Notes under the pieces: generated by a model
The model's input: the letters and a program-made list of their open reading frames with translations, nothing else
What the model was told of the DNA's origin: nothing
The model's database searches: none
Source of the DNA: Jiella pacifica
GTDB lineage: Bacteria > Pseudomonadota > Alphaproteobacteria > Rhizobiales > Rhizobiaceae
DNA length: 64,000 nt
Direction of reading: 5' to 3'
Assembly (NCBI RefSeq): GCF_010500815.1
Contig: NZ_JAAAMG010000022.1
Span: 1 to 64,000 of the forward strand
Program-made: the position numbers and the translations under genes
Part shown: positions 1 through 64,000 of the stretch, in pieces
Position numbering within the stretch: the first letter of the stretch is position 1
How the letters are laid out: every line of letters starts with the position of its first letter

Positions 1-53
1 CGGGCCACGAAGCGCAGACGTTCGTCCATGACGGACCTTTCCATCCACGGCAT
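1..53 (-). CDS. IS481-family transposase, N-terminal fragment (continues off the window)
   Basis: Reading leftward from the ATG at 53 gives MPWMERSVMDERLRFVAR before the window ends. This opening closely resembles IS481-family DDE transposases, which start with a Met-Pro-Trp motif, then a short acidic/basic helix leading into an N-terminal helix-turn-helix. Only 17 complete codons are visible, so neither the catalytic core nor intactness can be judged. The protein would bind the element ends and carry out transposition. Its start lies about 25 bp inside the repeated terminal motifs, as expected for this family. Confidence 0.6.
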   Translation of the reverse strand, partial: MPWMERSVMDERLRFVA

Positions 54-121
54 CAACACCTCCCGCAAAGCGAAAAGTGTTACCCATGTCTCCGGTACGA
101 AGTGTCACCTATGTCTCAGGT
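1..121 (-). mobile_element. End of an IS481-type insertion sequence, cut by the window edge
   Basis: The stretch holds the first codons of a transposase reading leftward off the window (53 to 1) and a terminal region with two near-identical 19-bp motifs in the same orientation at 78-96 and 103-121 (tgttacccatgtctccggt and tgtcacctatgtctcaggt), 25 bp apart. Repeated motifs of this kind at element tips are common in IS481-family elements of alphaproteobacteria. The outer boundary near 121 is inferred from where the repeated motif stops; no target duplication can be checked because the other end lies outside the window. Confidence 0.6.
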
Positions 122-616
122 CGGGCAAATGTCCGACTCGATGCATGCGGTTGCCACGCCAATGGCGTGGCTGACTGCCGTATTGGCGATTGACAGGCTG
201 GGGACTCCCCGCAATTCTCCCGTTTTGCGAGCCGCTCGCGAGGAAGGCCGCGCCGCCATTCTGTGGACGATGGTGATTTCGGCCGCGGTCACGGCGACGT
301 CGGCACTTAAATCGTCGTCCTGTTCGGCAGCTGTCGGCGAGCAGGCCGAGCGGGCCTGTTGCGTCCTCCATCTGTCCGAGTGAGAGTGTCCGCGCCGTCC
401 GGAGCGGCTTGGCCTATGCCATGAATCCGATCGGCATCTCGAGCCTTTCGTCCTCGCCGCACGATGCAGCGCTCCGATCGCATGAGCAACGCTGCGGGTA
501 GCGGCGGCCGCTCCGGCCTGACCTTGCGCAAAGTCAAAGACGTCGCGACAGTTTTCGTCGATCGTCTCGCCGACAGATCGCCATTTTGCCGTGTCGCGGC
601 CACCGGAGCCCGTCCG
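122..616. other. Intergenic stretch between the IS end and the response regulator; no gene recognised
   Basis: Open frames exist on both strands, but none has a convincing ribosome binding site, start or family resemblance. A leftward frame that reads through this stretch into the antisense of the response regulator is best explained as a high-GC shadow. The region may be debris left by insertion of the neighbouring IS element. No RNA gene or clear terminator was seen. Confidence 0.4.
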
Positions 617-991
617 ATGACAGCTAAGAAAACCCTGGTCCTGGTCGTGGACGACGACGAAGCGGTCCGCGAATCGCTCAAATTCTCGCTCGAACTGGAG
701 GGGCTGGGGGTCGGTCTGTGCAAGACAGGCGAGGAACTCGTCGAGCATCCTCAGCTTGCCTCCGCCGAATGCCTGGTGCTCGACTTCAAGATGCCGGAGA
801 TGGACGGCATCGCCGTCATCAAGACGGTGCGCGCGCTTGGCTTCGCGACGCCCGCGATCGTCATCACCGGCCATGCGACCGCGGTGCTGCGCCAGCTCGC
901 CGCCGACGTCGGGGCGCATGCGGTACTGCAGAAGCCGCTCGACGGATCGGTTCTCCTCGACTGCATTCGAGAGGCCATCGGACTGCCCTGA
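617..991 (+). CDS. Single-domain (CheY/FixJ-type) response regulator receiver protein
   Basis: The 124-residue product is a lone receiver domain. The acidic pocket appears near the N-terminus (VVDDDE), the phosphoacceptor is Asp56 in LVLDFKMPEMDG, the conserved Thr lies in VITGHA and the Lys in LQKPL. There is no output domain, so it probably works by protein interaction or as a phosphate relay or sink. The ATG at 617 is chosen because a GGAG at 605-608 sits 8 nt upstream and the receiver fold starts directly after it; an upstream in-frame ATG at 464 would add 51 residues without domain character. A Crp/FixK-type regulator follows 236 bp downstream. In rhizobia such receivers often take part in oxygen or stress signalling with FixK-like proteins, but that link here is inferred from position only. 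No cognate kinase is nearby. Confidence 0.8.
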   Translation: MTAKKTLVLVVDDDEAVRESLKFSLELEGLGVGLCKTGEELVEHPQLASAECLVLDFKMPEMDGIAVIKTVRALGFATPAIVITGHATAVLRQLAADVGAHAVLQKPLDGSVLLDCIREAIGLP

Positions 992-1227
992 AGCGAGGCA
1001 CCGGAGACGCCGAGCCGCGCCACGTCCGAGCCGCCGAATAAGCCGCTCGCTCAAGTTTGTGCGGAATGATGGGGCGGCGGGCGGACCGGGAAGTCATGCC
1101 TTTCCGCACGTCTCCCGAGCCGTGGGCAAGCGACTACGTAGAATCCCTCAGGGGGAAACCGAATTTCGCTGAAAGCACAGCCGGATAATGTCCTCTCGAC
1201 CGATCGAAGACCCGAGGGGAGCCTTCC

Positions 1228-1980
1228 ATGCAAAGCAGCGCCGTCGCCCGAACTGCCATCGGAGACAGCGAGGCCGAATATCGGCCGACGTCGTCGAAAG
1301 GGCGTCTTTCCGCGACGTCCGCCGCTTTCGGGTATGCGCCGAGTGCCGCCACGCAGCCGGCCAACGAGAGAGGCGGCCTCGCGGCGGGCGCAGCGCTCGC
1401 CGGCCAGGTCCTTCGTTTCGACGAGGGGCGTGCGATCTATGCCAACGGCGATACCATCCGCTCCTTTTACAAGGTGATGAGCGGTGTCGTTCGGACATGC
1501 CTGATCACCAGCGACGGCCGCCGGCAGATCGACGGCTTCCACGCCGAGGGCGAGATTTTCGGCCTCGAGGCGGGCGGCGAACATCGCTTGGCGGCCGAGG
1601 CCGTGACCGATTGCGTCGTCGTCGCCTATCGCTGGTCGGGGCTCGAAGCCTTTGACGGCAGCGAGGGGGACACGGCGTTGACGGTGTTCGGTTTCGCGAT
1701 GAAATGCCTCAAGCGCAGCCAGGCGCACGCTCTGCTTCTCGGTCGACGCAGCGCCGCCCAGAAGCTCGCCGCCTTCCTGCTCGACTGGGCCAACCGCGGC
1801 ACCGGCGAATGCGTCGATCTCGCCATGACCCGCCAGGACATCGCCGACTATCTCGGCCTGACCATCGAGACGGTGTCCCGGACGATGTCGCAGTTCGAGC
1901 GCGACAAACTCATCGCCCTGCCTTCGAGCCGCCACGTCGTTCTGCGCAATCGTTATGCGCTGCAGGATCTCGTCGACTGA
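1228..1980 (+). CDS. Crp/Fnr-family transcriptional regulator, FixK-like
   Basis: The 250-residue protein has a variable N-terminus of about 60 residues, a cyclic-nucleotide-binding-like beta-roll (about 65-150) containing the phrase YKVMSGVVRTC, a dimerisation helix, and a C-terminal winged helix. The recognition helix carries the E-xx-S-R pattern (IETVSRTMSQFE), the signature of Fnr/FixK proteins binding TTGA-type half sites. The N-terminus lacks the Cys cluster of the oxygen-sensing FNR/FnrN group, so it is more FixK-like and would not bind an iron-sulfur cluster itself. FixK proteins activate microaerobic respiration genes, including terminal oxidases, and a remnant cydB/cydX pair lies directly downstream. 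No convincing TTGAT-N4-ATCAA box was seen upstream. The first methionine is weakly supported and an internal start is possible. Confidence 0.8.
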   Translation: MQSSAVARTAIGDSEAEYRPTSSKGRLSATSAAFGYAPSAATQPANERGGLAAGAALAGQVLRFDEGRAIYANGDTIRSFYKVMSGVVRTCLITSDGRRQIDGFHAEGEIFGLEAGGEHRLAAEAVTDCVVVAYRWSGLEAFDGSEGDTALTVFGFAMKCLKRSQAHALLLGRRSAAQKLAAFLLDWANRGTGECVDLAMTRQDIADYLGLTIETVSRTMSQFERDKLIALPSSRHVVLRNRYALQDLVD

Positions 1981-2374
1981 CGTCGAGATTGAGGGCATAG
2001 CCCTTGCCGGAGATCGATGCGTAAACGGATCGCTGCCGGCGCTTTCCCTCTATGCTGCCAAATTCCGACGATTGCGGCCCTTGTCGACTCCTTTGGGGAT
2101 GATCGACAGGGGCCGTTGCCGTTCCGCTTGGAGGTCGTCGGCAGACGCCCGGAACCTGTCCCGCACCGCGCCGCGTCGCAGGGCCGGCGTGTGGTGCCGA
2201 TAGAGCGGTGTATCGAGGGCTCGCGATGGGCCATGCCGATCCGATCGCGACTTTCATCCAGTCTCGATGGAAAATCGACGGACCGTCGTGGTCCGTCTTC
2301 GAGGCGTCGAAGGCCCGTCGGCTTGGAGCGGGCAAAGGACCGGCCGCCCCGAGCGCTCCGTGGACGACCGCAGC
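1981..2374. other. Spacer between the FixK-like gene and the truncated cydB; deletion junction region
   Basis: No recognisable gene. In an intact cytochrome bd locus this stretch should hold the 5' half of cydB, and cydA before it; neither is detectable in any frame. The recognisable cydB homology begins abruptly near 2375. A short inverted pair (TGTCGA at 2082-2087 and TCGACA at 2103-2108) is present but has no assigned role. Confidence 0.4.
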
Positions 2375-3001
2375 GGCCTCCCGGGCCTAGCGATGATCGC
2401 CATGCACGGCGCGGCCTGGCTCGCCTTCAAGGCCGAAGGGCCGGTCGCCGACCGGGCGGCGATATTCGGTGCGAGGCTGGGCGTCGCGACCGCCGTGCTC
2501 TTCGGCTTCGGCGGGATCCTCGTCGCCCTCGGCCTGTTCGGCGGCTACGCCGTCGTCGGGACCCAGGCTGCAGCGGGGCCGTCCAACCCGCTCTTCAAGG
2601 AGGTGGTCGTCGCGCCCGAGGCGTGGCTCGCCAACTATGCGGCCCATCCGCTGCTGATCGTCGCGCCGCTGCTCGGCATCGCCGGTCCGCTGCTGGCGGC
2701 GCTCGGTTTTGCGACGCGGCGGGACGGGCCGACCTTCTTCGCCTCGGCGCTCGGAGTCGTCGGCATCATCGCCACCGTCGGCGTCTCGATGTTCCCGATG
2801 ATCCTGCCGTCGAGCACCAACCCGGCGCAGTCCCTGACCGTGTTCGACGCTTCGTCGAGCGAATCGACGCTGCGCACCATGCTGATCGCGACGGCGATCT
2901 TCCTGCCCATCGTCCTCGCCTATACGAGCTGGGTCTACAAGGTGCTGTGGGGCAAGGTGCGCGAAGAAGACGTCAACGCCTCGGGTTCTGCGGCCTACTG
3001 A
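2375..3001 (+). pseudogene. cydB: Truncated cydB: C-terminal half of cytochrome bd ubiquinol oxidase subunit II
   Basis: About 208 codons match the C-terminal half of CydB. The MHGAAWLAFKAEGPVADRA segment, several hydrophobic helices, the PMILPSS loop and the terminal helix with the YTSWVYKVLWGK ending are all present. Full-length CydB is about 380 residues; here the first 170-180 residues are missing. The in-frame ATG at 2267 only adds low-complexity sequence without membrane helices, so it does not restore the gene. CydB normally pairs with CydA in the inner membrane to reduce oxygen with quinol. Without its N-terminal helices, and with no cydA present, this copy should be non-functional. 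The retained frame is open to its natural stop, suggesting the truncation is a fairly recent deletion. The intact cydX small subunit follows 91 bp later. Confidence 0.75.
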
Positions 3002-3092
3002 GCCGCCGCTCTCAAGTTCCGAAGCCGGCCGCTGCTGTGAACGATGTCCGTCCCGCGGCGGCGGCCGGCCCCCCGATCAAGGAAGCTCTCTC

Positions 3093-3224
3093 ATGTGGTA
3101 TTTCGCCTGGATCCTCGGCCTTGGTCTTGCCGCCGCCTTCGGCATACTCAACGCCCTCTGGTACGAGCTGCGCACCGTCCGTCACGCCGACGAGAGCGAA
3201 ACGCCGCCGCTGCCGACGCCCTGA
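3093..3224 (+). CDS. cydX: CydX, small accessory subunit of cytochrome bd oxidase
   Basis: A 43-residue protein starts MWYFAWILGLGLA and continues through one transmembrane helix (about 4-23) to LNALWYELR, followed by a short polar Pro-rich tail. The MWYFxWILG opening and the conserved Trp-Tyr-Glu after the helix are hallmarks of the CydX/YbgT family, which stabilises the haem groups of cytochrome bd. An AAGGAA ribosome binding site lies about 9 nt before the ATG. It sits 91 bp downstream of the cydB remnant, its normal operon position. With cydA and most of cydB gone it is probably an orphan, unless a complete bd oxidase is encoded elsewhere in the genome. Confidence 0.85.
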   Translation: MWYFAWILGLGLAAAFGILNALWYELRTVRHADESETPPLPTP

Positions 3225-3374
3225 AGGCCGGACGTTCGGCAGGCCGGACCGGCAGGCGGGAGTGCCTCCGCCCCGGCGGAGCGAGGTGCCTTGCGCAACT
3301 CGTTCCGGCATCACATCGCTCGGCGAAGCCGCTCGATCAGCAGAGTACGACCGCATCAACCCGGAGTCCGTTTG

Positions 3375-3917
3375 TTGGATATTCGACCGGTCAGCGGCGA
3401 AGCCGACCAGGACTGGGCTTTGGCTGAGGTCGGGCGCCACTTCCTCGGCGAGCCTGAACCGGGGGATCGCTTCGACGTTCTGTCGTCCCTCATCGAGGCG
3501 TACGAGGCGAAGGCTCGGCCGATCGAGGCGCAGGATGCCGTGGACGCGGTCAAGACCGTCACGATAGATCGGCGGATCTCACGCGAGGAGCTGGAGCCTC
3601 TGTCGGGCTCGAAGCCGCGCCTGTCGGAGTTTTTAGACCGCAAGCGCGGGCTGGCCGTGGCGGTGGCGGACCGGATGCACTCTGAACTGAAGATCCCGGC
3701 GCACATGCTTATCCGGCCCTACGCCATCGCGACGCAGGCGAGGGCGAAGGGAAAGCGGGACAGGCGCGAAGCCTGTACGTCGGCTCGGCGCCTTTGCCAT
3801 CGGAACGAGCGGCCGGTCTGCTATCTCGCTGAGGCGATCGACGCGTTGGCGTGTGCTCACCCGAGGCGTTTGGCGTGCCAGGTCAGGTGGTCTTCCATGA
3901 AGGTGGAGATGAAATAG
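3375..3917 (+). CDS. HigA-like XRE-family antitoxin with an abnormal C-terminal tail, probably decaying
   Basis: Residues 1-116 match HigA-type antitoxins: an LDIRPV opening, the EADxDWALAEV helix, a FDVLSSLIEAYEA segment, a degenerate helix-turn-helix (ISREELEPLSGSKPRLSEFL) and the typical LKIPAHMLIRPY ending. Such proteins bind their own promoter and neutralise a HigB RNase toxin. The start is taken as a TTG (3375, or the adjacent TTG at 3372) behind GGAG at 3363-3366, because upstream residues lack similarity. After RPY the family normally stops, but here the frame runs on for about 64 unrelated residues and overlaps the convergent frmB gene by 61 bp, suggesting loss of the original stop. 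No higB-like toxin gene is next to it. The DNA-binding segment also has atypical residues. Confidence 0.6.
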   Translation: MDIRPVSGEADQDWALAEVGRHFLGEPEPGDRFDVLSSLIEAYEAKARPIEAQDAVDAVKTVTIDRRISREELEPLSGSKPRLSEFLDRKRGLAVAVADRMHSELKIPAHMLIRPYAIATQARAKGKRDRREACTSARRLCHRNERPVCYLAEAIDALACAHPRRLACQVRWSSMKVEMK

Positions 3918-4693
3918 TAGCTGTGGTCGTAGCCGGGCTGCATGCGCAGCGTCAGGTCGACCCCGGCCTTGGCGCAGGCGGCTTCGAGAAGCTCGGGCTT
4001 GAGCTGCGCAGCGAGGAAATTGTCGGCCTCGCCCTGATCGACCAGCAGCGCATCGACCCTGGCGCCGTCCTCGATCAGCGCGACCGCGTCGTGCTTGCGC
4101 CATGCGGCACGATCTTCGCCGAGATAGCCCGGAAGCGCCTTGTGGCCCCACGGCACCTGGCTCGGCGCGACGATCGGCGCGAAGGCCGACACGGCCTTGT
4201 AGCGATCCGGAAAGGTCAGCCCGATGGTCAGGGCGCCATGGCCGCCCATGGAGTGGCCCATGATCGACTGACGGTCCATGTCGGCAGGAAAGTTCTGCGC
4301 GATCAGCCCCGGAAGCTCGTCGGTGACGTAGCTCCACATGCGATAGTGCTTCGCGAAGGGCTCCTGCGTGGCGTCGACGTAGAAGCCGGCACCGAGCCCG
4401 AAATCATAGGCCTTGTCGGCATCGTCGGCGACGTCCTCGCCGCGGGGGCTGGTGTCGGGGGCGACGAAGATCAGGCCGAGTTCGGCACAGAGGCGGCGAT
4501 ATTCGCCCTTCTCCGTGACGTTGGCATGGGTGCAGGTAAGGCCCGACAGATACCACACGACGGGCAGCCTTGCGCCATCGGCATGGGGAGGCACGAAGAC
4601 CGAAAAGGTCATGTCCGTTCCGGTTTCGCGCGAGGCGTGCTTGTAGACGCCCTGGGTGCCGCCATGGGCGGCATTGGTCGAAACGGTTTCCAT
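3857..4693 (-). CDS. frmB: S-formylglutathione hydrolase
   Basis: The 278-residue esterase-D-type alpha/beta hydrolase cleaves S-formylglutathione to formate and glutathione, the second step of glutathione-dependent formaldehyde detoxification in the cytosol. Visible family marks are VWYLSGLTC near residue 50, FVAPDTSPRGE, the nucleophile elbow GHSMGGHGAL, the acid-bearing QGEADNFL region and the catalytic His in YDHSYYFI. The ATG at 4693 is preceded by a GGGAG ribosome binding site. It is the last gene of a minus-strand group after frmA and an ElaA-like acetyltransferase, and converges on the HigA-like gene. The length matches the family (about 275-285). Confidence 0.93.
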   Translation of the reverse strand: METVSTNAAHGGTQGVYKHASRETGTDMTFSVFVPPHADGARLPVVWYLSGLTCTHANVTEKGEYRRLCAELGLIFVAPDTSPRGEDVADDADKAYDFGLGAGFYVDATQEPFAKHYRMWSYVTDELPGLIAQNFPADMDRQSIMGHSMGGHGALTIGLTFPDRYKAVSAFAPIVAPSQVPWGHKALPGYLGEDRAAWRKHDAVALIEDGARVDALLVDQGEADNFLAAQLKPELLEAACAKAGVDLTLRMQPGYDHSYYFISTFMEDHLTWHAKRLG

Positions 4694-4743
4694 GGTGCTG
4701 TCTCCCTCGTGAAATATGTCGCCGAACGCGGCGCGCGGACCGT

Positions 4744-5238
4744 TCAGGCTCCGGGCGATCCGGCTCGCCTCATGTCGATATGGGGTATGCCGTCCTCGTC
4801 GTAAGGCGCGGAGATCACAACGAAGCCATGTCGGCCGTAAAAGGCTTCGAGATGCGCCTGGGCCGAGATCAGGACGTCGCGGCCGGCAAAGCGCCACGCC
4901 GCATAGCGCAGCGCTTCCGCCATCATCTCGTGGCCGTAGCCACGGCCCCGGTAGGCCGCGGCCGTGGCGATGCGGCCGATCCGGATCGCGTCCCCGTCGC
5001 CAAGGATGCGCAGGCATCCGGCGAGATCCTCGCCGACGAACTGGCGCAGATGGATCGCTTCGGGGTCGCGCCCGTCGATCTCGGCGAAGACGCAGGCCTG
5101 CTCGACCACGAAGACGAGACTGCGCAGGCGCAGGAGATCGTGCACCTCCACGGCGGACAGTTCCTGGAACGCGTCCCAGCGGAACGCGATCTCCGGCCCG
5201 CTCGTCTCCGGCTCTGCGGTCTCCTGCGCGACCGTCAC
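4744..5238 (-). CDS. elaA: ElaA-like GNAT-family N-acetyltransferase
   Basis: The 164-residue protein carries the ElaA signature LxLRSLVFVVEQACVFAEIDGRD, followed by the GNAT acetyl-CoA loop IGRIATAAAYRGRGYGHEMM and a YGRHGF motif near the C-terminus. GNAT enzymes transfer acetyl groups from acetyl-CoA to amines; the ElaA substrate is not established. No ATG exists before the conserved region, so a GTG start at 5238 is used, only 2 bp after the frmA stop, which implies translational coupling. Its position between frmA and frmB places it in the formaldehyde detoxification unit, but no known step of that pathway needs an acetyltransferase, so the link may be co-transcription only. Confidence 0.8.
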   Translation of the reverse strand: MTVAQETAEPETSGPEIAFRWDAFQELSAVEVHDLLRLRSLVFVVEQACVFAEIDGRDPEAIHLRQFVGEDLAGCLRILGDGDAIRIGRIATAAAYRGRGYGHEMMAEALRYAAWRFAGRDVLISAQAHLEAFYGRHGFVVISAPYDEDGIPHIDMRRAGSPGA

Positions 5239-5240
5239 AC

Positions 5241-6350
<1,110 letters not shown>

Positions 6351-6550
6351 GCGGGCAGGTTTCCTCGAACGCGATGTTTGCCGCTTGGTAGCCGTTTCGA
6401 GCCGGCTTGCAAATACCTCCGGCACACAGCCGACGGCATGACCGGTCCGGGGATCGCTGCTGGCGGCGGATATGGCCGTCGTAGTGGCGTCGGCGAGGCC
6501 TCCCGAAGAGGGCTGCCCGGTGTGGTGGCAGCCTCGCAGGTCCGGCCGGA

Positions 6551-8467
6551 TCAGGCCTTGCGCTGCTCGCTGGGCCCGTCGAGGTCGAGTTCGCCGAGAA
6601 GCCGCTTCATCTCTTCCTCGAGATCGATTTCCTGGGGCGGTCGCGGCTGTCGCGCTGAATTCGCCGGGGCGGCGACGGGAGAGGGCGGCCGTTCCACCAC
6701 GGCCGTGGGACGTTCCTCGGAATCCGAAGCGTTTGCCGTTGCGGAAGCGGAGCTCGCGGTCGCTTTCGGTTGGGGTGCGGTCGTCCGAGGCTGCGGCTCG
6801 GGGCGATCGTCCGTGGCGACGGCCGGCGCTGGTGCGCCGACGGGCGACGCTGTCGCAGCCGCCGGAGTGGTGGCAGCGGCGGTCTTACCCGGATCGGAAG
6901 CGGCGGGCGCTCGGGGCGGAGGGGCCGGCCGCGGGTCGGTTTCGCGTCGCGGCGCTTTCGGATCGGCCGGCGCGTTGCCGGCATCCGTCCCCTCGCCACC
7001 CGCGGGCGCTTGCCTGGCAGTGGTGTCCGGCGCCGTGTCCGCTCTGGCCGGGCCGGCTGCAGCTTCGCTCGCACGTTCGGGCGCGGCGGCGGGACGAGGG
7101 GCGGGAGCGGTCGGAGCCGGCCGTGGAGACGCCGCCGCTGGGGGGGCAGACGGCTCCGCAAAGGCCGCGTCGATGTCCTGGCTCAGCTGCAAACTGAGAT
7201 CGGCCGAGAGAAAATCCTCGATACTGCGGCCTGCCGCCTCCCGCGATTCCGTTTCCGTCTTGCCATCGCCGGCGCGGGACGATGCCGGCGCCGTGGTCGC
7301 GGCCTCCGGCGGTTTCGACTGCGTCTCCGGCCGACCGTAGCGCCGGGACTGGATGGCGCTGGCAAAGCTGCGGACGGAGAGCGGTCGGCCTTCCTCGCCG
7401 GAGCTTGCTGCCGGGCGCTGCGTCGGCCTTCGTTCGGCCGCAACCGCGCTCGGCGCCGGGCGATGCGCGCCGAGATCGGTCGACGGGCCACGAGGGGCAG
7501 GATCGACCTTCGGCGCATCAATGGCGGGCGGTGTGCCGCCGCCGCCGCTGCCGGCGTCCTGGCGTGGCGGCACCGGCCTGGTCGCCGGTTCGGGAATCGC
7601 CAGTTCGGGCTCGATCTCGTTCTGCGGCCGCCCCGGCGCCTCGAGCGAATCGCTCTCGGTCTTAGACCGCAGCGTGGGCGTGGCGCGGGAAAATGCCATG
7701 GTCGAGGGATTGAGAGCGGGCGGCTCCGTCGGCTTCAACGGCATTTCCACCGACGGGACGGGAGCCGGCTGGCGGATAGGGCCCGGCTGGCGCGTCTCGG
7801 CCGCCCGCGTCTGCGCGGAGCCTGCCTGGCCGTCGCCATTCGGTCGCCTGGGTTCGGCGAGGGGGAATTCGTCCGCCGTGCCGCGGCTCCGGGGCGGCGC
7901 CGTCTCCGCCGGCTCTCGCGGTGCCGGCGCCGGGCGTGGCTCGGCTGCGATCGCGGGCGCGGGTCGGTCGGCGGGGGGGGCGGCCTGCGGCCAGCGGCCC
8001 GAGGGCGCCGGCGCCCGCTCGGCCATGGCGGTCTCGGGGCCCTGACCCTGCCGCGAGGCGGTCAAGGGCGGCGCCACGGGTTCACGGCGGCCGGACGTCG
8101 GGGCACCCGGTGAGACGGCCGGAACGTCCAGCCGCGCATCCTCGGAGCGGGTCGGCCGGGTCGAGGCGGGCAGACGGGTGATGGACGCCTCGACGAGGAT
8201 GTCCGTCTGGCCGCCGACCAGAACCAGATGCTCGACGTCGTCCCGTCGCACCAGCACCAGCTTGCGCTTGTCGTCGACGCGGGCGACGTCGACGACCTGC
8301 AGTCTCGGTGCCCGCATGCGTGGCCCGAGCGTGGCGCCGTTGGCCAGGAGCCGCCTAGCCAAGAGCATGACGACGATCGCCAGGATGCAGACCATCGCCG
8401 CGACGAGAGCCACCCAGACGATCGGGGCGAGACTTGCCCCGAACAGATCGACCAACCATTGCGGCAT
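6551..8467 (-). CDS. FliO-domain membrane protein with a very long disordered Pro/Ala-rich tail
   Basis: The 638-residue protein starts with one transmembrane helix (about 13-38, [20 protein letters not shown]), followed by a FliO-like cytosolic domain up to about residue 100 ([20 protein letters not shown], then [17 protein letters not shown]). FliO assists FliP assembly in the flagellar export gate. The remaining roughly 500 residues are low-complexity, rich in Pro, Ala, Arg and Glu, and end in an acidic helix ([15 protein letters not shown]). Canonical FliO is 90-150 residues and lies in a flagellar operon; here no flagellar gene is near. Proteins of this shape occur beside cckA in related genomes, so a separate membrane-associated role is possible. 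The ATG at 8467 follows AGGAGA. It is divergent from cckA across 291 bp. Confidence 0.65.
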
Positions 8468-8758
8468 GGCTTCGATATCTCCTCAACAGGCCGGCCTTTC
8501 GGCATATGCGGGTCCCGTAAACAGCGGTGCCGCATAAATGCAAGGTGGGCAAGCCTTTTGCCGGTCCAAGGCGGTTCGTCGTCCGCGTTGCCATTCGTCA
8601 TCGTCTTTCGGGCAAAGCACCGGATCGGCGCAAGGAACGGATGCTAGCCTCGCCCCGGCAGCGTCGATGGATGCGATGAAAACGCCGGTCGACGCTCGAT
8701 CGGTCTATGGGTATCCTTCACAACCAGCCCGAATCGTCGGGCAAAAGGGCAGATCGCG

Positions 8759-11293
<2,535 letters not shown>

Positions 11294-11338
11294 CGACCGG
11301 CTCGGACGGACCTCGCTGAATCAGCTCGGTGCGGTCTG

Positions 11339-11357
11339 CCCGGCTCCGGCCGGGTTT
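11339..11357 (+). terminator. Terminator-like hairpin after cckA
   Basis: CCCGGC at 11339-11344 pairs with GCCGGG at 11349-11354 over a 4-nt loop, followed by TTT. It lies 45 bp after the cckA stop and before the convergent psuG stop, a suitable place to end the cckA transcript. The T-tract is short, so efficiency is uncertain. Confidence 0.5.
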
Positions 11358-11373
11358 CCTGCTCAGGAGCGAT

Positions 11374-12294
11374 TTACGCTCTCGCGAGCGCCACGGCGAT
11401 TTCGGCGGCGAGTTTCGCATTCGCCGCGATCAGGGCGATGTTGGCTTCGAGCGAGCGTCCCTCGCTCAGTTCGACGATGCGGCCGAGCAGGAACGGCGTC
11501 ACGGCCTTGCCCATGACGCCCGCGGCGCTCGCGTCGGCGAGCGCCCGGTCGATCCAGCCCTCTATGGTGGCCCTGGGAATGGCGTGCTCGGCCGAAAGCG
11601 GATTGGCGACGAGCATGCCGCCTTCGATGCCGAGGGCCGCCCTCGCTCGCTGGAACCTTGCGATCTCCTCGGCCCGGTCGAGCCGAAGCGGCGCGGCGTG
11701 GCCGGATTCCCGCGACCAGAAGGCTGGGAGCTCGTCGCTGCCATAGGCGACGACCGGGACGCCCATGGTCTCCAGATATTCCAGCGTCAAGCCTATATCG
11801 AGAATCGCCTTGGCGCCGGCCGAGACGACGATCACATCGGTGCGGGCGAGTTCTTCGAGGTCGGCAGAAACGTCGAGGCTCGTCGCCCCGCCGCGATGCA
11901 CGCCGCCGATGCCGCCGGTGGCGAAGACGCCGATGCCGGCGGCCCTGGCGGCGATCATCGTCGCCGCGACAGTGGTCGAGCCGGTCCGGCCGAAGGCGGT
12001 CGCGAAAGCCAGATCGGCGCGCGAAAGCTTCAGGACGCCGGTGGCTTCGGCGAGGGCGGCGAGTTCGCTCTCCTCGAGCCCGACCCGCAGCACCCCGTCG
12101 ATCACCGCGATGGTCGCAGGCTCGGCGCCGGCGGCCCGCACCGCCGCCTCGACGGTAAGCGCCGTCCGAAGATTCTGCGGGTGAGGCATCCCATGGGTGA
12201 CGATCGTCGATTCCAGCGCGACGAGGGGCCTTCCGGCGGCTTTCGCGGCCTCGACGCGGGGAGAAAGGGCGAATGGCTGGATCTCTGCGGGCAT
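11374..12294 (-). CDS. psuG: Pseudouridine-5'-phosphate glycosidase
   Basis: The 306-residue enzyme reversibly cleaves pseudouridine 5'-phosphate to uracil and ribose 5-phosphate, the second step of pseudouridine breakdown. Family marks are VALESTIVTHGMPHPQN near the start, TIAVIDGVLRVG, the KLSRADL segment with the active-site Lys, TVAATMIAARAAGI, the FATGGIGGVHRG loop, and the SAGAKAILDI and GMLVANPL blocks. Length and motif order match PsuG. The upstream kinase gene psuK ends only 7 bp before this start, so the two form an operon on the minus strand. Confidence 0.93.
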   Translation of the reverse strand: MPAEIQPFALSPRVEAAKAAGRPLVALESTIVTHGMPHPQNLRTALTVEAAVRAAGAEPATIAVIDGVLRVGLEESELAALAEATGVLKLSRADLAFATAFGRTGSTTVAATMIAARAAGIGVFATGGIGGVHRGGATSLDVSADLEELARTDVIVVSAGAKAILDIGLTLEYLETMGVPVVAYGSDELPAFWSRESGHAAPLRLDRAEEIARFQRARAALGIEGGMLVANPLSAEHAIPRATIEGWIDRALADASAAGVMGKAVTPFLLGRIVELSEGRSLEANIALIAANAKLAAEIAVALARA

Positions 12295-12301
12295 GGCGGC
12301 T

Positions 12302-13267
12302 TCACCTCCGTGTCGTCGGGTCGGTCAGATGCTCGTGGAGGCGTTCGATCTCGGCGGGGAGATCCTCCGGCGGAAAGATGGGCGCGCTCACCCGCAGCGA
12401 GGCGGCGGCGATCCCGCGCCGAGCGCTTTCGAGAAAGCTCGTTCCGCCGAGGTGGGCCGCGGAGGCGACGGCGGCCAGCGTGTCGCCGGCGCCGGTGACG
12501 TCCCGCGGGCGGACGACCGGCGGCCGTTGGAACACCAACTCGCCGGCGTCGAGAATTGCCGCCTCGAGCGCCCCGTCGGAGATCACCGCGCGCCGTGTTC
12601 CGAGCTCGGCGAGCAGTTCGGCGATGAGGCCTAGATTGGTCGCCGCCGTCACCTCGACGAGGGCCGCTGCCTCGGCGCGTGACAGGAACAGGCCGGAAAG
12701 CTGCGGCAGGACGGCAAAAAGCCGTCGGACCTTGGCGGGCGACACGCCGATGGCCGTAACCGGCCGGTCGCCCGCGGCCTCGACGGCGGCGGCGATGGTC
12801 TCGGCGGGCAGATTGGCGTCGATGATCAGCGCCTCGGCAGCGGCGATGGCGTCGCGGACGTTGCGTCGCTTGAGGAGTTTCGGCCCAACAAGGTCATAAA
12901 GCGCCATGTCGGCGATGCCAGCGACGAGTTCGCCGTGATCGTCGATGACGGCCGTATAGGTCGGCGTCTTGCGATCAAGGAAGGTGGTGCTGAGATCCCG
13001 CAAACCACGAGCCTCGATCTCCGCGGCGATGCGCCGGCCGTCGTCGTCGCCACCCCGCGCGCCCAGAAAAGCCACCGAACACCCAAGCGCCTGCAGCGCG
13101 ACGGCCGCATTGAAGATCGAGCCACCGGGCGAATCGGCCAGCACCCCGGGATTGGAGGCGGCGGGATGGAATGGACCGTCGGCCTTGGCCCGGCGGTCCA
13201 CATGCGCGGCACCGAGCAGCACGAACTTGCCATGCTCCGACGGGGAAACGGCGGCAGTCTTCATCAT
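12302..13267 (-). CDS. psuK: PfkB-family sugar kinase, pseudouridine kinase
   Basis: The 321-residue ribokinase-fold protein carries a substrate-binding GGSIFNAAVALQALG motif near residue 48 and the C-terminal PfkB signature DVTGAGDTLAA with the catalytic Asp of the GAGD anion hole. Next to psuG this family phosphorylates pseudouridine to its 5'-phosphate, which psuG then splits. Specificity is inferred from this pairing because PfkB sequences alone do not define the substrate. The gene is followed at once by psuG and is divergent from recA across 150 bp. The start has two adjacent ATGs; the first is used. Confidence 0.85.
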   Translation of the reverse strand: MMKTAAVSPSEHGKFVLLGAAHVDRRAKADGPFHPAASNPGVLADSPGGSIFNAAVALQALGCSVAFLGARGGDDDGRRIAAEIEARGLRDLSTTFLDRKTPTYTAVIDDHGELVAGIADMALYDLVGPKLLKRRNVRDAIAAAEALIIDANLPAETIAAAVEAAGDRPVTAIGVSPAKVRRLFAVLPQLSGLFLSRAEAAALVEVTAATNLGLIAELLAELGTRRAVISDGALEAAILDAGELVFQRPPVVRPRDVTGAGDTLAAVASAAHLGGTSFLESARRGIAAASLRVSAPIFPPEDLPAEIERLHEHLTDPTTRR

Positions 13268-13340
13268 TTGTTCATCGAACGAGATTCCACGAAACGATTC
13301 GGCGCCGGGAACAAAACGCGATCACCTGCTTGTCGGATGA

Positions 13341-13355
13341 GAACAAATAAGGTAC
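13341..13355 (+). promoter_or_regulatory. Candidate LexA (SOS) box upstream of recA
   Basis: GAAC at 13341-13344, seven bases, then GTAC at 13352-13355 differs by one base from the direct-repeat LexA box GAAC-N7-GAAC of alphaproteobacteria. It lies 63 bp before the recA ATG, a suitable place for SOS repression. A second one-mismatch version (GAAC, 7 bases, GATC) lies at 13309-13323. Neither is perfect. Confidence 0.4.
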
Positions 13356-13417
13356 ATGAGAAGAAAGCCCGCACATGTTGCACCCCTTACCGACGCGTGA
13401 AATAAGGTCCCATCATC

Positions 13418-14491
<1,074 letters not shown>

Positions 14492-14539
14492 GCGCCCTCG
14501 GCGCCCCTGTTGCGGCAGGAGGGCCGATGGACAGGAGGA

Positions 14540-14562
14540 GCCGGCCTTTGTAAAAGGCCGGC
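14540..14562 (+). terminator. Hairpin after recA
   Basis: A perfect 10-bp stem (GCCGGCCTTT at 14540-14549, AAAGGCCGGC at 14553-14562) with a 3-nt loop starts 48 bp after the recA stop. A further GCCGGCC at 14569-14575 can compete for pairing. No clear T-tract follows, so it may act as a partial terminator or mRNA 3' end stabiliser between recA and alaS. Confidence 0.55.
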
Positions 14563-14635
14563 AATCTCGCCGGCCTTGCGAACGTGAAAATCTGCCGGTG
14601 CGTTCTTTCCGTCCTGTCTCGCGAAGGTCTCGCTC

Positions 14636-17299
14636 ATGAGTGGCGTCAACGAAATCCGATCGGCTTTTCTCGGATTTTTCGAGAAGAACGGGCACGAACG
14701 GGTTGCCTCGTCGCCGCTGGTGCCGCGCAACGATCCGACATTGATGTTCACCAATGCCGGGATGGTGCAGTTCAAGAACGTCTTCACCGGTCTCGAAAAG
14801 CGCCCCTACAGCCGGGCGACGACGGCGCAGAAGGTGGTTCGTGCCGGCGGCAAGCACAACGACCTCGACAATGTCGGCTATACCGCCCGCCACCACACGT
14901 TCTTCGAGATGCTGGGGAATTTTTCCTTCGGCGACTATTTCAAGGACAGGGCGATCGAACTCGCCTGGAATTTGACGACGAAGGAATTCGGTCTTCCGAA
15001 GGACCGGCTTCTCGTCACCGTCTTTTCCGAGGACGAAGAGGCGGCGACGCTTTGGAAGAAGATCGCCGGGCTGTCGGACGACAGGATCATCCGCATCCCG
15101 ACGTCGGACAATTTCTGGACGATGGGCGAGACCGGCCCCTGCGGCCCCTGCTCGGAGATCTTTTTCGACCAGGGCGAGAGCGTCGCCGGCGGCCCTCCGG
15201 GCAGCCCCGATGAGGACGGCGACCGGTTCCTGGAATTCTGGAATCTCGTCTTCATGCAGTTCGATCAGGTCTACGCGGCGACGCGGGTCGACCTGCCGCG
15301 TCCGTCGATCGACACGGGGATGGGCCTGGAACGCATGGCGGCGATCCTGCAAGGGGTCCATTCGAACTACGAGACCGATCTCTTCAAGGTGCTCATTGGC
15401 GCCGTCGAACGGGCGATCGGGTCGGAGGCGGTCGGTGACAGGCTGGCGAGCCATCGGGTGATCGCCGACCATCTGCGGGCGACGTCGTTTCTCATCGCCG
15501 ACGGCGTCCTGCCGTCGAACGAGGGCCGCGGCTACGTCCTGAGGCGAATCATGCGCCGCGCCATGCGTCATGCCCGGATGCTGGGCGCCGAGGAGCCGGT
15601 GCTGTTCAAGCTGGTGCCGACGCTGGTGGCGGAGATGGGCCGGGCCTATCCCGAACTCGGCCGGGCGGAAGCGCTGATCTCGGAGACGCTGAAGCTCGAG
15701 GAAAAGCGCTTCCTGCAGACCCTCGATCGCGGCCTGTCGCTGCTGGCCGACGCCACGGAGGGGATGTCCTCCGGCGAGCGGCTGTCCGGCGAGACCGCCT
15801 TCAAGCTCTACGATACCTACGGCTTTCCGCTGGATCTGACCCAGGATGCCTTGCGCCAGCGCGGCATCGAGGTCGATCTCGACAGCTTCAACACTGCGAT
15901 GGAACGTCAGAAGACCGAGGCGCGGGCGAGTTGGGCCGGTTCGGGCGAAGCGGCCTCCGAGAACATCTGGTTTCCGATCCGCGAGCGGGTCGGTGCGACC
16001 GAGTTTCTCGGCTATGGCACCGAGCGCACCGAGGGTGCCGTCGTCGCGCTGGTGAAGGATGGCGCCGAGGTTCGAGAGGCCGGCCAGGGCGACGAAGTCT
16101 CGATCGTCGTCAACCAGACGCCGTTCTACGGCGAATCCGGCGGCCAGCTCGGCGATACCGGCGTGATGCGGGGCGAGGGCGTCGAAATCTCCGTCACCGA
16201 TACGCGCAAGTTCGCCGAGGGGCTCTTCGTCCACCGAGCCCGCGTGACCAAGGGGCGGGTAAAGGTCGGCATGGCGCTGGACCTCGAGGTCGATCATCGC
16301 CGCCGGACTCAGATCCGCGCGAACCACTCGGCGACCCACCTGCTGCATGAGGCGCTGCGCGAAGTCCTCGGCAGTCATGTCGCCCAGAAGGGCTCGATGG
16401 TGGCGCCCGATCGCCTGCGCTTCGATTTCTCCCACCCCAAGCCGATCGAGGCGGCGGAGATCGCGGAGGTCGAGCGTCTCGCCAACGCGATCATTCTCCA
16501 GAATGCTCCCGTCGAGACACGGCTGATGGCCGTGGACGAGGCGATCGAATCCGGCGCGATGGCGCTGTTCGGCGAGAAATACGGCGACGAGGTCAGGGTC
16601 GTCTCGATGGGTGTCGCCGAGGAAGGCGACAAGGCCGGCAAAGCCTATTCCGTCGAGCTTTGCGGCGGCACCCATGTGCGCGCGACCGGCGACATCGGCC
16701 TCGTCCACGTCGTCGCCGAAGGCGGCGTCGCCGCTGGCGTGCGCCGGGTGGAAGCTTTGACCGGCGATGCCGCGCGGGCCCATCTCCTCGAGCAGGACCA
16801 GCGCGTGCGCCGGATGGCCGCGGCGCTGAAGGTGTCCCAGAACGACGTGGCGGATCGTCTCGACGCGGTCGTCGAGGAGCGACGCCGGCTGGAGCGCGAA
16901 CTCGCCGAGGCGAAGAAGAAGCTCGCTCTCGTCGGTGACGGCGCAGGAACTTCGTCGGGTGCCGCACCGAAGGAGGTGGCAGGGGTCGCCTTCGTCGGGC
17001 GCGTTCTGGAAGGCGTCTCGCCGAAGGACCTGAAGGGCCTCGTCGACGACACCAAGGCGCAGATCGGTTCGGGCGTCGTCGCTCTCGTCGCCGTCGTGGA
17101 CGGCAAGGCGTCGGTCGTCGTCGGCGTGACGGGTGATCTCACCGCTCGCTTCGATGCCGTCGCACTCGTGCGGGCTGCCAGCGAGGCGATCGGCGGCAAG
17201 GGCGGCGGTGGCCGGTCCGACATGGCGCAGGCCGGTGGTCCGGATGGCGACAAGGCGGCCGAGGCGGTCGCTGCGGTCGAAGCGGCGATGAAGGGCTGA
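14636..17299 (+). CDS. alaS: Alanine-tRNA ligase
   Basis: The 887-residue enzyme charges tRNA-Ala in the cytosol. The N-terminal class II catalytic core shows [13 protein letters not shown] and the motif 2 region with [18 protein letters not shown]. The editing domain carries the zinc motif with [12 protein letters not shown] and the later [11 protein letters not shown]. The C-terminal part has a coiled coil and the glycine-rich C-Ala end ([16 protein letters not shown]). Length and domain order match bacterial AlaS. It lies 144 bp after recA with the recA hairpin between them, and converges on a decayed VOC-family gene that abuts its stop codon. Confidence 0.98.
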
Positions 17300-17694
17300 T
17301 CAGCTCTCGAATCGATTGGCGTGCGGCTCGAAATCCTCGCGCTGCGGCGGTTCCACGCAGAAACGCTGGCCGGTCGGCGCTTCCATGTCGATTCACGATT
17401 TCACCGGCCCGATCCGCTTGGCGCGGAGGTCTGCGAGGGGATCGCCTCGCCTTCCCGGTCGTCCGTCTCGAGGTCGAGATGCACCCGCGGCGGGTGATCG
17501 ACGGCCTGGATCAGCACCTTCGGCCTGCCGTCCGGCGTTTTCAGGACGGCATGTTTCCCGTCCTCGTCAATCCTTCCAATATCGTCGACCCGGCCGGTTC
17601 AGAAGCGGGCGGGCCGGATCAGAAGCGGGGCGACCCGGAAGTGCTTCTGGCCGGCAATGACGACGATGCAGCCGATCCGGCCCTTGTGGGCCAT
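17300..17694 (-). pseudogene. VOC-family (glyoxalase-fold) gene broken by a frameshift and stops
   Basis: Reading leftward from the ATG at 17694 gives MAHKGRIGCIVVI, then a damaged stretch with an in-frame stop, then a clear VOC segment (KHAVLKTPDGRPKVLIQAVD, then HPPRVHLDLETDD). Just after this the homology shifts to another frame (LADLRAKRIGPVK), hits a TGA where family members have Trp, and continues as MEAPTGQRFCVEPPQRE to an ending NRFES stop at 17300. The pieces, in order, span a normal-length single VOC domain protein of about 130 residues, so this is a decayed copy rather than chance similarity. At least one frameshift and two stops are visible. Its stop overlaps the region directly after the alaS stop. 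A sequencing error cannot explain all three lesions. Confidence 0.7.
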
Positions 17695-17717
17695 GGCAAC
17701 GATCCCCCGGCACAATG

Positions 17718-17755
17718 ACGAAGCCCGGCGCGATTCGTATCGCGCCGGGCTTCGT
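17718..17755 (-). terminator. Perfect 17-bp hairpin, likely icd terminator
   Basis: The arms at 17718-17734 (ACGAAGCCCGGCGCGAT) and 17739-17755 are exact inverse complements over a 4-nt loop (TCGT). It lies about 70 bp after the icd stop and upstream of the VOC pseudogene start. The T-tract is weak on either strand, yet stem strength and position suggest it ends the icd transcript. Confidence 0.65.
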
Positions 17756-17823
17756 AATGACACCTGAAGGCGAGGGTGGACGTATCCAACGGGTGGACGC
17801 GCCGGTGTTCCTGCCTGTTCGCG

Positions 17824-19041
17824 TTACGAAGAAGCCATCGCCTTCTGCAGATTCTCGTCGATTTTGTCGAGGAAGCCGTTGGTGGTCAGCCAGGACTGGT
17901 CCGGACCGATCAGAAGCGCCAGATCCTTGGTCATGAAGCCGCTTTCGACGGTGTCGATGCAGACCTTCTCCATCTTCGCAGAGAATTCGGCCAGCGCGTC
18001 GTTGCCGTCGAGCTTGGCGCGATGGGCGAGGCCGCGCGTCCAGGCGAAGATCGAGGCGATCGGGTTGGTCGAGGTTTCCTGGCCCTTCTGGTGCTGGCGA
18101 TAGTGCCGGGTCACCGTGCCGTGGGCGGCCTCGGCCTCGACGGTCTGACCGTCCGGCGTCATCAGGACTGAGGTCATCAGGCCGAGCGAGCCGAAGCCCT
18201 GCGCGACGATGTCCGACTGCACGTCGCCGTCGTAGTTCTTGCAGGCCCAGACATAGCCGCCCGACCACTTCAGCGAGGCGGCGACCATGTCGTCGATCAG
18301 GCGGTGCTCGTAGGTGAGCTTCCTGGCGTCGAACTCGGCCTTGAACTCGGCGTCGAAGATCTCCTGGAAGATGTCCTTGAAGCGGCCGTCATAGACCTTG
18401 AGGATGGTGTTCTTGGTCGACAGGTAGCAGGGCACGTTGCGCTGCAGGGCGTAGTTGAAGGATGCCCGGGCAAAGTCGCGGATCGACTCGTCGAGATTGT
18501 ACATGCCCATGGCGACGCCGGCCGCTGGCGCGTCGAAAACCTCGTGCTCGATGGTCTCGCCATCCTCGCCGACGAACTTCATCGTCAGCTTGCCCTTGCC
18601 GGGGAACTTGAAGTCGGTGGCGCGGTACTGGTCGCCGAAGGCATGGCGGCCGACGATGATCGGCTTGGTCCAGCCGGGAACGAGCCGCGGCACGTTCTTC
18701 ATGATGATCGGCTCGCGGAAGATGACGCCGCCGAGGATGTTGCGGATCGTGCCGTTCGGCGAGCGCCACATCTTCTTCAGGCCGAATTCCTCGACGCGCG
18801 CTTCGTCGGGCGTGATCGTCGCGCATTTGACGCCGACGCCGTGCTTTTTGATGGCGTTGGCCGCATCGACGGTGACCTGATCGTCGGTGGCGTCGCGATG
18901 CTCCATGCCGAGGTCGTAATATTCAAGGTCGATGTCGAGATAGGGGTGGATCAGCTTGTCCTTGATGAACTGCCAGATGATCCGGGTCATCTCGTCGCCG
19001 TCGAGTTCCACGACCGGGTTTGCGACCTTGATCTTCGCCAT
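17824..19041 (-). CDS. icd: NADP-dependent isocitrate dehydrogenase (eukaryotic-type homodimer)
   Basis: The 405-residue enzyme oxidatively decarboxylates isocitrate to 2-oxoglutarate in the TCA cycle and makes NADPH. It is the subfamily shared by alphaproteobacteria and mitochondria, about 405 residues, unlike the E. coli type of about 416. Marks are the start [16 protein letters not shown], the isocitrate-binding [12 protein letters not shown] segment, the [14 protein letters not shown] block, metal-binding Asps in [31 protein letters not shown], and the NADP-binding [16 protein letters not shown]. The start MAKIKV is conserved. It stands alone with a strong hairpin downstream. Confidence 0.97.
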
Positions 19042-19501
19042 GGGAGCCTTCCTTGGAAAATGCGTGAGGCCCGGGAAGCGCCCGGCGCCGTCGATGGATG
19101 GGTGATCGGTTGCCCGGCCCTATAACACCCGACATGGCAGACGCAAAGCGAGAGGGGCCTGCAGTGTGCAACGCGGCATCAGTCGGTGGGGACCGCGGGA
19201 ATTTTCAACTGAGCGATCGTGTGCGAAGTGCGGATCGAGGCGGCTTGCGGCCGTCTCGTCGGACGGCGGCACGGCGGCCGCTCTTGCCGATGAAGACGGA
19301 GAAGGCCGCGATGACGGCGATGGTGGCTCGCTTTGCCGGCCCGGATGCGGCGCGGCAGAGCGCGTGGCGCGGCATCGACGGCTTCGCGACCTGAGGGATT
19401 GGGATCGCCCGACTTGGCTCGCCGGGCGCGAAGCGGTATCGAGCGCGGGGGCACGGCGGCAATACTGCTCAGCCGTCGCCGATGAAGGAGCTTTATCAGC
19501 C
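19042..19501. other. Divergent intergenic region between icd and the TrmJ-like gene
   Basis: 460 bp without a supported gene. Small frames on both strands (for example 19205-19462 leftward) lack a ribosome binding site, family resemblance or sensible composition. The region must hold the promoters of icd (leftward) and of the methyltransferase-murI pair (rightward), but no clear sigma-70 pair or operator was found. Confidence 0.4.
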
Positions 19502-20287
19502 TTGGACGACGAGACACTTCGCCAGAGCCGGACGGGACCTGCCATCGTCCTCGTCGAGCCGCAGCTCGGCGAGAACATCGGCATGGTGGCGCGCGCCATG
19601 GCGAATTTCGGCCTGGGGGATCTGCGCCTGGTGAATCCGCGCGACGGCTGGCCGAGTGAGAAGGCGCGGGCCGCGGCCTCGCGGTCGGATCATGTGATCG
19701 ATGCCGTGCGACTGTTTGCGACCGTCGAGGAGGCCACCGCAGATCTCAATTTCGTCATGGCGACGACGGCGCGGGCGCGCGACAGCTTCAAGCCGGTGCG
19801 CGGGCCGGAAGAGGCGGCGGTGGATCTGCGGCGTCGCTCGGCAGAGGGGCAGGGCACCGGCATCCTCTTCGGCCGCGAACGCTGGGGCCTGACCAATGAG
19901 GAGGTCGGGCTCGCCGATGAGATCGTTACCTTTCCGGTCGATCCGCAATTCGCCTCGCTCAACATCGCTCAGGCGGTGCTCCTGATGAGCTATGCCTATC
20001 AGGCGGCGGGGCGGGGCGGCGATCTCTCTCCGCGCTTCGAGGCCAAGCTGCCGGAGCCGGCGACCAAGGACGACCTCTTCCGGCTGTTCCACCATCTCGA
20101 GGCATCGCTGGAGCGGGCGGGCTATTTCTTTCCCGAGCCGAAGCGGGAGGTGATGACCCAGAATCTCAGGACGATGCTGACCAAGGCCAACCTGTCGGAG
20201 CCGGAAGTTCACACCCTGCGCGGCGTCATCAAGGCCTTCGACTACGAGGCGGCGCAGCTTCGCAAGAAGCTGGGGGACGCCTCGTGA
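19502..20287 (+). CDS. trmJ: TrmH-family RNA 2'-O-methyltransferase, TrmJ-like
   Basis: The 261-residue SPOUT-class methyltransferase carries [22 protein letters not shown] near the start (the N-EN-G motif 1), [22 protein letters not shown] (motif 2) and [18 protein letters not shown] (motif 3 of the knotted SAM site), with a C-terminal TrmJ-type extension. TrmJ methylates the ribose of nucleotide 32 in several tRNAs. A TTG start at 19502 behind AAGGAG (19485-19490) is proposed; the in-frame region further upstream is not conserved. Its stop overlaps the GTG start of murI, so the two are translationally coupled. Confidence 0.87.
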
Positions 20288-21111
20288 TCGCCGAGGCGCC
20301 GGCCGGGCTCCAACCTTCGTGGGATCGGGACAGGCCGCTGCTGGTCTTCGACAGCGGCATTGGCGGGCTGACGGTGCTGCGCGAGGCACGGGTGCTGATG
20401 CCGGAGCGGCGCTTCGTCTATGTCGCCGACGATGCGGCTTTTCCTTATGGCAACTGGGAGGAGGCGGCCCTCAGGGAGCGTCTCGTCGCGCTGTTCGGCG
20501 GCCTCATCGCCGAATACCATCCGCTCGCCTGCGTGATCGCCTGCAACACCGCCTCGACGCTGGCGCTCGACGCATTGCGCGCCGCCTATCCGGAGATGAC
20601 CTTCGTCGGCACCGTTCCGGCGATCAAGCCGGCGGCCGAGCGCACGAGATCCGGCCTGGTCTCGGTGCTGGCGACGCCGGGCACGGTGAAGCGCCAGTAT
20701 ACCCGCGACCTGATCGACCAATGGGCGACGAAATGCGAGGTCCGGCTGGTCGGTAGCTTTCAGCTGGCCGCGCTGGCGGAGGCCTACATGCGCCAGGGGC
20801 TCGTCGAGGAAGAGGCGGTGCGGGCCGAGATCGCACCATGCTTCGTCGAAAAGGACGGCCGTCGGACGGACATCGTCGTGCTCGCCTGCACCCACTATCC
20901 CTTCATCGTCAACCGCATGCGCAAGATGGCGCCCTGGCCTGTCGACTGGCTGGACCCGGCCGAGGCGATCGCCCGCCGGGCGCTGTCGATCCTGCCGCCC
21001 ATCGCGCTCGACGCGCCAATCGAGCGGCACGTCGACGCCGCAGTCTTCACCTCCGGTCGCGCCGATGCCGTGACGCGGCGGCTGATGCAGGGCTTTGGGC
21101 TCAAGGCCTGA
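20284..21111 (+). CDS. murI: Glutamate racemase
   Basis: The 275-residue enzyme interconverts L- and D-glutamate for peptidoglycan synthesis. Marks are [16 protein letters not shown] with the first acid/Ser loop, [10 protein letters not shown], the catalytic Cys in [21 protein letters not shown], and the second catalytic Cys in VLACTHYPF. Length fits the family. The GTG start at 20284 overlaps the TGA of the TrmJ-like gene (GTGA), a coupled arrangement. Its 3' end overlaps the convergent LysR gene by 11 bp. Confidence 0.95.
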
Positions 21112-22042
21112 CCATGGCCGAAGCGAGCGAAGCCGGAGCCCGCTCTTCCTGAACGCCCCGGACCCGCGTCCTGATTTCTTCGAGGAAGCTTGCCGCCAGC
21201 ATCGACATCGCCTCTCCCCGCGGGGTGATCAGCCAGGACGTCATCTGGATCGGCTGCCGCAATCGTTTGAAGACGAGCCGCCCGTCCCGCACGCCGGCCG
21301 AGGCGAGCGACGGCACGACGGAGATGCCGACCCCGGCCGCCACCATCTCGCAGGCCGCATCTGCCATCTGCACTTCGGCGACGGGGTTCATCTTCGCCTC
21401 GGCACGGTGGAAGGCCGCCTCGATGACCGGGTAGGAAAGATCCTCCCGGCCAAGGGCGATCAGGCGCTCGCCGTCGAGATCCGCGACGTCCACATTGTCG
21501 TGCCCGACGAGACGATGGTCTGCGGGCAGAGCGAGGAACAACTCGACCTCGACGAATTTTTCGGACTGCAGCGATGCCGAGGTCGAGGGCAGGAGGCCGA
21601 TGCCGAAATCGGCCTTGCCGGTGACCATCGCGTCTTCGATGCTGCGCGAAGTGCGGCTGAACAATTGCAGGCGCACCTGCGGGCTGCGCGCCAGAATGGC
21701 GGCCGCGGCCTGTGGCGCCACATGCATGCTGAGGCCGGGGAAGGTGACTGCCGACACCTCGCCGCGCTCGAGGTTGCGGATCGATTCCGCCAGCCGCGAG
21801 ATCCGCATCATACCAGCTTCGAGCTTTTCCGTTTCGGCGAACATCTGCCGCGCCTCGGCGGTCGGTTTCAGCCGCCCTTGTCCCCGCTCGAACAGGCGGA
21901 AGCCGCAGGCCTCCTCGAAGCCTTTGAGAAGCTTGGTCACTGCGGGCTGACTGACGAACAGCCGCTCGGCCGCCTCGGTGACGGAACCGGCCTTCATGAT
22001 GGCGTTGAAGGCGCTCAACTGGCGGATGTTCGGCGGGGCCAC
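21101..22042 (-). CDS. LysR-family transcriptional regulator of the adjacent amine-utilisation operon
   Basis: The 313-residue protein has a typical N-terminal winged helix ([36 protein letters not shown]) and a C-terminal substrate-binding domain of two alpha/beta lobes (about 90-300). LysR proteins usually control the divergent neighbour in response to a pathway metabolite, and sit as tetramers on a T-N11-A palindrome. Here the divergent neighbour is a substrate-binding protein gene beginning an ABC transporter plus amine dehydrogenase operon, and a perfect ACTCATT-GG-AATGAGT palindrome lies between them. The likely coinducer is the transported amine or amino acid derivative, not identifiable from sequence. 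Related regulators control opine or octopine uptake (OccR/NocR type). Confidence 0.88.
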
Positions 22043-22056
22043 TTCGCAGCCTTATA

Positions 22057-22072
22057 ACTCATTGGAATGAGT
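22057..22072. promoter_or_regulatory. Perfect 16-bp palindrome, probable LysR operator
   Basis: ACTCATT-GG-AATGAGT lies 14 bp upstream of the LysR start and 82 bp before the divergent transporter gene. An interrupted palindrome in an otherwise ordinary divergent spacer fits a LysR recognition site serving both autoregulation and operon activation. Confidence 0.65.
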
Positions 22073-22154
22073 CTATCCTTTAATTTCATTTGCGCGGAAT
22101 GGGAAACGCCTAAACGATGGGCCTGCACAAAAACAGGCATCGGCAGGGGTCCCC

Positions 22155-23189
22155 ATGAAGAAACGCATCCTCATGCTCGCTGCGGCGGGTTCGCTCATCG
22201 CATCCGTCGCCGCCCAGGCGCAGACCAAGACGCTGACGGTCGGCGGCTATGGCGGCTCCTTCGAGACGCTGATGAAGGAACTGATCATTCCGCAGTTCGA
22301 GAAGACCCACGACGTCACGATCCAGTTCGTCGCCGGCAACTCGACCGAGAACCTCGCGCGCCTCCAGGCCCAAAAGGGCAACCAGGAGCTCGACGTCGTG
22401 ATTCTGGACGACGGTCCAATGTACCAGGCCGACGCGCTCGGCTTCTGTGCGCCGCTTGCCGCCGACGTCGCCTCCGAAGACATCTACGACCTCGCCAAGA
22501 TCGGCCCGAATTCGATCGGCGTGGGCTTCGTCGCCACCGGCTTCACCTACAGCACCGAATGGTTCAAGGAGAAAGGCTGGGAGCCGCCGTCGAGCTGGAA
22601 GGATCTGGAAGATCCGAAGTTCGAGCAGATCCTTTCGGTTCCGCCGATCTCCAACACCTACGGCCTCCACACCCTGGTGATGATGGCGCGCCTCAACGGC
22701 GGCGGCGAGAAGGACATCGACCCCGGCTTCACCGCGATGGCCGACGACGTCGCACCGAACGTCCTCGTCTTCGAGCCGTCCTCCGGCAAGATGTCGGAGC
22801 TCTTCCAGTCGAAGGAGATCGCCCTGTCGATCTGGGGTTCGGGCCGCACCAAGTCCCTGGCCGACACAGGTTTCCCGGCGAAATTCGCCTATCCGAAGGA
22901 AGGCGCCGTGGCGCTGATGCTCGCCGCCTGCCCGGTGGTCGAAAGCGACGCTCCAGAGGCCTCGCAGGAGTTCGTCAAGTATCTCCTCGACCCGGAAATC
23001 CAGGTGAAGCTCGCCGACGCCATGGGGTCTGGGCCGGTCAACAAGAAGACCGTCCTGCCGGACGAACTGGCCGAGTGGCTGCCCTATGGTCCCGAGCAGA
23101 TCGACAAGCTGGTCAAGGTCGACTGGGACGTGATCAATCCGAACCGCCAGGAGTGGACCCAGCGCTGGGCGCGTGAGGTCGAGCGCTGA
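22155..23189 (+). CDS. ABC transporter periplasmic substrate-binding protein (spermidine/putrescine or opine type)
   Basis: The 344-residue protein starts with a signal peptide (KKRILMLAAAGSLIASVAAQAQ, cleaved after about residue 23) and continues with the type 2 periplasmic binding fold of the PotD/AfuA group: TVGGYGGSFETLMKELIIPQFEK, the VAGNSTENLARLQAQKG segment, a DVVILDDGPMYQA loop and a C-terminal KYLLDPEIQVKLA. It delivers substrate to the two permeases and the ATPase encoded next. The ligand is unknown; polyamines, opines or other small cationic amines are usual for this group and fit the downstream FAD amine oxidases. It is the first gene of the operon driven from the LysR intergenic region. 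Confidence 0.88.
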   Translation: MKKRILMLAAAGSLIASVAAQAQTKTLTVGGYGGSFETLMKELIIPQFEKTHDVTIQFVAGNSTENLARLQAQKGNQELDVVILDDGPMYQADALGFCAPLAADVASEDIYDLAKIGPNSIGVGFVATGFTYSTEWFKEKGWEPPSSWKDLEDPKFEQILSVPPISNTYGLHTLVMMARLNGGGEKDIDPGFTAMADDVAPNVLVFEPSSGKMSELFQSKEIALSIWGSGRTKSLADTGFPAKFAYPKEGAVALMLAACPVVESDAPEASQEFVKYLLDPEIQVKLADAMGSGPVNKKTVLPDELAEWLPYGPEQIDKLVKVDWDVINPNRQEWTQRWAREVER

Positions 23190-23281
23190 GAGCGGCGGCT
23201 GCCTGATCAATCGGGCGGGAGCGGGCTGAACGCCCGTTCCCTGTCCTGCGGCGACCCGCGCGACGGATTGAACGAACGCAC

Positions 23282-24343
23282 ATGGCTATTCTGGAACTAC
23301 GCGATCTGACCAAGCGCTTCGGCGAGACGATCGCGGTCGATCGCTTCACGCTGTCGGTGGAGAAGGGTGAGTTCGTCTCGCTGCTCGGCCCCTCCGGCTG
23401 CGGCAAGACCACGACGCTGCAGATGGTCGCCGGCTTCGAGACCCCGACCAGCGGCTCGATCGCTCTCAACGGCCGCGACCTGTCGAAGGTGCCGGCAAGG
23501 GCCCGCGGCCTCGGCATCGTCTTCCAGACCTATGCGCTGTTTCCGCACATGACGGTGGAAGAGAACGTCGGCTTCGGCCTCGAGATGCGCAAGGTCCCGG
23601 CGGACGAGCGCAAGCGGCGGATTGCCGAGACGCTAGACCTCGTCCATCTGTCGCATCTTTCGGCGCGCTATCCGCGCCAGATGTCCGGCGGCCAGCGCCA
23701 GCGCGTCGCGCTGGCGCGCGCCCTCGTCATCGAGCCGGAGCTTCTGCTCCTCGACGAGCCCTTGTCCAATCTCGATGCCAAGCTGCGCGAGGAGATGCAG
23801 CTGGAACTGCGGCGCATCCAGCAGGAGGCCGGCGTGACGACGCTGCTTGTCACCCACGACCAGTCCGAGGCCATGGCGCTCAGCGATCGCATCGCCGTCA
23901 TGCAGGGCGGCCGGCTGATCCAGGAAGCGACGCCCTTCGAGGCCTATGACCGGCCGACCAACGGCTTCGTCTCGTCGTTTCTCGGCAAGAGCAACGCCAT
24001 CGACGCCCATCTTGAGGCGGGCGGGCCGGGCGCGGCGCAGCTCCGTTGCGGGGACATCCGCCTCGACGGCCCGGTCTCGTCGCAGGGGCCGGGGGCGGTG
24101 CTGGTCTCGCTGCGGCCGGAGCGGATCGAATTTTGCGGGGAAGGCGAGGGGATCGTCTCGGGAACAGTCGTCGAGCGCGTCTTCCTCGGGGACCAGTGGC
24201 TGTTCAAGGTGAAGACCGGCCTCGGCGAACTGCTCGTCGTGCGCCGCAACAGCGGCCGGCGCGAGCCCGATCTCGGCGAGGCCGTCCACCTCTCTTGGCA
24301 GGCCGAGCATCTGCGCATCCTCGAAGCGGGGTCGGCGGCATGA
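23282..24343 (+). CDS. ABC transporter ATP-binding protein (PotA-like)
   Basis: The 353-residue ATPase has Walker A GPSGCGKTT, Q-loop VFQTYALFPHMTV, signature [14 protein letters not shown], Walker [13 protein letters not shown] and the H-loop THDQSEAMAL, followed by a C-terminal TOBE domain (about 280-350). It energises import through the two permeases encoded directly downstream; its stop overlaps the first permease start (ATGA). The TOBE domain is typical of the spermidine/putrescine and iron(III) group of importers. Confidence 0.93.
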   Translation: MAILELRDLTKRFGETIAVDRFTLSVEKGEFVSLLGPSGCGKTTTLQMVAGFETPTSGSIALNGRDLSKVPARARGLGIVFQTYALFPHMTVEENVGFGLEMRKVPADERKRRIAETLDLVHLSHLSARYPRQMSGGQRQRVALARALVIEPELLLLDEPLSNLDAKLREEMQLELRRIQQEAGVTTLLVTHDQSEAMALSDRIAVMQGGRLIQEATPFEAYDRPTNGFVSSFLGKSNAIDAHLEAGGPGAAQLRCGDIRLDGPVSSQGPGAVLVSLRPERIEFCGEGEGIVSGTVVERVFLGDQWLFKVKTGLGELLVVRRNSGRREPDLGEAVHLSWQAEHLRILEAGSAA

Positions 24344-25197
24344 CCGGCGATCGTGCCCGCCCATGGCTGTTGAGCGCGCCGGCGCTCCTGCTCTTCGCGG
24401 TCATGCTGGTGACGCCGCTGGTGATGACGGCGATCCTGTCCTTCAACAGCTTCGACTTCTATGGCGGGATCCAGCCGACCTTCGGGTTTAGCAACTATGC
24501 CGACGTGCTCGGCGACAGCTATTTCTACGAGATCTTCGGGCGCACCTTCCTCATCGCGCTCGTCACCACCGTGATCTGCGCGCTGATCGGTACGCCGCAG
24601 GCCTATTTCCTCCTGCGCATGCACCCGTTCTGGCGCTCGCTGATGATCCTCGTGGTACTCGGCCCGCTGCTCATATCCGTCGTCGTGCGGACGCTCGGCT
24701 GGGCAATTCTCCTCGGCAACAACGGCGTCATCAACGAGGCGCTGCGCAATATCGGCCTGATCGAGCGGCCCCTGAAGATGATGTACACTTCCGGCGGCAT
24801 CGTTTTGGCGCTCGTCCACGTCATGGTGCCCTTCATGATCCTCGCAGTCTGGGCGGCGCTGCAGCGCCAGGATCCCGCGACTGAGAAGGCGGCTGAATCC
24901 CTCGGCGCCAAGCCCTTCACGGTGTTTCGGCGGATCGTCCTGCCGCAGGCGATGCCGGGCATCCTGTCCGGGTCGCTGATCGTCTTCTCGCTGTCGGCCA
25001 GTGCCTTCGCGACGCCGGCGATCCTCGGCGGGCGGCGGGTGAAAGTGGTTTCGACCACGGTGTATGACGAGTTCCTGAACACCTTGAACTGGCCGCTCGG
25101 CGCCGCCATCGCCGTCATTCTCCTCGTTTCTGTCCTCGCCATCATGGTCGCCTGGAACCGGCTGGTCGAGAAGCGCTTCGCGGCGGTGTTCCAATGA
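24340..25197 (+). CDS. ABC transporter permease (PotB-like)
   Basis: The 285-residue inner-membrane protein has six hydrophobic segments, and the coupling helix EAA motif appears as EKAAESLGAKPFTVFRRIVLPQAMPGI. The ATG at 24340 overlaps the stop of the ATPase gene, and its own stop overlaps the next permease start, so the genes are translationally coupled. Fold and length match PotB-like permeases that pair with a PotC-like partner. Confidence 0.92.
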   Translation: MTGDRARPWLLSAPALLLFAVMLVTPLVMTAILSFNSFDFYGGIQPTFGFSNYADVLGDSYFYEIFGRTFLIALVTTVICALIGTPQAYFLLRMHPFWRSLMILVVLGPLLISVVVRTLGWAILLGNNGVINEALRNIGLIERPLKMMYTSGGIVLALVHVMVPFMILAVWAALQRQDPATEKAAESLGAKPFTVFRRIVLPQAMPGILSGSLIVFSLSASAFATPAILGGRRVKVVSTTVYDEFLNTLNWPLGAAIAVILLVSVLAIMVAWNRLVEKRFAAVFQ

Positions 25198-25994
25198 TCA
25201 GGAACGGTGCCTTCGCCAAGCTCTTCAGCCTCGTCTTCGCGGTCTTCATGCTGGCGCCGCTGGTCGTCGTCATGGGGGTGGCCTTCACCCCGGAAGGGTT
25301 TCTGGAATTCCCGCCGAGCGGCATTTCGCTGCGCTGGTTTGAGGCAATCCTCGACAATCCCGACTTCATCGACGCGGCGATCGTCAGCCTGCAGCTCGGC
25401 GTCGCCTCGGCCACCATCGCGACGGTGATCTGCGTGCCCGCAGCGCTCGCCATCGGCGGCGGCCGGTTTGCCGGCCGCGATGCGCTGCAGGCGCTGTTCC
25501 TGTCGCCACTGACGGTGCCGACGGTAGTGCTGGGTATCGCTTTCCTGCGGTTCCTGTCGATGATGGGGCTGAACGGCACCTTCGGGGGTCTCGTCTTCTG
25601 CCATGTCGTCATCATCGTGCCCTTCGTCCTGCGGCTCGTCCTCGCCTCGGTTACCGGTCTCGATCCGTCGATCGCCCGGGCGGCGACGTCGCTCGGGGCG
25701 GGCGGCTGGACGGTGTTTTGGCGGATCACTCTTCCGGCGATCGTCCCCGGCGTCGTCGGCGGCTGGGTGCTCGCCTTCATCACCAGCTTCGACGAGCTCA
25801 CCGTCACCGTTTTCATCGTCAATCCGGCGACGACGACGTTGCCCGTCAAGCTGTTTTCCCACATCACCCAGACCACCGACCCGCTGGTCGCCTCGGTCTC
25901 GACGGTCGCCATCCTGTTCACGGTCGCGCTGATGCTGATCGTCGACCGGCTCTACGGGCTCGATCGTCTGCTCATCGGAGAAGGAACCCGCTGA
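25194..25994 (+). CDS. ABC transporter permease (PotC-like)
   Basis: The 266-residue partner permease has six membrane segments and an EAA-type loop (ARAATSLGAGGWTVFWRITLPAIVPGV). It starts at an ATG overlapping the stop of the first permease and ends in a TGATG overlap with the downstream FAD oxidoreductase. The tight coupling of transporter and catabolic enzymes shows that the imported compound is the likely substrate of the oxidases. Confidence 0.92.
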   Translation: MIRNGAFAKLFSLVFAVFMLAPLVVVMGVAFTPEGFLEFPPSGISLRWFEAILDNPDFIDAAIVSLQLGVASATIATVICVPAALAIGGGRFAGRDALQALFLSPLTVPTVVLGIAFLRFLSMMGLNGTFGGLVFCHVVIIVPFVLRLVLASVTGLDPSIARAATSLGAGGWTVFWRITLPAIVPGVVGGWVLAFITSFDELTVTVFIVNPATTTLPVKLFSHITQTTDPLVASVSTVAILFTVALMLIVDRLYGLDRLLIGEGTR

Positions 25995-27103
25995 TGTCGA
26001 GCGATGCGCTCGTTCTCGGCGGCGGCCTCGTCGGCGCCGCCACCGCCTATGGTCTGGCCAGGGAAGGCCTTTCCGTCACCGTTCTCGACGAAGGTGACGT
26101 CGCTTTCCGCGCTTCCAGGGGCAATTTCGGCCTCGTCTGGGTGCAGTCGAAGGGTGACGGCTATCCGGATTATGCTATCTGGACCCGCCGCAGCGCCGAT
26201 CTTTGGCCGAGCCTCGATGCGATGCTGAAGGAGGAGACCGGCGTCTCCACCGCCTACGAGAAGCCGGGCGGACTGCATTTCTGCCTCTCCGAAGAGGAGC
26301 TGGAGAACCGCAAGGCGCTGCTCGCCCGGCTCCACAACGTCCATGGCGCGGCCAATTACGGTGCTCGCCTCGTCGACCGCCAGGAAGTGCGGGAGATGAT
26401 GCCTGAGATCGGGCCGGATGTCGTCGGCGGCACCTATTGCGAGCATGACGGTCATGCGAGCCCGCTTTACCTGTTGCGGGCGCTACACGACGGCATCAAG
26501 CGTCGCGGCGGCCGCATCGTCGCCGACGCCAGAGCCGAGACGATCGCCCGAGATGGCGAGGGTTATGCCGTGAAGACGCCGTCGGGAACGTACCGGGCAG
26601 GGCGCGTCGTCCTTGCTGCCGGCCTCGGCAACAAGGCACTGGGCAAGGAGGTTGGACTCGACCTCAACATCGCGCCGCTGAAGGGCCAGATCCTCGTCAC
26701 CGAGCGCACGAAGCCGCGCCTGAACATGCCCACCCATGTGGTCCGCCAGACCGGCGAGGGCTCGATCATGATCGGCGACAGTCACGAGGACGTCGGCTTC
26801 GACGTCTCGTCCTCCTCGGACGTGATGGCGACCCTCGCCGCACGGGCGATCCGGATGTTCCCCTTCGTGAAGGATCTGCGCATCGTCCGGTCCTGGGCGG
26901 CGCTCCGGATCATGAGCCCCGACGGATATCCGATCTACCAGCAATCCGAGACCCATCCCGGGGTCTTCTCGGTCAACTGCCATTCCGGCGTGACGCTCGC
27001 CGGCTCACATGCCCTGGCTTTGGCGCCGATGATCGCGAAAGGCGCGCTCGGCGAGGAGCTTGCGGCGTTTTCTGCAAGGAGGTTCGATGCCCCAGCGAAT
27101 TGA
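25994..27103 (+). CDS. FAD-dependent amine/amino-acid dehydrogenase, catalytic subunit (DadA/HcnC/OoxB-like)
   Basis: The 369-residue DAO-fold flavoprotein begins with the ADP-binding motif ALVLGGGLVGAATAYGLA and has a conserved FAD segment RASRGNFGLVWVQSKGDG, a central VLAAGLGNKALG motif and a C-terminal CHSGVTLAGSHALALAPMIA. Followed by a small [2Fe-2S] protein and a large FAD/NAD-type subunit, it makes up the heterotrimer found in HCN synthase, opine oxidases and D-hydroxyproline dehydrogenase. It should oxidise a secondary amine or N-substituted amino acid and pass electrons to the respiratory chain. The substrate cannot be read from sequence. The ATG overlaps the permease stop (TGATG). 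Confidence 0.83.
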   Translation: MSSDALVLGGGLVGAATAYGLAREGLSVTVLDEGDVAFRASRGNFGLVWVQSKGDGYPDYAIWTRRSADLWPSLDAMLKEETGVSTAYEKPGGLHFCLSEEELENRKALLARLHNVHGAANYGARLVDRQEVREMMPEIGPDVVGGTYCEHDGHASPLYLLRALHDGIKRRGGRIVADARAETIARDGEGYAVKTPSGTYRAGRVVLAAGLGNKALGKEVGLDLNIAPLKGQILVTERTKPRLNMPTHVVRQTGEGSIMIGDSHEDVGFDVSSSSDVMATLAARAIRMFPFVKDLRIVRSWAALRIMSPDGYPIYQQSETHPGVFSVNCHSGVTLAGSHALALAPMIAKGALGEELAAFSARRFDAPAN

Positions 27104-27377
27104 CGGGAGCGGCGAGACGGTCCGCTTCACCTTCGAGGGTCGGGAAGTTGCTGCGCGTGCCGGCGAGACGCTGGCCGCTGCCTTGATCGCCGCGGGCGAG
27201 ACGACGACGCGCGATTCGGTCGTGTCCGGCGCGCCGCGCGGACCATTCTGCATGATGGGGGTCTGCTACGAATGCCTCGTCGAGATCGACGGGGTGCCGA
27301 ACCGGCAGGCCTGCATGATCGTGGCGGAGCCGGGAATGACCGTGAACCGTCAGACGGCGGACGAGGTGGTGGCATGA
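27087..27377 (+). CDS. (2Fe-2S)-binding subunit of the amine dehydrogenase (HcnA/SoxA-N-like)
   Basis: The 96-residue ferredoxin-fold protein carries the [2Fe-2S] ligands in the pattern C-x4-C-x2-C (FCMMGVCYEC) with a distal Cys in RQACMI. The compact size and position between two flavoprotein genes match the gamma subunit of opine oxidase, HCN synthase and hydroxyproline dehydrogenase complexes, where it shuttles electrons between the two flavins. An AAGGAGG site 5 nt before the ATG at 27087 fixes the start, inside the 3' end of the preceding gene; its stop overlaps the next start (ATGA). Confidence 0.9.
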   Translation: MPQRIDGSGETVRFTFEGREVAARAGETLAAALIAAGETTTRDSVVSGAPRGPFCMMGVCYECLVEIDGVPNRQACMIVAEPGMTVNRQTADEVVA

Positions 27378-28756
27378 ACAGCTATGACGTGGTGGTGGTG
27401 GGCGCCGGACCGGCCGGCATGGCCTGCGCGACGGAGGCCAGCCGGGCCGGACTTTCGACCCTCGTCCTCGACGAGCAGCCACGCCCCGGCGGGCAGATCT
27501 ATCGCGACATCGAGGTCTCGGATCCGGGGCGCCGGGCGCTGCTCGGCAAGGACTATGGCGAAGGCGCACGGATCGCCGAGGCCTTTCGGGCGTCGAAGGC
27601 CGAGTATCGTTCCGGTGCCGTCGTCTGGAACATCGACAGCGAAAAGCGCATCGATTATTCGGCCGGGGGCAGGTCCCACAGCGTCCAGGCGAAAAGCCTC
27701 GTCGTCGCGACGGGCGCCATCGAGCGGCCGACGCCGATGCCCGGCTGGACGCTGCCGGGCGTCACCACCGTCGGCGCGGTGCAGATCCTTCTCAAGACGT
27801 CGGGCATCGTCTTCGAAGACCTCGTCCTCGTCGGCTCGGGTCCACTCCTGTGGCTGGCCGCGACCCAGATGATCGCCGCCGGCGCGCCGCCCAAGGCCAT
27901 CGTCGAGACCGTGCCTCGAAGTCGCTACCGGGAAGCCGCGAGGCATTTCGCCAAGGCGCTACGCGGCTGGCGCTACCTTGCCAAGGGTTTTGCCATGATG
28001 CGGGCAGTGAAGAAGGCCGGCGTGCCGGTCCACAGCGACGCGGCGGACATCGCCATCGAAGGCGAGATCGCGGTCACCGCAGTGACCTTCACCAGCGGCG
28101 GCACGCGGCAGCGGATCGAGACCGCGCATGTGGCGCTGCATCAGGGCGTCGTCCCGAACCAGCAGATCACCCGGCTGATGAACTGCAAGCATCGCTTCGA
28201 CGACAGCCAGCGCGCATTCCTGCCGGTCGTCGACGAGAGTTTCGAGACCTCGATTCCCGGCGTCTACGTCGCCGGCGACGGCGCCGGCATTGGCGGCGCG
28301 AAGTCGGCGGAGATGCGCGGGCGGCTGGTCGCCATGCGGATCGCCGAAAAAGTCGGAAACCGGGCTGGCGAGGCTGCGAAACTTCGCACCGAACTGGCAA
28401 AGGATGCCGCCGTGCGGCCGCTGCTGGAGGCACTCTACGCGCCCGCGGCCGACGTTCTCGCGCCGGCCGACGCGACGATGGTCTGCCGCTGCGAGGAGAT
28501 CACCGCCGGGCAGATCCGCGAAGCGGTGGCGCTGGGTGCGCCGGGGCCGAACCAGGTGAAGTCGTTCCTGCGGGCCGGCATGGGCCCCTGCCAGGGGCGG
28601 ATGTGCGGCCTCGCGGTGAGCGAGATCATTGCCGCGGCCAAGGGAGAGACGCCCTCGACCGTCGACTACTACCGCATTCGCCCGCCGCTGAAGCCGCTGC
28701 TCCTGTCGGAACTCGCCGGGCTCGGCGCCGAGGAGCCGCGCGAGGCGGCAGAGTAG
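27374..28756 (+). CDS. NAD(P)/FAD-dependent oxidoreductase subunit with C-terminal BFD-type [2Fe-2S] domain (HcnB/OoxA-like)
   Basis: The 460-residue protein has an N-terminal FAD motif (VVVVGAGPAGMACA), a second nucleotide-binding region around LVLVGSGPLLWLAAT, an ATGAIERPTPMPGWTLPGV segment typical of the family, and a VYVAGDGAGIGG motif. The C-terminus has a BFD-like four-Cys cluster domain (CRCEE and GPCQGRMCG). It is the alpha subunit of the heterotrimeric amine dehydrogenase and likely receives electrons from the catalytic DAO subunit through the small [2Fe-2S] protein. It starts by overlapping the small subunit stop, and a second DAO gene follows 34 bp later. Confidence 0.87.
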   Translation: MNSYDVVVVGAGPAGMACATEASRAGLSTLVLDEQPRPGGQIYRDIEVSDPGRRALLGKDYGEGARIAEAFRASKAEYRSGAVVWNIDSEKRIDYSAGGRSHSVQAKSLVVATGAIERPTPMPGWTLPGVTTVGAVQILLKTSGIVFEDLVLVGSGPLLWLAATQMIAAGAPPKAIVETVPRSRYREAARHFAKALRGWRYLAKGFAMMRAVKKAGVPVHSDAADIAIEGEIAVTAVTFTSGGTRQRIETAHVALHQGVVPNQQITRLMNCKHRFDDSQRAFLPVVDESFETSIPGVYVAGDGAGIGGAKSAEMRGRLVAMRIAEKVGNRAGEAAKLRTELAKDAAVRPLLEALYAPAADVLAPADATMVCRCEEITAGQIREAVALGAPGPNQVKSFLRAGMGPCQGRMCGLAVSEIIAAAKGETPSTVDYYRIRPPLKPLLLSELAGLGAEEPREAAE

Positions 28757-28790
28757 CATCCGGCGTCAAACCGCCTGAAAGGCATGTCTC

Positions 28791-29912
28791 ATGACCAATC
28801 GCACGGCCGATCTCCTCGTCATCGGCGGGGGCATTCACGGCTGCTCGGCAGCTCTCCAGGCGGCCATGCGCGGCCTCGATGTCGTCGTCATCGAGAAGGA
28901 CACGGTGGCGCGCCACGCTTCGGGTGTGAATGCCGGCGGCGTGCGGCGGCTCGGCCGTGACTATGCCGAGGTGCCGATCTCCCAGCGCTCGATGGAAATC
29001 TGGCACCGGATCGGGGAACTGCTCGACGACGACTGCGGCTTCCAGCGGGCGCCGCAGATCAAGGTCGCCGAGACCGACGCCGACCTTCAGGACCTCAAGG
29101 ATCGCGCCGCGCATCTCCGCGCCATGGGCTTCGAGCACGAGGTCGTCCTCGACCGAAACGAACTTCGCACGCATCTGCCGGCTGTATCCGAACATTGCGT
29201 CGGGGGACTGGCGAGCTTCGATGACGGCTTCGCGCTGCCCTATCAGACGACCTTCGCCTTCCAGCGCAAGGCTCGCTCGCTCGGCGTGCGCTTCGAGGAG
29301 AACTGCCGGGCGCAAAGGGTCGAGCGCGTCGGTTCCGACTTCAAGGTGACGACCGAGCGCGGCGTCTTCACCGGGCGAAAGCTCTTGAATTGCGGCGGCG
29401 CCTGGGCCGGAGAGATCGCGCGGCAACTCGGCGAAGGCGTCAGCGTCGAGCCGACGGCGCCGATGATGCTGGTGACCTCCCGCATGCCGCGCTTCTGCAC
29501 GGCCGTCGTCGGCAATCAGAGCCGGCCGCTCTCCTTCAAGCAGATGGCCAACGGCACCGTCGTCATTGGCGGCGGGCGGCGCGGCCGGGCGCTGCCGGAG
29601 ACCAACGTCTCCGAGCTGATCTTTTCGGAGCTTCGCCAGACCGCCGAGACGGCGATGGCCATCTTCCCGATCATGCGACAGGCGAGCATCGTCCGCTCCT
29701 GGGCGGGCATCGAAGGCCGCATGCCGGACGGAATTCCGGTGATCTCGGCATCATCCACCGAGGAAGGCGCCTATCATGCCTTCGGCTTCTCGTCCCACGG
29801 CTTCCAGCTCGGCCCGGGCGTCGGCGAGATCATGGGCGAACTGATCGCGACCGGTGCGACCAACGCCCCGATCGCGCCCTTTTCGATCACCCGTTTCACC
29901 CCGGAGCCTTGA
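28791..29912 (+). CDS. Second FAD-dependent amine/amino-acid oxidase of the cluster
   Basis: The 373-residue DAO-fold protein has LLVIGGGIHGCSAALQAAMRG for ADP binding, then RHASGVNAGGVRRLGRDYAE (FAD contact region), LLNCGGAWAGEIA and a C-terminal GFSSHGFQLGPGVGEIMGELI. It is only distantly similar to the first DAO subunit of the same operon and probably acts on a related or subsequent substrate (sarcosine or D-amino acid oxidase-like). The ATG follows a plausible AAAGG-type site. A RidA gene lies 43 bp downstream, fitting production of an imine or enamine. Confidence 0.85.
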   Translation: MTNRTADLLVIGGGIHGCSAALQAAMRGLDVVVIEKDTVARHASGVNAGGVRRLGRDYAEVPISQRSMEIWHRIGELLDDDCGFQRAPQIKVAETDADLQDLKDRAAHLRAMGFEHEVVLDRNELRTHLPAVSEHCVGGLASFDDGFALPYQTTFAFQRKARSLGVRFEENCRAQRVERVGSDFKVTTERGVFTGRKLLNCGGAWAGEIARQLGEGVSVEPTAPMMLVTSRMPRFCTAVVGNQSRPLSFKQMANGTVVIGGGRRGRALPETNVSELIFSELRQTAETAMAIFPIMRQASIVRSWAGIEGRMPDGIPVISASSTEEGAYHAFGFSSHGFQLGPGVGEIMGELIATGATNAPIAPFSITRFTPEP

Positions 29913-29955
29913 GGCTTCCGGATCCAACCTCACGCATAACGAAGGAATTTCAAGC

Positions 29956-30300
29956 GTGATCACCCGCCACATCCAGACCAAGATCAACCACCGCGTCGTC
30001 GAGCACAACGGCGTCCTCTACTTCGGCGGCCTCGTCGCCGACGACAAGTCCAAGGACATGAAGGGCCAGACAGCCGAGATCTGCGCCAAGCTCGACGATC
30101 TTCTCGCCAAGGTCGGCTCGTCCAAGGAAAAGCTCCTGACGGCGATGATCTACATCTCCGACTTCGCGGCCAAGGACGGCATGAACGAGGCGTGGCTCGA
30201 GTGGATCCCGGCCGAGCACCTGCCGACGCGGGCCACCATCGGCGTCGCCGAACTCGGCAAGGATGTCCTCATCGAGGTGGTCATCTCCGCTGCCAAATAG
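29956..30300 (+). CDS. RidA-family (YjgF) enamine/imine deaminase
   Basis: The 114-residue protein carries RidA family features: YFGGLVADD near residue 22, QTAEICAKLDDLLAKVGSSKEKLLTAMIYISDF, the catalytic-site Arg in PTRATIGVAEL, and a final LIEVVISA. RidA proteins hydrolyse reactive enamine/imine intermediates released by amine oxidases and PLP enzymes, exactly what two upstream FAD oxidases would produce. A GTG start at 29956 is chosen because of an AAGGAA 8 nt upstream; no ATG exists before the conserved region. A 14-bp terminator hairpin follows, so this is the last gene of the operon. Confidence 0.9.
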   Translation: MITRHIQTKINHRVVEHNGVLYFGGLVADDKSKDMKGQTAEICAKLDDLLAKVGSSKEKLLTAMIYISDFAAKDGMNEAWLEWIPAEHLPTRATIGVAELGKDVLIEVVISAAK

Positions 30301-30322
30301 ACTTCGAGGCGAAACGGGCGGT

Positions 30323-30358
30323 TGGTTCGGCCGGGCGGAACAATGCCCGGCCGAACCA
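30323..30358 (+). terminator. 14-bp hairpin ending the amine-utilisation operon
   Basis: Arms TGGTTCGGCCGGGC at 30323-30336 and its exact complement at 30345-30358 with an 8-nt loop lie 22 bp after the RidA stop. There is no T-tract, so termination may be assisted by other factors, but position and stem length support a transcript end. Confidence 0.6.
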
Positions 30359-30509
30359 TCGCTCGGCAGTCAAGCCCTTGGCGTAGAAAGCCTGCCCGCA
30401 GCTCCGAACGGGGACGGTCCCGTCCGCCCATGTGACGGCGGCACATTCCCCTCGACGGGGATCTGGTTCGCCGCAAGGCGGACGGGACCCGGGAGACGCG
30501 ATTTCATGC

Positions 30510-30525
30510 TGAGGTACGTTGATCA
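30510..30525. promoter_or_regulatory. LacI-type operator copy 1, upstream of its regulator gene
   Basis: TGAGGTACGTTGATCA shares 15 of 16 positions with the site at 31651-31666 and has a central C-G step between its half sites, as expected for LacI-family operators. It lies 28 bp before the LacI-type regulator start, suggesting autoregulation. Confidence 0.6.
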
Positions 30526-30553
30526 GGAAGCGTCAGCCGGCTAACCTGGCGTC

Positions 30554-31609
30554 ATGAACCATCCGGACAAGTTCGGCCTCGGGCTTCGCCCGACCATTCA
30601 CGACGTCGCGCATGCCGCGCGCGTCAGTCTCGCCACCGTCGACAGGGTGCTGAACGGCCGCAACGGGGTTCGCCCCGCCACCCGTGAGCGTGTGCTGGCC
30701 GCGGTCAAGGCCGTTGGATATGAGCGCGACGTCGCCGCGGCCAACCTTTCCAAGCGGCGCGAATATCGAATTCACTTCGTCCTCCCCGCGGGACCGAACA
30801 GCTTCATGCGCGGCATCGAAGACGAAGTGGCCTCGCTCTGCGGTCCGGCCCGTCAGGACCGTGTGCAGCTTTCCCTCCAGACGGTTCCGCCCTTCGACGC
30901 GCCGGGCCTCGTCACGGCGTTGCACGCCATCGATCCGAAGCGCGTCGACGGGTTGGCCGTCGTCGCCACCGACGCACCGATCGTCCGAGAGGCGATCGAC
31001 GGCCTCGTCGCCCGCGGCCTGCCCGTGGTGACGCTGGTGAGCGACGTTCCCTCCAGCCGGCGCGGGCATTTCGTCGGGATCGACAACGTCACCGCCGGGC
31101 GCACGGCGGCCGGACTGCTCGGCCGCTTCTGCCATGACCGGCCCGGCGACCTCGCGGTCGTCGCAGGGTCCGGCCTGGTGCGCGACCACGTCGAGCGGCG
31201 GCTGGGCTTCGAGCAGGTGATTCGAACCGAGTATCGGCAATTGAAGGTCCTGCCCTCCATCGAGGGGCTGGACGAGCCCGATCTCGTCGACGAGCTGCTG
31301 TCCGATCTGCTTGCGCAGAATCCTTCAATCGTCGGCATCTACAGTCTTGGCGCCGGCACCCGCGGCGTGTCGCGGGCGTTGACGCGGGCCGGTCTGGCGA
31401 GGCGCCCCTGGACCGTGGTCCACGAGTTGACGCCGCATGCCCGGCAGGAACTTCGGTCCGGCGTGTTCGATGCAGTGCTCCATCAGGACATCGGCCATGA
31501 GGTTCGCAGCGCGATCCGCGTCCTGAGGGCGCGGATCGACGGGCGTCCCTTCGTGCCGGCGCAGGAGCGCATCCGCATCGAGGTCTTCCTGCGCGACAAC
31601 ATCCCATGA
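30554..31609 (+). CDS. LacI-family transcriptional regulator of the xylosidase operon
   Basis: The 351-residue protein starts with a LacI helix-turn-helix and hinge (PTIHDVAHAARVSLATVDRV, then LNGRNGVRPATRERVLAAV) followed by a periplasmic-binding-protein-like effector domain (about 70-345) typical of the subgroup with type 1 substrate-binding fold. It precedes and faces the same way as an ABC importer, GH43 xylosidase and sugar oxidoreductase genes, so it should repress them until a pentose or oligosaccharide binds. Near-identical 16-bp palindromes lie just before this gene and just before the importer gene, supporting direct and autogenous control. The ATG at 30554 is used; the DNA-binding motif begins at residue 13, as usual. 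Confidence 0.9.
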   Translation: MNHPDKFGLGLRPTIHDVAHAARVSLATVDRVLNGRNGVRPATRERVLAAVKAVGYERDVAAANLSKRREYRIHFVLPAGPNSFMRGIEDEVASLCGPARQDRVQLSLQTVPPFDAPGLVTALHAIDPKRVDGLAVVATDAPIVREAIDGLVARGLPVVTLVSDVPSSRRGHFVGIDNVTAGRTAAGLLGRFCHDRPGDLAVVAGSGLVRDHVERRLGFEQVIRTEYRQLKVLPSIEGLDEPDLVDELLSDLLAQNPSIVGIYSLGAGTRGVSRALTRAGLARRPWTVVHELTPHARQELRSGVFDAVLHQDIGHEVRSAIRVLRARIDGRPFVPAQERIRIEVFLRDNIP

Positions 31610-31650
31610 TGGTGACCCATCCATGCTGCGCTTTACACGCGGGGGCAGCC

Positions 31651-31666
31651 TGAGGTACGTTCATCA
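31651..31666. promoter_or_regulatory. LacI-type operator copy 2, upstream of the sugar importer
   Basis: TGAGGTACGTTCATCA is a 16-bp pseudo-palindrome (12 of 16 positions symmetric) with a central CG, 62 bp before the substrate-binding protein start and 42 bp after the regulator stop. It repeats the site at 30510-30525 with one change. Confidence 0.65.
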
Positions 31667-31727
31667 AATCGTCGAGGCGTTCTGCACCTCGACCAGCCGC
31701 TGGGAGGCGGCCGACAGGGAGGTGAAC

Positions 31728-32990
31728 ATGAAGGCTTTTGTCGGGGCTGCGGCCCTTCTCGCGGGGGCGTTCGTCAGCCAGTCCGCGCTCGCGCAGACCG
31801 AGGTCAAGGTCATGCGCGTCGAGCCGGGCGATGCCGAGCAGGCCTTCTACGAGCGCGTCGTCAAGAAATACGAGGCGGCCCATCCAGACGTGAACGTCAC
31901 GTTCGAGTATCTCGCCAACGAGGCCTACAAGACGAAGCTTCCGACCCTTCTCCAGTCGTCCGCCCGCCCCGACATCTTCTACAGCTGGGGCGGCCAGGGG
32001 CTGGTCGAGCAGGTCGAGGCCGGATTCCTGAAGGACATTTCCGGCATGGTCGGGGAAGGCGTCCTCGATCGCTTTCCCAAGGCCGCGCTCGACGCCTACA
32101 GTGTCGACGGCAAGCTCTACGGCCTGCCGCTCTATGCGACGGAGGTGGTGTTCTGGGTCAACAAGCAGCTGACCGAGAAGGCGGGCGTCGACGACACGCA
32201 GATCAAGACCTGGGACGACCTCATCGCCGCCGTCAAGACGCTGAAGGACGCCGGCGTGACGCCGATCGTCGCCGGCGGACAGGACAAGTGGCCGCTGCAT
32301 TTCTACTGGAGCTATCTGGCCCTGCGCGAAGGCGGGCCGGACGCCGTGACGGCTGCGATGTCCGGCGAGGGTGACGGCTTCGGCGGGGAGGCCTTCGTCG
32401 AGGCCGGCAAGGATTTCCAGGAGCTCACCAAGCTCGAGCCGTTCCAGCCGGGCTTCATGGGCACGACCTACGAGACGGCGAGCGGCATGTTCGCGGACGG
32501 CAAGGGCGCGTTCCACCTGATGGGCGACTGGGACTATCTGCCGATGCGCGGCCGTTCGCAGAGCGGCGAGGGGCTGCCGGATTCGCAGCTGGCGATTATG
32601 AGCTTCCCGGTCATCCAGGACCCGGTGTCTTCGGGCGGGGAGGGAGCGACCCTCGGCGGCATCAATGGCTGGGCCGTGACGGCCGATGCGTCCGACCAGG
32701 CGGTCGACTTCCTGACCTTCCTCCTCAACGAGGACCATCAGCGGGAAATCGCCAAGGAAGGCATCTTCATCCCGATCGTCAAGGGCGCCGACGAGGCGCT
32801 GGAGAACCGGTTCTTCCAGCGTGTCGCCAAGGACATCGCCGGCTCGAGCTATCACCAGATCTTCCTCGACCAGTATCTGGGCGCTTCCGTCGGGGCGACG
32901 GTCAACGACATCTCGGCCGATCTCGCCCAGGACGCGACCACGCCCGAAGAGGCTGCCGAGCGAGTCCAGGAAGCCTGGGACTTCCGCTGA
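31728..32990 (+). CDS. ABC sugar transporter substrate-binding protein (family 1)
   Basis: The 420-residue secreted protein has a signal peptide (KAFVGAAALLAGAFVSQSALA), then the cluster B/MalE-like type 2 binding fold with FYERVVKKYEAAHPDVNVTFEY, PDIFYSWGGQGL, YGLPLYATEVVFWVNKQL, WDDLIAAVKTLKDAGVTPI and NGWAVTADASDQAVDFLTFLL. It captures an oligosaccharide for the two permeases downstream. Given the co-encoded GH43 enzyme, xylo- or arabino-oligosaccharides are likely. The start at 31728 is supported by GGGAGG 6 nt upstream and by the signal peptide; an upstream in-frame ATG at 31623 would place 35 residues before the signal. Confidence 0.9.
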   Translation: MKAFVGAAALLAGAFVSQSALAQTEVKVMRVEPGDAEQAFYERVVKKYEAAHPDVNVTFEYLANEAYKTKLPTLLQSSARPDIFYSWGGQGLVEQVEAGFLKDISGMVGEGVLDRFPKAALDAYSVDGKLYGLPLYATEVVFWVNKQLTEKAGVDDTQIKTWDDLIAAVKTLKDAGVTPIVAGGQDKWPLHFYWSYLALREGGPDAVTAAMSGEGDGFGGEAFVEAGKDFQELTKLEPFQPGFMGTTYETASGMFADGKGAFHLMGDWDYLPMRGRSQSGEGLPDSQLAIMSFPVIQDPVSSGGEGATLGGINGWAVTADASDQAVDFLTFLLNEDHQREIAKEGIFIPIVKGADEALENRFFQRVAKDIAGSSYHQIFLDQYLGASVGATVNDISADLAQDATTPEEAAERVQEAWDFR

Positions 32991-33060
32991 TCGCTCGCCG
33001 TGCCGCGCGCGCCGGAGCTGACGGCGCGCGCTCCCGACCCGATGTTTCGCGGAGACGGTC

Positions 33061-33987
33061 ATGCAGACCACCCCGGCCGCACGACGCCTGCCGCTCGGCG
33101 AGAGGCTGCGGCGTGGGATGAGGAGCGGGCGCCTGACGGCGATCGCCCTGCTCCTGCCCCCCGCCTTGATCCTCTTCACGCTGTTCGTGATCCTGCCGCT
33201 GACGGAGTCCGGCTACTACGCCTTCTTCGACTGGAACGGCTACGGCCAGCCGACCGACTATGTCGGCCTGCGGAATTTCGAGCAGATGATGGGCCATTCG
33301 GCCTTTCAGACCGCCGCCGGCAATACCCTCAAGATCGTCGCCGTCTCCCTGTTCCTGCAGATGCCGCTGGCGCTTCTCCTGGCGCTGATGATCTATCGGC
33401 GCACGCCGACGAACGCCCTGTTCCGGCTGGTGTTCTTCGTGCCCTACATCCTCGCCGAGGTCGCCGCAGGCTTGATCTGGAGCTTCGTCTTCGACGGCAA
33501 TTACGGCGTGACCGCCTCGATCGCACAGTCGCTCGGGGTCGACAGCTTCTTCATCCTCGCCAATCGTGACTGGGCCTTCGTCGCCGTCATGACGGTGATC
33601 GTCTGGAAGTATTTCGGCTTCCACATGATGATCTACATCGCGGCGCTGCAGGGCGTCTCGGAGGATCTCATTGAGGCGGCGCGGATCGAGGGTGCCAGGC
33701 GCGTGCAGATCGTCCGCTACGTCCAGGTGCCGATGATCAAGCCGGCCATCGTGGTCAGCGCATTCTTCGCCATCATCGGGGCGCTGCAGGTCTTCGACGT
33801 CATCATTCCCCTGACCAATGGCGGGCCGTCGAATTCGACCCACACCATCGTCACCTATCTCTACACCTTCGGCCTGACCCGGCTGCGGATCGGCTTCGGC
33901 AGCGCCGTCGGCGTGGTGCTGTTCCTCGTCGCCGTCCTCGTCGCGGTCTTCTACCAGCGCTTCGCCATGAAGAGGGCCGAGACATGA
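33061..33987 (+). CDS. ABC sugar transporter permease (MalF/LacF type)
   Basis: The 308-residue inner-membrane permease has six helices and an EAA loop (DLIEAARIEGARRVQIVRYVQVPMIKPAI). It starts with a short cytosolic tail before helix 1 (TAIALLLPPALILFTLFVILP). It lies 70 bp after the binding protein gene and its stop overlaps the next permease (ATGA), forming the heterodimer channel of a carbohydrate importer. Confidence 0.93.
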   Translation: MQTTPAARRLPLGERLRRGMRSGRLTAIALLLPPALILFTLFVILPLTESGYYAFFDWNGYGQPTDYVGLRNFEQMMGHSAFQTAAGNTLKIVAVSLFLQMPLALLLALMIYRRTPTNALFRLVFFVPYILAEVAAGLIWSFVFDGNYGVTASIAQSLGVDSFFILANRDWAFVAVMTVIVWKYFGFHMMIYIAALQGVSEDLIEAARIEGARRVQIVRYVQVPMIKPAIVVSAFFAIIGALQVFDVIIPLTNGGPSNSTHTIVTYLYTFGLTRLRIGFGSAVGVVLFLVAVLVAVFYQRFAMKRAET

Positions 33988-34814
33988 GGTCGAAGCGTCT
34001 CCTGCCCAACATCCTGCGCGTCGCCTTCCTGTGCGTCGTCGCGAGCTTCGTGCTCGCGCCGATGCTGGCGACCGCCCTCGGCGGCTTCAAGACCAATGCC
34101 GAGATCCGCACCAACGCCTTCGCCTTGCCGGAAAGCTGGAACTTCGAATTCTATGCCGCGATCGCGGCGGATCCCGCCTTCTGGCGCTATCTCGGCAATT
34201 CGCTGATCGTTTCCGTCGCAACGGTGGCGCTGACGCTGTTCGTCGGCGCGGCGGCCGCCTACGTCTTCGCACAGATCCGCTTCTTCGGCTCGCGCATGCT
34301 GTTCTCCTACCTGCTGCTCGGGCTGATGTTTCCCTTCGCGACGGCGATCCTGCCCTTGTTCATCAAGGTCCGCGACATCGGCCTCCTCGACACCTACTGG
34401 GCGGTGATCCTGCCGCAGACGGCTTTCGGGCTGTCGCTGGCGATCCTCCTGTTCCGAACCTTCTTCGAGCAGTTGCCGAAGGAGCTGTTCGAGGCAGCCT
34501 ATATCGACGGCTGCGGCTACGTCCGCTTCTTCTGGCGTTTCACGCTGCCCCTCTCGACGCCGATCCTCGCGACCGTCGGGGTCTTCGTCTTCGTCCAGAG
34601 CTGGAACAACTTCCTCCTGCCGCTGGTGGTGCTGAATTCGCGGGAGGTGTTCACCTGGCCGCTCGGGATGATGCAGTTCCGCGGGGAATACGTCACCGAA
34701 TGGAACCGGACGCTCGCCTTCGTCACGCTGACGATCTTGCCGGCCATCGTCTTCTTCCTCGCGGCCCAGAAATACATCGTCGCCGGCCTCACCGGCGGCG
34801 CCGTCAAGGGATGA
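33984..34814 (+). CDS. ABC sugar transporter permease (MalG/LacG type)
   Basis: The 276-residue second permease has six helices and an EAA motif (ELFEAAYIDGCGYVRFFWRFTLPLSTPI), ending in the typical AAQKYIVAGLTGGAVKG tail of this subfamily, which marks it as the MalG-like partner. The start overlaps the first permease stop, and its own stop overlaps the GH43 gene start at 34811 (ATGA), coupling transport and hydrolysis. Confidence 0.93.
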   Translation: MRSKRLLPNILRVAFLCVVASFVLAPMLATALGGFKTNAEIRTNAFALPESWNFEFYAAIAADPAFWRYLGNSLIVSVATVALTLFVGAAAAYVFAQIRFFGSRMLFSYLLLGLMFPFATAILPLFIKVRDIGLLDTYWAVILPQTAFGLSLAILLFRTFFEQLPKELFEAAYIDGCGYVRFFWRFTLPLSTPILATVGVFVFVQSWNNFLLPLVVLNSREVFTWPLGMMQFRGEYVTEWNRTLAFVTLTILPAIVFFLAAQKYIVAGLTGGAVKG

Positions 34815-36469
34815 TCATGACCGCAACGATCCAGAACCCGATCCTGCCGGGCTTCAACCCGGATCCCTCGATCGTCCGGGTGGGAGACGACTATTACGTC
34901 GCCACCTCGACCTTCGAGTGGTATCCGGGCGTTCAGATCCACCATTCGCGCGACCTGAAGAACTGGCGGCTGGTCGCGCGCCCGCTGACCCGCGCGCAGC
35001 AGCTCGACATGCGGGGCGATCCCGATTCCGGCGGGGTCTGGGCGCCGGATCTCAGCTACGCGGACGGCCTGTTCTGGCTGATCTATACCGACGTTAAGCG
35101 GCGCGACGGGGCCTGGAAGGACACCCATAACTATCTCGTCACTGCCCCGGCGATCGACGGCCCGTGGTCTGACGCGATCCGTCTCAATTCCTCCGGCTTC
35201 GACCCCTCGCTCTTCCACGACGAAGACGGCCGCAAATGGCTCGTCAACATGGTCTGGAACCACAATTTCGGCCCGGCGGGGCAGCGTTTCGGCGGCATCC
35301 TCGTGCAGGAGTATTCGCCTGGGGAGGGGCGGCTCGTCGGCCCCGTCCGTAACATCTATCGCGGCACCGACCACCTCTTCACCGAGGGTCCGCATCTCTA
35401 CCGCCGGGACGGCTGGTACTATCTGCTGACCGCCGAAGGCGGCACCGGTTACGACCACGCGGTGACCATGGCCCGCTCGAAGACGCTCGAAGGGCCCTAC
35501 GAGACCGATCCGGCCAAGCACGTCCTCACCGCCAAGGATGCCCCCGAGGCGCTCCTGCAGCGGGCCGGCCATGCCGACATCGTCGAGACTGAGGGCGGCG
35601 AGTTCTACATGGTGCATCTCTGCTCGCGGCCGCTGGAGGCGACCCGCAGGCTTGCGACCGGCGGGCCCCGCGCGATCCATGCCGACGACGTGCGCCGTTC
35701 GCCGCTCGGCCGCGAGACGGCGATCCAGAAGCTCGTCTGGCCGAAGGGCGAGTTTCCGCGGCTCGCTCATGGCGGCAATTCCCCTGCCGAGACGGTCGCG
35801 GCGCCGGCTCTTGCCGAGCAGCCGTTCGCAGCGCCGCCCGCCCGGACGGACTTCGGCGGCCCCGAACTGCCGCCTGCCTTCCAGTGGCTGCGCACGCCGG
35901 AACCCCGTCGCCTGTTCTCGCTCACCGAACGGCCGGGCTTCCTGCGGATTTTCGGCCGGGAATCGCCCGGCTCGGCCTTCGAGCACGCCCTCGTCGCCCG
36001 CCGCCAGACGGACTTCGCCTATCGCGCCGAAACCGAGATCGAATGTTCTCCGACGGGCTACCAGCAGTTCGCCGGGCTGATCGCCTGGTACAACCGCTTC
36101 AAGTTCCACTATCTGGTGGTGACCGCCGACGAAGCGGGTGCGCGGCTTCTCACCGTCTACAGCTGTCCGGCGGACTGGCCGAATGCGCGCCTGAGCTTCC
36201 CGCTGGCCGAGCCGATCCGGCTGCCGGCCGATGGTCCCGTCCGCCTCGGCTGCGACGTCGATGATGGAGAACTGCGCTTTCGTTATGCGCTTGGCGACGG
36301 AGACTGGTCGGGTCTTGGCATCGTCCTCGACCAGTCGGCACTGTCCGACGAGGCGGGCAACGGTCCCGGCAACAATTTCACAGGCGCCTTCGTCGGCATG
36401 GCCGCGCACGACACGTCCGGCGCCGGACTTGCCGCCGATTTTTCGTATTTTTCCTACGAGGCGGTGTGA
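34811..36469 (+). CDS. Glycoside hydrolase family 43 beta-xylosidase / alpha-L-arabinofuranosidase
   Basis: The 552-residue cytosolic enzyme lacks a signal peptide. The N-terminal five-bladed propeller (about 8-330) shows the GH43 catalytic set: the base Asp in PGFNPDPSIVRVGDDYY, the pKa-modulating Asp in FDPSLFHDEDG, and the acid Glu in FTEGPHLYRRDGWYYL. The C-terminal beta-sandwich (about 335-550) is the XynB-type domain that completes the active site. Length and layout match subfamily 11 beta-xylosidases, which release xylose from short xylo-oligosaccharides. Two in-frame ATGs occur (34811 and 34817); the first overlaps the permease stop. Its place among importer genes shows that oligosaccharides are imported whole and split inside the cell. 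Confidence 0.9.
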   Translation: MIMTATIQNPILPGFNPDPSIVRVGDDYYVATSTFEWYPGVQIHHSRDLKNWRLVARPLTRAQQLDMRGDPDSGGVWAPDLSYADGLFWLIYTDVKRRDGAWKDTHNYLVTAPAIDGPWSDAIRLNSSGFDPSLFHDEDGRKWLVNMVWNHNFGPAGQRFGGILVQEYSPGEGRLVGPVRNIYRGTDHLFTEGPHLYRRDGWYYLLTAEGGTGYDHAVTMARSKTLEGPYETDPAKHVLTAKDAPEALLQRAGHADIVETEGGEFYMVHLCSRPLEATRRLATGGPRAIHADDVRRSPLGRETAIQKLVWPKGEFPRLAHGGNSPAETVAAPALAEQPFAAPPARTDFGGPELPPAFQWLRTPEPRRLFSLTERPGFLRIFGRESPGSAFEHALVARRQTDFAYRAETEIECSPTGYQQFAGLIAWYNRFKFHYLVVTADEAGARLLTVYSCPADWPNARLSFPLAEPIRLPADGPVRLGCDVDDGELRFRYALGDGDWSGLGIVLDQSALSDEAGNGPGNNFTGAFVGMAAHDTSGAGLAADFSYFSYEAV

Positions 36470-36496
36470 TGGAAGGGCAGAAGGAAGGACAGACGC

Positions 36497-37507
36497 ATGG
36501 CTGAAGTCCGCCTGAAAAACGTCACCAAGGCCTTCGGCAGCGTCACGGTCATTCCCGACCTCGATCTGATGGTGCCGGACGGGTCCTTCACGGTGCTGGT
36601 GGGGCCGTCCGGCTGCGGAAAGTCCACGCTCCTGCGGATCATCGCCGGGCTCGAAATGCCGACCGCCGGCACGATCGAGATCGGCGGCGAGGACGTCACT
36701 GACGAGGAGCCGTCGAAGCGCGGCATCTCCATGGTGTTCCAGTCCTACGCCCTCTATCCGCACATGACGGTGAAAGAGAACATCGACTTCGGGCTACGCC
36801 TCGCCAAGACGCCGGCGGACGAACGCGAACGGCGGGTGGCCGAGGCGGCGCGCATCCTCGCCCTGACGGACTATCTCGATCGCAAGCCCGGACAGCTGTC
36901 CGGCGGCCAGCGCCAGCGCGTCGCCATCGGCCGCTCGATCGTGCGCCAGCCGAAGGTCTTCCTGTTCGACGAGCCGCTGTCGAATCTCGACGCGGCGCTG
37001 CGCACCCAGATGCGGGTGGAACTGGCGCAGCTCCACCAGTCGATCGACGCGACGATGATCTACGTCACCCACGACCAGGTCGAGGCGATGACGCTGGCGG
37101 ACCAGATCGTCGTGATGACTGCCGGCCGGATCGAGCAGGTCGGGGCGCCCATGGACCTCTACGATCGGCCGCAGACGGTCTTCGTCGCCGGCTTCATCGG
37201 CTCGCCCAAGATGAACCTTCTTCCGGGCGAGGCCGCGGGCCGCCCCGAGGTGGAGACCGTCGGCATCCGGCCGGAGCACATCCGCGCGGATACGGAGGCG
37301 GGCGACTGGCCGGCGGTGGCGAACGTCGTCGAGAATCTCGGCTCCGACACCATCGCCTATGTCTCCGCGGATAAACGCGGCGAGCTGACCGTGCGCCTGC
37401 CGGGGCACATGCGGCTGAGGCCCGGGGAGAGGCTCTTCCTCACCCCGGAATCCGAGAACCTGCATCTTTTCGGCGAGAACGGGCAGCGGGTGGGGCCGGG
37501 AACATGA
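36497..37507 (+). CDS. ABC sugar transporter ATP-binding protein (MsmX/UgpC type)
   Basis: The 336-residue ATPase has Walker [11 protein letters not shown]-loop [13 protein letters not shown], signature [14 protein letters not shown], Walker [14 protein letters not shown]-loop [13 protein letters not shown] and a C-terminal MalK-like TOBE/OB regulatory region (about 240-335). It energises the two permeases encoded before the GH43 gene. The ribosome binding site lies in GAAGGACAG before the ATG; the stop overlaps the oxidoreductase start (ATGA). Confidence 0.95.
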
Positions 37508-38613
37508 AGGCGGTCGGCATCGGCATCGTCGGTTGCGGCGTGATCAGCGACATCTACCTGAAGAACGCGGCGCTGTTTCCGCAGATCTCGGTCCGCGCGG
37601 TCGCAGATCGCCTGCCGGAAGCGGCGCAGGCGCGCGGCGAAGCCTATGGCGTCGCAGCGCTGACCGTCCCGGAGCTCCTTGCCCGCGAGGACGTCGAGAT
37701 CGTCCTCAACCTGACCATTCCCGCCGCCCATGCGGAAGTCGGCCATGCGGCGCTGGCGGCGGGCAAGCACGTCTACAGCGAAAAGCCGCTGGCGGCGACG
37801 TTGCGGGAGGCGGCGGCGCTGAGCCGGACGGCGGCCGAGGCGGGGCTTCGGCTCGGCTGCGCGCCGGACACCTTTCTCGGCGGGGCGCACCAGACGGCCC
37901 GCGCGCTCGTCGACGCCGGGCGGATCGGCCGGCCCGTCGCCGGCACGGCGACGCTGATGGTCGCGGGCCACGAACGCTGGCATCCGAACCCTGACTTCTA
38001 CTATGCGCCCGGCGGCGGGCCGCTGTTCGACATGGGGCCCTATTACATCACCGCGATGGTCAACCTGCTCGGCCCGGTCGCCCGCGTCTCGGCATTGGCA
38101 TCGCGCAGCCGGGACCGGCGGACGATCGCTACCGGGCCGAGGGCGGGAGAGACCGTGGCGGTCGAGGTCGACACCCACATTGCCGGCTTGATGGAATTTC
38201 AGAGCGGCGCGCTCGTCCAGATCGTCACCAGCTTCGACGTCAAGGCCCATCGCCACGCGCCGCTCGAACTCTACGGCGAGGAAGGCTCGCTGCTGATCCC
38301 CGATCCGAACCGCTTCGACGGCACGGTCGAACTGTTCGACGGCGAATGGCGACCGCAGCCGACCCTGCATGCCCATGGCGACGGCAACTATCGCGGCCTC
38401 GGCCTCGCCGACATGGCCGCGGCGATCGCGGCAGGCCGGCCGCACCGGGCGAGCGGCGAGCTGGCGCTCCACGTCCTCGAAGTCATGGAGGCCCTCCTCG
38501 CCTCGGCGAAGGCGGGAACTTCTATCGGCATCCGTTCCACCTGCGCCCGGCCGACGCCGCTCGCTCCGGGCGGTGCAACCGGCGAAATCTCGTCCAAGGA
38601 GCCTGACGCATGA
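37504..38613 (+). CDS. Gfo/Idh/MocA-family NAD(P)-dependent sugar oxidoreductase
   Basis: The 369-residue protein has an N-terminal Rossmann domain ([22 protein letters not shown]), a conserved [12 protein letters not shown] motif with the active-site Lys, and a C-terminal alpha/beta sheet domain with the [21 protein letters not shown] motif holding the catalytic His/Asp region seen in sugar dehydrogenases. It likely oxidises or reduces a monosaccharide product of the GH43 enzyme; the exact sugar is unknown. It overlaps the ATPase stop and the ThuA start by four bases each, so all three are coupled. Confidence 0.88.
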
Positions 38614-39254
38614 CGAAACCCGCGCTGATCTTCTGGGGCGGCTGGGAAGGACACCAGCCGGAAGCCTGCGCCGCCGTCGTCGCCGACATGCTGAGGGCCG
38701 AGGGCTTCGACGTCGTCTCGAACGAGGGCACGGACGTTCTTGCGGACGCCGACCTGACGCGCTTCGATCTCATCGTGCCGCTGGCGACCCAGGTCCAGGT
38801 CGACAGGCAGGCGCTGACGAACCTCGTCGCCGCGGTCGAGGCCGGCACGGGGCTTGGCGGCTTCCACGGCGGCATGGGCGACACCTTCCGCAACGAGCCC
38901 GCCTACCAGTTCATGGTCGGCGGCCAATGGGTCGCCCATCCCGGCAACATCATCGACTACAGGGTGGAAATCACCCGGCCCGACGATCCGCTCGTCGCCG
39001 GCATCGGCGATTTCCACTACCGGTCCGAGCAGTACTACCTGCATGTCGATCCCGGCATCGAAGTTCTGGCCACCACCACCTTTTCCGGCGAGCACGCCCC
39101 TTGGACGAAGGGCGTCGTCATGCCGGTGGTCTGGAAGCATCGCTACGGCGCGGCGCGCGTGTTCTACTCTGCGCTCGGTCATGCCGCCGCCGAATTCGAA
39201 GTCCCGCAGATGCGTGAGATCCTGCGGCGCGGCCTCCTCTGGGCGGCGCGCTGA
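38610..39254 (+). CDS. ThuA-domain protein
   Basis: The 214-residue protein with the ThuA/class I glutamine-amidotransferase-like fold starts PALIFWGGWEGHQPEACA and continues with GTGLGGFHGGMGDTFRNEPAYQFMVGGQWVAHPG and a YHVDPGIEVLATT-like core (YYLHVDPGIEVLA). The usual catalytic Cys is absent at the glycine-rich elbow, as in other ThuA proteins, whose biochemical role in sugar use is not settled. It is the last gene of the operon and converges on an SDR gene; a short GCCCC-TGC-GGGGC hairpin lies at 39261-39273. Confidence 0.85.
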   Translation: MTKPALIFWGGWEGHQPEACAAVVADMLRAEGFDVVSNEGTDVLADADLTRFDLIVPLATQVQVDRQALTNLVAAVEAGTGLGGFHGGMGDTFRNEPAYQFMVGGQWVAHPGNIIDYRVEITRPDDPLVAGIGDFHYRSEQYYLHVDPGIEVLATTTFSGEHAPWTKGVVMPVVWKHRYGAARVFYSALGHAAAEFEVPQMREILRRGLLWAAR

Positions 39255-39302
39255 CGCATGGCCCCTGCGGGGCGGCAGCGCACCAGCCCTGATGCGGAGA
39301 TG

Positions 39303-40091
39303 TCAGACCGACTTGATCGCCCCGCCGTCGCAGCGGACGACGCTGCCGGTGACATAGGCGGCCCGTGCGCTGACCAGAAACGCCGCGACGGCGGCGAACT
39401 CCTCGACGGTGCCGTAGCGCTTCGCCGGGATCGACTGACGGGCGCTCTCGCGGATCGCGTCGATCGGCTTCTCCGATCGCTTGGCGTTGGCAGCGTCGAG
39501 TTCGTCCACCCGGTCCGTGTGGATGCGGCCGGGCAGCAGCATGTTGACCGTGACGCCGTCCTCAGCGACCTCGTTCGACAAGGACTTTGTCCAGCCGACG
39601 AGCGCCGAACGCAACGTGTTCGAATAGGCGAGATTGGGGATCGGCTGCACGACGCCCGAGGAGCCGACCGTCAGGATGCGGCCGAAGCCCGCCGATCGCA
39701 TCGCCGGCAGGGCGCGGGTCGAAAGGTCGACGATGCGCGCCACCATCATCTGGAATTGCGTCTGCAGCACTTCCACCGACATGTCGGTGGCGCCGCCCGG
39801 CGGCGGGCCGCCGGTGTTGTTGACCAGAATGTCGATGCCGCCGAGGGTGTTGCCGGCGGCCTCGATCATCTGCTCGGCGAAGGCTGGATCGGCGAGGTCG
39901 GCGGCGACGCTGTAAGCTTTGCCGCGACCGCGCGCATTGATCGCCTCGGCATTGCGCGCGAGTTTGTCGGCGCTGCGCCCGCACAGGAGGACGTCGGCGC
40001 CCTCGGCGGCGATGGCTTCGGCGATGCCGAGGCCGAGACCGCGGGAGGAGGCGAGGACCAGCGCCCGCTTGCCGGCAATCTCAAGATCCAT
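39303..40091 (-). CDS. SDR-family oxidoreductase with an altered catalytic Lys position
   Basis: The 262-residue classical-length short-chain dehydrogenase has the cofactor loop LVLASSRGLGLGIA, an NNTGG motif, and a C-terminal AAYVTGSVVRCDGG. The catalytic Ser-Tyr-xxx-Lys reads SS...LAYSNTLRSALVGW: Tyr is present but the Lys is replaced by Leu. Members of this subgroup often have a similar SNxLR block, so it may be a variant catalytic family rather than a mutant. It is the second gene of a minus-strand pair after a DapA-family lyase, overlapping it by 11 bp, and probably acts on a keto-acid or sugar-acid product. The substrate is unknown. Confidence 0.85.
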   Translation of the reverse strand: MDLEIAGKRALVLASSRGLGLGIAEAIAAEGADVLLCGRSADKLARNAEAINARGRGKAYSVAADLADPAFAEQMIEAAGNTLGGIDILVNNTGGPPPGGATDMSVEVLQTQFQMMVARIVDLSTRALPAMRSAGFGRILTVGSSGVVQPIPNLAYSNTLRSALVGWTKSLSNEVAEDGVTVNMLLPGRIHTDRVDELDAANAKRSEKPIDAIRESARQSIPAKRYGTVEEFAAVAAFLVSARAAYVTGSVVRCDGGAIKSV

Positions 40092-41022
40092 GGGAAAGTT
40101 CCTTCACGTTGGCCTCGGTACGGGCGATCAGCCGCATCAGCTCGGCCTCGTCGGTGGCGGTCAGTTTCGGGCCCGGCGCCCGGGTGCGCGAGCAGGCGAT
40201 GGCGCCGCGATGCTTCAGGACGGCCTTCCTGACGGCGAGGCCGTAGCCCGGCTGCTGCTCGTATCTGAGGATCGGCAGATAGGCGTCGAAGATGTCCTCG
40301 GCCCTGTCCGCGTCGCCGGCCTGGTGGGTGCGCACCACCTCGACCAGCATTTCCGGATAGGCGAAGCCGGTCATCGCGCCGTCGGCGCCGCGGGCAAGTT
40401 CCTGCGGCAGATAGAGCCCGCCATTGCCGCAGAGGATCGAGATGCGCGGCGTATCGGCCGTCGCCGAACCATTGCGGACGGCGGAGACCTTCGCGAGGCC
40501 GGGGCAGTCCTCGTGCTTCAGCATGACGATCTGCGGACAGTCGCGTGTCAAAGTCAGGATCGTGGCGGTGGAGATCTGCACCCCGGTGGTCTGCGGGAAG
40601 TCCTGCAGGCAGATCGGCACGTCGGGTCCCAGCGCGTCGCAGACCTGGTGGAAATACCCGCGCACCCGGTCCTCGACGGCGGGCCCCGGCGTCGGGGCGA
40701 CCATCACGCCGGCGGCGCCCTGATCCATGGCGAATTGCGACAGGCTCTTCAGATTGTCGAGGCCGGGACTCGAGACCCCGACGACGACGGGAATGCGCCC
40801 GTCGACGCGCCTGAGGATCCGGCTGGCGACGCCGCGTGCCTCTTCGGCCGTGAGCTTGTTGGCCTCGCCCATGATGCCGAGGATCGTCATGCCGGTGACG
40901 CCGCAACCGAGATAGAAGTCGGTGAGGCTGTCGATGCTGGCCTCGTCGACGGCGCCTGCCTCGGTAAAGGGCGTCGCCGCGATGATGAAGACGCCGCTCG
41001 TATGGCGGTCGATGAACGTCAC
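40081..41022 (-). CDS. DapA/NanA-family (dihydrodipicolinate synthase-like) aldolase or dehydratase
   Basis: The 313-residue TIM-barrel protein has a Schiff-base Lys in IVMLKHEDCPGL, a GIMGEANKLTAEEA pyruvate-loop region (variant of GTTGE) and VVVGVSSPGLDNL. The Tyr of the DHDPS YNxP motif is not conserved (ICLQDFPQTTG), so it is unlikely to make dihydrodipicolinate; sugar-acid aldolase or dehydratase activity is more plausible. A GTG start at 41022 behind GAGGGG is used because no ATG precedes the conserved region. It is followed by an overlapping SDR gene. The convergent sugar operon lies beyond, so a role in sugar-acid catabolism is inferred. Confidence 0.85.
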   Translation of the reverse strand: MTFIDRHTSGVFIIAATPFTEAGAVDEASIDSLTDFYLGCGVTGMTILGIMGEANKLTAEEARGVASRILRRVDGRIPVVVGVSSPGLDNLKSLSQFAMDQGAAGVMVAPTPGPAVEDRVRGYFHQVCDALGPDVPICLQDFPQTTGVQISTATILTLTRDCPQIVMLKHEDCPGLAKVSAVRNGSATADTPRISILCGNGGLYLPQELARGADGAMTGFAYPEMLVEVVRTHQAGDADRAEDIFDAYLPILRYEQQPGYGLAVRKAVLKHRGAIACSRTRAPGPKLTATDEAELMRLIARTEANVKELSHGS

Positions 41023-41417
41023 TGTATCAATCCCCTCATGAAGTCCTTGAACCTGTCCTTCTTCGAGATAGGGGTCGCGGAGGTTTTCGCATCGTCTTCA
41101 GCGCAGGATGCGGGCAAGAAATTCCTTTTTGCGGGAGGTTTTCGCGGCGCCAAAAAAACCTCAGGCGGCCGCCGCTCCAGGATGCAGCGGGATACGGGAG
41201 GTGACGGTCGAAGCGTCCGGCGCGATCGGGAACGGCCATGCCGGCGGCGGCGGCCCATGCGAGGGGCGACGACGGCGAGCCGGCGCCAGGATTGAAGGTT
41301 TCGCCGCCGTCGGCATCGCCATTTCGACCACCGCGGCGAGCGCTTCGCAGGCATCCCGGAAATAGTGAAAAATGATGACGACGAACTGGGGCCGGGCGTC
41401 GTAACGCCGATTCATTC
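41023..41417. other. Gap between the TetR gene and the DapA-family gene; promoter region with a 12-bp direct repeat
   Basis: No well-supported gene. GGAGGTTTTCGC occurs twice, at 41079-41090 and 41134-41145, 55 bp apart and upstream of the leftward DapA-family gene, a possible regulator binding pair. A leftward frame of 84 codons begins 3 bp past the TetR stop (41415-41161), but its composition beyond the first 40 codons looks like random GC-rich sequence. Confidence 0.4.
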
Positions 41418-42047
41418 TCAGGCGGCGCGGATTTCGGTTGCCGTTTCGGCTTGGCTCCGCGCGCCAGGCCAGGATTCCATGAACTGCTCGACGACGGCCT
41501 TCAGCTGTTCGGGCTTGGCGCCGCCGGTGGCCTGCACGACGAGACCGTTGGCGACGGTGATCACGTAGCGACCGAGGCTTTCGGTATCGGTGTCGGGCGG
41601 CAGATCACCCGCCGCCTTCCACTGCTCCAGGCGCTCGCAGAGCCGCTTCGCATTGGACATGCGCCGCGACAGGAGGTCGTCCTTGACGGATTCGCCCTCC
41701 GGACTGCAGACCAGCGCGCCCTGCACCATGAGGCAGCCGCAGGGCGTTCCGTCCGGCGCTTCGGCGCCGGTGAACATCGTCAGGAAGCCCTTGATGGCGC
41801 AGCGGGAAGAGGGCTGGCTCAGGATCTTGTCGAGGAATGCGATGCGCCGTTCGGCGTAGCGGTCGACGGCCTTCTTGAACAACTCTTCCTTGTTTCCGAA
41901 CGCGGCGTAGAGGCTCGGCTTGGTGATCCCCATGGCGGCGATGAGATCGGCCAGCGAAGTTCCCTCGTAACCCTGTCGCCAGAACAGCAGGACCGCCTTG
42001 TCGAGGGCCTCGTCGGCGTCGAATTCCCTGGGACGGCCCCTGGCCAT
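41418..42047 (-). CDS. TetR/AcrR-family transcriptional regulator
   Basis: The 209-residue protein has a typical TetR helix-turn-helix (ADEALDKAVLLFWRQGYEGT, then SLADLIAAMGITKPSLYAAFGNKEELF) followed by an all-helical ligand pocket with a GCLMVQGALVC segment common in regulators near RND pumps or redox enzymes. It lies 129 bp downstream of the RND transporter gene on the same strand and likely represses it in response to a toxic ligand. Its own upstream region holds a TTATGCATAA palindrome, different from the palindromes at the pump promoter, so autoregulation and pump control may use different sites or different regulators. Confidence 0.88.
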   Translation of the reverse strand: MARGRPREFDADEALDKAVLLFWRQGYEGTSLADLIAAMGITKPSLYAAFGNKEELFKKAVDRYAERRIAFLDKILSQPSSRCAIKGFLTMFTGAEAPDGTPCGCLMVQGALVCSPEGESVKDDLLSRRMSNAKRLCERLEQWKAAGDLPPDTDTESLGRYVITVANGLVVQATGGAKPEQLKAVVEQFMESWPGARSQAETATEIRAA

Positions 42048-42085
42048 GTGGTTTCTCCCGGTGGTTCGTTTTTATTTCGTATGGT

Positions 42086-42095
42086 TATGCATAAT
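42086..42095. promoter_or_regulatory. 10-bp palindrome upstream of the TetR gene
   Basis: TTATGCATAA is a perfect palindrome 38 bp before the TetR start in an AT-rich spot within GC-rich DNA. It may be a TetR autoregulatory site or part of a promoter. It does not resemble the TACCGATCGGTA pair at the pump promoter. Confidence 0.35.
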
Positions 42096-42176
42096 GTAGG
42101 AATTTCCCTGAATTTACAAAACGTCCCGTGGGTTGCGTCGAGCAGGCGAGGGCCGTGGGGAGGCAACGGTTCCGTT

Positions 42177-45100
42177 TCAGGAATGGAGCATCGGGGCATC
42201 GGACGGAGCAGGCTCGGCGACCCGCGTCAGCGGCCGGTTGCCGGCCAGCTTGCGCACCAGGACGTAGAAGACCGGCGTCAGGAAGATGCCGAAGATCGTG
42301 ACGCCCAGCATGCCGGAGAACACCGCGACGCCCATGGCCGCGCGCATCTCGGCGCCGGGGCCCGTCGACAGGACGAGCGGGACGACGCCCATGATGAAGG
42401 CGACGGAGGTCATCAGGATGGGGCGCAGGCGCAGGCGGCTGGCCTCGACCGCGGCCTTTCGGGTCTCCATGCCGGAGATCTCCAGGTCGCGGGCGAATTC
42501 GACGATCAGGATGGCGTTCTTAGCCGACAGGCCGACCAAAACGATGAAGCCGATCTGGGTGAAGATGTTGTTGTCGCCATGATCGAGCCAGACGCCGATC
42601 AGCGCGGCGAGAATCCCCGTCGGCACGATCATGATGATGGCGAAGGGCAGCGTCAGGCTCTCATATTGGGCCGCCAGCACCAGGAAGACCAGGAGCACGG
42701 CCAGCGGGAAGACGATGAGCCCCGAGTTGCCGGCGATGATCTGCTGGTAGGTGAGGTCGGTCCATTCGAAGCCGATGCCCTTGGGCAGCGTCTCGGCGGC
42801 GACGCGCTCCACCGCCGCCTGGGCTTCGCCCGACGAATAGCCGGGCGCCGCCCCGCCATTGATGTCCGCGGCGAGAAAGCCGTTGTAGCGGCTCGCCAGT
42901 TCCGGTCCGGCGGACGGCTTCACCGTCATCAGCGCCGACAAGGGAACCATCGCGCCGTTGGCTGAGCGCACCTTCAGGCGGGCGATGTCGTCCGGCTGGC
43001 TGCGGTCGCCGGCGTCGGCCTGGACGCGCACCGAGTAGGTCCGGCCGAAGGCGTTGAAGTCGTTGACGTAGAGCGATCCCAGATAGATCTGCAGCGTGTC
43101 GAAGACGTCGGTCACCGAGACGCCGAGCTGATGCGCCTTGGTGCGGTCGAGATCGGCGAAGAGCTGCGGCACCGAGATCCGGTAGCTGGAGAACATGCCG
43201 GCCAGCTCCGGCGCCTGCCGCGCCTTGGCCAGGAAGGCGTTGGTCGCATCGCTCAGCGCCTCGTAGCCGAGGCCGGCCCGGTCTTCCAACTGCAGCTTGA
43301 AGCCGCCGATGGTGCCGAGACCCTGGACGGGCGGCGGGGGGAACATGGCGATGGTCGCCTCGCGGATGCCGGCATATTGCTGGTTCAAGGCTCCGGCGAT
43401 GGCGCCACCGGGCAGGCCCTCGCGCTCCTCGAACGGGGCCTCGGTGACGAAGACGACGCCGGCGCTGGAGGAGTTGGTGAAGCCGTTGATCGACAGGCCG
43501 GGGAAGGAGACGGTGTCGGTGGCGCCCGGCTGCTTCAGGGCGATCTCGTCCATCCGCTGGATGACCTTCTCGGTGCGGTCGAGGCTGGCGCCGTCGGGAA
43601 GCTGGGCGAAGCCGACGAGATAGCCCTTGTCCTGGGCGGGCACGAAGCCGCCCGGCACCTGGCCGAACATGTAGACCGTCGCCCCGACGAGGAGGAGATA
43701 GACGCCCATGACGATCGTCTTGCGGGAGAACAGCCGGCCGACGGAATTGCCATACTTGCGCGACCCGAAGCCGAAGGCGCGGTTGAAGCCGCGGAAGAAC
43801 CAGCCGAAGACGAAATCCATCGCCCGGGTGAGAAAGTCCTTCTTGGCGCCGTGGCCCTTCAGGAGCAGCGCCGCGAGCGCCGGGGAAAGCGTCAGCGAGT
43901 TGATCGCCGAGATCACCGTGGAGATCGCGATGGTCACGGCGAACTGGCGATAGAACTGCCCGGTCAGGCCGGAGATGAACGCGAGCGGCACGAAGACGGC
44001 GACGAGGACGAGGGCGATCGCGATGATCGGGCCGGACACTTCGCGCATCGCCTTGTAGGTCGCCTCGCGCGGGGCGAGACCCTCCTCGATGTTGCGTTCG
44101 ACGTTTTCGACCACGACGATGGCGTCGTCGACGACGATGCCGATGGCGAGAACCAGCCCGAACAGGCTGAGCGCATTGATCGAGAAGCCGAGCGCATAGA
44201 GCGCGCCGAAGGTGCCGACGATGGAGACCGGCACGGCGATCAGCGGGATGATCGAGGCGCGCCAAGTCTGCAGGAAGACGATGACGACGATGACGACCAG
44301 CACCACCGCCTCCAGCAGCGTGTGGATGACGGCCTCGATCGAGGCGCGGACGAACTGGGTCGTGTCGTAGACGATCTCGTATTTGACGCCTTGCGGCATG
44401 TTGGCCTGCAACTCGTCCATCGTCTGATGGATCGCGTCGGAGACGGCGATGGCGTTCGACCCCGGCGACTGGAAGATCGGCAGGGCGACGGCCGGCTTGC
44501 CGCTGAGGAGCGATCGCAGGGAATAGCCGGAGACGCCGAGCTCGACGCGCGCAACGTCGCGGAGCCGGACGACCGCGCCGTTGGCGGCGGTCTTGACGAT
44601 GATGTCGCCGAAGGCTTCCGGCGTGTTCAGCCGGCCTTCCGCATTGACCGAGAGCTGTAGTTCGACGTCGCCGCCGGCCGGCGGCGCGCCGATCTGGCCC
44701 GCCGCTGCCTGGACGTTCTGCTCGCGGATCGCCGCAACGACGTCGGTCGCCGACATGCCGACTTCGGCGACCTTCTGCGGATCGAGCCAGATGCGCATGG
44801 CATAGTCGCCCGAGCCGAACACCTGGACGTCGCCGACGCCGGCGATCTGGGCCAGACGGTCCTTCACGTTGATGACGGCGTAGTTGCGCAGATACTTGAT
44901 GTCGTAGCGCCCGTCCGGCGAAACGAGGTGGACCACCATCATCAGATCGGGCGAACTCTTCTTCGTGGTGATGCCGAGGGCACGAACCTCTTCCGGCAGC
45001 CGGGGCTCGGCTTGGCTCACCCGGTTCTGGACGAGCTGCTGCGCCTTGTCGGGGTCGGTGCCGAGGGCGAAGGTCACGGTCAGCGTGAGCGCGCCGTCTG

Positions 45101-45356
45101 CGGTCGCCTGGCTGGACATGTAGAGCATGCCCTCGACGCCGTTGATCTCCTCCTCGATCGGGGTCGCGACGGTCTCTGCGATGACCTTGGGATTGGCACC
45201 CGGATATTGCGCGCGCACCACGATCGAAGGCGGCACGACTTCCGGATATTCGGAGATCGGCAGCGCCTGCATGCCGAGCAGGCCGCAGATCAGGATGAGC
45301 ACTGAGAGGACGCCCGCGAAGACGGGGCGATCGATGAAGAATCTCGAGATGTTCAC
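42177..45356 (-). CDS. RND multidrug efflux transporter, HAE1 family (AcrB/MexB-like)
   Basis: The 1059-residue inner-membrane proton/drug antiporter has the N-terminal NISRFFIDRPVFAGVLSVLI segment, the duplicated six-helix halves with porter domains between, and the central ASIIPLIAVPVSIVGTFGAL and GIVVDDAIVVVENVER motif (TM4 with adjacent Asp pair for proton relay). A repeat of the fold appears in the second half (ESLTLPFAIIMIVPTGILAA). It works with the adaptor encoded upstream and a TolC-type outer-membrane channel, which is not encoded here. A GTG start at 45356 after GGAGAG is chosen, since the family begins MxISRFFIDRP; an upstream ATG adds 20 unrelated residues. A strong hairpin separates it from the adaptor gene. 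Confidence 0.95.
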   Translation of the reverse strand: MNISRFFIDRPVFAGVLSVLILICGLLGMQALPISEYPEVVPPSIVVRAQYPGANPKVIAETVATPIEEEINGVEGMLYMSSQATADGALTLTVTFALGTDPDKAQQLVQNRVSQAEPRLPEEVRALGITTKKSSPDLMMVVHLVSPDGRYDIKYLRNYAVINVKDRLAQIAGVGDVQVFGSGDYAMRIWLDPQKVAEVGMSATDVVAAIREQNVQAAAGQIGAPPAGGDVELQLSVNAEGRLNTPEAFGDIIVKTAANGAVVRLRDVARVELGVSGYSLRSLLSGKPAVALPIFQSPGSNAIAVSDAIHQTMDELQANMPQGVKYEIVYDTTQFVRASIEAVIHTLLEAVVLVVIVVIVFLQTWRASIIPLIAVPVSIVGTFGALYALGFSINALSLFGLVLAIGIVVDDAIVVVENVERNIEEGLAPREATYKAMREVSGPIIAIALVLVAVFVPLAFISGLTGQFYRQFAVTIAISTVISAINSLTLSPALAALLLKGHGAKKDFLTRAMDFVFGWFFRGFNRAFGFGSRKYGNSVGRLFSRKTIVMGVYLLLVGATVYMFGQVPGGFVPAQDKGYLVGFAQLPDGASLDRTEKVIQRMDEIALKQPGATDTVSFPGLSINGFTNSSSAGVVFVTEAPFEEREGLPGGAIAGALNQQYAGIREATIAMFPPPPVQGLGTIGGFKLQLEDRAGLGYEALSDATNAFLAKARQAPELAGMFSSYRISVPQLFADLDRTKAHQLGVSVTDVFDTLQIYLGSLYVNDFNAFGRTYSVRVQADAGDRSQPDDIARLKVRSANGAMVPLSALMTVKPSAGPELASRYNGFLAADINGGAAPGYSSGEAQAAVERVAAETLPKGIGFEWTDLTYQQIIAGNSGLIVFPLAVLLVFLVLAAQYESLTLPFAIIMIVPTGILAALIGVWLDHGDNNIFTQIGFIVLVGLSAKNAILIVEFARDLEISGMETRKAAVEASRLRLRPILMTSVAFIMGVVPLVLSTGPGAEMRAAMGVAVFSGMLGVTIFGIFLTPVFYVLVRKLAGNRPLTRVAEPAPSDAPMLHS

Positions 45357-45464
45357 GGCAGGTCTCTCCGGATCGCCGGTGAGGGCGCGGCGGCAAAAGG
45401 CGTCGGCGCCCGGCAAGGCAGGCGGCGGGGCAGGGAATGGGTGATGTCGAGGCTCGGCGTTTGA

Positions 45465-45500
45465 AGACGGCCCGGCCTTCGGGGGCGAGCCGGGCCGTCT
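45465..45500 (-). other. 12-bp intergenic hairpin between adaptor and RND genes
   Basis: Arms AGACGGCCCGGC (45465-45476) and its complement (45489-45500) flank a 12-nt loop, 15 bp after the adaptor stop and about 110 bp before the RND start. With no T-tract inside an apparent operon, it is more likely an mRNA-stability or partial-attenuation element setting the adaptor-to-pump ratio than a full terminator. Confidence 0.5.
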
Positions 45501-45515
45501 CCTGCCGTCGCGGAC

Positions 45516-46706
45516 TTACTGGGTGGAGGCCAGCGCGACGGGTTCCGGGTCGACGAGCGTACCGGGGACGAGGGACTGTATCCCGTCCATGACGATCTGC
45601 TCGCCGGGTTTCAGGCCGGAGGAAACCACGCGCAGGCCGTCGACCGAGGCACCGAGTTCGATGGTGCGGTATTCGACCTTGTGGTCCTTGCCGACGACGA
45701 GCACGTATTTGCGGTCCTGATCCGTGCCGACGGCGCGCTCGCTGATCAGAAGCTCGTCCCGCGGCTCTGGCTGGCCGAGCCGGATGCGGACGAATTCGCC
45801 GGGGATGAGCGAGCCTTTGGGATTGTCGATCGAGGCCCTGATCCGCAAGGTGCCGCTTTCGGCATCCACCTCGTTGCCGATGAGCTGGACATGGCCGCGC
45901 ACGGCCGCCTGTGCTCCCGTGACGTCGAACCGTTGCACCTCTACCGGGATGTCTCCATAGGCGGGCAGCGGGCCGTTCTGATCGGGCAACGCGGACAGGA
46001 TGTCGGCGACGTCGCTCGCATTGACGTCGAAACCGGCATAGATCGGATCGACCGAAACCATGGTGGTCAGGACCGGCGACGAAAGGCCCGCCGCCACGAG
46101 GTTGCCCTCGGTTACCTCGATCTGACCGATCCGCCCGTCGATCGGCGCGCGGACTTCGGTATAGCCGAGGTCGAGTTCGGCCGTATCGAGCGCCGCCTTG
46201 GCCGCATCGGCGTTGGCGACCGCCTGATCGTAGGCGCTCGAACGCTGGTCGAGCGTACTCTGCGAGACGGTGCGCGAGGTGACGAGCGACTTGGCGCGCT
46301 CGACCTCGAGGGCTGCGAGATGAACCTGCGCTTCGGCCGCTTCGACGTCAGCCCGCGCTCTCGCAACGGCGGCGCGGTAGGGCGCCGGATCGATCGTGGC
46401 GATGAGATCACCCTTTTTCACCAGCGCTCCCTCCCGAAAGTGGAAGGACTGGATCGCCCCGCCGACGCGCGGCCTGATCTCCACCCGGTCGACCGCTTCG
46501 AGCCGCCCGGAAAAAGTCTTCCAGAGCGTCACCGACCGCGGGGTAACCTCGGCGACGGGGACCTCGAGGGCCTGGGGGGCTGCGGCCGGCGCTTCGGTCG
46601 CAGCTGCCGATTCCGGTTCGTTCAATGCTGCCGAGGTCGCACCGACGGCGATCACGGCAGCGAGGCTGGAGCTCCAGAGGAGGCGCCGAATGTTTGACTG
46701 CTTCAT
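45516..46706 (-). CDS. RND efflux periplasmic adaptor (membrane fusion protein)
   Basis: The 396-residue protein has an N-terminal signal/anchor (RRLLWSSSLAAVIAVGATSAAL), then LEVPVAEVTPRSVTLWKTFSGRLEAVDRVEIRPRVGGAIQSFHF, a lipoyl half (GALVKKGDLIATIDPAPY), a helical hairpin (about 115-185), the second lipoyl half (RAPIDGRIGQIEVTEGNLV), and beta-barrel and membrane-proximal domains (about 205-385). It bridges the RND pump and an outer-membrane channel. No lipobox is evident, so it is probably anchored by its uncleaved helix or soluble. It starts at an ATG with no clear ribosome binding site, far downstream of the predicted promoter at 47161-47189. The RND gene follows. Confidence 0.92.
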   Translation of the reverse strand: MKQSNIRRLLWSSSLAAVIAVGATSAALNEPESAAATEAPAAAPQALEVPVAEVTPRSVTLWKTFSGRLEAVDRVEIRPRVGGAIQSFHFREGALVKKGDLIATIDPAPYRAAVARARADVEAAEAQVHLAALEVERAKSLVTSRTVSQSTLDQRSSAYDQAVANADAAKAALDTAELDLGYTEVRAPIDGRIGQIEVTEGNLVAAGLSSPVLTTMVSVDPIYAGFDVNASDVADILSALPDQNGPLPAYGDIPVEVQRFDVTGAQAAVRGHVQLIGNEVDAESGTLRIRASIDNPKGSLIPGEFVRIRLGQPEPRDELLISERAVGTDQDRKYVLVVGKDHKVEYRTIELGASVDGLRVVSSGLKPGEQIVMDGIQSLVPGTLVDPEPVALASTQ

Positions 46707-47143
46707 TTTGGAAACTCGCGACTGAAGGATTGAGGACCGCGAACCGTCACGGATCCTGAAATGGGCGCCCGACGCGGCGTGGGTGCGACTGCTTGAGCGC
46801 GAATTCGGTCCGCGTTCCGTCGCGCCGCCGCCGATGTCAGGCCGCGGCACCACGGGGGCTGCCAAGGGGATGGCACTGGCGTGATCCGCGGCGGCTGGTG
46901 TGTGGCTGCGTTCAGGTTCAGCGGAAGTCAGTTCCGCGTCATGCCATCGCAGCGTTCGAAACTGCCGCGCAGATCCTCATTGTTCACCGGGGAGGGCCCC
47001 TCTCGCCTGGCATCTGGCGGAGGATTCGCCGCGCGGGTCGAGAAATTATTGTGAGGGTGGCCGTGTGATAGGTGCTCGCATCGTGCGCTTCCTGTCCCTA
47101 TATCGCCGGCATCACGATTTCGATGCGCCGAGAACGATATATA
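46707..47143 (-). other. Long leader between the efflux promoter and the adaptor gene
   Basis: About 440 bp with no supported gene on either strand. If the promoter at 47161-47189 drives the pump, this is a long untranslated leader. Small frames (for example 46793-47068 rightward) lack a ribosome binding site or family resemblance. Confidence 0.4.
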
Positions 47144-47155
47144 TACCGATCGGTA
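47144..47155. promoter_or_regulatory. Palindromic operator copy A at the efflux promoter
   Basis: TACCGATCGGTA is a perfect 12-bp palindrome, identical to the copy at 47200-47211, 56 bp away. It lies just downstream of the predicted -10 of the leftward promoter, where a bound repressor would block RNA polymerase. Confidence 0.7.
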
Positions 47156-47160
47156 CGGAT

Positions 47161-47189
47161 TACCTAGTCCGGCAACGAATGCTGGTCAA
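47161..47189 (-). promoter_or_regulatory. Probable sigma-70 promoter of the RND efflux operon
   Basis: Reading leftward, TTGACC (47189-47184) is followed after 17 bp by TAGGTA (47166-47161). The -35 is a good match; the -10 is weak, though TAGGTAAT offers an overlapping alternative. It lies exactly between the two identical palindromes and points at the adaptor gene. Confidence 0.45.
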
Positions 47190-47199
47190 GGCTAAAAAT

Positions 47200-47211
47200 T
47201 ACCGATCGGTA
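47200..47211. promoter_or_regulatory. Palindromic operator copy B at the efflux promoter
   Basis: Second identical TACCGATCGGTA, 11 bp upstream of the predicted -35. Two exact palindromes flanking one promoter support strong repression, plausibly by the TetR-family protein encoded at 41418-42047. Confidence 0.7.
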
Positions 47212-47504
47212 TATTATTTTCGCGAACGGCCGAAGACAGCTGTGGACAAAGGCGGATGCCGTGTCCCCGGGTTCCGCGCCCGGGGGTGGGCCGGGATCTC
47301 CGGCGAGGGCTTGGCGGCCGCCGCCGGCGTGGACATTCACGCTCGTGCAAAGGGCTGCGAAAGCTGCAGATTCTCACGCACGACGCGTTCCGACGCCGCG
47401 ACGAGGACGCTCGTCGGACACGTCCATTGCGTTCGCAAGGCCGGCAAGCGAACCGATCGTCAGGCCGACTTTGCTGGGGAATTGATGGAAGACAGAGTGC
47501 TCGA

Positions 47505-47579
47505 TGGTGGGCGCGACAGGGATCGAACCTGTGACCCCTTCGGTGTGAACGAAGTGCTCTCCCGCTGAGCTACGCGCCC
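47505..47579 (-). tRNA. tRNA-Val, anticodon CAC
   Basis: Read leftward, the 75-nt sequence starts GGGCGCGTAGCTCAGCGGGA and forms a full cloverleaf: acceptor GGGCGCG with CGCGCCC, D arm, anticodon stem CTTCG/CGAAG around the loop TTCACAC (anticodon CAC reading GUG), a T arm with GGTTCGATCC, and an encoded CCA end at 47505-47507. It stands alone between the efflux region and the phosphoglycolate phosphatase gene. tRNA 3' ends are common integration sites; a lysis cassette lies 1.4 kb away, but no duplicate of the tRNA end was noticed. Confidence 0.95.
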
Positions 47580-47797
47580 TCGAGGCATCACCGGGCGCTC
47601 GTATCAAGCGCGGCTAGTCTCGTATTTCAACGGCGCAGTTCCGGCGGACGATCCGCCTCACACTGTCGAAATTGCGCCGGGCGCACGAGTGCGCCGCGGA
47701 TCAGCCTATAGGGGGTGAGGACGGCCGGCGTCAATATGCCATCGTCGATGGAGAAGGCGCAGCCCCCTGCCGGTCGGCATTCGTCGCCAGCGCCTCT

Positions 47798-48493
47798 TCA
47801 ACTGGCCGGGCGAGCGGCGAGGAGCGTTTGAACCAGACCCGGAGTGAGATCGCGATAGTCTGAGACCTCCCTTGAGGCCTTCCGCCGGGCCTCGTCGTCG
47901 GGAGCATAGCCGAAATCGACGAGGACGGAGGGAACGCCCGCCGCATCGGCCGCATCGATGTCGGCCGCAGAATCGCCGACCATCACCGCCTTTGCGGAAG
48001 ATCCGCCGGCACGCGTGATGGTTTCCTCGATGTGACCGGGGTGCGGCTTGCGGTTTGGCACCGTATCGGCGCCGCAGATGGCCGCGAAGCGTGGCGAAAG
48101 GCCGAGCGTGTCGAGCAGGAGCCGCGCCAGCCCCTCGCGTTTGTTGGTGCAGACGGCGAGGGCGAAGCCGGCGGCCGCGAGATCGTCCATGGCGGCGACG
48201 ACGTGTGGATAGGGGCGGGAGGCGTCGGCAATGTGCGCTTCGTAATGGCCGAGAAAGCGATCGAGGGCGTCGAGCATATCCGGCTCGGTCAAAACCTTCC
48301 CGCGGCGCTGATAGGCCGCCGCCAGCATGGCGCGGGCGCCGTGGCCGGCGTGGGGGCGCACGACCTCAAGGGCGTCTGCCTCGTGGCCGTCGGCGCCTAG
48401 GCAATGATTGAGGGCGGCGGCGAGATCCGGGGCCGTGTCGACCAGCGTGCCGTCGAGGTCGAAGATGACGAGTGGGGCTTCGCTCGATTGCAT
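47798..48493 (-). CDS. gph: HAD-family phosphoglycolate phosphatase
   Basis: The 231-residue HAD hydrolase has the nucleophile motif VIFDLDGTLVDTAPDLAAALN, motif II Thr in LAVCTNKREGLA, motif III Lys within NRKPHPGHIEETI, and motif IV MVGDSAADIDAADAAGV. It has an alpha-helical cap between motifs I and II. Phosphoglycolate phosphatase removes 2-phosphoglycolate formed in DNA repair or photorespiration; related HAD enzymes act on other small phosphates. The ATG at 48493 is chosen because GGAG lies 9 nt upstream and the catalytic motif starts near residue 8; an upstream ATG would add 18 residues. Confidence 0.88.
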   Translation of the reverse strand: MQSSEAPLVIFDLDGTLVDTAPDLAAALNHCLGADGHEADALEVVRPHAGHGARAMLAAAYQRRGKVLTEPDMLDALDRFLGHYEAHIADASRPYPHVVAAMDDLAAAGFALAVCTNKREGLARLLLDTLGLSPRFAAICGADTVPNRKPHPGHIEETITRAGGSSAKAVMVGDSAADIDAADAAGVPSVLVDFGYAPDDEARRKASREVSDYRDLTPGLVQTLLAARPAS

Positions 48494-48950
48494 CCGCTTG
48501 TGCTCCGCGTTTGAGAATACCGAATGGACGGGGACCGCTGCAGCCACGCGACGCCGATGCCTGCGCGGCGAGCGCCGAGGCGTCCACCGGTCGAACGCGT
48601 CAAATCGGACGATTGCTTAAATCTCGACTTGCTGCGTAACGCAAGCTATGGTACAAAACAAGAACATCAATCAGTGCGATCGAACTCGCCGACATGATGT
48701 CTGCCAGTCTTCGATGCTTTCCATCGATGGCTTGCAGCGGCGTCTCTTCGAAGCGGTGTCGGACGGGTCTCCGTCGGCGCGGGCGGCACTTCGCGAAATG
48801 TGCCTGACCGATCTGCTGGCAGCCGCTTCCCGACGAGACATTCGCAGGCGTTTCCCCTCCAGCCGATCGAGCTGCATCTGACAGCGGCCAATTTGATCCT
48901 TCTATGAAGGCCAAGGACGCGGACGCGTCCGCCCCATTGAACACATTCTG
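48494..48950. other. Spacer before the lysis cassette; possible unrecognised rightward transcription unit
   Basis: A composite palindrome (CTTGC at 48628, TGCGTAACGCA at 48633-48643, GCAAG at 48641) marks a possible operator or promoter. A 77-codon rightward frame follows (48648-48881) with no ribosome binding site or recognisable domain. The stretch ends at a strong intrinsic terminator. It may hold a small RNA, a short leader gene, or only the upstream part of the cassette transcript. Confidence 0.35.
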
Positions 48951-48980
48951 GCCCGGCGCACCCCATGCGCCGGGCTTTTT
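48951..48980 (+). terminator. Strong intrinsic terminator in front of the lysis cassette
   Basis: GCCCGGCGCA (48951-48960) and TGCGCCGGGC (48966-48975) form a perfect 10-bp stem over CCCCA, followed directly by TTTTT. It faces rightward and lies only 41 bp before the endolysin start codon, leaving little room for a promoter after it. Confidence 0.85.
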
Positions 48981-49021
48981 CGTGCCGGTTGCGCGCCGGC
49001 CTCTTCGCAAGGAGACGAGCC

Positions 49022-49756
49022 ATGACATTCGAAGCCTGGCTGCAGAGCCGGCTGACGGCGCACGGGTTTGCCTGCGGGCCGATCGACGGCGTCGTCGGAC
49101 CGATCACGGTCGCGGCGATCCGGGCCTTCGAGGCATCGAGAGGGCTGCCGGTCGACGGGATGGCCGACGAGGTGGTCGTTAGGGTGCTGCGGGAAACGTC
49201 GAGCGCGGTCGATCCGGAAACCGCCGCGGCGGTCGACCGCGACCCGGCCGAGGTGGAGATCGAGAAGATCGGGTTGGCCAGCCTGACGATCAACGCCTGG
49301 CCGCGGCAGAGCGGCGTTTCGGCCTTCTACGGCGCCGTCGGTACCCGCCAGACCCGGGTCGCGGTGCCGTTCGATTTCTATCTGTCCTGGTCGAAGACGA
49401 CGCGGGTGAAGACGATCAGCCTGCACGAGAAGGTGGCGCCCTCGGCAGATCGTGTCCTGCAGACGATCGCGGCGACCTATTCGGCGGCCGAACGCAAGGC
49501 GCTGGGGCTCGACCTGTTTGGTGGCTCGCTCAACGTCAGGAAGATGCGCGGCGGCTCGTCCTGGTCGATGCATAGCTGGGGTATCGCAATCGATTTCGAT
49601 CCCGAGCGCAATCAGCTGAAATGGGGCGCACCGAAGGCCCGGCTGTCCCATGACGATGCGCTGCCATTCTGGAAGGCATGGGAGGCGGAGGGTTGGCTCC
49701 CCCTCGGTCGGGCGCGGAACTTCGACTTCATGCATGTGCAGGCCGCAAGGCTCTGA
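49022..49756 (+). CDS. Endolysin-type peptidoglycan peptidase: PG-binding domain plus M15 (VanY/endolysin-like) domain
   Basis: The 244-residue protein has an N-terminal peptidoglycan-binding domain (about 2-60: LTAHGFACGPIDGVVGPITV, then AAIRAFEASRGLPVDGMAD), a linker, and a C-terminal M15 metallopeptidase domain (about 135-240) with the zinc site in SWSMHSWGIAIDFDP (His and Asp ligands) and a final FDFMHVQ with the third His. No signal peptide is present, as in phage endolysins that need a holin to reach the cell wall. The ATG at 49022 has an AAGGAG site. Three small membrane proteins follow, making up a lysis-cassette layout, with no phage structural genes nearby. Confidence 0.8.
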   Translation: MTFEAWLQSRLTAHGFACGPIDGVVGPITVAAIRAFEASRGLPVDGMADEVVVRVLRETSSAVDPETAAAVDRDPAEVEIEKIGLASLTINAWPRQSGVSAFYGAVGTRQTRVAVPFDFYLSWSKTTRVKTISLHEKVAPSADRVLQTIAATYSAAERKALGLDLFGGSLNVRKMRGGSSWSMHSWGIAIDFDPERNQLKWGAPKARLSHDDALPFWKAWEAEGWLPLGRARNFDFMHVQAARL

Positions 49757-49873
49757 CGCCGCGCCGGGCAAGTCGGCGCCCGAGACTGGCTCGCCAGGGC
49801 CGAGGACGCCAGGGGCGAATGCCGCGGGCGGGACCAGCGCCGAGTTTTTCAACAACGAGCAAGGAGAACGACC

Positions 49874-50083
49874 ATGAGTCTCGCAAGCGTCGCCAAGGCG
49901 ATCGGTGCCACCGCCGCGACCATCGCCGCCACCGGAACCACCGTCTTCGCCACCGTGCCGGAGGGCGTCGACATGCCCTGGTATGCATGGCTGGGGCTCG
50001 GCGTCTTCAACGCGCTGATCGGCTTCGGCATCGTATATCTTGCGCCGAGGAACGCCGGCGCTGCCGCTGACGAGGCACGATGA
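49874..50083 (+). CDS. Small membrane protein, holin-like candidate
   Basis: The 69-residue protein has two hydrophobic segments: AIGATAATIAATGTTVFATV (about 9-28) and WYAWLGLGVFNALIGFGIVYLA (about 35-57), with a charged C-terminal tail (EAR). Size, two-helix topology and placement right after an endolysin gene match class II holins. An AAGGAG ribosome binding site precedes the ATG, and the stop overlaps the next gene (ATGA). Function is inferred from context; no conserved family was recognised. Confidence 0.6.
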   Translation: MSLASVAKAIGATAATIAATGTTVFATVPEGVDMPWYAWLGLGVFNALIGFGIVYLAPRNAGAAADEAR

Positions 50084-50508
50084 TCCTGATCCACATCCGC
50101 AAGAAGGCGCGGCAGCGGGCGGCGGAGTGGTTCTGCGCCCTCAACCTCGTCCTCTTCGGCCTGACGCTGCTGGCGCCCGGCGCGACCTTCGACCTGAAGG
50201 CCTACGCCGCCTTCCGGGCGGTGTTCGGCGAGGCCGCCACGGGCGGGCTGACGCTTCTCGTCGGCCTCGTCTGGTCGGTGGGGCTCGTCGTGAACGGCGT
50301 GAGGCAGCAGCTGACCTCGACGGTCCGGGCAACCTGCTGCTTCGCGGGCGTGATCGTCTATGCGCTGATCACGCTCGCCTATGTGTTCGGATCGGTACGG
50401 GCGGGCATCCTCGTGCCGAATGCGGGCGGCAACGCTGCCATCATGGTGCTGGCGCTCTTCTGCCTCTACTGGATCGGCGAGGAGAAGGGGGGGCGCACCG
50501 ATGGTTGA
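50080..50508 (+). CDS. Small multi-pass membrane protein of the lysis cassette, unknown
   Basis: The 142-residue protein has about four hydrophobic segments (ALNLVLFGLTLLAPG; GLTLLVGLVWSVGLVV; CCFAGVIVYALITLAYVFGSV; NAAIMVLALFCLYWI) connected by short loops, and a basic N-terminus. It overlaps the holin-like gene start-to-stop (ATGA) and the next gene by 8 bp, so it is part of the same translated unit. It was not recognised as a known family; small phage membrane proteins of this layout are sometimes holin partners or superinfection-type proteins. Confidence 0.6.
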   Translation: MILIHIRKKARQRAAEWFCALNLVLFGLTLLAPGATFDLKAYAAFRAVFGEAATGGLTLLVGLVWSVGLVVNGVRQQLTSTVRATCCFAGVIVYALITLAYVFGSVRAGILVPNAGGNAAIMVLALFCLYWIGEEKGGRTDG

Positions 50509-50872
50509 CGCGAACTCCCTGCCGGAATGGGTCCTGTGGATCGGCGGCATTGTCGGTGTGGCAGTCTCGACCGTGGTTCTGAAGCTCGGGCTGAAGAGCG
50601 GCGAAGCGACCGGCGAGAAGGTCGAAACTGCTCGGCTCGACGCGGCGCTCGTCGACAGCGTCTCGGTCAAGCACCTGGCCGGGTCGGTGGAAGGTCTGTC
50701 GTCGACCATGCGCGAACTCGATGGGCGGATGGGCGAGCGGGCGCGAGACATAGGCCATCAGGGCGCCCAGCAGAGCGAGGCCCTCAACGAGATGATGCGC
50801 GACCTTGCCCGCGAGGTACAGGAGTTGCGGCTGGAGCTTCGCCAGATCCGCGCCGAACTCAGCCGTCGATGA
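50501..50872 (+). CDS. Membrane-anchored coiled-coil protein of the lysis cassette
   Basis: The 123-residue protein has one N-terminal membrane helix (EWVLWIGGIVGVAVSTVVLKLGL, about 8-30) and a long charged helical region (about 45-123) with heptad-like spacing (MRELDGRM; LNEMMRDLAREVQELRLELR). The single-anchor coiled-coil form recalls phage small membrane and spanin-like components, but no lipobox or typical spanin pair is seen. It overlaps the upstream gene by 8 bp and closes the cassette. The next gene (DUF1476) lies 127 bp away and is a housekeeping gene. Confidence 0.6.
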   Translation: MVDANSLPEWVLWIGGIVGVAVSTVVLKLGLKSGEATGEKVETARLDAALVDSVSVKHLAGSVEGLSSTMRELDGRMGERARDIGHQGAQQSEALNEMMRDLAREVQELRLELRQIRAELSRR

Positions 50873-50999
50873 CAGCCGAGGCCCGAGGGAGGGGATAGAG
50901 GAGAGGGCGGGGCGAGGCGAATTCCGCTTCAAAATGCGGCGAGATTTCCTTATGTCAGGGGCCACCGCCCAGCCGGGCCTACGAGCGAGGAAACACGAC

Positions 51000-51317
51000 A
51001 TGTCCTTCAACGATCGCGGACAGGATTTCGAAGCCCGCTACGTGCACGATCAGGAACTCAAGTTTCGCATCGAGGCGCGTCGCAACAAGCTGATCGGGCT
51101 GTGGGCCGCAGAAAAGCTGGGTCTCTCCGGTGAGGAGGCCAATCGCTATGCTCAGGATGTGGTGGCCATCGCCTTTCAAACCCCGGGCGACGACGGGATC
51201 TTCCAGAAAGTCCGCGCCGACTTTGATGGGGCGAAGGTCGAACAGTCCGACCATCAGATCCACCGCCACATGGCTGAATTCCTGGGCGAGGCCGAGAATC
51301 AGATCCGCAGCGCCTGA
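51000..51317 (+). CDS. DUF1476 protein, F1Fo-ATP synthase inhibitory zeta subunit
   Basis: The 105-residue all-helical protein has the signature FNDRGQDFEARYVHDQELKFRIEARRNKLIGLWAAEKLGLSGEEA and ends in HRHMAEFLGEAENQI. In alphaproteobacteria DUF1476 is the zeta subunit, a natural inhibitor of F1-ATPase acting through its N-terminal segment, analogous to mitochondrial IF1. A GAGGAA site 9 nt before the ATG at 51000 supports the start. It is a single gene between the lysis cassette and a convergent hydrolase gene; no other ATP-synthase gene is nearby, which is normal for zeta. Confidence 0.92.
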   Translation: MSFNDRGQDFEARYVHDQELKFRIEARRNKLIGLWAAEKLGLSGEEANRYAQDVVAIAFQTPGDDGIFQKVRADFDGAKVEQSDHQIHRHMAEFLGEAENQIRSA

Positions 51318-51369
51318 CAATTCGCCGTTCTCGCCCAGGCGGCAGAACGCGGCGTCCTCGGATGCCGCG

Positions 51370-51933
51370 TCAACTCGCCGGGCGCGGCAGCCGGCTCATG
51401 AAGCGGCCGAAGGTCAGGAGACCTTCCGGCCAGGGCCCGTGGCCGCTTTCGGCATTGATGTGGCCGATTTCTCCGGCGTCGATGAACAGGGAGCCCCAGG
51501 CGCCGGCGATGTCCTCGACCGCCTCGAAGGACGAGAACATGTCGTTGCGGCTGGCGACGACAAGGCTCGGAAACGGCAGCGGATCGCGCGGATAGGGGCC
51601 GAAGGTGCGCAGATGCTTCGGCCGGATCGCCTCGTCGGCGACGTCAGGCGGTGCGACGAAGAACGCTCCGGCAACCGGTCTTTCGAATTTCGGCACCGCC
51701 TGGACCGCCGCTGCGACACCAAGCGAATGGGCAATGAGGACCACCGGTCGCGTCGCCGCATTGACGGCGCTGGCGACTGACCGGGTCCAATCCTCGACGA
51801 CGGGTTTGGACCATTCCACCTGATCGACGCGGCGCGCGGTCGAGAGCTTGCGCTCCCACCGGCTCTGCCAGTGGTCTTCGGACGATCCCTTGTATCCGGG
51901 GATGATGAGAATGTCGGCTTCGGCGGCACGCAT
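51370..51933 (-). CDS. RBBP9/YdeN-family small alpha/beta hydrolase
   Basis: The 187-residue hydrolase of the RBBP9 (DUF1234-like) family has DILIIPGYKGSSEDHWQSRWE near the start, the nucleophile elbow LIAHSLGVAAAVQA, an acid in VVASRNDMFSSFE and the C-terminal catalytic His in GHINAESGHGPWPEG. This family contains serine hydrolases of unknown physiological substrate. The ATG at 51933 is used because the PGYKGS motif begins about 12 residues later; a longer upstream start has no support. It is the last gene of the long minus-strand run, 151 bp after the YceI gene. Confidence 0.87.
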   Translation of the reverse strand: MRAAEADILIIPGYKGSSEDHWQSRWERKLSTARRVDQVEWSKPVVEDWTRSVASAVNAATRPVVLIAHSLGVAAAVQAVPKFERPVAGAFFVAPPDVADEAIRPKHLRTFGPYPRDPLPFPSLVVASRNDMFSSFEAVEDIAGAWGSLFIDAGEIGHINAESGHGPWPEGLLTFGRFMSRLPRPAS

Positions 51934-52083
51934 GGACCCGCAAATGCGAACACTCGCGGTCGAAGTCAACCGGCAGAGGCGGTGAGCCGCGGGAAGTTCA
52001 CACTTCGCGAGCGTTGTCATCGAGGCCGGACTGCCTGAGCGGCCCGCCGCCACTGCGGTCGCTCCACCGCACTCGGCCTGAGG

Positions 52084-53013
52084 TCAGCTCGTCGGAACGA
52101 AGGCGAGCTCGAAGGTCACCGGGGAAGACGGCGTGATCGAGATGTCGCCGACCGCTGAACTCAACTGTTTCAGGCCGTCGTCCATGCCGAAATCCGTGGC
52201 GGAAACCGTCACCGGCGATGCCGAGGCGACCGAGACGAGGCCGTCGCCGAGCTTCGAGATGATGACCGGAACTGTGATGTCCTTGCTGATGCCGCGGATG
52301 GTCAGCGTCACCGGCAGGTCGTAGGCCATCCGCGCCTCGTCGAAGACCGTGCCGATCGCCTGGGGATCGATTCGGGCGGTGATCGTCGCCTCGGGGAACT
52401 GCTCGATGTCGAACAGGAGAAAGCGCATCCTCACGTCTCGAATGTCGATGCCGGTCGATACCGATTCCAGTTTGATCTTCACCTCGGCGCCGCCATCGGA
52501 GGAGATCGTGCCGGAGAGTTCGCCGAATGTCTGTGTTTCGACGACGGTGCCCTTCTTGATGGTCACGAAGTTCAGCCGCGATCGGGAATTGTCGAGGGTC
52601 CAATCCTTTGAGAAGAACGCTTCCTTCTGCCCGCTTTCCGGCGTTGCCACCTCGCTCCGCGCCGCATCCGGCGCAGGGCCCGTCACGGTCGCGATTTGGG
52701 GGCCGCCGGCGGGCGCGGCTGCGCCGCTCTGCGCCCGCACCCAGCCATCGACGTTGTATTTGACGTTGGCGACCGTGTAGAAGCCAAGCCGATACCACTT
52801 CTGGCCGGCCGGATCGGCGGTCTCTTCCATGACGCAGGCCTGGGTCGCCTCGGGCAGGATCGCCACCGCCAGGCCGGCACCGCTGTCAGGCTTGTCGAAG
52901 AGCTCGGTTCTTGTATCGATCGCTTCGTAGAACTCGCAGGCCATTGCGGAACCCGCCCCGGCCAGGAGGGCTGCGAACAAGCCTGCGGCCGTCATCACGT
53001 GTCTCTGAGCCAT
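52084..53013 (-). CDS. Secreted SH3-like plus YceI-domain protein
   Basis: The 309-residue protein has a signal peptide (HVMTAAGLFAALLAGAGSAMA), an SH3-like N-terminal region with several Cys (CEFYEAIDTRTELFDKPDSG; WYRLGFYTVANVKYNVDGWV), a Pro/Ala linker (about 95-125), and a C-terminal YceI lipocalin-like domain (about 130-305; DNSRSRLNFVTIKKGTVVETQTFGELSGTI, ITARIDPQAIGTV). YceI proteins bind isoprenoid-like lipids in the periplasm. Fusion to an SH3-like domain hints at cell-wall association. It follows the SH3/CxxCH gene by 62 bp and could be the distal end of the large envelope-protease cluster. Confidence 0.8.
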   Translation of the reverse strand: MAQRHVMTAAGLFAALLAGAGSAMACEFYEAIDTRTELFDKPDSGAGLAVAILPEATQACVMEETADPAGQKWYRLGFYTVANVKYNVDGWVRAQSGAAAPAGGPQIATVTGPAPDAARSEVATPESGQKEAFFSKDWTLDNSRSRLNFVTIKKGTVVETQTFGELSGTISSDGGAEVKIKLESVSTGIDIRDVRMRFLLFDIEQFPEATITARIDPQAIGTVFDEARMAYDLPVTLTIRGISKDITVPVIISKLGDGLVSVASASPVTVSATDFGMDDGLKQLSSAVGDISITPSSPVTFELAFVPTS

Positions 53014-53075
53014 TTCGTGCTCCTCTCGTCACATCGTTGCAAAGACCGCCGTCCGCTCGGGGACATTCGTCGTCG

Positions 53076-53771
53076 TCACTGACAGCCGCTGCCGGCCCAG
53101 GTTGCGAGCGCCTTCTTGTAGGGGCCGCCATAGGGATGCTGGATGCGGATGATGCTGGCCGGGTCTGCCATGTAGGACTTGCCCTGATCGCAGAGCCGGT
53201 CCTTGTTCCACTGATGGCAGGACGTGCATTGCCGCTTCCAGCGCTCCTCCGGCAGGCCGTCGATCGGCGCGAACAGCGGCAGGCTGTTGGCGAGTTGCTC
53301 AAGGCTGCGCCCGCGCACCGGGAAGGGGCCGAAGGGGACTGGATCGATGAAGTTCAACGTGACCTGCTGGTCGCTGGCGACGGCAGCGGCGGGCGCCTCG
53401 TCGGCCGGCGAAGGCTGGCTTGCCTGATCCTCCACGGCAGCGGTGGGCGCCGTGCCGTTGTCGGGTGTATCGACCTTGGCGAGGTAGCGGATCGACGTCC
53501 AGCCTTCGATCGTCTGCGTGCCGCTCCCGTCGGGCCGGCTCTTGGAGACGACGTAGCCCCAGTCCTGGCCGCCGGCCGTCTCGTTCTTGGCGATGCAGAC
53601 GAGGTCGTTGTAGCGCAGGACGTCGAGGATGGTGCCGAAGACGTTCGGCTCGGCCCGCATGTTCAACAGCCGGGCCTCGACGCGATAGGTGTCGCAGGAC
53701 TGGGCGGTCGCCGGGTGAGAGAGAAACAGCGCTCCGAGGACGGTCGCGACGACGATAGACAAGCGTGACAT
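53076..53771 (-). CDS. Secreted SH3-domain protein with a CxxCH motif
   Basis: The 231-residue protein has a signal peptide (SRLSIVVATVLGALFLSHPATA), a bacterial SH3 domain (about 25-110: RVEARLLNMRAEPNVFGTIL, then CIAKNETAGGQDWGYVVSKS), a Pro/Ala linker, and a C-terminal segment with RQCTSCHQW, a possible c-type haem site, followed by two further Cys (RLCDQG and the final SGCQ). The CxxCH is followed by only about 50 residues, short for a cytochrome c domain and without an obvious axial Met, so the Cys residues may instead form disulfides. GAGGAA precedes the ATG at 53771. It lies between a subtilisin-like protease and a YceI protein on the same strand. Confidence 0.65.
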   Translation of the reverse strand: MSRLSIVVATVLGALFLSHPATAQSCDTYRVEARLLNMRAEPNVFGTILDVLRYNDLVCIAKNETAGGQDWGYVVSKSRPDGSGTQTIEGWTSIRYLAKVDTPDNGTAPTAAVEDQASQPSPADEAPAAAVASDQQVTLNFIDPVPFGPFPVRGRSLEQLANSLPLFAPIDGLPEERWKRQCTSCHQWNKDRLCDQGKSYMADPASIIRIQHPYGGPYKKALATWAGSGCQ

Positions 53772-53833
53772 GGAATTCCTCGCTACTGTGACGCGGGTTG
53801 ATAAACTGCCATCGGAGCGTTCTCCGACGGGAT

Positions 53834-55615
53834 TCAGCGCGCTGAGCCGGCCAGCGAACGTCCCGCGCTGGCAACGGGGGGCAAAACTTGGACGAGTCCG
53901 GCGCCGCAGCCCCTCGGGCACGCCTCGGAAGATCTGGAAAGGGCGGTGGCGACGAGCGCCTGGCGCGCCTCCTCGGCCGTCATCGCCGGCCGTGCGGCAA
54001 CGAGGGTCGCGACCACGGCGCTGACCAGTGGCGCCGCCATCGAGGTACCTTCCTTGAACTCGTAACCGCCGGACACGATCGACAGGATGCCGTCCGGCTG
54101 ACCGTTGCGGTCGTCGTCCCGCTGGGTGTTGCCGCCAGGCGCAAGGACGTCGATCCGCGGCCCGAAATTCGAATAGGGCGAGATCGCGCCGCGGGCGTCG
54201 GAGGCGGCGACGGTGATGACGCCGGCGCAGCTTGCCGGCGACGACTGGCGGGCATCCTCGGCGCTGTTGCCGGCGGCGGCGACGACCACCGCGCCAGCCG
54301 CCAGCGCGTCGTCGACCGCCGCCTGATAGGCGGCCGGACAGGCGCCGGGCCCGCCGAGCGACATGTTGATCACCTTGGCTGGGTTCGGATTGCTCGGCAC
54401 GCCGGCCACGGACACGCCGGCTGCCCAGCGCAGCGCATCGATGATGTCGGTATCGAAGCCGCCGCATCGGCCGAGGACGCGCACTGGCACGATGCGCACG
54501 GCAACGCCGGGAAGGCCGATGCCGAGCCGGTTGTCGCCTTCGACCGCCCCGGCGATGCCGGCGACGTGCGAGCCGTGCCAGGTGCTGGCGGTGGCGGGGG
54601 ATCCGGTGAAGCAGAGACCCGCAGTCGTCGCATCGCCCGGGTCGGCGGGATCGCTGTCGCGGCCGTCGCCGTCATTGGCGACGAGGTCGAGGGAGATGAA
54701 GTCGTAGCCGGGGAGGATCCTGTTTCTGGCGAGATCCTGATGACTGGCGACGAGGCCGGTGTCGATGATCGCGACAATCGGGCCGGCGGTGTCGGTCTGG
54801 CGATGCGCCGCCCGGTATGTGCGAAAGCCCGTCCCGCCGGGGAGCCTGTCAGCGGCCGCCTGCGGCGCATTGTCGAGGAGCTGCCATTGCAGCTGCGACA
54901 GCGGATCGTCCGAGAGGGCGGGGGGCGTCCCGATGTTGGCCGGTCCGCCGACCCGGCCCGAGCCGATGATGGCATCGATCGCCCCGACGTCGGGGCTCGG
55001 CGAACGGATGCCATCGGTCGGCGGCGGACGGTCGATGCCCAAAAGCGCATTGAAACCGTCGGCGGGATTGGCGACCTGATTGGCGAAGCGCATCATGTTC
55101 GGTTCGACCGAGGCCACCTGCGGCATCTGGCGAAGCGCCGTGACGATGGCGGCTGCTTCGGGCGCAATGTTCGTGACGAAGTCGCCGGCGCCGGCCGGAA
55201 CGGATGGGAAGGCGGCCCGGCCATTTTGTTCGCGGGCCGATCCGGGCAGCGCCACGACGAGACTTCGGCCGCTGCTGCCGGTTCCCGCTTCGATCGCCGC
55301 GACGACCGCATCCAACGATCCGCCGGCCGACTCGCGCTGGCGCCGTGCCGCCTCGATCCGGAGGCTTTCGCGATTTTCTCCGCTCCTGAGGGTGACGAGG
55401 ACGCGGGTCGGATCGACGAGGCGAAGCGGGGTCGTGGCCAGTGCCGGCGCTGCGCCGGGAACGATCTGCCGGCTGGCCTCGGCGAAACTCTCTTGGGCCT
55501 TCGCTGCGAAGCTGCCTTGGCCGGCCGCCAGGGTCGCTGCGAGAATGCCGACGCTCTTCAGGGCGCGGCCATGAAGGCGCCGGTCTCGAAGGGGTCTGCG
55601 ATCGAACCTACGCAT
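53834..55615 (-). CDS. Secreted subtilisin-like serine protease (family S8)
   Basis: The 593-residue protein has an N-terminal signal region (about 18-40), a propeptide-like segment (about 65-180 with FANQVANPADGFNALLGIDR), and a subtilase domain (about 270-560). The catalytic triad is Asp285 (VAIIDTGL), His347 (WHGSHVAGIAG) and Ser525 (GTSMAAP), with the oxyanion Asn450 (AAAGN). It should be a periplasmic or extracellular endoprotease maturing by self-cleavage. It lies within a cluster that also holds an S1 trypsin-like and a Lon-like protease, and is preceded by a 26-bp perfect palindrome. The ATG at 55615 follows a GGAG about 10 nt upstream. Confidence 0.9.
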   Translation of the reverse strand: MRRFDRRPLRDRRLHGRALKSVGILAATLAAGQGSFAAKAQESFAEASRQIVPGAAPALATTPLRLVDPTRVLVTLRSGENRESLRIEAARRQRESAGGSLDAVVAAIEAGTGSSGRSLVVALPGSAREQNGRAAFPSVPAGAGDFVTNIAPEAAAIVTALRQMPQVASVEPNMMRFANQVANPADGFNALLGIDRPPPTDGIRSPSPDVGAIDAIIGSGRVGGPANIGTPPALSDDPLSQLQWQLLDNAPQAAADRLPGGTGFRTYRAAHRQTDTAGPIVAIIDTGLVASHQDLARNRILPGYDFISLDLVANDGDGRDSDPADPGDATTAGLCFTGSPATASTWHGSHVAGIAGAVEGDNRLGIGLPGVAVRIVPVRVLGRCGGFDTDIIDALRWAAGVSVAGVPSNPNPAKVINMSLGGPGACPAAYQAAVDDALAAGAVVVAAAGNSAEDARQSSPASCAGVITVAASDARGAISPYSNFGPRIDVLAPGGNTQRDDDRNGQPDGILSIVSGGYEFKEGTSMAAPLVSAVVATLVAARPAMTAEEARQALVATALSRSSEACPRGCGAGLVQVLPPVASAGRSLAGSAR

Positions 55616-55685
55616 CTGATTCAAGCTCCGAAAACGTGCGGCCAAGGCGCGGGAACGAAGGACGGAAGGCGGTTCATGGGTTCGG

Positions 55686-55711
55686 AGGCGCCCGCCGATC
55701 GGCGGGCGCCT
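55686..55711 (-). other. 26-bp perfect palindrome between two cluster genes
   Basis: AGGCGCCCGCCGA and its exact complement fill 55686-55711, with no separate loop bases. It lies 9 bp after the stop of the CsgG-like gene and 70 bp before the S8 protease start. As RNA it would form an 11-bp stem with a 4-nt loop but has no T-tract; a processing or stability element is more likely than a terminator. Confidence 0.55.
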
Positions 55712-55719
55712 TGCGTTTC

Positions 55720-56754
55720 TCAGTTCTCGCGGACGCCGAGGGCCTCGACGACGATCTCGTTCGAGCCTTGGGTCTGCGGGTCGGCGACGACGCCCATGAG
55801 CTCGAGCATCAGCCGGACGTTGCGCAGAACGCGCTGCTGGTCGGAGCGGGTCTTGTAGGAGAAGGTGATCTCCGAGAAGTCCGACTTCGAGACGTCGAGA
55901 TCGAGCGCGCACTTCCAGTAGGACATGTACTCCTCGACGGCGTTCATCTGGCGCTGCTCGAAGCCGCGGAAGGTGACGGCGAAGACGGTCGGGGGATTGT
56001 CGCAGCCCGATCCGCCGACGCCGCGACGGGGCAGAGCGGCGACGTCGCCGTCGATGGCGTCGTTGGTGCCGGCATCGTGACCGCCATCGGACGAATAGCC
56101 GCCGCCGCCGCTGCTGCGGCCGAGGAGTGCAGCAAGCTGAATGGCCAGCTTGTTGCCGGCGTTGCGGGCCAGTTTCTCGCCGTTCAGGGAGACGAACTCC
56201 TTGATACAGTGCGGATCGGCCGGCGTGCCGTTGAGGCCGGCGGCACAACCGGCAAAGGCGGTGCCCTGGGTGTCGAGGTCGAGATTGTCGCCGCCGGCGA
56301 AGCGGCCGCTGCGCACGTCGATGGCGCGATAGTTCAGTGACATCTGCAGCTTGACGATGCCGCTGTATGGGTCCGTCACGGCGCGAGCATAGATCGTGTA
56401 GGGGACGACGTAGTCCATCTGGGGATTGTCGACGGAACGCACGACCGAGATCAGTTCCTCGTCGGTGCGGCGCTGACGATCCTGCTGGTAGAAGTTCAGC
56501 GTCAGCGCGGTCTCGTCATAGACGTCGAGGCCTTGGATGCCGTACTTCTGCAGCTGCGACTGATAGGCAGGCGAATTGAGCGTCTGGTTGATCGTCGACA
56601 GCACCGCATTCTGGATGCGGTTGTTGCGCGCCAGGCTCTCCGTGTCCCAGTCCTCCTGCATGACGAGGACGTTGAGGGTGGCGGCATGCGCGGCACCGGC
56701 CAAGGTGCAAAGGCCGATCATCGCGGCGGCGGTCGTTCTTGCGAGCATCTTCAT
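55720..56754 (-). CDS. Secreted protein, CsgG/FlgT-like fold suspected, unknown function
   Basis: The 344-residue protein has a signal peptide (KMLARTTAAAMIGLCTLAGAAHA). Residues 24-190 read as an alternating beta/alpha region (LNVLVMQEDWDTESLARNNR; YVVPYTIYARAVTDPYSG; LQMSLNYRAIDVRSGRFAGG) resembling the CsgG/FlgT/LpoB-type fold of periplasmic assembly proteins; this is a judgement on pattern, not a motif match. A Gly/Ser-rich linker (GRSSGGGGYSSDGG) separates it from a C-terminal domain (about 255-344) with FEQRQMNAVEEYMSYWKCAL. The start at 56754 has GGAGAG upstream. It lies between an OmpA-family and an S8 protease gene on the same strand. Confidence 0.6.
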   Translation of the reverse strand: MKMLARTTAAAMIGLCTLAGAAHAATLNVLVMQEDWDTESLARNNRIQNAVLSTINQTLNSPAYQSQLQKYGIQGLDVYDETALTLNFYQQDRQRRTDEELISVVRSVDNPQMDYVVPYTIYARAVTDPYSGIVKLQMSLNYRAIDVRSGRFAGGDNLDLDTQGTAFAGCAAGLNGTPADPHCIKEFVSLNGEKLARNAGNKLAIQLAALLGRSSGGGGYSSDGGHDAGTNDAIDGDVAALPRRGVGGSGCDNPPTVFAVTFRGFEQRQMNAVEEYMSYWKCALDLDVSKSDFSEITFSYKTRSDQQRVLRNVRLMLELMGVVADPQTQGSNEIVVEALGVREN

Positions 56755-56859
56755 CGGGGCTCTCCGGTTCCTTGTCATTGGTTCTGAGGGATGGGGGGAT
56801 CGGCTGCTCGGCAAGGTGCCGGGCGGCTCAGTCTGGTGGTGGTTCGTCGTGCCCCTCCC

Positions 56860-57894
56860 TCAATTTTCGATCGCCGAGTTCTGGTCGGCGGCGGGATTGG
56901 CCGGGGGAGAGACCGCCGGCGTCGCCGTGTCGGCCTTCGGCGCGGGCTCTGGTGCCTCCGCGGCGATCGGCTCCGGCGATGGCTGCGTGCCTTCGCCGGA
57001 AACGTCGCTGCAGGGAACCGGGGTCGGGCGATTGCCGAAGTCGTCGAGGCCGGTGTCGGCCGGCCGCGGGTCGGCAATTCCTTCCGTCCCCGCGCAGTCG
57101 TCGGCAACGGCCGGCGGGGGAGCCGCGGCGCCGTATTGGGCGAGGCCGAGATCCTCGGCACTGGGCGCCGGGCCCTTGTGGTAGGTGGCGCGCGGCGCCT
57201 CGAAGCGCTCGGCCGTCGGCCCGGAATAGCCGTCCTCGATCAGGGTGATCTCGACGCGGCGGTTGATGCCGTCGCGGGGCCGGCGACGATCGGCAAGGCG
57301 CGTCTCGCCGAAGCCGACGACGATCAGCCGGTCAGGATCGACGCGGAAATTCTTCACCAGATAGCGTTTGGCCGAAAGCGCCCGGCTTTCCGAAAGCCAC
57401 TGGTTGTAGGCGTCCTTGCCGGCGGCGTCGGTGTGGCCGGCGATGAGGTACTGGCTGCCTTCGAGCTCGCTTGCCTCCAGGGCGTAGCCGAGATCGTCGA
57501 GGACCTCCGCCGTTTCCCGGGTGATGTCGAAGCTGTCGAAATCGTAGTAGACGGCCAGGTCGACGGAATGGTTGTAGTTCAGAATGACCTTCTTCATGCC
57601 GTCCCGGCCGGGAAGCGGGATCTCCATCTGGATGATCCGGTTGGCGTAGGCGGCGTCGTCATAGCGGCTGCGGGCGGCGGGGCGCAGGGTCTTGATGATG
57701 CGCTCGGCCCGCTCCGTCATCTGATGCGGCTTTGTCTGTTGGGCGAGAGCGACCGATCCGATGCCGAAGGCCGATGGCGCCGCCGAAGCCATCATCGCCG
57801 CCAGAAGCAGCCGCGCCAGCGCGCTCGCGCGCGGTGCACCGGGCTTTGCCGGGTCCTCGCCGCTTCCGATTGTCGAACCCGTCATCCTTGCCAT
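56860..57894 (-). CDS. OmpA-family protein with a C-terminal peptidoglycan-binding domain and disordered tail
   Basis: The 344-residue protein has a signal-like hydrophobic stretch (LARLLLAAMMASAAPSAFGIG, about 26-47) after a long charged N-terminus, then an OmpA_C domain (about 105-215): YYDFDSFDITRETAEVLDDL, LIAGHTDAAGKDAYNQWLSESRA, VGFGETRLADRRRPRDGINRRVEI. The GHTDxxG and NRRVEI motifs bind peptidoglycan. The last 110 residues are Pro/Ala-rich and disordered, without a beta-barrel, so it likely links the envelope cluster to the cell wall. It is 72 bp after the trypsin-like gene and upstream of the CsgG-like gene on the same strand. Confidence 0.87.
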   Translation of the reverse strand: MARMTGSTIGSGEDPAKPGAPRASALARLLLAAMMASAAPSAFGIGSVALAQQTKPHQMTERAERIIKTLRPAARSRYDDAAYANRIIQMEIPLPGRDGMKKVILNYNHSVDLAVYYDFDSFDITRETAEVLDDLGYALEASELEGSQYLIAGHTDAAGKDAYNQWLSESRALSAKRYLVKNFRVDPDRLIVVGFGETRLADRRRPRDGINRRVEITLIEDGYSGPTAERFEAPRATYHKGPAPSAEDLGLAQYGAAAPPPAVADDCAGTEGIADPRPADTGLDDFGNRPTPVPCSDVSGEGTQPSPEPIAAEAPEPAPKADTATPAVSPPANPAADQNSAIEN

Positions 57895-57965
57895 TGTCCT
57901 CAGCCTTTTGATGCGGTTGATCGGTCGTTTCTCGAAGTGGAAGGGCTAGAGCGCTTCCAGCGGCC

Positions 57966-59033
57966 TCACTGGCCGAGAATGTCATTGTATGGTTTGGCCG
58001 AGCCGGTGCCGCCGATCACCTCGTTCTGGCTCGCGCCGAAGGCCGGCTGCGGGGTAATGGCCGGGTCAGCGGCGGCCGGTTGGCGGGCAACGGCCGCCGA
58101 TGTCGTGGAGGTGCCCGACGATGATGCCGGGGCAGCGGCCGCCACGGGCGCGGAGGCGTCGCCGCCCGATGCCGGAGGCAGGTGGAGGAAGGCGCTTTCG
58201 CCGATGATGTCGACGGTGTTCGAGCCCTCGTTGAAGCTCGACGGATCGTTTTCGTTCAGGCCGCCCGAGTGGTGGATGCCGACCACCTGCCGGTCCGAAT
58301 TGAAGATCAGGGCGCCGGAGGAGCCGGGCAGCGTGTCGCAGCGATGCCGCAGGAGCGGACCGTCCTCCTGCTTGTCGGCGGCATAGCAGCGGAACTGCGT
58401 CATCATCTTCGGCTGGCCGGCCGGATGGTGGACGATGGTGAGGCGTTCCAGCGGTCGCGACCGTTCGCGCGAAAACGGCACCGGCAGGATATCGGCCGGA
58501 GGCGGACCGGCAAGGCGCGACAGGGAATAGTCGAGCTTCGGATCGTTCTCGACCGGGGCCGTGTCCACCGGGATGCGGATCGTCTGGCTGTCGGGGCCGT
58601 AATAGTCGAGCAGCAGCGAGGCCTCGAGCACCTTGCCGGAAAAGCCTGGAATGCAGTGGTAGTTGGTCAGAACCAGATTGCCTTCGACGATCGTCGCGGT
58701 GCAGGTGGAGAGGAATTCCTTGCCGTTCTCCTCGACCTTCAGATCGAGCCGCCCGATGGCTCGCGAAAGCCGGCGCATCGGATCGTCGTCGCGCAACAGG
58801 CCGATCGGCTCGAAGACGTTCTGCCGGTCGACGACGTCGCGGGCGGCGTCGCCGAGCGACTGGCGGAGCGGCAGGACGACCTTGCCGTAATCCTCCACCG
58901 GCAGCTTGAAGTCGATCGCCGACGCGTTCGAGGCGAAGACCACCGTGCCGAGCATCGCGGCGGTGAGGAAGGCAGCGAGGCGGCGCTTGCGGGCATTGCC
59001 GGACCGGCAGGGTTCGTCGAAGGGGCGTGCCAT
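57966..59033 (-). CDS. Secreted trypsin-like serine protease (S1/V8 type)
   Basis: The 355-residue protein has a signal (RRLAAFLTAAMLGTVVFASNASA) and a chymotrypsin-fold domain (about 60-280) with His126 in LTNYHCIPG, Asp168 in KLDYSL, and Ser239 in LPGSSGAL (GSSG in place of GDSG). The Pro/Ala/Ser-rich C-terminal tail (about 290-355) is disordered. The V8-like pattern predicts cleavage of periplasmic or extracellular substrates, maybe a partner in the same cluster. GAGGAAA before the ATG at 59033 supports the start, 11 bp after the stop of the preceding gene. The motif set is complete, so it should be active. Confidence 0.88.
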   Translation of the reverse strand: MARPFDEPCRSGNARKRRLAAFLTAAMLGTVVFASNASAIDFKLPVEDYGKVVLPLRQSLGDAARDVVDRQNVFEPIGLLRDDDPMRRLSRAIGRLDLKVEENGKEFLSTCTATIVEGNLVLTNYHCIPGFSGKVLEASLLLDYYGPDSQTIRIPVDTAPVENDPKLDYSLSRLAGPPPADILPVPFSRERSRPLERLTIVHHPAGQPKMMTQFRCYAADKQEDGPLLRHRCDTLPGSSGALIFNSDRQVVGIHHSGGLNENDPSSFNEGSNTVDIIGESAFLHLPPASGGDASAPVAAAAPASSSGTSTTSAAVARQPAAADPAITPQPAFGASQNEVIGGTGSAKPYNDILGQ

Positions 59034-59044
59034 TGCAGGTTTCC

Positions 59045-59779
59045 TCAGCTTCCGGGTTTGCTTTTGTTGACCAGCCTCAGCGAGAAGCTCTCGACGGTCG
59101 GGGAGGCGGCGTCGATCTCGTCGTCCCACACCGCCTCGACCTTGATCGTCAGGGCCTTGACGTCGAGCGGCCGGATCGGCGTCATGATCTCGCGGCCAGG
59201 ACCGAGCGCGATGCCGGAATTCAGCCGGCTGTCCGAAACGATGGCGACCGTCTTCAGCTCTTCGCCGACGCGCACCACGACCGTCCGCCGGTCCGAATCG
59301 TTGCGGACGCCGAGAAGGCAGAGTTCGCCGAGATCGAAGTCCAGCGTGCCGTCGACGTTCGGGCTGTGGCGGACCCTCGTCGACGGGCGGACATCGAAGA
59401 GAACGTCCTGGCACTTTTCGCCCGGCAGCGGGTGCACCGAGATCACCGAGAGGTTCTCGACCGGGTGCGCGCTGTTCAACCAGCGCTCGTCGTTGCCGGG
59501 ACGGATCGGAGCGGCTGGCGCGGCCTGTTCCTGCGCTGGGACGTTCGCCTGCTGTCCAGCCGTGCTGGGAAAGGGCGAGGAGTGAAGGCCGGGCGTACCG
59601 GCGTCCTCGACTGCGGCCGGCGTTTCGCCGCCGAGAATGGCGTTGACGTCGCTCTGCGCAAGCGCCGGGAGCGAGAGGCACGGCGAGAGGCACGCGAGGA
59701 GGCTGGCGAGACCGGCGGAGATGGTCCGCAGCCGGCGCGACCGGACGGAACGCCTATCGGAGCGGTATCCTGCGGTCAT
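59045..59779 (-). CDS. Secreted protein of unknown function with a beta-rich C-terminal domain
   Basis: The 244-residue protein has a signal (SAGLASLLACLSPCLSLPALAQ, cleaved near residue 42) after a basic N-terminus, a low-complexity segment (about 45-90), then a beta-rich domain (about 95-244) with the block LCLLGVRNDSDRRTVVVRV. The same kind of block (CGIRLRNLSDQAQKLFVDAR) occurs in the C-terminal half of the Lon-like protein encoded just upstream, so the two may share a domain. The start at 59779 is the first ATG with a signal sequence. It was not recognised as a known family. Confidence 0.6.
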   Translation of the reverse strand: MTAGYRSDRRSVRSRRLRTISAGLASLLACLSPCLSLPALAQSDVNAILGGETPAAVEDAGTPGLHSSPFPSTAGQQANVPAQEQAAPAAPIRPGNDERWLNSAHPVENLSVISVHPLPGEKCQDVLFDVRPSTRVRHSPNVDGTLDFDLGELCLLGVRNDSDRRTVVVRVGEELKTVAIVSDSRLNSGIALGPGREIMTPIRPLDVKALTIKVEAVWDDEIDAASPTVESFSLRLVNKSKPGS

Positions 59780-59819
59780 GCCGATTTTCCCATCTCCCAG
59801 GTTGCCGGAAGCCGGCCGT

Positions 59820-61097
59820 TTATCTGATCGCGATCGAAACCTGGCTTTCCTGTCCGCTGGAATCGCGCGTCCTCGCGTCGGCCTCGATCCGGGTCGGCGT
59901 TCGGGCAAAGTAGAGAAGTGTGGCCTCGCCGGACGACAGGTCCCCGCCGGACAAGACAGAGGCCCCGCCCGGGATGGCGAGACTGGTCAGCCGAGCATCG
60001 ACGAAAAGCTTCTGCGCCTGGTCCGAGAGGTTGCGCAGCCTGATGCCGCAGAGCCCCTCGCTCGCTTTCAGCGTGAAGCCGCCCGCGACACGACTGGCCG
60101 GCTCGACCGCCAACTGTCCGCCGGTGTAGATTTTTTCCTGACATGCCGCTCTGGTCTCCGCATAGAGCCCGTCCACCGCGAGATTGTCGGTCGCAGTGAT
60201 GGTGGCCCGTTCGGGCTGGTGACCCGTATCGAGAGCGGGAGTGGAATGCTCAGAGAAGAAAAGCGCGCTGCCGGCGGCGAGTGCGAGGAGGGCGGTGCCG
60301 CCGCCGAGGCCGAGGATCAGGCGGCCGCGCTCCGATCGGATGCTCCGGCCGGCTTCGGTGGAACCGCCTGATGCAGCGCTGCGGCCATCCGGTGCATGTC
60401 GCGTGTCGGCGGTCCCGTCTTCGACGAGATCCGGTGAACCGCCGTCCATCTCGATGCCGAATGCCGCCAGCACATCTGCCAGCGAGGCGGCGACCGTCAG
60501 CTCGGCGCCGAATTCGGCGGCGAAGGCCTCGATCTCTCCGCGCTCTTGCCGGTGTTGCGGCGGCGGAACGACCATCACCGCCTTCAGCCCATTGGCCGCG
60601 GCTTCGCAAAACAGCGGCCGCGACAGTTCGAGCTTCAGCGGGACGTGGTAGTCGGCGGTCTGGGGATTGAGATCCGCATCGACCATCCCGGTCGCCCAGA
60701 CGAGCGTCGGATCGCGTTCGTCCAATCGCCCGGCGGCCTCGACCAGATGGGCGATGAGCACGGGCAATTCCCAGGATCGACCGCAGTCGAGCCCGTCGGA
60801 AAGGCTGAGTTCGGTGGAGGGCAGGTCCGTCACGACGAGGCGCAGCGGGCCGTTGACGAAGCGGTGGTAGTCCGAGGAAAGGGCGAGGGGGCGGAAGTCG
60901 CCGGCGATCGCCATGTAACTCGCGGGAACCCGCGGACGGCGCTTGATGGCCCGGAGCTCGACCGGCTTGGCCGTTGTCGGAATGATGACACGCATACACT
61001 TTCGCGCGTTGCCGTTCGCCGCGAAACGCGCCGCATCGAAAACGGGGTCGGAAGCCGGACTGTGCGCGAATTGACGCAGGGTTTCAAGCGCTCGCAT
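59820..61097 (-). CDS. Membrane protein with an N-terminal Lon-like (S16) protease domain and a periplasmic beta domain
   Basis: The 425-residue protein has residues 60-215 resembling the Lon S16 proteolytic domain: Ser108 in CGRSWELP aligns with the Lon nucleophile Ser and Lys155 in HVPLKLE with its Lys, 47 residues apart (43 in E. coli Lon). TLVWATGMVDADLNP matches the Lon xTGEV block, and the C-terminal FGAELTVAASLADVLAAFGI matches the closing strand-helix. No AAA+ ATPase domain is present. One membrane helix follows (about 259-282), then an outside beta domain (about 300-425) like that of the next gene. The start is uncertain: an ATG at 60995 would remove 34 residues. It lies between two unknown genes in the protease cluster. 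Confidence 0.6.
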   Translation of the reverse strand: MRALETLRQFAHSPASDPVFDAARFAANGNARKCMRVIIPTTAKPVELRAIKRRPRVPASYMAIAGDFRPLALSSDYHRFVNGPLRLVVTDLPSTELSLSDGLDCGRSWELPVLIAHLVEAAGRLDERDPTLVWATGMVDADLNPQTADYHVPLKLELSRPLFCEAAANGLKAVMVVPPPQHRQERGEIEAFAAEFGAELTVAASLADVLAAFGIEMDGGSPDLVEDGTADTRHAPDGRSAASGGSTEAGRSIRSERGRLILGLGGGTALLALAAGSALFFSEHSTPALDTGHQPERATITATDNLAVDGLYAETRAACQEKIYTGGQLAVEPASRVAGGFTLKASEGLCGIRLRNLSDQAQKLFVDARLTSLAIPGGASVLSGGDLSSGEATLLYFARTPTRIEADARTRDSSGQESQVSIAIR

Positions 61098-61180
61098 CCG
61101 GTTCGTCTCGATACCTTCCTCGCAGCTCTCCCGCCAGACAACTCAAGTTCCGGAGAGAAAACGCGGCGATTTCATTTCAC

Positions 61181-61720
61181 TTACGAAAGATAGATCTCCG
61201 TCTTGGGATCCTTCAGGAGTTCGATCGTTCGGAAGTTGTCGGCTGCTCCGGGGTCGAGCCCGATCTGCAGGACGCCCCCGATAGAATTACCTAAGGGAAT
61301 GTCGAGTGACAATCTCTTTTCTTCGTGGATCAAGGTAAGGTGACGGGGCAACTCACCGGCCGCATTGGGAGAAACGATCACGAAGCAGGCGTCGCTCTCC
61401 TCGACGAGCTCGAGCCGGAAGCCGCCGATGGTTCGGGCGACGTCGGTTTCGGTGCTGGCGGCGCGGGCGACCGTCGAGAAGGCGAGGCTTCGGCCCTGGA
61501 GATACTGTCGCCGCAGCCGCAGCAGCCCGAGCGGGATCGGCGTCCCGGGTGTCTCGCTCGCCTGCCCGGCCAGAAACGCGGCGACGTCGAGACGGCCGGC
61601 GCCCTCGGCTCTTTCGGCGCCATGCCCCGCAAGATCGCGGGTGGCGCGGCGATCGACGAAGCGGCGTTCGGCCTCCATGAGAAGCTCCGGTGATGTGATC
61701 GGGGGGAGGCGGATTGTCAC
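61181..61720 (-). CDS. Hypothetical protein of the envelope-protease cluster
   Basis: The proposed 179-residue product begins at a GTG (61720) behind AAAGGGA, since no ATG with a ribosome site lies between the upstream stop (61827) and the conserved-looking region. An N-terminal helical stretch (PELLMEAERRFVDRRAT) is followed by LLRLRRQYLQGRSLAFSTVA, and then a beta-rich C-terminal half with FRLELVEESDACFVIVSPN and HLTLIHEEKRLSLDIPL. No signal peptide or membrane helix is visible, so it is probably cytosolic. It was not recognised as a known family. It is encoded between the 494-residue unknown protein and the Lon-like membrane protease on the same strand. Confidence 0.55.
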   Translation of the reverse strand: MTIRLPPITSPELLMEAERRFVDRRATRDLAGHGAERAEGAGRLDVAAFLAGQASETPGTPIPLGLLRLRRQYLQGRSLAFSTVARAASTETDVARTIGGFRLELVEESDACFVIVSPNAAGELPRHLTLIHEEKRLSLDIPLGNSIGGVLQIGLDPGAADNFRTIELLKDPKTEIYLS

Positions 61721-61826
61721 TGCATTATCCCTTTCAGCATGGTCCTCTGCGGGACCTTCGGTCTCCGGCGGAACGGTCGTCTTTGCAGCCGCCGCGTCGG
61801 CAGGTCGGCCGCCGGCGGCGAAGAAT

Positions 61827-63311
61827 TCAATCGGCGTAGAGGCGGCTGAGATGTGCCGCGAACTTCGCCCGGTCGGCCTCGAAACCGGCGTCGAGATCGC
61901 CGTTCGGTCCCGCCCGGCCGCGGGTGGCGGCGCGGAAGGCGCCGAGCGTCGTGGCAAGCGCGATCAGAGCCCGCTCCACCCTGGCGAAGGCTGTCGCGAG
62001 TTCTTCGCGCGGCCTTGCCAGGGATTGGCTTCGCCGCGATTTCAGAAGCTGCGCGCCCTCGGCGCGGATGGCATCGGCACGGGCGTTGCCCGTCGCTTCC
62101 TCGGACCTGACGGCGAAGGCGATCTTCAGCCATTCCGTCATGGCGGCTTCGAGTTCGCCCACCTCGCCGATGAGATCGCCGTAGCGCCGGGCTTCGACGC
62201 AGGTGACGCGCTCCTTCAGCGAAAGCGTTGCCTTGCCTGTCCTCAGTGAATTGGAAAGCGCAGACTGGATCGGGTGGAAGGCGAGAAGCCTCAGGGTGGC
62301 GAGGGGCAGGCTGCAGCCGAAGGCTCCGGCCGAGGCGATCGGTGCGGCGAGCATTTCCTCGCGCTTCTTGATCAGCTTGACCTCGCTCTCGGCGATCGCC
62401 TTCAGTGCCGCGATGGCCGCATCCTCGCGGCCGCCACGGCCGCTTCCGTCGGCGGCCACCTGCTCGACGTCCTCGGCGATGTCGCCCGTCGCCGCGTCCT
62501 CTTCCTCGACGTCGAAGGGATCGACGAAGTCGACGGAGAGCTCGCCTGCAACGCCCGGCGCGTCGATCTCGCCCGCCCGGCGCATCGCCGCCCGCGAGCG
62601 GGCATCGGCGAGGGCGTCGACATAGTCCTTCAGCGCGAAGTAGCTCGCCTGATAAGTCTTGAAGTGGCCGTTGGTGTCGGCCGACCAGAAGTCGAACACC
62701 GTGTCGTCGGTGATCACGTCGCCGACCCCGGCGAGATAGGCCCTGAGGATCGAGAAGGCCGAGGTGGCGTGGCCGTCGTCGAAGTGGTCGGCCCGGTAGC
62801 GGTAGAGGATCTTGGCGATCGTCTTCACCGCCGTGTCGGTCGTCGACCTGTCGGCGAGTCCGCCTTTCAGGCAGGCGTCGAGCAGGGCGGCGACCTCGCC
62901 GGAATGGGCAAAGCCGTTGCAACTGATCAGGAACTCCAGATATTTCTGCAGGAGCTTCAGCCGGAACCGGTCGAGCATCAGGCCGCCGCCGGGAAGCTTC
63001 AGATGATAGGAGCCGCTCTCGTTGGCGGAAACCGCCGGATGGCGGCAGCCGGCAAGGTGGGAGAACACCTTGTTCGCCGGCAGCCAGAGGAAGTCGAGCG
63101 AACTCGCGAGACCCGCCCCGGTCTCGCCGAACAATGCCAGCGCGCCTGCCAGCGCCCAGACCGGCTTGTCGCGATTGGCGCCCCAGCCATTGGCGATCAT
63201 CTGGGCGAGGGCGAGCCGAAACCGGTCGGAGGCGTCGGTGCCGTCGACGAGCGCGTCGAATTCCGACCGGGCGGTTTCGGACCAGGTGAAGAGCGTGTCG
63301 GGCTGCCCCAT
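61827..63311 (-). CDS. Hypothetical cytosolic protein of the envelope-protease cluster
   Basis: The 494-residue product has no signal or membrane helix. The N-terminal half (about 1-240) is mostly helical and looks like an ordered domain (MGQPDTLFTWSETARSEFDAL; WLPANKVFSHLAGCRHPAVS). An acidic low-complexity hinge (about 270-310, with DVEEEDAATGD) follows, and the C-terminal half is helical with coiled-coil character (LIKKREEMLA; GEVGELEAAMTEWLKIAF; FARVERALIALA). AAGGGG 7 nt before the ATG at 63311 favours that start over the one 6 nt upstream at 63317. No known family was recognised. It lies between a TPR-like protein gene and two other cluster genes on the same strand. Confidence 0.6.
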   Translation of the reverse strand: MGQPDTLFTWSETARSEFDALVDGTDASDRFRLALAQMIANGWGANRDKPVWALAGALALFGETGAGLASSLDFLWLPANKVFSHLAGCRHPAVSANESGSYHLKLPGGGLMLDRFRLKLLQKYLEFLISCNGFAHSGEVAALLDACLKGGLADRSTTDTAVKTIAKILYRYRADHFDDGHATSAFSILRAYLAGVGDVITDDTVFDFWSADTNGHFKTYQASYFALKDYVDALADARSRAAMRRAGEIDAPGVAGELSVDFVDPFDVEEEDAATGDIAEDVEQVAADGSGRGGREDAAIAALKAIAESEVKLIKKREEMLAAPIASAGAFGCSLPLATLRLLAFHPIQSALSNSLRTGKATLSLKERVTCVEARRYGDLIGEVGELEAAMTEWLKIAFAVRSEEATGNARADAIRAEGAQLLKSRRSQSLARPREELATAFARVERALIALATTLGAFRAATRGRAGPNGDLDAGFEADRAKFAAHLSRLYAD

Positions 63312-63400
63312 ACTCATACCCCTTCGTGGTATCACTCGATGGTCGTGGCGGGCCGAGCCGCCTGCGGGCCGCTCCGGGCGGCCCGACGTTGCTTCGCCCG

Positions 63401-64000
63401 TCAGCCCTTCTCGTCGAACTCCCGGACGAGCTGGCGGGCATGGTCGGCATAGCGACCCGTCGGACGCTTGCGCAGATATTCCGCCAGCGCGTCGCGGCTG
63501 CGCTCGACCAGCACCCGCTGCCAGTCGGTCTCGTCCTGCAGCATCTCGATCCTGTCGCGGGCTTCGCGCAGATGCTTGCCGCTCGGATATTGCAGGACGT
63601 AGCGCCGATAGGCCTCGACGGTGTGGGCGTTCGAGACTTCCTCCCAGGTGGCTTCCTGGGCCAGCAGGCTGGTCAGCCGTTCCTTGATCTCCGGGCCGTA
63701 GACGCTGGTTGGAAAGCGGGCGAGGAATTCGTCGTAGTCGGCCGAATCGGTGGAGGCCATCGCCGTCTTGTAGGCCTTGAGATCTTCGCTTTCGGCGGCC
63801 ACCGCCCGTTCGGGCGCGCTCGTTCCCGGCTGGCTCGCCGTGCCCCGCGTGGCGAAGTCCGGCCGGCTCTCGATCTCGGAGACGAGCTTGATCGCCTCGC
63901 CCATCTTCCGGCAGGAGCCGCAGACGGCGGGAAGATCGTTGCAACTCGCCAGGTAGCGGATGAGACCGTCATAGGACCGATCGGCGGGAAACTGCGCATC
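63401..64000 (-). CDS. TPR-like repeat protein, C-terminal part (continues off the window)
   Basis: The frame is open from the window edge to the stop at 63401, giving 199 C-terminal residues, so the N-terminus is missing. Degenerate helical repeats carry a Trp and Tyr pattern with Pro-Gly turns (YDEFLARFPTSVYGPEIKERL; AYRRYVLQYPSGKHLREARDRI; LAEYLRKRPTGRYADHARQL), as in YbgF/BamD-like TPR proteins and the C-terminal repeat tails of caspase-like proteins. Four Cys lie in the upstream part (LASCNDLPAVCGSC). Its stop is 84 bp before the next cluster gene. Function is unknown; the repeats suggest protein binding. Confidence 0.6.
   Translation of the reverse strand, partial: DAQFPADRSYDGLIRYLASCNDLPAVCGSCRKMGEAIKLVSEIESRPDFATRGTASQPGTSAPERAVAAESEDLKAYKTAMASTDSADYDEFLARFPTSVYGPEIKERLTSLLAQEATWEEVSNAHTVEAYRRYVLQYPSGKHLREARDRIEMLQDETDWQRVLVERSRDALAEYLRKRPTGRYADHARQLVREFDEKG

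What the first reader, a model, noticed from the sequence alone, without database searches (positions are those of the whole stretch)
53076..64000. Minus-strand cluster pairing three protease families with envelope and unknown proteins
At least ten consecutive genes encode, in transcription order, a TPR-like repeat protein, two unrecognised cytosolic proteins, a membrane Lon-like (S16) protease, a secreted beta-rich protein, a trypsin-like S1 protease, an OmpA-family protein, a CsgG-like protein, an S8 subtilase and an SH3/CxxCH protein; a YceI protein and a small hydrolase follow. Three unrelated proteases with cytosolic adaptors, an anchored Lon-like factor and peptidoglycan-binding proteins look like a trans-envelope signalling or conflict system. 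I know of no named system with this set. NTP-dependent conflict systems and caspase/TPR-linked modules are the nearest concept, but no ATPase or NTP switch is visible within the window.
Basis: partly seen in the sequence, partly recalled or inferred. Interest (0 to 1): 0.85.

Follow-up and report, generated by a model that had tools for sequence, protein, structure and literature searches.

The report
Transferable envelope protease-and-peroxidase gene module
A block of thirteen genes, present in some proteobacteria and cleanly absent from a close relative, pairs three kinds of exported protein-cutting enzyme (one a caspase) and a haem protein with an unnamed membrane core that resembles a stripped-down Lon protease; it may be a new kind of cell-envelope response system, but its purpose is unproven.

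Summary
The cluster is real and conserved, and its core is in no family library searched. It runs past the window: the "TPR-like" gene is the C-terminus of a secreted caspase, with an OmpA protein and a di-haem protein upstream. The unit is 13 genes (A-M): in a same-genus genome the 18.66-kb block holding them is replaced by 213 bp. The small hydrolase is flank. Core genes D-E-F (two unrecognised proteins without signal peptides; a one-TM protein with a Lon-like fold, invariant Ser and Lys, no ATPase) travel together: of 14 order genomes (297 searched) with D or F, 12 have both; of 47 F loci, 46 have D and 44 E. Protease active-site residues are intact in all relatives checked. Outputs vary: caspase, trypsin and OmpA in most alphaproteobacterial loci; animal-haem peroxidases in two; kinase, FHA or transglycosylase genes in distant ones, once a Lon-like/kinase/TonB fusion. 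Exported proteins of at least six unrelated families share a DINxILGG-like motif, possibly a docking tag. Best reading: F/D/E control tagged envelope proteases and haem enzymes across the inner membrane. "CsgG-like" is not supported; no STAND/MoxR/vWA switch was found. Function is inferred.

The parts
63401..64000 (-). C: secreted caspase (Peptidase_C14), 1025 aa; the window holds its C-terminal repeat-like part, the gene runs to 66478 of the contig. Upstream, outside the window: B OmpA protein (66743-67783) and A di-haem DHOR/MauG-like protein (67966-70170)
   Evidence: PF00656 1.7e-9, PF00691 1.5e-8, PF06537 9.6e-8; His/Cys dyad in 28 of 28 relatives; two CxxCH in A (8 full-length relatives of 8)
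61827..63311 (-). D: core protein, 494 aa, mostly helical, no signal peptide seen
   Evidence: No Pfam or NCBIfam family; AlphaFold pLDDT 85.6; no solved match above Z 5.1; at 46 of 47 F loci
61181..61720 (-). E: core protein, 179 aa, no signal peptide seen
   Evidence: No family, no PDB sequence relative; at 44 of 47 F loci
59820..60995 (-). F: Lon-like fold (1-183) with invariant Ser74 and Lys121, one TM segment, C-terminal beta-domain (about 265-391)
   Evidence: 37 of 37; 10 of 10 distant; TM by eye
59045..59779 (-). G: exported beta-domain protein, paralogue of the C-terminal domain of F; tag SDVNAILGG after the signal peptide
   Evidence: hhalign 97.2%, E 4.1e-11; 14 of 47 loci
57966..59033 (-). 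H: exported trypsin-like protease; tag-like PYNDILGQ at the C-terminus
   Evidence: PF13365 1.1e-15; triad in 29 of 29 relatives
56860..57894 (-). I: exported OmpA-domain protein
   Evidence: PF00691 3.7e-20
55720..56754 (-). J: exported protein of an unrecognised conserved family (not CsgG by sequence)
   Evidence: 34 of 47 loci
53834..55615 (-). K: exported S8 subtilase; tag-like FNALLG in the linker before the catalytic domain
   Evidence: PF00082 1.1e-50; triad in 8 of 8 relatives
53076..53771 (-). L: exported protein with one CxxCH
   Evidence: 8 of 8 relatives keep CxxCH; SH3_3 only E 0.047
52084..53013 (-). M: exported YceI-domain protein, last gene of the block
   Evidence: PF04264 2.2e-18
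51971..51972 (.). Left boundary (approximate) of the 18.66-kb block; right boundary near 70631 of the contig
   Evidence: BLASTN of the flanks against the empty site in same-genus genome G649

Best explanation
A discrete 13-gene accessory module encodes a trans-envelope control unit plus exported effectors. SHOWN by computation: the block A-M is present or absent as one unit in same-genus genomes; D, E and F are its constant core; F has a Lon-like N-terminal domain with an invariant Ser and Lys at the topological places of Lon's catalytic pair, no ATPase domain, and a C-terminal beta-domain; caspase, trypsin and subtilase keep their catalytic residues; exported proteins of unrelated families share a short motif. 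INFERRED: the beta-domain of F lies in the periplasm and, with its exported paralogue G, senses or organises an envelope complex; the signal reaches the cytosolic Lon-like domain, which cleaves or regulates D and E (a Ser/Thr kinase fused to F, or encoded beside it, in distant relatives fits such signalling). Exported effectors (caspase, trypsin, subtilase, haem proteins of peroxidase type, OmpA anchors) are gathered on a shared scaffold through the motif and act as a local proteolytic and oxidative response to damage or to contact with other organisms.
For: Empty site: 18.66 kb against 213 bp. Core: D and F shared by 12 of 14 order genomes that have either; 46 and 44 of 47 F loci have D and E; D-E-F also in 10 distant loci, there without the caspase except one 8 kb away. 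F fold, Ser/Lys invariant, G a paralogue of its beta-domain. Catalytic residues: 28 of 28, 29 of 29, 8 of 8. Kinase and TonB fused to F in L085; kinase-FGE and FHA genes beside D in L086. Exchange of the di-haem protein for animal-haem peroxidases that carry the same motif. Motif.
Against: No expression, biochemical or phenotype data. Lon homology is not visible in sequence, so proteolytic activity of F is a guess; Lon-type domains in RadA and ComM serve other roles (recalled). Start/stop overlaps couple D-E (21 of 36) and I-J (12 of 30) but not E-F (0 of 36) and hardly F-H (1 of 29; in part G lies between) or H-I (4 of 27), and gaps in this genome reach 264 bp, so one transcript is not shown. 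The motif pattern was written after seeing examples. Topology and signal peptides are by eye.
Confidence: 0.4

Rival explanations
1. Surface-polymer maturation: exported proteases and haem enzymes process and cross-link an extracellular matrix or surface layer, OmpA proteins anchor it, and F/D/E are quality control of the assembly. No conflict or death function.
For: Peroxidase-type haem proteins, OmpA and G beta-domains fit assembly; an M15 carboxypeptidase and an SLT transglycosylase near D-E-F in other genomes point to cell-wall work.
Against: Three intact proteases, one a caspase, in one block; patchy presence (3 of 199 family genomes) is odd for basic wall building; no structural polymer gene recognised in the block.
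Confidence: 0.25
2. Conflict system: the block kills the cell, a neighbour or an invader at the envelope when contact or phage attack is sensed, as proposed for cytosolic caspase/trypsin conflict systems.
For: Presence/absence as a block, patchy distribution, caspase and trypsin together, FGE and kinase genes in distant versions.
Against: No NTPase switch; PADLOC hits only generic (9 of 13 products); no phage or plasmid copies; effectors appear exported.
Confidence: 0.2
3. Coincidence: separate envelope and protease genes that merely lie together.
For: Individual domains are common; gaps of 11-264 bp would allow several transcripts.
Against: Order and strand kept across many genera; one block at an empty site; partial start/stop overlaps; shared motif.
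Confidence: 0.03

Closest known systems
NTP-dependent conflict systems with caspase/trypsin effectors (VMAP, iSTAND, EACC1-caspase; PMC7159879, passages and section 33 seen)
   Same: Caspase and trypsin-like peptidases near a constant membrane-linked component; some iSTAND systems carry TM-anchored OmpA, PEGA or Sel1 domains; patchy distribution; FGE and kinase domains recur in distant D-E-F loci.
   Different: No MoxR, vWA, STAND or GTPase in the block; caspase under the EACC1-type cut-off (48.5 against 140 bits); proteases exported; constant part is D-E-F with a Lon-like fold.
YlbL-type ATPase-less Lon protease (PMC6051672, passages seen)
   Same: TM segment, Lon-type protease domain without AAA+, Ser-Lys pair (S234/K279, spacing 45; F 47).
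   Different: YlbL is TM-Lon-PDZ and acts outside the cell; F has no PDZ, its Lon-like domain precedes the TM and is presumably cytosolic, and it comes with D and E.
RadA/ComM/BrxL Lon-type domains
   Same: Among the best structural matches, together with Lon itself.
   Different: Those are soluble ATPases (recalled); F is membrane-bound with no ATPase domain.
Prokaryotic metacaspase operons (PMC3501461, passages seen)
   Same: OmpA domains in 14 of 217 metacaspase operons; [quoted passage not shown] alphaproteobacteria rich in metacaspases.
   Different: The passages I saw describe no D-E-F core, peroxidase partner or shared tag; its figures and tables were not seen, so single operons of this kind may be among those counted.

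Membership tests
Lon/S16 peptidase (F) | Lon proteolytic-domain fold | tested here: met
   Residues 1-183, Z 11.5-13.4, rmsd 2.7-3.8 in the 50 rows shown; plain Foldseek had no hit under E 0.001
Lon/S16 peptidase (F) | Sequence match to Lon_C | tested here: not met
   No Lon family for any of 37 members; hhalign 0.2-0.4% against 13 Lon_C sequences. F is therefore called Lon-like in fold, not filed as S16
Lon/S16 peptidase (F) | Ser-Lys catalytic pair | tested here: inconclusive
   Ser74 and Lys121 invariant in 37 of 37 and 10 of 10 distant, places fit Lon topology (Lon recalled); geometry and activity not tested
Caspase/Peptidase_C14 (C) | C14 domain with His/Cys dyad | tested here: met
   38.1 bits against 21.4; dyad in 28 of 28 relatives
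EACC1-type caspase system | EACC1-associated caspase subfamily score | tested here: not met
   48.5 bits against a cut-off of 140
NTP-dependent conflict systems (VMAP/iSTAND) | MoxR/vWA/STAND NTPase in the system | tested here: not met
   None by Pfam among the 13 products; D, E, F, G, J have no Pfam match at all
CsgG (J) | CsgG domain | tested here: not met
   hhalign 1.1% with 12 of the 16 CsgG matches. Fold of J not predicted
DHOR/MauG-type di-haem protein (A) | DHOR domain and two CxxCH | tested here: met
   31.3 bits against 22; two CxxCH in 8 of 8 full-length relatives. Peroxidase activity not testable
PADLOC defence systems | Match to a named defence protein set | tested here: inconclusive
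   Subtilase 1.5e-15, IetS 5.2e-9, RT-Protease_XI 4.4e-6: generic protease parts; 9 of 13 products scanned, I, J, L, M not

The most novel reading that the evidence does not exclude
D-E-F is a general, unnamed trans-envelope signalling core of Proteobacteria built on an ATPase-less, membrane-anchored Lon-like protease, sometimes fused to a Ser/Thr kinase and a TonB domain. In alphaproteobacteria it commands a multi-protease plus peroxidase assembly outside the inner membrane whose parts are gathered by a shared peptide tag, perhaps read by the F/G beta-domains: in effect an extracellular, complement- or apoptosis-like cascade in a bacterium.
Probability: 0.25. Interest if true: 0.9.

Novelty: categorically new. 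Interest (0 to 1): 0.74.

Why it matters
No named system with this make-up was found, and its three constant proteins match no Pfam or NCBIfam family. It would add a membrane-anchored, ATPase-less Lon-like protein to bacterial signalling, put a bacterial caspase outside the cytosol beside a trypsin, a subtilase and haem proteins in one transferable unit, and offer a short peptide tag that can be tested and used to predict further effectors. It also gives a concrete handle on what alphaproteobacterial caspases do.

Tried and rejected
CsgG identity of J: rejected. Sequence-level Lon identity of F: not found, so the claim is kept to fold. D: no solved match above Z 5.1 (a second look at Foldseek's own candidates, not a full search). 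E: no PDB sequence match; G and J: none credible. Plain Foldseek on F: 0 hits at E 0.001. Rfam: nothing in 51000-64000. Promoter scan 0 sites; terminator-like sites 7 against 7.9 in shuffles: uninformative. tRNA beside the insertion: none in L128 or L001. Homology of the caspase's N-terminal domain with the stand-alone gene between caspase and D in Methylobacterium: suggested by position and by iterated profiles meeting in L017 and L039, but direct comparison is 7%, so not claimed. A double-glycine-leader reading of the tag was set aside because the spacing differs in A. Literature: searches gave no description of the system in the listings and passages seen; most subscription journals are not held.

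Rows dropped: of 15 genomes with F, 10 neighbourhoods were newly fetched; G313 (E 6.9e-4, partial) was dropped and the other four were in hand. In the 47-locus count L018, L019, L021, L022, L024, L088, L089 were left out as the same contigs as other loci, L029 as a second piece of L018's contig, and the window itself is not counted. Four partial CsgG matches of 16 were left out. Caspase-fold FNQVFG matches were removed. Among the ten distant loci, neighbours were scanned with Pfam in L078, L079, L084, L085, L086 and L087 only, and only in part.
Full report
WHAT IS THERE. The window is bases 1-64000 of a 102,212-base contig. On the minus strand, in transcription order: A di-haem DHOR/MauG-like protein (67966-70170), B OmpA (66743-67783), C caspase (63401-66478), D (61827-63311), E (61181-61720), F (59820-60995), G (59045-59779), H trypsin-like (57966-59033), I OmpA (56860-57894), J (55720-56754), K subtilase (53834-55615), L CxxCH protein (53076-53771), M YceI protein (52084-53013). 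D, E, F, G and J have no Pfam match and no NCBIfam match over a cut-off. Starts were chosen by eye.

IT IS A UNIT. In same-genus genome G649, which has no F match, the matches of the hydrolase next to M and of the manC gene next to A lie 279 bp apart. DNA comparison of the flanks puts the boundaries near 51971 and 70631: an 18.66-kb block holding A-M, with no other gene that I recognised, against 213 bp. G837, same genus, carries the cluster between the same two genes; in G769, which also lacks F, the two genes are on different contigs; in G680 the cluster and the two genes are on three contigs. No tRNA gene was found beside it. F occurs in 3 of 199 genomes of the family, 13 of 297 of the order and 15 of 398 of the phylum (one weak and partial). 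No match to D on plasmids or to F on phages.

THE CORE IS D-E-F. D is in 13 and F in 13 of 297 order genomes; 12 have both. The D-only genome has it at base 375 of a contig, so F may lie beyond its end; the F-only genome (L026) has a weak E match on the other strand. Across 47 distinct F loci, D is present in 46, E in 44 (43 on F's strand), OmpA in 34, J in 34, a trypsin in 30 and a caspase in 29 (27 on F's strand). In 30 of 30 named loci D, E and F occur together. Start and stop codons overlap by 4 or 1 bases for D-E in 21 of 36 loci and I-J in 12 of 30, but E-F in 0 of 36, F-H in 1 of 29 and H-I in 4 of 27: coupling is supported for parts only. In the Aurantimonas/Jiella/Fulvimarina group (8 loci) B-J are all present and A, K, L, M are in 7, the missing ones where the held DNA ends. 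Of 19 Methylobacterium/Methylorubrum loci, D, E, F and H are in 19, the caspase, OmpA and J in 18; A, G, K, L, M were not found.

F, G AND D. AlphaFold on 13 sequences of F gave pLDDT 79.0, with 186-263 disordered. Residues 1-183 align with Lon, RadA, ComM, MtaLonC and BrxL domains at Z 11.5-13.4, rmsd 2.7-3.8 (50 rows); plain Foldseek gave no hit at E 0.001. Sequence methods do not see it: no Lon chain in PDB sequences, no Lon family in Pfam for 37 members, only weak single-member matches, hhalign 0.2-0.4% against 13 Lon_C sequences. Ser74, in G-x-S-W just before helix 76-87, and Lys121, in helix 118-134, are invariant in 37 of 37 sequences and 10 of 10 distant ones; place and spacing (47) agree with Lon's pair as I recall it and with YlbL (45; PMC6051672, passages). 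The C-terminal domain of F is homologous to G (97.2%, E 4.1e-11). D is predicted mostly helical with pLDDT 85.6 and matches no solved fold well (best Z 5.1).

EFFECTORS. Active-site residues are intact: caspase 28 of 28 relatives, trypsin 29 of 29, subtilase 8 of 8. In two other alphaproteobacterial genomes an animal-haem-type peroxidase (PF03098, 6.2e-20 in L017, 1.9e-13 in L029) is present and A was not found: in L017 it lies directly upstream of a stand-alone homologue of the caspase's N-terminal domain (no caspase in that stretch); in the genome of L018/L029 it lies directly upstream of the caspase, the pair being several kilobases from D-E-F on the opposite strand. Trypsins diverge from the cluster in L027 and L028, an M15 carboxypeptidase ends the one in L018, and a Methylobacterium caspase carries Sel1 repeats. 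In the ten distant loci, scanned only in part, D-E-F sit beside an SLT transglycosylase (L078), a kinase-FGE protein and an FHA protein (L086), sub-threshold FHA/TPR (L085), and many unrecognised small membrane proteins; in L085, F is one open frame with the Lon-like part, a Ser/Thr kinase (220-486) and a TonB C-terminal domain (795-860). J relatives occur in four distant loci, a trypsin in one of them (L084), and a caspase 8 kb from F in L087. I infer a control unit with exchangeable outputs.

THE TAG. Exported proteins of unrelated families carry a short motif, D-[IV]-N-x-[IL]-[IL]-G-G or close variants: G just after its signal peptide (SDVNAILGG), A likewise (SDAINDAILGG), B near its N-terminus (EINRVIQGG), H at its C-terminus (PYNDILGQ), K in the linker before its catalytic domain (FNALLG here, INAILGG in relatives), OmpA C-termini in L018 and L017 (TNSLIGD, TNSLINN), a trypsin N-terminus in L028 (NLNDLIGG), and both animal-haem peroxidases in linkers (DINNAIFGG, DINNILG). 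With a relaxed pattern, ten exported proteins of this genome have 7 sites in 6 proteins against a mean of 0.29 in residue shuffles (0 of 2000 reached it), and 69 other ORFs of the contig have 1; one of the seven lies inside the caspase fold and may be unrelated. A first pattern gave 32 sites in 143,666 aa of cluster ORFs, 12 of them a caspase-fold stretch, against 4 in 944,427 aa. Outside the Jiella/Aurantimonas group a further pattern gave 5 sites in 104,562 aa of cluster-family ORFs against 6 in 912,752 aa of others, two of these six being the L017 peroxidase and the L028 trypsin. This is not a blind test: most of those examples had been seen before that pattern was written; only the L029 peroxidase and the L017 OmpA C-terminus were looked at afresh (looser pattern). 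Counts within a family are not independent; what matters is recurrence in six unrelated families (OmpA, di-haem protein, trypsin, subtilase, G, animal-haem peroxidase). Methylobacterium loci, which lack G, mostly lack the motif. A docking or sorting role is inferred.

MECHANISM AND NOVELTY. Best reading: a trans-envelope control unit (F/D/E) governing tagged envelope proteases and haem enzymes, in response to damage or other organisms; surface-polymer maturation and a conflict system in the strict sense are the main rivals. Nearest known: caspase/trypsin conflict systems (PMC7159879, passages and section 33), which have NTP switches; YlbL (PMC6051672, passages); metacaspase operons, 14 of 217 with OmpA and one conserved protease/protease-inhibitor variant in four Rhizobium strains (PMC3501461, passages). 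Eight searches on the system showed no description; a ninth was for YlbL. 'Unnamed' is limited to that library and to Pfam, NCBIfam and PADLOC.

VERDICT. Function inferred only.

Noticed in passing
L085:9124-11745 (+): F relative that joins the Lon-like part to a Ser/Thr kinase and a TonB C-terminal domain in one open frame.
   Followed up: partly
L086:2618-7121 (+): Kinase-PEGA-FGE protein and FHA-domain protein immediately before D-E-F, like a phospho-signalling pair.
   Followed up: partly
L078-L080, L084-L087: Recurrent set of small unrecognised proteins around D-E-F in distant proteobacteria, e.g. about 138 aa with MTEIALxLxMxFFxxxxL and about 130 aa with LERER near the N-terminus (by eye).
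   Followed up: no
L017:9092-11215 (-) and L029:8872-10644 (-): Animal-haem-type peroxidases near the cluster, both with the DIN tag in a linker.
   Followed up: partly
L110 (G000:C56:90113-90811): A second caspase in the same genome, a stronger Pfam match (E 7.4e-40) than the cluster's; neighbourhood not examined.
   Followed up: no
L019:17300-17563 (-), L021:16445-16858 (-): Small secreted protein just upstream of the Methylobacterium caspase with a conserved NQEFLGVDLDNGGVYYNG-like stretch; the L019 copy has no Pfam match.
   Followed up: no
L018:1786-2841 and 9886-10941 (+): J and its OmpA neighbour are duplicated on both sides of D-E-F in this genome.
   Followed up: no
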